From Byssothecium circinans (taxonomy: Eukaryota > Ascomycota > Dothideomycetes > Pleosporales > Massarinaceae), in contig ML976999.1 of the NCBI GenBank assembly GCA_010015675.1, positions 369,992 to 403,595 of the forward strand: 33,604 bases of DNA, in the 5' to 3' direction. Position numbers and translations under genes: made by a program. Position 1 is the first letter of the stretch. Each line of letters starts with the position of its first letter. The notes beneath the pieces were generated by a model. That model worked only from the letters and a program-made list of their open reading frames with translations. It did no database searches and was not told the origin of the DNA. This document shows, piece by piece, positions 1-33,604 of the stretch.

Positions 1-166
1 TATACGCGAACAGGTGGGCTTTGGCAGCTTTAAAACAGAGATGATTACATCAAGGTTTCGCGCTATAATGTGGCTGACTAAGCGAAACTCAACACCACGA
101 ACCTATCGCGAGATCGCTCGTACGGCAAACTCAATAGCCTCACAAAAATTAACGCTAAAACATCGA

Positions 167-310
167 GCCAATCAAGCCAATCAAGCCAATCAATCAAGCC
201 TTAAGAGCGAAAGCTTGATTGAGTGCAAAATTTCTAGTCAGAAGCTTGGCTTGATCGGCTTGCAGTTTCGATCAAGCCTCAATCAAGCGCTTGTATTCAG
301 CTTGATTGTT
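167..310. repeat. TCAAGC-rich direct and inverted short repeats
   Basis: A 9-base unit reading AATCAAGCC is repeated in tandem near 170-200. The same core recurs in both orientations (TCAAGC and GCTTGA) up to about 305. It forms simple direct repeats and several possible hairpins just downstream of the minus-strand gene that ends at 272. Bases 1-166 hold no recognisable feature. Confidence 0.6.
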
Positions 311-1037
311 GACAAGTCTGGAAATATGTGATTCGATCGCTTGGACGAGCTTGTTGAACGTCTGGATCGTTTCTTCGAGCCCAGTTTCGGTGTACGGAAC
401 CAGGACCCAGGGCTCAAATCGCTCGAGGTCAGTCTCGCCCTGCTTTGTAGCTTTCACCTTCCCTTTCTTGATCATGTCTAACCACGCTTCCAAGACCGTC
501 TCTAACGGCCACCATTTAAGACGTCCATTAGTCACGACACTGGTGTCTTCGACATCCGTGCACATGATCGCCGTGTTGGTCTGTTGATCGAACCTATTGA
601 GATTGTGAGAAGACGAGCAGTATTTCGGTGGAGAGAAAGACTTGCACTACTCCGACCTGGTGTGAAGTAATATCGTTCGCCAAATAAAGCGTCAGAAACC
701 TATGCTTCCTTTCACTCTTCCAATGCAGAATCTCCTCCCAGAAGAACATCGACTCCGGGTCTGCCAGTCCATACACATACCAGTGGAAGCTCCAGTCCAA
801 AGGGCCACCCGCTTGCTCCAAAAACTTGATAAGATCCGTTGACAAGTGCTCGCGCACCGCCTCAGCCTTTTCACCATGGGTTTGGAACCAATTGGGCGGG
901 TTGAAGTCCTGTGAATCATGACCGAGGCCTTGCCAGCCGATACGGAGAATCTCGTTGTGTAGCTCGACACATCTGTGGACGTTAAGGCGAGGTTGTGCCC
1001 AGGAAGGTTGGTTGAGGTGGTGGTTTTCTGTGGGCAT
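272..1037 (-). CDS. hypothetical protein, two exons
   Basis: I do not recognise the family. Two minus-strand reading frames join through a 70-base intron at 650-581 that starts GTAGTG and ends CAACAG, phase 0, giving about 231 residues. Exon 1 (1037-651) is rich in Trp and His, for example GGPLDWSFHWYVYGL and FFWEEILHWKSERKH. Exon 2 (580-272) contains TNGRLKWWPLETVLEAWLDM, which looks like a folded helical segment, and ends in a helical Gln/Glu/Lys tail. The ATG at 1037 has an A-rich context. An alternative upstream ATG near 1105 lies in another frame and would encode a hydrophobic leader, but would need an extra splice, so I left it as 5' UTR. No signal peptide or membrane segment is seen. 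The main uncertainty is the splice choice. Confidence 0.6.
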
Positions 1038-2034
1038 TTTGGCGAGTGAAAGTAGAAGACAGCAAGTATAGCGCCGAGGATTTTGACAGTGAGAGAGAAG
1101 ATCATGATCTTCCTAGACGAAGATGCGCTAGCTTTGACTGGCTTTATGTAATTCAAGCTTCATAGTACCATAGGTAGGTAATGGTAGCTCCCAAAGTTGA
1201 TAATAATCAATTTATTCAATCTTCGAGGTAAATATTTGTTTGGATTGCGATTTAAGAGGCGAACATAAAATTTATTCGACTGTGGCCGCTAAATAGTGCG
1301 GACTTGAAGGGGTTATCTTATCGATAAGATCATGTGATTTGGTCCCGGACTGCATGCGAACTACTCACACGCACGGGTGATTTTGGAATCACAATTTTTT
1401 GCCACTCGCGCTCTAATTAGTTGCATGCTACTAATTAAATTCTGGTGCAGGGTCTTATTGGTTCACTGGTGATGCAATTCCACGTGATTTCAATATCAGC
1501 TGTATCCACTACGCTCCGCGAGACGTACCAGCATGGCGACTCCCCGTTGCCTAGATTCATGGTATCCAGCAGGTGGTTGATTAGATTGTTGACACCTTTG
1601 GTAGTTCTTGTAGCCCCTACTATGGCACGGACACTTTGAGGACCTCAAACTGCAGCGTGGACACGAAGTAGATACGGTAGGGAATTATGAAGTCTCCACT
1701 GATTGGGATTGTTGATTGAGTGTGTACAGTATGCGGCATCATGAAAGCCTTTGGGCGCGTAAAGGATTGAAAGGAAAACAAGTTGGACATTGGATGTCAA
1801 AATATGTCGGGAAGCGTGCCGTGTGATACGAAATGATGCTCACACCTACGCCGGGGAACCAAACCAGAACCTCGCCCGTCGATCTAACCAATCTTCACCT
1901 ACTGCAGTCGTTCCCCAAAGGCCGAGGCACTTTTAAGGGTCTCCGTGGTGCAAACTGTCCCTAGATTCTGCTTTAGTACTGCATTTTCTCCACAGTTCAG
2001 CCATGTAGAGGTCTCCCCTTACAGTTTGTGTGAC
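1038..2034. other. intergenic region
   Basis: About 1 kb between two minus-strand genes. The open frames here are short, with no family features. I see no RNA gene, repeat or transposon remnant. The part around 1200-1450 is AT-rich, as expected of promoter DNA for the gene starting at 1037. Confidence 0.5.
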
Positions 2035-2889
2035 CTATCCCTCCGCCCATCCTTGCTCCCACTCCTCCTTGCTCATGGTAGGCTCAATACAGATATGATC
2101 GTCAACCAAACCAAGGTATACGTTAAAATATTCTAGTTCTGAGTAGTCGAGCACCCAATCGCAGCTCAAATAGCCTATGAGAGCAATCTGCACCATGATT
2201 CCGTCCTGCTGGTGGAGTTCTTCGAACACCCGGCTCCATATGTAATTCAAAGCGTAGTAGGCGGTTTCCTCCGGGATTTCCCCATAGAAGCTGTTTCCTA
2301 TGTCATACAGAATGAATTCAATGCGTGGGCCGTTGATCAGCAGCTGACGAGCGGATGTGTTGACGAAGCGAAGAATCTCTGACTTCTGCTGATTGGAATA
2401 GGTGAGAGTGCTTTCCGGAAGGTAGTGCAGGCGTTCGGCCTCGGCCCTCTCTTCTACCACACCGCATAAACTCCTCATATGGTCCATAATGCATTGCTCT
2501 TCGATCACGCCTCGTAACTCCTTCATACTAGCTAGAATGCCTTCCATAATGAATGTGCCGATTACGTCAATAGAACTTTCGCATGCTAGGATCCTAGGCG
2601 GCTTCGACGTGATGAAGTTGTCAATGATGCGGTGTACGATGGACTTGGCTTCCGCATGTATCTCCTTGCTCGTCGCTAGTATAGCTGTGCTAACGGTTGG
2701 TCGAATTAGGGTAACGCGGTCCAGGGTGGGTCGCCTGACCAGGTGCGTGTGAATGATATGGCGAGGCAGGCGCTCATATACCATGAGTCGAAGCTCTTTC
2801 GGAAGCCGCATGAAAGGAAACGGTTTGTCGATATGTGCGGGCGACGGCATGGCCTGGACAGCTGCAGGCTGAATGGTTTCGTTGGCCAT
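2035..2889 (-). CDS. F-box-like domain protein
   Basis: A single-exon protein of 284 residues. The N-terminal segment around residues 24-75 reads FPFMRLPKELRLMVYERLP, then a hydrophobic stretch ending ILATSKEIHAEAKSIV. This is the F-box-like leucine-rich start common in large dothideomycete families, where LPxELRxMVYExL is followed by a conserved ATS/TCSKxIHxEA segment. Such proteins are thought to be ubiquitin-ligase adaptors, but members with only this N-terminus have no proven role. The rest is helical and acidic (SKEEWEQGWAEG at the C-terminus) with no repeat domain. It is divergent to the gene at 3477, sharing a 587-base intergenic region. A short related fragment lies at 15104-15175. 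Confidence 0.75.
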   Translation of the reverse strand: MANETIQPAAVQAMPSPAHIDKPFPFMRLPKELRLMVYERLPRHIIHTHLVRRPTLDRVTLIRPTVSTAILATSKEIHAEAKSIVHRIIDNFITSKPPRILACESSIDVIGTFIMEGILASMKELRGVIEEQCIMDHMRSLCGVVEERAEAERLHYLPESTLTYSNQQKSEILRFVNTSARQLLINGPRIEFILYDIGNSFYGEIPEETAYYALNYIWSRVFEELHQQDGIMVQIALIGYLSCDWVLDYSELEYFNVYLGLVDDHICIEPTMSKEEWEQGWAEG

Positions 2890-3068
2890 GATGTGCGCAG
2901 TTCTGGATATGGTTTCGTTGACGTTTTGTTCAGTCGTGTGTTAAGAATCGGTGTCTGTGAAACCGTTCTGTATAAGAAGTTGTGACGGCCTTGATTGGGT
3001 AAAGTAAAGGTAGGCACGTTGTGTGGATGCAAGAACAATTGTGAAAGGCGCGCGGGCAATCGTCCTGC

Positions 3069-3093
3069 AATCGCTACTGTAGCGATTACGTCA
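3069..3093. promoter_or_regulatory. perfect palindrome next to a CRE-like half site
   Basis: AATCGCTAC and its exact reverse complement GTAGCGATT flank one central T (3069-3087), followed at once by ACGTCA, a half site for bZIP factors of the CRE/ATF type. It sits between two divergent genes (2889 minus, 3477 plus), about 180 bases upstream of the first start and 390 upstream of the second. The symmetry is visible in the sequence; regulation is inference. Confidence 0.4.
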
Positions 3094-3476
3094 TTGTATA
3101 CCAAAGCCCTCCTCCTTTCTTCGCACACCTCTTCGATGTCTTGCCCAATATACTTATTGATTGGTTACATCCTTCAGAGGCTTTTTGTATAGTGTATAGG
3201 TTGAATGTTTATTTCCCCCTCAAACCCACGCGCCTAAAGTGGAACTTTCTACATTCTTCCGTAGATCGTGTCGCGCGTTCTTTGCTAGAACATTGTGCAG
3301 GCAAACGCCGCACTCGTCACCGCACTGACTATACTTGGGGAGCTTTCCCCACTACAAAATCACCACGACCACTCGGGGCCAAACCATCTTGCGCGGGTCA
3401 CAACAGACAACCACAAGCTCAGCTGAGCACTGAAACAAGAGGGCTAAGCCTAAGATACGACCCTGCACATCGTAAA

Positions 3477-4907
3477 ATGGCTTCTCGCGATGGAATCCGT
3501 ACACGCGCATCAAACGAACAAGACGGCAAGTTCGAGCACGATAACGCCGATTCAACAGCCAAATCTAAATCGAAACTTTCGTCCTCGCGGTGGGATGTGA
3601 GGTCCCTACTCTCACCTGCTAGATCATCAAGCTCACCTGTTCCGATCACAATAGATACGCCTGCGGACTCACCTATGGAGCGGCATCAGACAAGGCCCCA
3701 ATCACAAAATCCATGGCGAGGCAGCTACGATCCCTTCCCTGTGGGCATGAAGGCGACTCCACTATCAGCACTCACTGGAAACTCCACCATAAATTTCCGC
3801 TATTACCACCCATCGCTGATGATCAACACGGAAAGCCCACCAGCAGCAGTACGGCAACCACTGACCCAAATACCTTTCGGCCAAACTCGGTCACAGACTC
3901 CGTCGCCGCACTCTCAAGCACATCATCAACAAAACGGTCGCAATCACTACGCGTTACCCGGCACGTCAGTATATCAAGCAATCGAGAAGACGAACGGCTC
4001 GAAAGGTGTGAACCGGATACTTCAACAAGAAGGCGAGAGAAGAAGCTCAAGGAAGCGGCTAACAAGGGAAGACGACGGTGGCATACAGGCTAGGAAATCC
4101 AAGAGGAGGATGCGAGACGACCACGCGCATAGCTCCACAAGCCAGCCAAGTGTCACAACATCGGCCCCATTGCTAGAGAATGTTACTATCGACGAAGACG
4201 AAGAGCACCTTGAGGTGCGCATCCGCGAAGGCATCTCTTTCAGTCGGTCCACTCACGCCACGCCTGACGGGGCCGCCTGCTCCACCGACTTCAAGATCCT
4301 CATCACCACCCCGCCCTGCACATCTCTCACTCTCCTCCGCGAGGCTCATTCTACCGGCATCGCCTTTCTCATCAACGAGAGCATAGAGTACGAGACTTAC
4401 TCCCTCCGCCTGCCACCCGTCATCCGCACACTCCACGCCGCCGAACCCCAGTGGTGGGTAGGACTTTCAGCCGCCGAAATCCGCGCGGGCCCTATACGCA
4501 CTGCCGAGGATGTTAAGGAAGCCGCGCAGGAGCTAAAGAGCATCGAGTACCAGAACCAGAAGAGTGCGAAGAAGCCCAATGGGAAGGTGGAGTGGCAGAA
4601 GAAGATGTTGGGGCCCGGGCTGAGGAGGCAGATCCTAGGTTTGCCGATGGATGGGGAGATACCGAAGGAGCGGGTGAATGAGGCTATGAGGCTCAAAGGA
4701 CATCTCCTGCCAGAGGAAGCGTGGATTGACCAGGAGAAGCGGAGAGGGAGACGTAGGAAGAAGGCGCAGGAGAAGACGGAGGAGACGACAGGGCGAGGGA
4801 AGAAGTTGAGGTTGAAGGTTTCGAAACCTGTGAGACTTGACCCTGATGGAGGGGAAGGGGTTTTGAAGCGAGCCGACTCGGCGAAGAGCGAGAGTCTCGC
4901 GCCGTAA
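3477..4907 (+). CDS. basic, low-complexity hypothetical nuclear protein
   Basis: A single-exon protein of about 476 residues from the ATG at 3477 (context GTAAAATGG). The frame is open further upstream to 3141, but that part looks like untranslated leader. The first ~250 residues are disordered and rich in Ser, Gln and Pro, with a basic patch (SSRKRLTRE, RKSKRRMRDD). The middle, about residues 255-400, is the only globular-looking part: ITTPPCTSLTLLREAHSTG, then a tract with EPQWWVGLSAAEIRAGPI. The C-terminus is strongly basic with RRGRRRKKAQE, resembling an AT-hook or bipartite nuclear localisation signal. I do not recognise a named domain. A nuclear role is inferred from composition only. 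No transfer or decay signs are seen. Confidence 0.7.
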   Translation: MASRDGIRTRASNEQDGKFEHDNADSTAKSKSKLSSSRWDVRSLLSPARSSSSPVPITIDTPADSPMERHQTRPQSQNPWRGSYDPFPVGMKATPLSALTGNSTINFRYYHPSLMINTESPPAAVRQPLTQIPFGQTRSQTPSPHSQAHHQQNGRNHYALPGTSVYQAIEKTNGSKGVNRILQQEGERRSSRKRLTREDDGGIQARKSKRRMRDDHAHSSTSQPSVTTSAPLLENVTIDEDEEHLEVRIREGISFSRSTHATPDGAACSTDFKILITTPPCTSLTLLREAHSTGIAFLINESIEYETYSLRLPPVIRTLHAAEPQWWVGLSAAEIRAGPIRTAEDVKEAAQELKSIEYQNQKSAKKPNGKVEWQKKMLGPGLRRQILGLPMDGEIPKERVNEAMRLKGHLLPEEAWIDQEKRRGRRRKKAQEKTEETTGRGKKLRLKVSKPVRLDPDGGEGVLKRADSAKSESLAP

Positions 4908-5413
4908 AGGCCGCTTAATTGGACCTTGGACTAGTAGGATAGCGGCAAAATCTCAAAAGTTGAATTCTCTGTACTTGGCTTAAGGGCACGAATACGTTCA
5001 CACATGGAGTTTGACCAATACATATAGAACTAGAAGCACGTAAGTGCGACATGGACTAGACGGGCTTTGACATCGAACCCTACCTTCGCTTTACCCACGT
5101 AGTCAGATCAAATCATCATAATTCTCAATTGAGAGTCTCTATAATGATTGCGGTGTACCCGATCCCCTTCGAATAGGTCTTTGAGCTTCCACAACTAGAG
5201 CACCATGTGCCAAAGGGTGGAGAGAGGAATACGGAGCATAGAAATACTAATGGATTGGATTAGGCGGCGATATCCTGCTTAACACATCTTCTTCCATTAT
5301 TAGTTATTGCTAAGGCAACACTCAAGCCAGTGTCTTACGACTCTTTCTCCCATGGAAGAACCAATGTGAGTGCCAAACAGCTACCATAACCCTCTTTCGT
5401 CAGATACCTAATG
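4908..5413. other. intergenic region with one dispersed-repeat copy
   Basis: Between the 3' ends of the plus-strand gene ending at 4907 and the minus-strand lectin gene ending at 5414. It holds the 110-bp repeat at 5181-5290 and otherwise nothing I recognise. Confidence 0.6.
5181..5290 (+). repeat. 110-bp dispersed repeat, copy A
   Basis: Aligns without gaps to 11567-11676 in the same orientation. I count 16 mismatches in 110 positions, most of them transitions. It begins TTGAGCTTCC and ends CACATCTT. No TIR or target duplication is obvious, so the element class is unknown. With copy B it brackets the three-gene island. Confidence 0.8.
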
Positions 5414-7437
5414 CTACCTGATAACAAAAACCCCATTGAACCAATACCCCCCATACCTCCCATTGCACTTCTCAATGAGCGCCGTGCGATCTCGCACGTA
5501 GACTCTGTAATGCTGGCCATTCTGTAGTTCCACAGCAGTGAAGTGACAGCGTTCATCAACGTCATTGGCGACACTCGACGCACCAGACCACCCATTGACG
5601 TACTTCGACTCGAACAACGCCCTATAGTTGTCCTGCCAGAATACCCGTATGCTGACTTGGTAGTCGTGCCAAGCAAATGCTGCGATGGGAGTCCCGCCAA
5701 GTGCCCACTGGCTATATCCACCTAGACAACAGACACGACACATCTCAGCAAGAAGCATCTTCCAAGGATATTCCGGGAAATAAAGACTTACCCTTGGACC
5801 AGCCGCCGACCTGCCAACACAATTCCCTGATATACGACTGCTCGTCTTGGTAGTAGATGCGGATATGCAGATTCCTGTGGACACTGTCAAGCGCCCCGCT
5901 GAACCATCTCGTGGCAGCGATACTCGAGCCTGGCCGCGCATTCCAGAGCGTTGCCCCACGGCACCACCCACTCCGACCGCAGTAGCAGTATTCCTGGATG
6001 GCGCAGGATGCAGGGGCTATAGTTTCAATTAGCCGAAACTCCTTTTTTGCTTGTACGTACTGCGAATCCACGGGCGGGACGAAGAGACTTTCCTTGGAAA
6101 TAGACTCGGATCGACGTGTCGACATGCCAGTGAATCGCGGATATTTTGGAACTAGGCGCGACGCGGATCCACTGATTGTTCAGGTTCCCGTGGTACCAGC
6201 CATGGCCCGCAGAGTAGCAGTGTTCTTGGAGCATGTCTTGCGACGAGAGATAGTAGATGCGAATCTGGAAATGGCTTTGTGAGCTTTCTGTGCGAAGGTG
6301 GTTCGCAGGTCCCATGGAGGCTGCGGGGAGCTCACCTGTTGGCCATTGTCCCAGCTGATCACGGACAAAGGAGTTCCCATCTTGGCTGTAAAGAGCACAC
6401 TCCTTGCGTCTCCGCCACTCCACACTCCGTCATCGTGCCTGGACTCGCGGACTCCTCCTCGGCCATCTTGAAAGTAGACGCGTATATGCCATGCAGACCA
6501 TGCGGTGGCGGCTATTGAATGGCCGGAAGGGATGCTTTGGTTCTGCAGATTTTGTGTCCTTTCGGCAGCGGCCCTTTCGGCAGCAGCCCTCTCGACAGCG
6601 GCTTTTTCGACAGCGGCTTTCTCGGCAGCGGCTTTCTCGGTAGCGGCTTTCTCGGCAGCAGCTTTCTCAGCCGCCTTTCTTTTCTGTTCAGCGGCCGCAG
6701 CAGCCTGCCTCTTCTCCTCAGCTTCCCTGCTCAGCCGGTCCATCTCTTCCTGCATCTTCTTCATCACCATCGGATCCTCGATAGACAAGTCCTCAGCGGC
6801 GCCGTTGATGCTGTGAACGACGGTCACAATCCGAGCGCCGCTCTGTAAGTCGACGGTGATGGACAAGGTTGGAGGTACATCGCTGAGCTGTTCGTCTCCG
6901 TCCTTATACTGCTCATTGACGGCTACCTCGAAGACTCGGCTCGGTTGGATATTGTATGTCGCGACCTCCGTCGCCTCAGTAGTTGTGAGGGGGTGGAAAA
7001 CCGCAGTCGGAGAGGTTCTAAGGCCGAGACCAAAAACGCCACGATCTAGGTTTTCCCGTTAGAAGAGACAATGAGACGGTGATTGATGGAGAAAGACATG
7101 TCTTACCTAGGATGCTTTGATCGATGGAAATCGAGAAGCATTCGGGTTCAGGGACATTGTTAGTCTTCTGAAAGGCTGCTTGTCGTCCATCGTCTTTCAG
7201 AAGGAGTGCTGCGCCAACGTCCACCTCTGTAATCACTTCTTGAGAGGAAGAACCCGTGAGCTTGGCCCAGACATAGAACTTATCGTCGATGACGATGTTA
7301 CAGGATGTCCCTGGATTCACGATGGGGCTGACCAGCACATTCTTCGCCGACTCCAAAAGGTATACCTCGTCTGAGCACACAGTGTACGTGTGGGGTTTTG
7401 GTGACTGGTTTTTGATCTGTATCGTGTAGAAACCCAT
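5414..7437 (-). CDS. fungal fucose-specific lectin-like six-bladed propeller protein with N-terminal beta domain
   Basis: Five exons with consistent phases: 7437-7107, 7045-6336, 6264-6061, 5993-5792, 5721-5414, giving about 584 residues. Residues 1-165 form a beta-rich domain shared with the two neighbouring genes (FSISIDQSIL..VFGLGL). Residues 200-273 form an alanine-rich EKAAA coiled coil. From about 282 come six blades of the Aleuria aurantia lectin type: IRVYFQD, IRIYYLS, IRVYFQG, IRIYYQDE, IRVFWQD and YRVYVRD, each followed by Glu and a GGW/GW turn. Arg, Glu and Trp at the sugar-site positions are kept in all six blades, so glycan binding (fucose in the family) is likely. No signal peptide is seen, so it is probably cytosolic or unconventionally secreted. 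The third intron (6060-5994) is the least certain. Two hairpin-bearing tandem repeats lie upstream. Confidence 0.82.
6559..6678 (-). repeat. 15-bp coding minisatellite in the lectin gene linker
   Basis: About eight imperfect copies of a 15-base unit (plus-strand form close to GGCAGCGGCTTTCTC). On the minus strand it encodes the EKAAA/ERAAA heptad-like coiled coil between the N-terminal domain and the lectin propeller. Unit length is a multiple of three, so copy-number change would alter linker length without frameshift. Confidence 0.8.
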
Positions 7438-8059
7438 GTTTAGGCTCGAAGGAAGATAGTTGATGATCGGGTTTGAGTGTGTTCCTGATATTTGTTGACA
7501 GTAACGTGCGTTCCGTTGATCTCTTGGAGGTCTTCCGGCGCAGCCCTGTTCTGAGGTTGGAGTTAAGTATGAAAGTTGAGCAATGGAATGCGTGCCCCCT
7601 TCCACGGGGGTTGATAATCGTTATGATTGGATAATAAGGTGACGGAATCTGGAGCATATGCATGCTGCAACTGTGATTACTTCTAGTCACGACCGGTGAG
7701 TGACAGTTGCTCTAGTTAGGTAGGTTGAGCATACGTAGACATGCCGCACAGCACATGCATGCTGCAGCTGTGCTTTCTTCCAGTCACGACCGGTGAGTGA
7801 CAGTTGCTCTAGTCTGGTAGGTTATCTATACGGGGATGCGTCACACAAGCTGCTCGTTATAATACTTGGCGGCATAAAAAGGCTGACGGTCTGCACCAAG
7901 ATATTCAACTCAGCTGAGATGGAAATAGTGTACCACGAATTATAGGCTCGCTTGATTTTGGAGGGTTTAGCGAGCTAAGCTAAGCAGCGTATTTTGACCT
8001 CAGCTCCTCGCCCTCCAACTACCATTCCTCATTCACCACCTCGTCAATACCACCATCGC
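7438..8059. other. intergenic, upstream of the lectin gene
   Basis: Lies between the start of the lectin gene and the 3' end of the standalone-domain gene, both on minus. It contains the tandem hairpin repeat at 7654-7823 and an A/T-rich stretch with CATAAAAAGG near 7872. No coding region is supported. Confidence 0.5.
7654..7823. repeat. two tandem 73-bp copies containing an inverted repeat
   Basis: Copy 1 is 7654-7726 and copy 2 is 7751-7823, ungapped, with 7 mismatches in 73 positions and a 97-base period. Both contain an invariant core GTCACGACCGGTGAGTGAC. In copy 1 the core is flanked by CAACTGT and ACAGTTG arms. The position about 220-390 bases upstream of the lectin start codon suggests a cis-regulatory site, which is inference. 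Confidence 0.75.
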
Positions 8060-8184
8060 TTATCCCAACCATGCCCACTAAACGAAAAGAAGAATCAGCC
8101 GGGCGCGTTTCCAACTCTGCCACCTCCCACATATCGAGGCGCTCCAGATCCTTCTTCAAGCGGACTGAGGCTTCCGGATTACGA

Positions 8185-8925
8185 CTAGTGATAACTCACT
8201 TGGAAGCCGGTCGCGGAAGTAGTGCTAGGAGCACCGGGAGCCGGAGCCGCAGCGCCAGCAGGAAGAGGGGCATTGGCGACATTAGTCACTGTGATGTTCG
8301 GCTGGTCAGGCATCAGGTCCACCTGTTGCTTGACAGCGAAGGTATCTGGATTGACCAGCGAGTTGATTGGCGTGTTATTGACGTTGCGTGCGATGTAGAT
8401 GGATTCCACGGGCGCGATCTCGAACGTCTGGCCTGGGTGCAGCGGGAAAACGGATACAGGTTTTTGAACGTTGTCCACCTTCCTGGCTAAGCCGACCACG
8501 TTTTTGTTGTTCTCCTTGAGGGCGTTGCTAGCAATGATGGAGAAGGTTCCAAGCGAGGACTGCTTGGACCCCGCTGCCTTAAACTCAACGCTAGTGCGTG
8601 TTGCATTTGGCTTTGCTTCCAATTCGGTGCCATCGCCTGCTCGCCCTCCCAGAGTGACGGCGAGCGGCTTCGTCAGCGTGGCAATGGCACCGTAGGTCAG
8701 GGTCGCGTTGGTCTGGCTGGAGTTGCCGAGAAAGCCGTAGACTTCCTCGGAAATGGTGAAAGAGGCAGGTTCCTCATCGTTGAGAAGGCGGGACTGGTAG
8801 AAGACAACGGGCAGGCCATTACCACCTCGAATGGCGCTTGTTGGATGGGGGAAGCCGAAGGCAATGTAGCTGAAAGCCTGGTTGGCGTCACCCGTTTTGT
8901 TCTCAATGGTGATGGTGTAAGTCAT
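8185..8925 (-). CDS. standalone shared-domain protein (homologous to N-termini of both neighbours)
   Basis: About 246 residues with no catalytic motif. It starts YTITIENKTGDANQ, continues with ASFTISEEVYGFLGNSSQ, and has a core GTFSIIASN..NVVGLARK..KPVSVFPLHPGQ ending ESIYIA. The same order of motifs appears in residues 1-220 of the VWA protein and, shortened, in the lectin protein. The strand-like pattern suggests a beta-sandwich; the function is unknown. The C-terminus is a Pro/Ala/Gly-rich tail. The last sense codons overlap a perfect splice donor: GTGAGT at 8199. Splicing to an acceptor ending GTTTAG at 8078 would replace the final four residues with five others and end at 8060. I give the unspliced stop at 8185. 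Confidence 0.75.
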   Translation of the reverse strand: MTYTITIENKTGDANQAFSYIAFGFPHPTSAIRGGNGLPVVFYQSRLLNDEEPASFTISEEVYGFLGNSSQTNATLTYGAIATLTKPLAVTLGGRAGDGTELEAKPNATRTSVEFKAAGSKQSSLGTFSIIASNALKENNKNVVGLARKVDNVQKPVSVFPLHPGQTFEIAPVESIYIARNVNNTPINSLVNPDTFAVKQQVDLMPDQPNITVTNVANAPLPAGAAAPAPGAPSTTSATGFQVSYH

Positions 8926-9346
8926 CTTGGCGTCGCAACAGTGGGTGCTAGAATATCAAGACTGGTACAGATGAGAAGGCTTGCAATAGTGATTGCAGAG
9001 TTGGAGTTAGGGAAGGAAGAATAATAGAGAAGAGGAAAAGGCTACAGTGCTACTTCAGTATAAATACCTCATTATCCACAAGGCTGTCTGCTCTACACCG
9101 GCGGGGACGCGCGCGCGGACACGGGCGCATACCAACAACGCATCCCGCATGGAATTGGGTCTAGACGGGTGCTATTGTCACTGCCTCAATCCCTGTCTGT
9201 CTGCCTTACGAGATTACGAGACTCACAGAAGTTGCACCACTCGGGGACGTCCTCCATCTCCTACAACCCTCTTCTCAAGATACCGTTCCTGAATTTGCAC
9301 CCCCACGATCGAAATCATCCAGACATCACAACGTGATCAATTCATC
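8926..9346. promoter_or_regulatory. divergent promoter region
   Basis: A 421-base region between divergent starts of the standalone-domain gene (8925, minus) and the VWA gene (9347, plus). It contains AGTATAAATACC near 9057, a TATA-like sequence on the plus strand, and a GC-rich purine/pyrimidine stretch near 9100-9125. Shared regulation of the two genes is inferred from geometry only. Confidence 0.45.
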
Positions 9347-11344
9347 ATGACCGAGAAGACGTGTACTGTGTTCATCAAAAACGTCTCCGACGACCAGTCC
9401 GAAAAACACAGGTACTTTGCGTATTTTGTTGACCAGGACGTTGTGAACTTGGTCAACCAAAAGGTCACCGGCGGGCCGCTCACGACGCGGCAGCCCGTTT
9501 TCTATCGCACGAAGCATCTCGACGCTACAGGGAGGTCTCCAGGCCAGTTCAAAATCTCCTCGCAGCTCTATGCCGTCATTGGCGAACGTCAAAATTATAA
9601 TGCAAGCCGCCCGCTTCGACACAACGACGAAATCACCCTGAAGCACTTCCAACCCATCGAAATCGGAGCTAGAGGTGACAACGGCAGCGCTCTGGTTGTC
9701 GAGTGGGATAAAAACGATGGCCCATATTTCGACGACGAGCGCAAGGAAAGGGATGCCAGGATGGGCAGTTTCAGCATAACCTGTTCAGCATCCTTCCCAA
9801 AGGACAACGCATACGTGGTCGGACTGGCTCGCTCTATCAATGGTTCAGAGCGGCCTGTTGCGGTTGTGGCCTGCACGCGCAATACAGAGTACCAGTTCAC
9901 GCCCAGGGAAGAGATCTACATTGAGCGGTGCGGCCCTGCGAACAAGGACTCGATCGAGAACGGGAAAATCGTGTTGGTTACAAACAGGAAATCCACGTTG
10001 AGAGCAAGGTTATGGCTACGGTTCGACTCGGATGGGGGGGACATCAGAGTGAACGAAGTATCCCGAGGCTTCCTTGTCAACGGGCACCTGACTGGCGACG
10101 CTGGGTCGACAGTAGCTGAAGAGTCGGATCAAGACGAGGCGTCTGCTCCTCAGCCTTCTCGCGGGGCCTCGACCTCGACGTCGCAACCCCCAGATCAGGG
10201 CAAGGGCCAATCTCATCCCAATTCGGACCCGCCGGTCAAGGAGCCGGATCGCGCGGAGCACCGGGAGCGGGAGCATCCTCCTCCACCAAATGCAGGGCCA
10301 GGCAAACCCGCCACGGACTCCCACACAGCTCACCCATCCTCGTCAGCACCAAACCCAAACCAGCAAGGCCCAGCTGCCAGCGCCAGTGCCAGTGCCAGTG
10401 CCGGTGCCAGCGCCACAGCGGGGCAGCCTCCCCGGACAGCCACCCCGCCGGCTGAGGCGCAGAATTCGGGCCGGACTACCGAGGAGCCAGGCGCCGCCAA
10501 CGACGATGAGTCGGACGACGAGTCGCCAACGTCCTTCAGTCGGCTGCGCAACTATCACACCGTCTTCGTCGTGGATGACACGGGCTCGATGCTGCTGCCC
10601 CCCTACGGCGACTACACGGGCGTGCGGCAGGTGCCGCGCGGCTACAACGGGCCGACGCGCTGGACCATGGTGCTCGAGGCGCTGCAGCACATCATCGATG
10701 TCGCTGTGCGTTACGGCGGCATCGACATCCATTTCCTGGTGCGGTCCTGGCGCGGACGCCGGAACATCGAAGAGAGCGACGACGCCCGCACGCTGCTGAA
10801 GGAGATAGCGAAAGACTTCCGGGGCGGCGGTGGGCCCACCAAGTTCAAGCCAACCCTGCAATCCATCCTGCAGAGCCACGTGGAGAAGCTCCGCAAGTCG
10901 CGCGAGCCCAGGTCGAAAATCGACGGGCCCAAGCCGCTGGACCTGATCGTGCTGACGGACGGCGTCGCCAAGGACAAGGAGGCTACCGAAGCCCTCATCG
11001 TGAAGACGGCGCGCGAGCTGTCTGCCATCGACGAGGTTCGCCCGGACCAGGTTGGCATCCAGTTCGTGCAGGTCGGAGAGGACAAGGTAGCCGCCCAGTT
11101 TCTGAAACGGCTTGAAAAGGACATCAAGTCACAGCTCGATGACCACCGTGATGTAAGTTGTACCCCGCCCGTCGTGTTGGAGAACAGTCGAGCAAGCTCC
11201 ACGCTAACTGAATCGTGTTGCTTTTCTTTGCAGATTGTGGATACGATGCGCTATGATTATAAACCCGGCGAGGTGCCTCTCAAGGACATGCTTGCGAAGA
11301 TATTTTTCGGGGCCGTGGATAAGGATTTTTATAACCAAGGTTAG
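9347..11344 (+). CDS. VWA-domain protein with N-terminal shared beta domain
   Basis: An in-frame intron at 11153-11233 (81 bases, GTAAGT to TTTGCAG, branch-like CTAAC) gives 638 residues after splicing; if retained, 665. Residues 1-240 carry the domain shared with the two minus-strand neighbours (GSFSITCSASF..VVGLARS..RPVAVVACT..EEIYIE). Residues 245-395 are a Pro/Ser/Ala/Gln-rich linker with an SASASASAGASA repeat. The von Willebrand A domain starts near 404: VFVVDDTGSML gives a MIDAS of the D-x-T-x-S kind (D410, T412, S414), then GGGPTKFKPTL and LIVLTDG supply the later metal-binding Thr and Asp. The C-terminal helix KDMLAKIFFGAVDKDF is typical of fungal VWA proteins. Metal-dependent protein binding is expected from the family. 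No signal peptide is seen, so it is probably intracellular. Confidence 0.85.
   Translation: MTEKTCTVFIKNVSDDQSEKHRYFAYFVDQDVVNLVNQKVTGGPLTTRQPVFYRTKHLDATGRSPGQFKISSQLYAVIGERQNYNASRPLRHNDEITLKHFQPIEIGARGDNGSALVVEWDKNDGPYFDDERKERDARMGSFSITCSASFPKDNAYVVGLARSINGSERPVAVVACTRNTEYQFTPREEIYIERCGPANKDSIENGKIVLVTNRKSTLRARLWLRFDSDGGDIRVNEVSRGFLVNGHLTGDAGSTVAEESDQDEASAPQPSRGASTSTSQPPDQGKGQSHPNSDPPVKEPDRAEHREREHPPPPNAGPGKPATDSHTAHPSSSAPNPNQQGPAASASASASAGASATAGQPPRTATPPAEAQNSGRTTEEPGAANDDESDDESPTSFSRLRNYHTVFVVDDTGSMLLPPYGDYTGVRQVPRGYNGPTRWTMVLEALQHIIDVAVRYGGIDIHFLVRSWRGRRNIEESDDARTLLKEIAKDFRGGGGPTKFKPTLQSILQSHVEKLRKSREPRSKIDGPKPLDLIVLTDGVAKDKEATEALIVKTARELSAIDEVRPDQVGIQFVQVGEDKVAAQFLKRLEKDIKSQLDDHRDVSCTPPVVLENSRASSTLTESCCFSLQIVDTMRYDYKPGEVPLKDMLAKIFFGAVDKDFYNQG
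10375..10416 (+). repeat. GCCAGT hexamer repeat in the VWA linker
   Basis: Tandem GCCAGT/GCCAGC units encode the Ser-Ala repeat of the disordered linker between the N-terminal domain and the VWA domain. Length changes would stay in frame. Confidence 0.75.
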
Positions 11345-12333
11345 ATTCTAGCCACTACGGTAAACCTTCTAAAGACCCTTACTTTGATTGGGGAGCGAGG
11401 AACAAGCGTAGCAAAATTACATTCCAAATCGCGCCTAAGGGTTTCCAAAAAAATAAAAAATTTCAACCTACTTCTATGTATTAAACTTCGTTGCTAGTAT
11501 TTCTATACACGTAGAAAACAATACTTTTAACTAACTATAACTACTAGATTCCTTTTATATCAGTATTTAAGCTTCTATAACTAGAGCACTATCTGCTAAA
11601 GCGTAGAGAGAGGAATACGAAGCATAGGAATGCTAAAGGATTAGATTAGGCGGTGATATCCTGCTTGACGCATCTTATAGTGATTGGGAAAAGGGAAGAT
11701 CTTTACCCTCATCCTCCATCGTTTTTCCCGACTTCATAGGTATATTTCTTAATCATTGTCAACGACGTCGATTAGCACAACTGCTCACTATACCGAGCGA
11801 TGGCTTTTGGAGACGTGTTATATTCGCATACCTCAAGGCTCAGAATCCACGCGGAGGTTGAAGTCGTTACGTCAAAATGGCGGTGTAGTCGGTAAGATCT
11901 AGCGCACTTCCTCTGTCGTTCTATGTCTTCTAACCCATCCATCTCTCGGGTTTTTCATCACTTCCTAGACGACTGAGAGCCGTCTGAAGATGCCTAGCCG
12001 TTTGACGCTCCGTGCCATATTTACGGAGCTCTTTCACTGACAAGACAGAAGGATAATTAGCGAGATCCTTCCAAGCTTACGGCGCAAGCGGCCACGATCC
12101 CATCCAATTCAGCAGATGAATCTGTTCCCAGAATAGATACAAGGTCGGGGTCCAATTAGCCAGTTCAGAAAACGTAGAAAGGATGTATATGTTGCCGAGT
12201 TGGAAAAACTTGCACACTCGTCACAGTCAAGAAAAGTGCTAGGAGCAGCGCCCATAAGCATCAAAAGAAACCCAGACGCAGCCCCGAACCCATACCATCC
12301 AGCCTCTATGGGCAAAATTCATGGCTTGCTCAA
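11345..12333. other. intergenic region with an AT-rich block and repeat copy B
   Basis: Follows the VWA gene. About 11440-11580 is markedly AT-rich. The 110-bp repeat copy B is at 11567-11676. From 11700 to 12333 I find no supported gene; the open frames there lack family features. Confidence 0.5.
11567..11676 (+). repeat. 110-bp dispersed repeat, copy B
   Basis: Ungapped partner of 5181-5290, same orientation. Copy B is the more AT-rich of the two; many differences are C or G in copy A against T or A here, compatible with RIP-type change. Confidence 0.8.
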
Positions 12334-13201
12334 CTACTTCCCTTTCCAGCACTCGGCCGCTTTAGCAAGAGCCTTGCAGCTGGATAAGAACCCCCAGTTA
12401 CGACACAGCTTGTATTCCGCCGCCTCCTGAGCGTATTCAGGACTGTCCGTGGCGCATGCATCCTTGAGCATAATCGTATCGAAGCCTCTAGCTCGCATGA
12501 GCGTCCTGTAGTGTAGCCATGACACACTGGTCCGTGTTGATACCCGAAAACAGAAGCGTGCGGATCCCATTCGTCCGGAGATATTCTTCCAACCCTAGAG
12601 TAGAGTTTACGAAGCCTGAGTTCTTGCTCTTGTGGATAAAGACGTCGGGATTGCTGGTTTTCTTTCCGGTCTCGAATGCTTCAAGGAGCGGTTGATGGAG
12701 CTCCGCATTCCAAGTCCCTCTCATCATCTTCCGTCCGGCCTCCACTTCCGATCCGTCTTCCAGCTGGACTTTACCGAGGTCAGCACCGAGCATGCTGCGG
12801 AGTTGAGGCCGTTCGCGGCATCGGAGGAATTTTTCGGGATCACTTCGATCGCCTTCGCTTTCAGACAGCCCGTAATCTGCTCGATCACTGTTGGCCTTGA
12901 ACCCAAACACTCGAAGCTCCACCGGTGTCATAGCTTTGAGCTCTTCTTCTGTCAACCCCCAATTCAACCGTACCACCTGAATGCCCAGTTTCCGAGCCGC
13001 TGGAATAGCGTGGAGAAGGAGTGCTTCTTCGGCAGCTCGCATAGAAGGTGCGGGGCAGAACGACACGCTGAGCGAGATATTCTGCTTGTCGATGATGACG
13101 AGTGCGGTCTTGGTAGGGTCAATGACCACATTGCTGATCTCACAATCGAGAGGGACTCGAGGCGTGGTAATCCCGGTCTCTGGCTTCGTGGGATGTGTCA
13201 A
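12334..13201 (-). pseudogene. isochorismatase-family hydrolase, frameshifted near the C-terminus
   Basis: From the ATG at 13201 the frame encodes 237 residues of a cysteine hydrolase of the isochorismatase fold. The triad is visible: Asp38 in ALVIIDKQN, Lys191 in FIHKSKNSGF, and Cys226 in GINTDQCVMATLQDA. At about 12488-12491 the sequence has four extra bases (a CTAG-like insertion) that create a TAG. The next frame resumes at once with RGFDTIMLKDACATDSPEYA and ends at 12334, adding about 50 residues. Removing the insertion would restore the usual family continuity, so the intact length would be near 290. No intron fits such a short gap. The product would lose the final helices of the fold and is probably inactive, unless this is an assembly error. 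Substrate unknown. Confidence 0.75.
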
Positions 13202-13929
13202 GTCCCACCCTTCTTCCGATGACCGTATCCGGAAATTGTCTGCGGTGCCGATAATGACTCTTTCATTCTTGGGCCTGGACGAACTCTCTCCTTGATCGAG
13301 CGGGGATATCGGAGCTTTCGGAGGGTGGTGCTTGGTGAGATGATATTGTCATGTCGTCCGCTGCCAGTTGTTCCGTGTGTTGAGAGGGATCAGATTCGAA
13401 AAGTTAATGGAAAAATGACTGCGTGATGTTGGAGGCGCGGTTGACGTCCATGGAGGCCCACCAGTGTCGACCGGCTAGCGTGCGAGCACCTCTGCGGCCA
13501 TTGAAACCCGCACGGTGTAACACCATCGATCGTGGAAAGTATCCCCAGGAAATGACTTGTGCATAAAGTACAGCTTCTTAGCCAGAGTGCTAGGCGTTGA
13601 ATCTACCTTGGGTAAGCTTCGCCAACTTCCCAAAATTTCAACACAGTGAGACACCATGTGGGGATTGGTTATGGCCGTCCGTTGCTACCTTCTACCGGCG
13701 CATCTACTTATTGCTCAGGTGCCTTGAACAAGACGAGCTGCGCTCCAATTCATTATTGAGCGCACTAGAACAAGAACAATGGGACTGGGGGTAGGTCTGC
13801 AAGTTTGTCACAGAAGCCAGGAACAGTTCTTGCAGCTAAAGCATAGTACACATGTCGGTGAATGGAAGAACAGCCGCGGACAAGAGGAAACATACTTCGT
13901 TCTACGTAAGTTTGATATTGAAAAAATCA
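13202..13929. other. intergenic region
   Basis: Separates the start of the isochorismatase pseudogene from the 3' end of the reductase gene, both on minus. A 60-residue minus-strand frame at 13475-13657 has no recognisable features. I see no repeat or RNA gene. Confidence 0.5.
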
Positions 13930-14979
13930 TCAGGTATTAGCCACGCCCCATTCCATGCTCCGTTTAATCGCTGTGTCCTGGTCTGCGACTGGTCGGTATC
14001 CCAGTCGCTGCTTAGCCTTCTCAATAGACCAGCAACACCCTTTATCCAAGTGGTCAATGCCATCCCTCCGGAGATTCGGCATCTTCGTCCCCAGTGTGAA
14101 AATGCGATATGCCCACTCTCCCGCAGACGCCATGACTTGCATCACAGGCATAGGAATGACAGTTACTTCTTTTGGCGCCACAGGACTGCCTATAGCGGCG
14201 TAGCACCTACGAGCAAAATCGAAGAAGGGTTCCGGCCTGCCGTCGGAGATAAAGAAGGCTTCACCGGCGACGCCTGCAGCAGTCTTTGGGTCCATGAGGG
14301 CGCGCACCGCGAGGATGTGGGCTTCAGCGGCTTTGGCAACGTAGACGAATTCGAAAACCTTCTTATTCTGCCCGATCTGCATTTTGTGCTCCTTTTTGCG
14401 CACGCCTGAGACTAACTGCGGGATGAAGTTGGTGTCTTTTTCGCCGTAGATGCCAGGGAGGCGAATCACGGCTGTGCGTAGGTCGTCATCGTTGGCCGAC
14501 TGGACGGCAGCGTCAGCTATGGCCTTGGACATGCCATAGGGATTGACATGGTGCTTCTCGTTGTATAACTTTGCGTTTTCCTCTGTCAGCGGCTCCTGGG
14601 TGGGCTCGACAGCTGAGTCGGACGAGGTATACACGAAGGCGCGCGTATCGCTACAGGTCTTCGCGCACCTTAGCAAGACCTTGGTGCCCTCAACGTTAGT
14701 GCGGAGAAAAGTGGCGGTGGTTTCAGTATGGTGTGGGGAAGCCGTGTGGATGACGGCCTGGGGCTTGAACGTGTCGAAGACGGCTTGAACCTGGGCTTCC
14801 GAGGCGATGTCCGCGGGGTGGATGTGCAGCCGAGTGCTGTGATCGGACGCCTGTGGCTTACGACTGACGATGGCGACGGATATGGTGGGATCGGAGAGAA
14901 GCTGCTCAACGACGTGCGCGCCGAGAAAGCCGCTCCCACCGGTGACAAGGACCCGCGTAAGCTGCTGCGAGTCACTCAT
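13930..14979 (-). CDS. NAD(P)-dependent 3beta-HSD / sterol-4-alpha-carboxylate dehydrogenase-like reductase
   Basis: A 349-residue extended short-chain dehydrogenase, single exon. The Rossmann nucleotide motif TGGSGFLG is at residues 13-20, VIHTASPHH near 77-84, the serine-bearing YTSSDSAVEP at 117-126, and the catalytic YGMSK (Tyr148, Lys152) is intact. IRLPGIYGEKD and the FVYVAKAAEAHILA segment match the 3beta-HSD/Erg26-like family. The start chosen is the ATG at 14979 directly before the Rossmann strand; the frame stays open to 15141, but that extension has no family character. Members oxidise or reduce hydroxyl or keto groups on sterols and secondary metabolites using NAD(P). It is the only clearly intact neighbour, besides the P450, among several broken enzyme genes. 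Whether it serves sterol or secondary metabolism cannot be told here. Confidence 0.85.
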   Translation of the reverse strand: MSDSQQLTRVLVTGGSGFLGAHVVEQLLSDPTISVAIVSRKPQASDHSTRLHIHPADIASEAQVQAVFDTFKPQAVIHTASPHHTETTATFLRTNVEGTKVLLRCAKTCSDTRAFVYTSSDSAVEPTQEPLTEENAKLYNEKHHVNPYGMSKAIADAAVQSANDDDLRTAVIRLPGIYGEKDTNFIPQLVSGVRKKEHKMQIGQNKKVFEFVYVAKAAEAHILAVRALMDPKTAAGVAGEAFFISDGRPEPFFDFARRCYAAIGSPVAPKEVTVIPMPVMQVMASAGEWAYRIFTLGTKMPNLRRDGIDHLDKGCCWSIEKAKQRLGYRPVADQDTAIKRSMEWGVANT

Positions 14980-15103
14980 GGCGACGTTTGGGTTGCAAAA
15001 TGGGCGCTGGGAAAGATGCAGCGCAGTCCTTTTATGCTCCACCCATACGTCAATTGGGGGGTGAAATGTTTCACTGTGCCACTCGTAGTATCCTGGCAGG
15101 GCG

Positions 15104-15175
15104 AATGTGCCGGTGAATGGTGCGGCGTAGCAAACATGCACATACAGTCAGACGCAGCTCTCTGGGCAAATCGAA
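15104..15175 (-). pseudogene. F-box-like N-terminal fragment
   Basis: A minus-strand frame contains FDLPRELRLTVCACLL followed by RRTIHRHI, clearly similar to the FMRLPKELRLMVYERLP start of the gene at 2035-2889. The frame closes soon after and no downstream continuation is seen, so only about 24 codons are recognisable. It lies just upstream of the reductase start, in its promoter or leader. It is a relic of an F-box-like paralogue. Confidence 0.55.
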
Positions 15176-16262
15176 ACATCGAACGGTTTCCGGGATACAG
15201 ATAATCATGTAAGGGCTGCTATATAGCCACTTTCGATGCGTGCTTGTCTGTTTCGTAGTTGACTCAGGCGATATGTATTCAAGTATCATGGTAGTGTTGT
15301 CACGACGCCAGGCGATGCAGCGAAGATCTGAGACTCACTTAAAAGGGCATAGTCTGCGCCGTCTTCGCCGCTTACGGCGTGTACATCTATATCTAATGCA
15401 AATAAAATCTACGTAAAGTATTGGAAGGTGCAATTATCACGTTAGATAACCAAGAGAAAAGAGCCCAGTCTCACGTCAAAAGCCGTTCGTTCAGGTTCTA
15501 TAAACAACCGTTGGCAGGATGAATTTCGTTGACCCCGATCTCCACACATCACCATCTCCGCTATCACATCGCATTCCCTCCATCAAACCGAGAAGGTCGT
15601 GAAGAAGAGCAACAAAGTGACTCCACACCCATAGGGATTCTGCTTAATTACGTCCCGAAGCATAATTAGCCAGACAATAAGTGAAGAACTGAAAATTCCA
15701 GGGAGCTCAAAAAGCTGGGCGCACCGACTCTACTATGGTAGCACTTGTATTTCTTGTACAGGACCGTAACTCTCCGCGGAAACGCCAAACCGCGGCCCAG
15801 CACGCATATGGTAAGAGACATTGTCCACAGAAAGGGCCTAGGTACACTTCTTCGCTGTGGACCTGGAGTACCAGTAGCAATCATTACCCGATGACGGTGG
15901 TTTTCCATCAATGAATCCCGCAAATATGACCCATGGGGCTTGAATGCGGCGCTGTACGAGTTCTACTGTGATACCTCACATAACGTGAACAAGCTAGACT
16001 TTAACCGGCAGTCTCTTCGGTCTGTGTAGGCTGTTTTACCGTCTGACTTTTTGACTGCATCCCTCGGTTGCGGGGCAGTTTTCGTTTCATACACCCCACC
16101 ACAACGCCGCACAACGCCGCACCTTACCGAATGCTCCTTCGAGAGGCGTAGCAAGGGCACAGCCTAGATACATAGTCTTTACTCTCCTCGACTGCCTGTC
16201 CAATCTCTCTCAAGTTGCGTGCACCGTCTAGACGTTACACCCTTTCGAAACCCCACAACAAC
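15176..16262. other. intergenic region
   Basis: About 1.1 kb between divergent reductase and P450 genes. The only local structure is a short repeated ACAACGCCGC motif near 16099-16122. No gene is supported. Confidence 0.5.
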
Positions 16263-17877
16263 ATGGACTTGATCATCTTTTTGAACGGCTTTGCTTCTAC
16301 GCCCTTCTTTTTCGGCGTTGCGGCCGTCGTGTTTATTTTCCTTACCCGAGTTCTTGGGCCAAAAAGAAACGCAGCGGAACCACCCTTCATTCCCATGTCC
16401 GTTCCTTATTTTGGCCATCTCTATGGAATATTGGTAGGACAAGCTTCTTATTATGTCCAACTGAGGTACGTCTACAGGGTCTCAGGCATGATGAGTTCTG
16501 GTACTTATACGGTGCAGCAAAAAGTACGGCCACCAATTGTACAGCCTCGCCATGCCTGGCGGTCGTATCTACATTGTGAACTCGCCCGACCTCATATCAA
16601 TAATCCAGAAGCACCCTCGCGTTCTTTCTCACTGGTATATCGCGGCTGCTCTGACGAAGAACCTGGGAGGCATCAGCAACGAGGCCAATGCCATCCTTCT
16701 CGAGAATGCCAGAGGCGACAAAGGCCAGAATAGCCTAGTCATCGATGGCATGAAGGCCACGCACAAAGCCATGTCGGGCGAACATCTGGACAACATGACA
16801 CTTGCGGCTATTCGGCGCGCGAAGAACGTGATCGCCGAGTCCGGACCATCGCCTGGCAAGGTAGAGCTCTGGGACTGGGTGCAACACTGCTTTTCCCTAG
16901 CTGTATCTAGCAGCGTATATGGGCATAATAACCCATATGAGAATGAACGCCTTGAGCGCGGACTTTCGTGAGTAGAGGGAAACATTACGCTATACGCGAT
17001 AGTCCTTGACAAAGCACACAGGCAATTTGCCGACCAGACTCCGACTTTCCTCACTGGCCTTCCTCCGTGGATCTTTGCACCCAAAGCGTACAGGGCTCGA
17101 GAGGCTATTGTTGCGCGATTCCAGCAATACTTCGGAGCCAAGAGCGATGAGAATGCCTCCGAGCTCGTGAAGGCAAGAGCAAACGTACTTCGAGAGTATG
17201 GCGTGCCTGAGTCTGACATCGCGCGGTTCGAGGCTGTCAACGGCTTTGGAATTCTATTGAACCTTTTGCCAACCGCCTTTTGGACCATTTATCACATCTT
17301 TTCGGACCCAGATCTCCTCGATGCCGTTCGCCAGGAAGCGGTCGCCGCCGGCCTCGACAAGTGTGCGGACATACTCCCAAACTCAGTGGAAGAATTGGCC
17401 AAGCTCGACGATCTGCCGCTCCTTACATCGGTCTTGAAGGAGTCTTTGCGCACCCACGCGGCGGGTGTCGCAGCCCGTATGGTCATGGACGACCACATGT
17501 TTGATGGCCAATATTTGCTTAAGAGGGATACCTACCTCTTCATTCCGAACAGGGCTGTACACTTCGACAGGACCATCTGGGGAGACAATGTCAACGAATT
17601 CGTTCCGCACAGGTTCACCAAACACAATGGCGAAAAGATCCATCCCGCAGCGTTCCGTGGCTTCGGTGGGGGCGTCAACCTATGCCCGGGTCGTTTATTC
17701 TCGATCAAGCTCATCACGGCGGTCACGGCGTCATTAGTGCTGAGACATGACATTAAGCCGCTCAACAAGAGTGGTGCATTGGAAGATCCCGGGAACGATG
17801 AGCGCAGCCAGGTCATCGCGCTTGCACGCCCGTTAAAGGAGTGTATGGTTGAGTTTGTATCTCGGGAGGCATCATAA
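16263..17877 (+). CDS. cytochrome P450, CYP7/CYP8-like
   Basis: Three exons, 16263-16465, 16518-16967 and 17022-17877; introns of 52 and 54 bases; 502 residues. There is an N-terminal hydrophobic anchor at about residues 12-30 (FFFGVAAVVFIFLTRVL), then PYFGHLYGIL and the splice-restored SKKYGHQLYSLAMPGG. The K-helix LKESLR gives ExxR, and the heme loop FRGFGGGVNLCPGR has the cysteine ligand near residue 439. The I-helix region NGFGILLNLLPTAFWTIYH lacks the usual AGxDT threonine and instead matches the CYP7/CYP8 pattern (prostacyclin synthase and sterol hydroxylase relatives, and many fungal P450s). It should be an ER membrane protein; the substrate is unknown. The next gene downstream is a decayed relative, so the locus once had at least two such P450s. 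Confidence 0.88.
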
Positions 17878-17974
17878 TTTGCGTATATTTCATCTTGTAG
17901 TTTTGGCCCTGCATGCAGGCAATGATATCATTTTCTCAAGGCATTCTGTGTTTGGACTGAATGAGTGACCACGA

Positions 17975-18461
17975 AGACGCATGTAACCAAGAATAGGTCC
18001 AATGTCCCCACCTTCGAGGAGCTTGGGACGAATCACTGCGTATGACGGCCTTTTCCTCTTCCGTGCGCTACATCACTGAGGACACGGTTGTCGGAACGAA
18101 AGTCCTGCGAGAAGGTCACGGGATCATGATGCCGTACCGACAAATGCACATAGATGAGTCTGTATTTGGCGAGCGTGTACATGAGTTCGCCAGTGAGCGA
18201 TTCCTCAAGGACCCCGAACTTCGCCGATACAATATGGCTTTTGGTGGAGGAGCGACGCAGTGTCCTGGCCGACATCTTGCGACGCAAACCGTCATGGTGT
18301 TCGTCGCGATGTTGCTTCACAGATTTGACATTTGCTTGGAAAACTCGGAGCAGCAGTTTCCTGTCGCGGAAGAAGCTGTTCCAGTACTTGGCATAATTGA
18401 CGTCAAGAGGTCTCACGATCTTCGTTTGAAGCTGAAGTGGAAAGGAATATGGGCCAATTAA
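17975..18461 (+). pseudogene. cytochrome P450 C-terminal fragment, CYP7/8-like
   Basis: Only the last third of a P450 is present. NVPTFEEL (from about 18001) is followed, after a one-base deletion in a CTTTGGG-like context near 18020, by DESLRMTAFSSSVRYITEDT, which carries the ExxR element. The frame then runs intact through FASERF to the heme motif FGGGATQCPGRHLA and ends at 18461. No N-terminal 300 residues are found upstream; the 3' flank of the intact P450 is only about 100 bases away. It is related to, but diverged from, the gene at 16263-17877, so it is an old truncated neighbour and not a recent duplicate. Non-functional. Confidence 0.8.
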
Positions 18462-19068
18462 GTAGAAACCGAAGCCCTGGCTCTCAAGTCTGCTTAGTTT
18501 TGGTTTCGAACGTGGTTCTAGGTCTGCTATAGGTCGCTATTCTCTATGTAGATCTCTACTTGATCATCGAACACTTCTCACGCCATTTCTCACGCCAGTT
18601 CGCCTACATAGCCCACCGCATGCGCCTTGAACTAAGTACTTGCCAGTAACTGTGCCTCATACAAACAGTTCACGGCCGCCGCATTCAGTAAGCATCCGAT
18701 GCTGGTATCCAGCGCAGCAGGGGTCGTTAAAATAGACCCCGAAGCGTGGGAGAGGCCTAGGCCTCATAGGGATAGCCTTATGTGGGGCAGCCCTCCCGGC
18801 GCGGGCGCCTCTGTAGAGCACTTTACATGGGTGACACGTCCCAATTATTGCTTTTTGACACAAGAGGTCTAGTTCAGAGGTCCAACACTAGGCACATGCG
18901 CCGCCCGGGGGGAGACTGGGGAGTGAATATCGTACTCCCCGAACCCTAGAATCAGGTTAGCCTCGTCGTGGCAATGCTAGCACTAGAAGTAAAAAGGCAA
19001 AAGAGCAGCTCCAATTGAGATATATTTACGGAACTTGCCTGTCGTCGTCTTGCGTTATCCCCTCAGTT
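18462..19068. other. intergenic region
   Basis: Contains a GC-rich stretch at about 18700-18920 that differs in composition from its surroundings but matches nothing I recognise. No gene is supported. Confidence 0.45.
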
Positions 19069-20760
19069 ATGTCTCACTTTACCATAGGTCAAACTTTCGT
19101 AGGGCTCGTACTTCTGCTTGGAAAGGCAAAAGCTGCGCCTGCCGGGTACCAGAGCTGCGTAAGAAGCATCTACCCCACTACGGCTTCCATGCAAAGCCAG
19201 TGCCCTTCTTTTCGGTACGCTAATGGCGCTTTGTAGTGTTTTGCGCTCCAACAATCGCTCCCAGACCTCGTGTTTTCCAACAACAGCTCCGTATACCCGA
19301 ATCAATCGGATCGTACTGGGCGGCACAGAAAACCCAAACACAGCCGGAATGCGTGGTGGCCGCGAAGACCGTAGAGCATGTACAGAAAGCCGTTCAAGTG
19401 CTCTCTAAGCTCAATGCGAGATCCGCTGTGTGCCAATTTGCTGTTCGTGCGGATGGTCACGGCAAATCGGGCAATTCGAATCAGCAGGGCGGCGTCAGCG
19501 TCGACTTGCGAGCGTTGAATGCCGTTACCGTGAGCGCAGACCAGAAAATGGCGAGTATTGGTGCGGGGGCTCATTGGCAGGATGTGGCTTCGGAATTGGA
19601 TGCATTGAGCCTTGCAGTACCTGGTGGTAGAGCTGGAACTGTGGGCGTCGGAGGATTGTCTCTTGCAGGTGAGCTGTTTGCTTGAGTTAACTTCCCCCAA
19701 CAACAACAATCTAACCAGCTGGTTAGGTGGAATATCATCCTTTGCGCCTTCGGTTGGCTTCGCGTGCGACAACGTTCTCAGTTTTGAAGTTGTTCTATCC
19801 AGTGGTGAAGTCGTGATCGCGAGTGAAAGATCAAATTCGGACCTTCACAGAGCCCTTCGCGGAGGAGGAAATAACTTCGGCGTGGTAACACGAGTCAATT
19901 ACCAGACTTTCCCCCTGCAAAAGATGTGGGGAGGAACTACCTACTATGATGTCAGCACGTACGCTTCACAGCTCAAGGCATTCTACGATTTCACCTCGGA
20001 CCCGAACTACGATGATCGTGCATACGGATATCAAACTTTCGAGTTGAACGCTCAGGCGACTATGGCACTGAACAACTTCGCGTATACAGAGCCAACCCCT
20101 GATTTGCCTAGAAAGCTCAAGGCCCTCAATGAGTCGGCTCCTATGCTTTTTAGCACGCTAAGAATTTCCAATGTCTCCGATCTCATAAAGGAGCAGGCGG
20201 CGGGTTCTCCCGCGGGATTTCGGTGCGCCCTCCATTTCCATTGAGTTTATACGTTCGAACCGCGCTGACGAGACCATTCAGTCAAATCGCATACACGACC
20301 ACCTTCCATTTGAACCAGGACATGCTTGAAGCTTCGTTCAAAGTTTGGAATGCCTCCCTCGCCGCGGTCAGGGCGGTCCCCAATATAACCTACTCGTGGA
20401 CCCTCGAACCTCTTCCACGTCCACTGCTCGCTCAATCGACCAAGAGAGGTGGAAATGTGCTCGGTCTCTCAAAGGTTGACCAACCTTTGGTCTTGGGCCT
20501 TCTTAGCGCTTCGTATCGAAATGCTGCAGATGATGACCTGATGTAGACTACGGCGAAGCAAGTGCTTACAGACATCGATGCGCTCGCAAAAGAGCTGGCT
20601 GTCTTCCATCCGTGGAAGTATGCAGGCTATGCAGCGAAGGACCAAGCTGTTATCCAAGGTTATGGCCAGGATAATGTAGCGTTTTTGAAGCAGGTTATCC
20701 GAAACTACGACACAGCTATTTCAGAAAGCTGTGCCGGGCGGCTTCAAACTTGAAGGATAA
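19069..20760 (+). pseudogene. FAD-linked (berberine-bridge-like) oxidoreductase, nonsense and frameshift
   Basis: Four exons can be followed: 19069-19214, 19265-19668, 19727-20222, and from 20282, with 50-, 58- and 59-base introns. The start encodes a signal peptide (VGLVLLLGKAKAAPA). The PCMH-type FAD domain is clear: FAVRADGHGKSG with the FAD-attachment His, VPGGRAGTVGVGGLSLAGG, and LRGGGNNFGVVTR. The substrate domain runs to DDDLM, where an in-frame TAG stands at 20544-20546. The same frame continues TTAKQVLTDIDALAKE to NYD, then a frameshift near 20712 moves the conserved end QLFQKAVPGGFKLEG into another frame, ending at 20760. The protein would lack the C-terminal segment that closes the FAD site. 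Intact relatives are secreted oxidases, often in secondary-metabolite clusters. Confidence 0.82.
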
Positions 20761-21088
20761 GTAGAGCGCACCTCCCCATCGTATGTAGAGTATCGACAAT
20801 CATGATCAATTTCCAACAGCCACTCCACGAGATGGTTACAAGAGCCTCCATTTTAGATCGCCGGTGTTTCATGTGTCACCAGATGGACTGGTATGTGAGC
20901 TTTTGATGGTTCCGGATAAAGATATTGACATTGACATTGTGTAACATAACTTGCGTAGATGTAGAGGAACATTAGATCTTACTAGCATCTAGTTCACGGT
21001 TGATTTTCATGTAGATGCGGATTCCTTTCCCATCTATACCAAAATGACACCCCAGCTGCCCAGTCTGCAAATGTGCTCTCCCGTCCTC
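20761..21088. other. intergenic region
   Basis: Tail-to-tail spacer between the oxidase and SRPBCC-like pseudogenes. Nothing recognised. Confidence 0.5.
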
Positions 21089-21605
21089 TCACGTGCTCTC
21101 TACATATCTCTTCAGGTCCTGCACTTCAATTTCGAATGCCCTCTGGAAGTAGACCTTGGAGTGGTATAGGTTGCCAGCCTCGGCACCAAGCTGCGTCTGC
21201 CAGTGCGTGAATTGCGTGTACCCGTTGGAGAGGGGCACGCTCAAGAGGCAGTGCTCAGAGTGCCCGATGAGGTTTTCGTACTCCACGTTCTCCCAAGCTG
21301 CAAAGTATGGGCGCTCCACGGAAGTGATGATGTCTGTTGAGGTCGAGTTGACGCCTGGTGGTATGCCGGTAGAACTGAATTGAATGCCCATGCCTACTTT
21401 CACATCCGCAGGCCCATTGACTCCCGCCGGTGGCACCCCATCGTACACGAATGTGTTCCAGTTCTTGTAGTTCTTGAAGGTGAGAATCGCATCGTTCACT
21501 TCCTGGACGGAGCTCTTTGATCTTGATCGTCGCGCACACACTGAAGTTCGCGCCATTGAGACCATACGTTGGAGTGGGAAGTAGCTTATCGCCGATGCAG
21601 TTCAT
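21089..21605 (-). pseudogene. SRPBCC / polyketide-cyclase-like protein, one-base frameshift
   Basis: From the ATG at 21605 the frame reads MNCIGDKLLPTPTYGLNG and FSVCATIKIK. An extra base in an A run (TTT at 21516-21518 on plus) then shifts it, and the next frame continues SSVQEVNDAILTFKNYKNWN to the stop at 21089. Joined, it would be about 171 residues, the usual size for START-like SRPBCC proteins: NxxxxNTFVYDG after the first helix, DIITSVERPYFAAWEN in the middle, and HWQTQLGAEAG with an amphipathic C-terminal helix. Such proteins bind hydrophobic ligands or act as cyclases in secondary metabolism. A homopolymer sequencing error could give the same appearance, so the pseudogene call is less firm than for the oxidase. 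Confidence 0.65.
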
Positions 21606-21915
21606 TTTATTGTATTCGTGGGGGTAGCAAGACGCCAGCGGTAGGCCCAGGAAAAGATCGAAGCAATTGGAAGATACATGATGATGACGCGGTGGAGAGC
21701 GGAGCTGTGGAGTGCCAGACTTTTGGGAAACCAGTTTCTGAGAAATAAGAGGCGAGTGTGATATAAATGTGAGAAAGGACCTTCGCCGCACAGGCCTCCC
21801 ACTAACACCGTAGCAGGACACTAGTTGTTGGTGGCTTTGTGCCGCATCGCGAGCTTTTTGAATGCATGTAAGATATTGTGGGGACGCTGCGAGGACTTCG
21901 TGCCGCCGGCCACCT

Positions 21916-22065
21916 TTAGCGTATGCAGAATTCGAGGAATTCTTGGCGTATGCACAAGATTCCGATTCCCCCCCAAATCCCCGCCAAATCGTAGTTTCTA
22001 GTGAATCTCAGCCATTTCCACACCACATGGGCGAAGGCCGTCGTATCGTAAGTTGAGGCTGTAAA
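21916..22065 (+). repeat. left TIR of the two-gene element
   Basis: 150 bases, reverse complement of 25522-25671 with one difference (T at 22054 where the other copy reads C). It contains two GCGTATGCA direct repeats, a GAATTC pair, a run of seven C, an ATG at 22027 in context CACCACATGG, and a GTAAGT donor at 22048. Confidence 0.92.
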
Positions 22066-23269
22066 TACAGCTGTATGGGCCTATACTGACGACTTTTTGG
22101 TGTTGTAGGATCCCATAAGCCAGCTCAACCTGAGCAGGGCACCTACAGGGACGCGTCGCCTGCCGCCCAAAATCCCCTTTGATGATACTCTCCCATTACA
22201 CATTGCCTCAAGGCACGCTCAGGCGTATAGTCATCACCGCTCCTAGGTGTATCACTTACTAATGCTTAGTGTTAACTTTAAGGAGATCTAAATACGCGTT
22301 GGTGTTAACTACAAGTTCATATGGCGCGTCTATTAGAACCTAATGATGTATAGGTCTCTTTACACACCATGGTTTAGGAAGTTAGGGAGATAGCCCTCAC
22401 TTACGCAGGGGGATTACCAGGCGTTATTTAAAGAGCTGGCAGAGCATGGGTAGATGTTACAGCAGGAGATAGTATACTAGTTTAAGGTAGAGCGTGGTGT
22501 GAAGGTTAATTAATCTACTGTCTCCTATATGCTGGCTATAGAAGGATGGACGAGGAAGAATCTCTGGCTCCTCTCCCTTAGCTAGAGTGAGGATTTGCGT
22601 GATAATTATCACTACAGGATAAGTAACTACTTGGCGGATAAGCTAGTGTTTATCAACGAGTCTATCTTTAACGAGAAAACTAGGTAGAGGCAGCGCGCCT
22701 ATGGGCCTATAGGTGAGGAGAATTAGTAGGTTAGTAATGCTAGCCATGGAAAGTCCTAGTTAGTATTGCCAGCCTACACGCTCCATGATAGGTATCTAGA
22801 CTGTATAGGCATTAAAGAGGGATACTACAACCTTAAGGCGTTAATTAATTAGTTAGAGACTTAGCTATTTCTTATAATTAATCGTTAACTAGGCAGTTAA
22901 GCTGTGTATGTTGTACTAGATAACTGCTCAGTCTATTATAATAAGATTGTAGGTAATATTATCTAGAGAGCTAGCTATACAATATAGTACCTACCGCCCT
23001 ACTTACTAGACTATAACCTAATTAAGCTTACCTTCTTAGTGTTAAAGGCCTGGATTCAACGCCACTACTATTACTGCTAGTATAAGTTTGACGACTTTAG
23101 GGCCTTCCTTAGGTGGGTAGTTATTACAAGCCGTTATGATAGATTCTTAGTAGAGCACTTTAGGCACGCTAGAGGAGGAGGATTATACTTAGATAAGGCT
23201 ACGCTGAGTAGAGCAAGAGAGTAGCTAAGCGCGTATAAAAATGGGGAGGTAGATTTACTTATAATATAA
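22027..23269 (+). pseudogene. IS630/Tc1-family (DDE_3) transposase, RIP-inactivated
   Basis: Exon 1 (22027-22047) lies in the TIR and encodes MGEGRRI. A 61-base intron (GTAAGT, branch ACTGACG, acceptor TTGTAG at 22108) joins it in phase 0 to DPISQLNLSRAPTGTRRLPP. The frame is then continuous to about 23269 with no frameshift but many TAG/TAA codons. Recognisable parts are an N-terminal helix-turn-helix region (GDYQALFKELAEHG, STVSYMLAIEGWTRKN) and the DDE core: LVFINESIFNE, VVLDNCSVYYN, then YNLIKLTFLVLKAWIQRHY. The first catalytic Asp has become Asn and the final Glu has become Lys, both explained by G to A changes; the second Asp remains. It cannot be active. Family length is about 400 residues, as here. 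Confidence 0.85.
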
Positions 23270-23560
23270 CTAGAAATTACTACGTAGAAAACCTCCGCTT
23301 CCTACTTACATATCTAGTAGAGTACTAGCTACTTTATGCTGCTAAAAAGCTAGCTTAAACTGCTTTAAATAGCGCCTAAAACTCCTTACTATTTCGTTAG
23401 GTAAACTACAGCCTTACCCTATTACTATCCTGTACAGTTCTAATGATAGATTCTCCATTATCTTAAGGTTATTAAGAGTCTAGTACTTCGTAATTGCTAC
23501 CTCCATTACTTGCCAGTAGTCGCCCTATTAAGCCTCTGTTTTTTATCTCTGTATAACCTA

Positions 23561-25560
23561 CTAGAAAAACTGCTTAACAAGGTCATACTTATCCTTAGCT
23601 AGGTCGATAGGGCTTGAGGGCTACTAGGTTGGTAGGTGTAGAGTAAGAGCAGGTTAAATTGCAGGAGCGTACGGTGCAGCCGTCAGCGGCAGCTTATAGG
23701 TAGAGGTTTAATTTTATATAGGAAATAGCTAAGGATTTAACCCTTCTGTATAATAGGATACTACCCTCTACTGCTGGCCCTTAAACTCATTCCTCTCTTT
23801 CTCTAGTTTGCTTATCTCTCTAGCCTGTTTCTCCTCCATCTAGAGCTCCATCTTTTCCCTTATAAGCTCTATCTTCTCTACCATTATATTAGCCTATATT
23901 TGAAGCTGCATCTCCTGCATCTCCTACCTCTATTTCTTAATTTGCTCCCTCATCTACTGCGCTGGAGTCTGCTTGTTTAATGCTAGGTTACCTCTCTCTA
24001 TATGCCCTTTAGCGTATATCCTATGTTTACACTCATCTATGGCTGCCTATTTAGTAGTCTCATCACGCTCCATTATAGAAGCCTAGCTATCAATATCTAG
24101 CTAATCAAGCTTAAAGTGTAGGCTAGGTTTCTTAGAGGCGTTCTAGTAGCAGAAGTTATAATTATTTAGGCACCCTTCCTGTAGGCACCTCTACTACTTA
24201 TATAGCTGTTGTATAAAGTCGCCACGTTTAGCATACCTAGCAAGCTTAGTGACGGCGTTAACTTACTTTAGCTGGTTTAATCAATCGTTCCGTGTACCAC
24301 TTAGTATAGATAGGAGCGTCATTAATGGGGAATTAGGCTTAGTAATCCTCTTCTTCTCTACCCTAAGTTTACCGTACTTAGTAAGGGCAGAGCACTTAAC
24401 CCAGATCTCAAAGGTAAGCCTAATGGGCCAGGCTTAATAAGTAAAGTACTGGGAATCTGCTATATTAAGTATCCACTCTAGAGTAACGTCACCAAAATCC
24501 TTGAAGGTTTGCGAGTTATTCTACCCCTAGCCAGCTATACTCCTCACAATCACCTGCTGGTGCAGGAACGTAAACTCCTCCTTACTAACTTTGCCCTTAA
24601 TAGCCTTACGCACCAGCTACTCTACCTAGTTAAGGCCGCCCTTAGTAAGCGTTGAACGCTTCATGTCACCAGTCTTACTATCGTTGAGTACGTTGGCCTT
24701 GTTAACCCATACTTTCAACACTAGGTTGATGATGTAGTTAACCTTAACTTCACGGTTAACGCGGTAGTTAATCTCCTCGTCCTTAAGAAACTCCTTTATA
24801 GCGTACGTATTAGGCGTCTCCTTACTCCTCTACTTTAACTCACGCTGTAGATTTTTCTTTGCCTACTCACGCTGCAGGCCCTCCAGTGATAATGGCCGCC
24901 CGTTAAAGCCATGAGTACGAGGAGGTCCTACTGTACTTTGCTAGCGACGGTGAGCTTCATGAGTACGATCCTCGTACGCGCCGGCATCAGCCTTATCAAG
25001 AGCCTCTTCCTTACTGGAAATAGGTCCCTCAGTCTCCTCAACGCCCTCCTCAATAAGGTGGGCCCGGCCCTCTTGCATACGCTCTAAGTACGCCAGCTCC
25101 GCGCGCTTTTACTCTAGCTGAGCCTCCAGCCCTACTAGCCTCCTCCTTGGCAGCACACTTTGAAACGGATCGGGCGAGATAGCTCGCTCAGCAGGGCGCT
25201 TTCGCGGAGGACCTGGCGCCCGAGGAGTCGCAGGAGGTGCTTTGCCGCCTCAAGCAGGAGGTCGCCCACCGCGTTGAGCAGCTCCCTGGCGAGCAGCAAC
25301 TCCTCCACGAACAGGAGCAACAGGAGCAATAGGAGCAGGAGTTTGGAGCTCATCAAGGGCGGCAGCACTGTGGTTGTTGACGCCTTTTTGAGCTCTCTTA
25401 GAGCGACGCGTCGCAGTTAGTGTGGCTTTTAGGGGCATGGTATAGGCAAATCGGCTGAGTACTCGAAATCTCTGCAGTTGCAACATAAGAAAACGCGTTA
25501 GTATATGCCCTCACTAACAACTTTACAGCCTCGACTTACGATACGACGGCCTTCGCCCAT
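23561..25560 (-). pseudogene. accessory protein of the two-gene element, unknown function
   Basis: Exon 1 (25560-25540) lies in the right TIR and encodes the same MGEGRRI. A 68-base intron (GTAAGT, branch TACTAACG, acceptor CAACTGCAG ending 25472) joins it in phase 0 to RFRVLSRFAYTMPLKATLTA. The frame runs about 640 codons to 23561 with stops that look like RIP-made TAG, TAA and TGA but, as far as I can follow, no shift. The first 150 residues are Pro/Ala/Arg-rich and poorly RIPed. The middle has NREVKVNYIINLVLKVWVNK. A Cys cluster (RCLQEGCLNNYNFCY) suggests zinc binding. The C-terminal part (VEKIELIREKMELQMEEKQA) is a charged coiled coil. I do not recognise the family. Confidence 0.65.
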
Positions 25561-25671
25561 GTGGTGTGGAAATGGCTGAGATTCACTAGAAACTACGATT
25601 TGGCGGGGATTTGGGGGGGAATCGGAATCTTGTGCATACGCCAAGAATTCCTCGAATTCTGCATACGCTAA
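25522..25671 (-). repeat. right TIR of the two-gene element
   Basis: Inverted copy of 21916-22065. On the minus strand it presents the same ATG (25560) and GTAAGT donor (25539-25534) towards the accessory gene. Confidence 0.92.
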
Positions 25672-25692
25672 CTCGGATAATATACAGCGAGT

Positions 25693-25733
25693 GGTCAAAA
25701 GTTCTTTCCGCTAAGCGAGAAACACTAAAACGC
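25693..25733 (+). repeat. left TIR core of the Tc1-like element
   Basis: Matches 32868-32911 in inverted orientation. The right copy has two extra C/G bases in the middle and a few transitions. Confidence 0.75.
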
Positions 25734-27541
25734 GTGAACGCGTTAACACCTTCAACCTACCACCACAATGCCTCAGCCACGTTAGTTTGGTACAGAAATC
25801 TCTGGAAATGCCCGTAAAGGGCCAAATACTACTCCCCTAGAGCGTGAGCGTATCATCGCTAAGTGGGAAGCCGGGTGTACGACGAGAGAGCTAGCTAATA
25901 AGTTTGGCCGCACCACGCGCTGTATACGTTAAATCCTTTAACGATTCTCACACCACCACACTACTAAGGATTTGCCTCGCTCTAGCCGTCCAAAACACCT
26001 CTCTTAAAGACAAATTAATTAAATTAAATACTATATACGAAAGACACCAAAAATCGAGTACAATACGCTTATTAGTGAGATAGGATAGGACCCCTTTACT
26101 ACTAGCCCCTTACGCTCCACTATATACCCCGCGATTAGAGAGACTAGATTACGGAACTACCAATGCGTTAATAGGCCTAAAATCAACCGTGCGATAGCTA
26201 TTTTAAGGCTTAAGTGGTGCAGAGAGCATTGCAACTACCTTTAGCAGCGTCGTACCTATCGCTTCTCTAATAAGTGCTCTATTTAAAAGTGCTCTAGGGC
26301 TAATACCAAGTGGGCTTTTTAATATCCTAATAAGAGATAGAGTTATAGGATAGTTACTAAGTATACTAAGAGCCGTCCTCCTTAGCAAATAGTATAGGCG
26401 GAGGTATAGCTTACTTAAAAGGGTAGTATACGGAGGAGTGAATTAGTAATTATAAAAAGGGACCTATAAGCTACCCGCTAAGGATATATAACCTAGAGCT
26501 ATTTAGAGGCTTTAGAGGAAGGCTTATTACCCTATTACTAACTAGGAGAAATCTTTATACAGGATAACGCACCTATCCATACATTGGGCCTAGCAAAGGA
26601 TTTCTTGGAGAGGTACGGCATTTAGGTCGATAAGTGGCTACCCTACTCACCCGACCTTAACCCTATTAAGCACCTTTGGTGGAGGCTTAAAAGGATCATG
26701 TATACCAAGTTTCCTCAATTCAACAACTACTCAACTGCCCAAGAGCATTGGGATGAGTTTTGTAAGGCTTTGAAGGAGGTATAGCGGAGAATAACTTAAC
26801 GTGTTTTATCAGCAAGCTGCGTACATCAGCAAGCTGCGCACCCCACCAAGAAAAGACGCCTTCTTTGTATAATAGCTCAACAACGCCACAATAAATCGCG
26901 ATATAAATAGAACTAATAGATTTGGGCTATCTAGTAGTACACTGAGTCCTATTATAGCCTTGAACGTAACAGTTGCTGCACGTTGGTGGTACGCGACGTC
27001 GCTATGGTTAATCTCTCTGCTCACCCTCCTAAGCTACCCTATCAGCCTCTGTAGCAAGCAATTGACCTTCCTAAGCCTGTAGAGCGCCTCTATGGGCAAT
27101 ATACTGTCAGCGCTGCGTCTACTTACGCTCTCAACGCTGTACTGCTTCTCGAAGCTTTATAACTTCCTCTGTAAGGATAGTAGTTTGATGCATAGCAAGC
27201 TAGCACCCTTTTATAAGCTAGCGCATAGCTAGGATAGTAGGGCTCTGTGACTGCCGTTAAAGGCGGGCCTAAATAAGCTAAGCCTGCTGCTAAAGCTAAG
27301 CTACTGTATAAGGTGTCTTAGCTATCTACTATTCTCCTGCTACGGCTTCTATCTATAGTAGTAACGGTGTTCGTACAATAGTTAAAGATGAAAGGACGCG
27401 TTCTAAGCTATATAGGACTAGCCCTATTGCTTAAAAGCTAGCTTGGATATTCTCTACTATTAAGGCTATCGCTCTAGCCTAGTTATAGATAGATAGGAAG
27501 TCTACTTTATTAATATAGAAGATATATTAGCGAGCGAGCTA

Positions 27542-29671
27542 CTACCCTAGCGCCTAGCGTAATAAGCTACCTAGCATAGTAAGCCACCCTACCACAATAA
27601 TAACTAAACTTTAACACGCGATAACTCTACTAATATAAGCTTAATTAAGGCTGCGCTTGCAGCTCTAGAGTCGCTAAAGCCTAGAGAGAAGTTTAGCTAT
27701 TATTAAATTATAGTAGAGTATTACTATAATTGTATAACGCTCGCGTGGAGGCACTAGGGCGTCTAAGCCTTATATAGCACTAAAGTAGAAAACTAGCAAG
27801 CTCTCTACCCCTAGTAGGAGCTAGAGCTCCTACGCTATATTAAGTACCTTATAAGATAAGGTCTACCTTCTATACGGCCTATGATACGACGCTTTACCTT
27901 AGATATCGCGAAAAAAGAGCTTAGAAAAGGCTAGGTTGATTAATATATTAAGCGACACTAGGTTAATCTTATCTTACACTAGGTAACTAGGATTAATCGC
28001 TCACGCTACTAGGCTAACTCTTAGTTAAAGTATAGCCTCTACTTTAAGCTTCTACGCAGCAAGCTTAGCTAATACGATATAGAGCCTCGTAATATGTATA
28101 ATATAGATAAGAAGGGCTTTATGCTAGGAGTACTTACTTGCTTAAAATGGGTGTTTAGTAGGAGGCTATATAAGGAAGGGAAGATTAAGGCTTATATCTA
28201 GGATAGCTTATGAGAGTAGATAACGCTGCTAGCCTATATATGCACTAATGGATCTCGCCTTAAGCTAAGCCTTATATATTAATTAGCCTTAGGCTCGCTC
28301 TAGGACTCGTGGCTGCAGGCCTTTAATCCTAATAATTATTAAGCTTACTTTGCCTCCTTACCCTTAGGCTAGACAAATAATAAGATAGGCCTAGCCTAGC
28401 TAAAGTAGGTATTTAATCCCTCTACTAAGGCTAAGGTAGGCTAATCTTATTAATTACTTATTCTTAATAGCTATAGATCTTACCTTACAATAGATTTTAT
28501 TAAGTACTATAATAGGAATAGGATCCTTTTTATAATTTATCTTCCTTACTTAACCCACACGCTCTAGCTGCTTGACGTTGTTATGTTCAAGCCTCTCTTA
28601 TTAGCCTACTTAGGCTAGGTAGCAGCCTTTATAGAGAGGTGCTAAGGGCTTACTTTAATAAGTAAGAGAGACTTCTATCCTATGTTTATAGCTACCTAGG
28701 AGGCCTTATTTAAGGAGAAGACTATACTTAAGGCTTTTAAGGTAACTAGCCTCTTACCTCTTAAACTAGAGGTAATACTTAAGAGATTTAATAGCTAGCC
28801 TATATAGGGCAGCTTAAGCGATAGCGACTCCTTAGCCTTAAGCGCCTCTAATTAGAGGAAGATTAGGTAGCTAGTTGATTACGCTATAGCTAATAGAGAC
28901 TAGAGAAAGATTTTAAAGCTTAACTAGATAATCTACTAACTCTTAATCAGATTAGTACTAGCTAAGCATAAGAATGTAAGACTTAAGGAGGCTCTTATTA
29001 ATAAGAGGTAGTATAGAAAGTGAGGCAGAGCCCTGCCTCTAGAGGTAGAGGAGGAGTATTACAGTAAAGCTATATTCTAGTCCCTAAGGAAGGTAAAGGA
29101 GGCACGTAATCGCTAGTACTAATAAGGGCTTAAGGAGGAGCAACTATAATAGTAGAAAGCTAAGGTAGCTCGCCTACGTGAGGAGTAGAGGCAGGAGAAA
29201 CCCTAGGCAGTTAAGGCAAGGCGTGCAGCAAGGGCAGCAGCTCAATTAATGAGGCAGGAGGAGAAGGCTTGTAAGGCAGCTAATTAAGCCTCATGATAGG
29301 TAGCTCGTAGGACTTAACAACGACTCTAGCAAGCTTAAAAAACTGCCTAAAGAGGCAAGAGGAGACGCCTTAAGGCACCTACTAATACAGGTCTAAAAAA
29401 GAGTATAGCTACGCAGCATAAGGGTAGTAGTAAGGCCTTAGGTGCTGCAGCAGGCCTACTACTATCTCAATCACGATACGGCTGAGCAATTAAGCTCCTA
29501 GCAAAATATAGATAGCTATATATATTAATTAAGGCCTATAGAGCTTAACACTAAAAATTATCGCGATAATAGCTATTGTACGTAGCTTAACAACCTTAAG
29601 TTGATTGCTAGTATTAGTGTTCAAGGTAGCTCACTACGCCAGGCGGCTCATTACGCCGAGCGCTAGGGTAG
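27542..29671 (+). mobile_element. pogo-like element 2, inserted in pogo-like element 1
   Basis: Ends start CTACCCTAGCGC and end with its complement, with inverted similarity of about 48 bases (27542-27589 against 29624-29671) broken by many transitions. TA precedes the left end (27540-27541) and lies one base beyond the right end (29673-29674). At 2.13 kb it has the normal pogo length, and it is heavily RIPed throughout. Confidence 0.75.
27618..29515 (+). pseudogene. pogo-family (DDE_1) transposase, heavily RIPed
   Basis: No intact start codon; the frame can be read from about 27618 (NISLIKAALAALESLKPREK). Recognisable are QELELLRYIKYLIRQGLP (CENP-B-like), NMYNIDKKGFMLGVL (Asp kept, next Glu changed to Lys), FSRRLYKEGKIK, a degraded LLILDGHGSH region, and a C-terminal coiled coil rich in Glu, Lys and Gln (EEEYYSKAIFWSLRKVKEAR). 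It ends AIKLLAKYR at 29515. The many in-frame TAG and TAA codons sit where CAG, CAA or TGG are expected. It is opposite in orientation to the element that contains it. Confidence 0.8.
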
Positions 29672-30909
29672 ATAGCTTAGCCGTACGCGCGCTTTAGAGG
29701 CGAGAAGCAGCCTACATCTAGTGGCTGTAGTAGATGCGAGCTATAAGGTAGCATATAGAGGGTAATTATACGATTCTCTGTATAGTACTAATTAAATTCA
29801 GGCGTAGCATGGCTACCGTGTCCGTCTAGGATAAGCAGCTGGTAGGTACCTATAGCGCGCTGCTTAGTACAGCTATCGAAGTGCTTTAGCCAGGCAAAGC
29901 CTAGCTAATCAGTCGTCTAGCCATTATCGCTGACAGCGAGGATCTAGTTAACAGGTATATCACGATACTAGGCTGCTTGGTAGAGCTTTCCTAGTAAGAT
30001 GATAAACAGTAGGATAGACTAGCTAGCAGCGCTTACCCCTTTAATCGCAGTAACCCACTGCTAGTTACCTAGCTGAATAGCGACTGCTTTACCAATTGTG
30101 TTAGAGCTAGTGACTACCTTTAGCGTCGCAGCGACACCCATAGTAAAGCTAGTCTTATTAAAGTTGTAGATATCCTAATCTAGTATCCCATAGCGCTAAC
30201 GCGTGTCCTTAACGAGCTTGAACTAGGCCTGAATCGCGATAGGATCTTTAGCTTTCGCGCGCTGTACGTCGCGCTTCTTATTCTACTTTGTCTAAAGCTC
30301 TAACTGAGCCTGGATAAAGCGCGTTGCCCAGAGCTTGCCTAAGGGAGGAGGAGGAGGAGATTCGCCGCGCGCTGCAACTAGAACGTCTGCCATTCGTCGT
30401 ACGTCGATAATCTGGGGTGGAAATCCTCGTCGATCGAGGTCTAGTATCCATTGAACTAGAGACTGCTCCTTAGTAGGTGATAGCTTTTGGTTTGGTGGTC
30501 TAGTCTCATTCTTTGGCCGTATACCTCGAAGGCGCGCTCGAAGGGTTGATTCTGGTACATTATAGGCTGCTGCTAGCTTGCGCACAGATAATAGAGGGTT
30601 TGATTGAAAAGAGGCAACTGCAAGGCCTAATCGGCCTTCTTTTAAGGCCTTTTAGGCCTGTGGTTGTGGCGGCATAGTTGATAGGAGAGATAACTTTAGA
30701 CGCGTCTTAGTGGGGTGCGCAGCTTGCTGATGTACGCAGCTTACTAATAAAATACGTTAACTACTGAGTGCGCTTATTAAGCAACTCATCCTTAGCATGC
30801 CCCGTCGAATCGCGGCCTGCAGGCGGGCAAGAGGCTATCAAACAAAATACTGAGTATTTATCTACTACTACACCAAATATAGCACCTGTATACAATTGCG
30901 CTCTCTATA

Positions 30910-32840
30910 TAAGTCGGGTGGGGTAGTTTCCGACACTGGGTAGTTTCTGACACCCCGCAAAATTTCGCCGCTGCCACCACTTAGGTTGCGAATATGCTTA
31001 CAACTTTATCAAATAAATTTGTAAAAATATTAAAAAAAATAGTATTTAAAGCATTTAATCGCTTTCTTCATCTATGCTTAAATCACGATCAAGATATCGT
31101 TGTGTTCGTCGTCGTTCTCGCGCCGAACGTTGAACCAATGGCTGCTCCGCTTCCTCTTCAGAGCTACTTTCCTCCTCTACGATAATGACCTTCTGTGATG
31201 CGTTTCTCACTTTGCGAACACGTTGAGAGGGTACCTGATTAGCCTGTGAGAGAACTTCTGCAAGACTTGCGAAGCGTTCGTTTGGATCAATTGCGACTTT
31301 GCGGCGTTTTGGCGGATTTGCTTAATTAACCTGCTCACGCAAGGAAGCAATCTCATGATTTTTCGTGGTGACCTCCATTGAGGTACGGTTAAATGCCTTA
31401 GCGGTAAGCCGAACACATCGTCGTGTAGTTGGTGAGAAGCTCTTTTCAGAAAATAGCTTTACAACATTGCTGCCACGTTTTGGCGTCCTGATATCCTTAG
31501 TGGAAGAGGGTAGTGTTGACGGCCGTTCGCGCACTACCACCTAGCGAGAACCCAAGGGCTTCCTCACGTTCTTAGGGTACAGCCCTGTTGCTTTCCACCC
31601 AGATCTGACACACTGCTCTCAAAGGCCAATTTTACGCGCTTCTGCATAAAATTTGAGAAACTTAGCCTTCCCAAGCTTTGTTGCATCTGTCTCAGCCCCA
31701 TACTCGCCAACGAAGCGCCGATACGCCACCTTTAGGCTGGAGAAATAACCAAGATCTAAAGGCTGGAGTATATGTAAAGTATAGGCAGGGATAAAGAGTA
31801 AGTGGACATTATTTATGTAACATGCAGTTATAAATTCGTCTGAGGTATGACTGCCATGGCCGTCAATAATGAGTAGCCGTGTCTCAGACGGATCGTCAGG
31901 CTTAGTCTGGGGTAAGAACACCTTCTCCAGCCACTTAATAGTAATATCATTACTTGTCCACCCATTTTTTAAGAAGGTAACATGCTAGCGAGGATGTTGA
32001 GTTAAAAACTCCTTCTTAAACCACTGCTCCTGGATGCTCTTAGCCTTAAAGATGATCAAAGGTTCAAGAATAACGCTAAGCGCAGAGATACACTCTACTA
32101 CAGAGGTCCACGTACGGGCATTTATTGTCTTAACTGGTACAGCATTAGGGTTCTTTTGTAAGGAGCCTATAACAAGCCCATTAACTCCCTGGCCCTCCAT
32201 AATACCGCCCTCGTCAGCGTTATACCTGTGTCGGGGGGGAATCTAGGTCACGGTCTCGTACAGGTCGAATGTTTACCTAATACTTTTAGGAGTGGCCGCA
32301 TTTATGCGTTCCCAGCTAGTCCAGCGGCCTAACTTTGACTTGATGGCTGGGCGGCGTCTCATGAATTAACTAGTCCACTCCTTCCCTAGGTTCTTGTGGT
32401 CACCCTCTCGCTTAAGAACGGCTGTTGCGATGGCTCGCACTTGCGCGTGGGTTGGCGCGTAACCAAGGGCTTCTTGACGGAGAATCCAGCGCTCTAGATG
32501 CTCTTCTTGAATAACTGAAAGCCGCTGTGTACTATTGTGGGCATGCAGGTAGGGTTAGGCACCATTAAAGTAGCCGCGAAGAGTGTTGCGTGGTACCCCA
32601 TGTCGAGTAGTAGCAGTGGCCAAAGCGACCCCAGATTTGAGGTCTGCAAGTGCGTTCTAGACATCTCCTTCTGTGTATCTAGCCATTCGAAGTCAGAGAA
32701 AACAATGCAAAAGGAAAAATTGAAATTGATGAAGAATTGAGGTTGTAAGAATTATTTTTCGGTCAGGGTGCATGGTGGGGAAGCGCGATTGCGGGGCTGT
32801 CGGAAACTACCCAGTGTCGGAAACTACCCCACCCGACTTA
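30910..32840 (-). mobile_element. Fot1/pogo-like element, youngest of the nest
   Basis: TIRs of about 50 bp (TAAGTCGGGTGGGGTAGTTT onward) at 30910-30960 and 32790-32840 differ by a transition and a short indel. TA duplicates flank them at 30908-30909 and 32841-32842. Each TIR contains a direct repeat of GGGTAGTTTCCGACA. It sits in the 3' part of the Tc1-like element. Base composition is close to normal, in contrast to its neighbours. Confidence 0.88.
31055..32686 (-). pseudogene. Fot1/pogo-family (DDE_1) transposase with nonsense codons only
   Basis: From the ATG at 32686 (MARYTEGDV) one frame of 544 codons runs to the TAA at 31055 without a frameshift, broken by several stops that replace Gln or Trp codons. 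Parts seen: a psq helix-turn-helix (GVPRNTLRGYFNG), CENP-B-type HLERWILRQEALGYAPTHAQ, HRYNADEGGIMEGQG with the first catalytic Asp and the following Glu, LLIIDGHGSHTSDEF with the second Asp, and LHILQPLDLGYFSSLK with the third. The tail is rich in Lys, Arg and Glu (VRKVRNASQKVIVEEESSEE). All three catalytic residues are kept, so this copy died by a few point changes only. Confidence 0.85.
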
Positions 32841-32867
32841 TAGCCTCAATTTGGTTGGGCGTTGGGT

Positions 32868-32911
32868 CGCGTTTTGGTGATTCTCGCTTAGCGGGGAAAG
32901 AACTTTTAACC
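32868..32911 (-). repeat. right TIR core of the Tc1-like element
   Basis: Inverted match to 25693-25733. It lies just beyond the Fot1-like insertion and just before the truncated pogo element. Confidence 0.75.
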
Positions 32912-32913
32912 TA

Positions 32914-33471
32914 GTAACCTGGTGGGTCACGGTGTAAGCTAGTTCACGGCTTAGGCCACCCTACTAAGTTTCAGCTAATCTCACCCTTAACTTGCAACCC
33001 TCATAACTCCACCAATATGGCTCCTATTGACGAAGCAATTGAAGAAATTAAATCGCATGGATTAGGCGGTGAATTCTCGTACCAAAAAGTTGCAGAAAGA
33101 TATGGTGTTTCTCGTGAAACGCTGCGGAGGCTACATTAAGAGATTTCGGTGCTAAGAGAACAGTATAAATTAGAACAACGAAAGATTTCTTAACAACAAG
33201 AGAGAGAGCTTGTTAGCTATATAGAACAGCTAACAACTCGTCGTCTACAACCTACAAGAGAGATAGTTTAAAACTTTGCCTCTGCAATTGCAAAACAACT
33301 AATAAGCAAGAGCTAGGTTTCCTAATTCTTTAACAGCAACTAGACAGCTATTACACCTTACTAGGTACCTACAATAGATAAAGTACGCTACTATGCTAAT
33401 TTAGAAGATAAATACCATTAATTCTTTTAACTTGTAACTAAGAAGATGGAGGAATACAACATTAAGTGTTG
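32914..33471 (+). mobile_element. pogo-like element 4, 5' fragment
   Basis: Starts with GTAACCTGGTGGGTCACGG after a TA at 32912-32913, a TIR-like end directly abutting the Tc1-like right end. The transposase is lost after about 150 codons at 33471, where the sequence changes abruptly to non-repetitive DNA of ordinary composition. Confidence 0.65.
33017..33471 (+). pseudogene. pogo-family transposase N-terminal fragment
   Basis: The ATG at 33017 opens MAPIDEAIEEIKSHG, then FSYQKVAERYGVSRETLRRL (psq helix-turn-helix), and QQERELVSYIEQLTTRRLQP (CENP-B-like). RIP-type stops interrupt it. It breaks off after KKMEEYNIK near 33471, just before the place where the catalytic domain should start. Confidence 0.8.
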
Positions 33472-33604
33472 GACTAAACAGTACCGAACAGTTCCGCACT
33501 GTTCACCAGCCTCATCCGGCCTAGCCTCGGTCCTTTCCGATATAGTCCTGTCTCCTGAGCATCTTCGCTCGACACACAATTCATCCTTTTCTCTCTATGC
33601 TCTC
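33472..33604. other. right-edge sequence of unknown nature
   Basis: Ordinary composition with no RIP bias. It contains GAACAG and CTGTTC as a short inverted pair near 33486-33506. No gene is supported within the window. Confidence 0.4.

Follow-up and report, generated by a model that had tools for sequence, protein, structure and literature searches.

Transposons of the IS630-Tc1/mariner group have a TA target duplication as a defining trait, and MuDR-like Mutator elements make a target duplication of 9 bp. The portion of PMC3440606 consulted describes maize MuDR as an element with two convergent genes, one for the transposase and one for a second protein of unknown function. These lie between TIRs of ~215 bp that hold the promoters, and the start sites are in or just inside the TIRs (PMC3440606). 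In fungi, Sly1-1 of Neurospora is a DNA transposon with RIP-mutated copies that contains a transposase gene and an unknown second gene, according to the portion of PMC4592977 consulted. It belongs to the CMC superfamily and is 11.5 kb long, and transcription of its Chaetomium globosum homologs is divergent (PMC4592977). No description of a coding exon that is encoded in the TIR and shared by two genes was found in the literature searched, which was covered largely at abstract level.

The window (the whole 33,604-bp stretch of DNA that was analysed) holds a DNA transposon of 3,756 bp at positions 21916 to 25671. Left-right comparison defined TIRs of 150 bp at 21916 to 22065 (plus strand) and 25522 to 25671 (minus strand). 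They contain one mismatch in 150 positions, at TIR position 139, within the intron. The outer end of the TIR reads TTAGCG, and the left end of another copy, L014, reads GTAGCG. The motif GCGTATGCA has a first subterminal copy at 21919 to 21927 (plus strand) and a second copy in the left TIR at 21946 to 21954, and the pair is mirrored in the right TIR. The element is flanked by a 2-bp target duplication, CT, at 21914 to 21915 and 25672 to 25673. A second repeat (25683 to 26271) starts ~11 bp to the right of the element. It has 39 genome matches to the queried stretch, including itself, and a block of ~40 bp from it is also present inverted. The search for the empty site of the window copy with the left flank returned the left flank alone, and the right flank is this different repeat.

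Both TIRs contain ATGGGCGAAGGCCGTCGTATC followed by GTAAGT, which corresponds to a start codon, the heptapeptide MGEGRRI, and a 5' splice site. From the sequence and the other copies, the left occurrence is the predicted exon 1 of the transposase gene (22027 to 22047, plus strand). GTAAGT at 22048 opens a 61-nt intron (22048 to 22108, plus strand) that has its donor in the TIR, contains ACTGACG, and ends in TTGTAG with the acceptor AG at 22107 to 22108. Exon 2 of the transposase gene (22109 to 23269, plus strand) contains 386 codons and a TAA stop and is RIP-damaged. The right occurrence, on the same grounds, is the predicted exon 1 of the accessory gene (25540 to 25560, minus strand). Its intron is 68 nt long (25472 to 25539, minus strand). 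It runs from GTAAGT at 25539, again in the TIR, to the CTGCAG acceptor at 25473 to 25472, and its branch sequence in the window copy is TACTAACG. Both introns have the branch site ACTGACG in the less mutated copies L012 and L014. Exon 2 of the accessory gene (23270 to 25471, minus strand) contains 733 codons and a TAG stop, is also RIP-damaged, and has an in-frame ATG of its own 11 codons in. With the seven codons of exon 1, the accessory frame totals ~740 codons. The two genes converge, and their stop codons abut (TAA at 23267 to 23269, plus strand; TAG at 23272 to 23270, minus strand). Any 3' untranslated part would make the two mRNAs overlap at 23267 to 23272, and antisense pairing would then be possible. 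The sequence-only reading had proposed the 7-codon exon and donor in each TIR, both in-frame introns, and the convergent genes, and all of these held. Its estimate of ~640 codons for the accessory gene was too low. The left TIR is open throughout in the MGEGRRI frame from 21916 to 22047 (LAYAEFEEFLAYAQ...). By eye, LLYAKI...LAFAK in P0124, a gene model from Clathrospora elynae, has a spacing similar to that in this translation.

We think it probable, from these sequence features, that the element is a DNA transposon with two genes and that its long TIRs are duplicated gene starts, shared by the transposase gene and the accessory gene. A TIR search of the 48.4-Mb genome to which the window belongs returned at least 17 TIR matches, at a minimum of 10 places. 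The window copy, L012, L014, and L017 are complete, and all four contain both genes. The sequence-only reading had recommended a search of related genomes with the 150-bp TIR for unRIPed full-length copies; the search of this genome added three full-length copies to that of the window. L009, L011, and L013 have both ends with an N gap inside; they were considered as chimeras, and this was dropped, as all three are copies with N gaps. L010, L015, and L016 have a single end followed by a gap. Single-gene copies would count against the shared arrangement, and none was seen among the 10 copies, six of which have gaps. The exon could be read through at 14 of the 17 TIR ends. It was exact at 12 ends and altered by RIP-type transitions at two, both in C74, where the left start is ATA and the right donor is ATAAGT. 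The 12 identical exons within one genome represent one event, not 12. The pattern ATG-GGN-GAR-GGN-MGN-MGN-NNN-GTNNGT, for exon and donor, occurred 12 times in the 48.4-Mb genome, every time at the ends of this element, and its backward-read control pattern did not occur there.

The copies are mutated to different degrees. The window copy is dense in transitions typical of RIP, and 265 of its 267 differences from L012 are transitions. The transposase frame contains two stops in C4, four each in C56 and C6, 20 in C23, and 25 in C74. It has one stop in the readable part of C34 and none in the 93 matched residues of C12. The accessory frames of L014 and L012 differ by three codons in a length-variable repeat (APVAPVAPV) and the copies are otherwise near-identical. 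L010 (546 to 582) and L016 (549 to 585) are on different contigs and in opposite orientation, and their positions beside the same 37-bp sequence agree to within 1 bp. This neighbour may be a repeat common to both places or a target that the element prefers. At three more distant DDE_3 loci (L047 to L049), the ~1.5 kb of flanking sequence examined contained no inverted pair on either side of the gene. Two scans of viral contigs returned no relative of the element, and phage records returned no match to it.

Target duplications were scored in seven of the 10 copies, those with both ends. The flanking dinucleotides matched in all seven (CT, TA, CA, AA, AT, AT, and AC), a result reached by 2 of 5040 permutations, and 3-bp flanks matched in none of the seven. 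The target duplication is any 2 bp, and TA specificity seems to have been lost in this DDE_3 element of the DD34E type. The proposed IS630/Tc1-type assignment fits the transposase and does not fit the target duplication.

The transposase frame of the window copy encodes DDE_3 (PF13358, E=1.6e-18), which is the sole Pfam family above its cut-off. Its relative P0004 is 63% identical and has 34 residues between D2 and E, and matches of P0004 to HTH_23 and HTH_32 are below their cut-offs. The RIP-mutated L014 keeps the DD34E spacing, with K where E is expected. The accessory protein has at least four database relatives (P0001 to P0003 and P0124). Both accessory searches were restricted to the ~7,990 candidates with the most shared words, so further members of the family may exist. 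A profile search returned two proteins, one of them new. The stretch W-x-C-x4-C-x-N-x4-C-Y is kept in all five aligned members, and P0124, outside that alignment, lacks its second C. The accessory protein was not assigned to a known family in Pfam, and four accessory proteins gave nothing above Pfam cut-offs. The AlphaFold model of P0001 is of low confidence (mean pLDDT of 56, pTM of 0.23). Foldseek with this model against the PDB returned nothing at E<=0.001, and a PDB sequence search with the accessory protein returned one match, at E=0.7. By analogy with the second gene of MuDR, the accessory protein may aid transposition.

RIP in the window copy increases with distance from the element ends. 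CpA/TpG sites were turned to TpA at 0 of 35 sites in the TIRs, 7 of 77 sites at 151 to 400 bp from the end, 36 of 112 at 401 to 800 bp, and 170 of 324 beyond 800 bp. In L017, the most mutated copy, 10 of 40 sites are mutated in the TIRs. The TIRs are unmutated and alike among copies because RIP fades towards the element edges. Coding selection, which had been put forward as the force that keeps the TIRs homogeneous, is therefore not needed for clean TIRs in mutated copies, and selection sparing the TIRs from RIP was dropped in favour of the edge gradient. The likeness of the left TIR to the right TIR (1 mismatch in 150) is not accounted for by RIP fading. It would be explained by selection, or by one end having recently been copied onto its opposite.

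We recovered a second subfamily (subfamily B) from the same genome. Homologs of both proteins form convergent pairs at eight further places (C24, C32, C5, C49, and others), and six of the eight are readable at both ends. The inverted repeat is 98 to 101 bp in C5, C24, C32, and C49b. In C49a and C29 the inverted match covers 77 and 75 bp, with differences in the outermost ~20 bp. The subfamily B TIR stops short of any splice donor. Its left leader contains GTAAGT, TACTAAC, and an acceptor, followed by ATG-TAT-CGC (MYRAHG, as in P0005 to P0007). The left donor is at position 136 in C24, compared with 133 in the first subfamily, and the sole ATG ahead of it falls within the terminal block, at position 10. 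The right leader has no GTAAGT and has an upstream ATG at position 158. In C24, the left leader aligns with the right one past the TIR to the start codon, scoring 44 where the best of 500 shuffles scored 30. In all six copies readable at both ends, 185 bp separate the start codon from the TIR motif ATTCCTT(A/G)GCGCCCT, on the left as on the right, and in the four copies with full ends the start codon is 212 bp from the element end. Two of these 12 starts, on the right side of C49b and C29, read ATA. Subfamily B ends are flanked by AT in all four examined, where duplication and repeat are inseparable.

At their termini the two subfamilies have matching blocks (TATGCA..CTTGGCG), with a score reached by 2 of 2000 shuffles. 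Their left introns match weakly, with a score reached by 67 of 2000 shuffles. None of the four pairings of whole leaders from the first subfamily and subfamily B scored above the best of 500 shuffles (28/29, 28/35, 28/34, and 32/34). We read both subfamilies as one inherited design, in which the entire 5' end of a gene would serve as the inverted repeat and would later have diverged from inside. The presence of both in one genome provides a comparison of long and short TIRs on the same design.

Relatives bear on whether exon 1 is coding. P0124 of C. elynae (Pleosporales) is an accessory homolog with 41% identity to P0001. It reads ...KYRY-MGEGRRL-TPPRRSRRTP, with MGEGRRL directly ahead of the accessory body, and ~2e-6 chance occurrences of MGEGRR are expected from composition in its first 60 residues. 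The P0124 model is a single gene prediction, known as protein only, and it extends upstream of MGEGRRL. There it contains LLYAKI, the translation of the subfamily B terminus CTATTATATGCAAAAATC, so the gene model seems to run through a TIR. The TIR translation and the first 75 residues of P0124 align with a local score of 36, and the best of 1000 residue shuffles scores 37, so the case from P0124 rests on the exact six residues beside a homologous body. The motif G-E/D-G-R/K-R/K was absent from the other 123 proteins found, which are mostly transposases and include P0001 to P0003. Coding use of exon 1 is favoured with moderate confidence. A different possibility, which we regard as rather unlikely, is that the TIR gives promoter, first exon, and donor to both genes, that the exon is a 5' leader, and that the proteins begin at ATGs in exon 2. 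MGEGRRI would then begin at an upstream AUG that is in frame by coincidence, and would be an optional N-terminal extension. Exon 2 does have an in-frame ATG in both genes of L012 and L014, and database starts agree with it: MSTNLSRAP of P0004 fits the transposase ATG (MSQLNLSRAP), and MPTT of P0001 and MPPKAT of P0003 fit the accessory ATG (MPPKAT). These starts may be gene-finder calls blind to the first exon. Subfamily B also agrees with a leader exon, as its exon 1 lacks an ATG near the donor and the start of its transposase is in exon 2. The placement of MGEGRRL in P0124, however, points to translation of exon 1, as does the fact that exon 1 is in frame with both genes. Scanning normally uses an AUG close to the mRNA 5' end first, which also argues against the exon-2 starts.

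The left and right introns align past the 150-bp TIR with a score of 33, where the best of 500 base shuffles scored 28, and they appear to be copies of each other. This homology, the subfamily B intron at nearly the same place, and MGEGRRL in P0124 make it very unlikely that the genes start inside the element and that the ATG and GTAAGT of the TIR are there by chance, with no role in expression. For the L012 leader, we fixed the donor and applied dinucleotide shuffling to the remainder as far as the ATG of exon 2. An intron in frame, complete with branch and acceptor, arose in 155 of 5000 shuffles on the left and 228 of 5000 on the right, so that, given a donor, 3 to 5% of shuffles per side produce one by chance. 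The two rates multiply to ~0.14% if the sides are independent, and their homology makes independence doubtful. A chimeric or nested insertion at this one locus might be suspected from the other repeat so close on the right. Such an artefact is hardly credible, however, as three more full-length copies occur elsewhere, each with its own 2-bp target duplication.

In the two-gene transposon with duplicated gene starts that we prefer, each TIR would contain a promoter and a transcription start. The start codon, the MGEGRRI exon, and the 5' splice site are seen in each TIR, and the exon is most likely coding; the intron end and the body of each gene lie just inside. Both proteins would come from mirror-image transcription units that converge on the abutting stops, share a 5' splice site and the 5' end of the mRNA, and encode one N-terminal heptapeptide. 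The probable origin is that the promoter, exon 1, and intron of one gene were copied inverted to the other terminus. The outer part is still identical in the first subfamily and the inner part has diverged; in subfamily B, the near-identical part is ~98 bp and exon 1 is non-coding. The earlier proposal of one TIR-borne module ahead of two genes is supported by the copies, by subfamily B, and by the C. elynae homolog. A wider claim for this Pleosporales lineage seems to us evenly balanced. It holds that the TIR works as a portable gene start, with promoter, ATG, coding exon, and 5' splice site in one block that is also bound by the transposase, that it puts the same N-terminal heptapeptide on two unrelated proteins, and that MGEGRR is kept across species. 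If true, one block of DNA would at once bind the transposase, act as promoter, and provide a coding exon and a splice donor. A second gene could be gained by a simple route, in which a copy of the 5' end of the first gene is made at the opposite terminus and any open frame is placed after it. Predictions would follow about the co-regulation of both proteins and about what makes some TIRs long.

Subfamily B shares with the window element the convergent homologs of both proteins, the leader intron, and the terminal TATGCA..CTTGGCG block. It differs in its TIR of ~98 bp that ends before the donor, in an exon 1 without an ATG near the donor, and in a right leader without GTAAGT. Like the fungal DDE_3 transposases of the IS630-Tc1/mariner group, the window element has DDE_3, DD34E, and a 2-bp target duplication. 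It differs from that group in its second gene, its 150-bp TIRs with exon and donor, and the duplication of any dinucleotide. MuDR has a MULE-type transposase where this element has DDE_3, and a 9-bp target duplication where this element has 2 bp. Sly1-1 is likewise fungal and RIP-mutated and has a second gene, and it differs in superfamily, in size, and in the divergent genes of C. globosum, as far as the portion of PMC4592977 consulted describes it. The parallel with MuDR drawn in the sequence-only reading, of two convergent genes with promoters in the TIRs, fits the portion of PMC3440606 consulted. That portion contains no coding exon and 5' splice site encoded in the TIR and common to both genes. 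We rate the element as a MuDR-like layout joined to an IS630/Tc1-type transposase.
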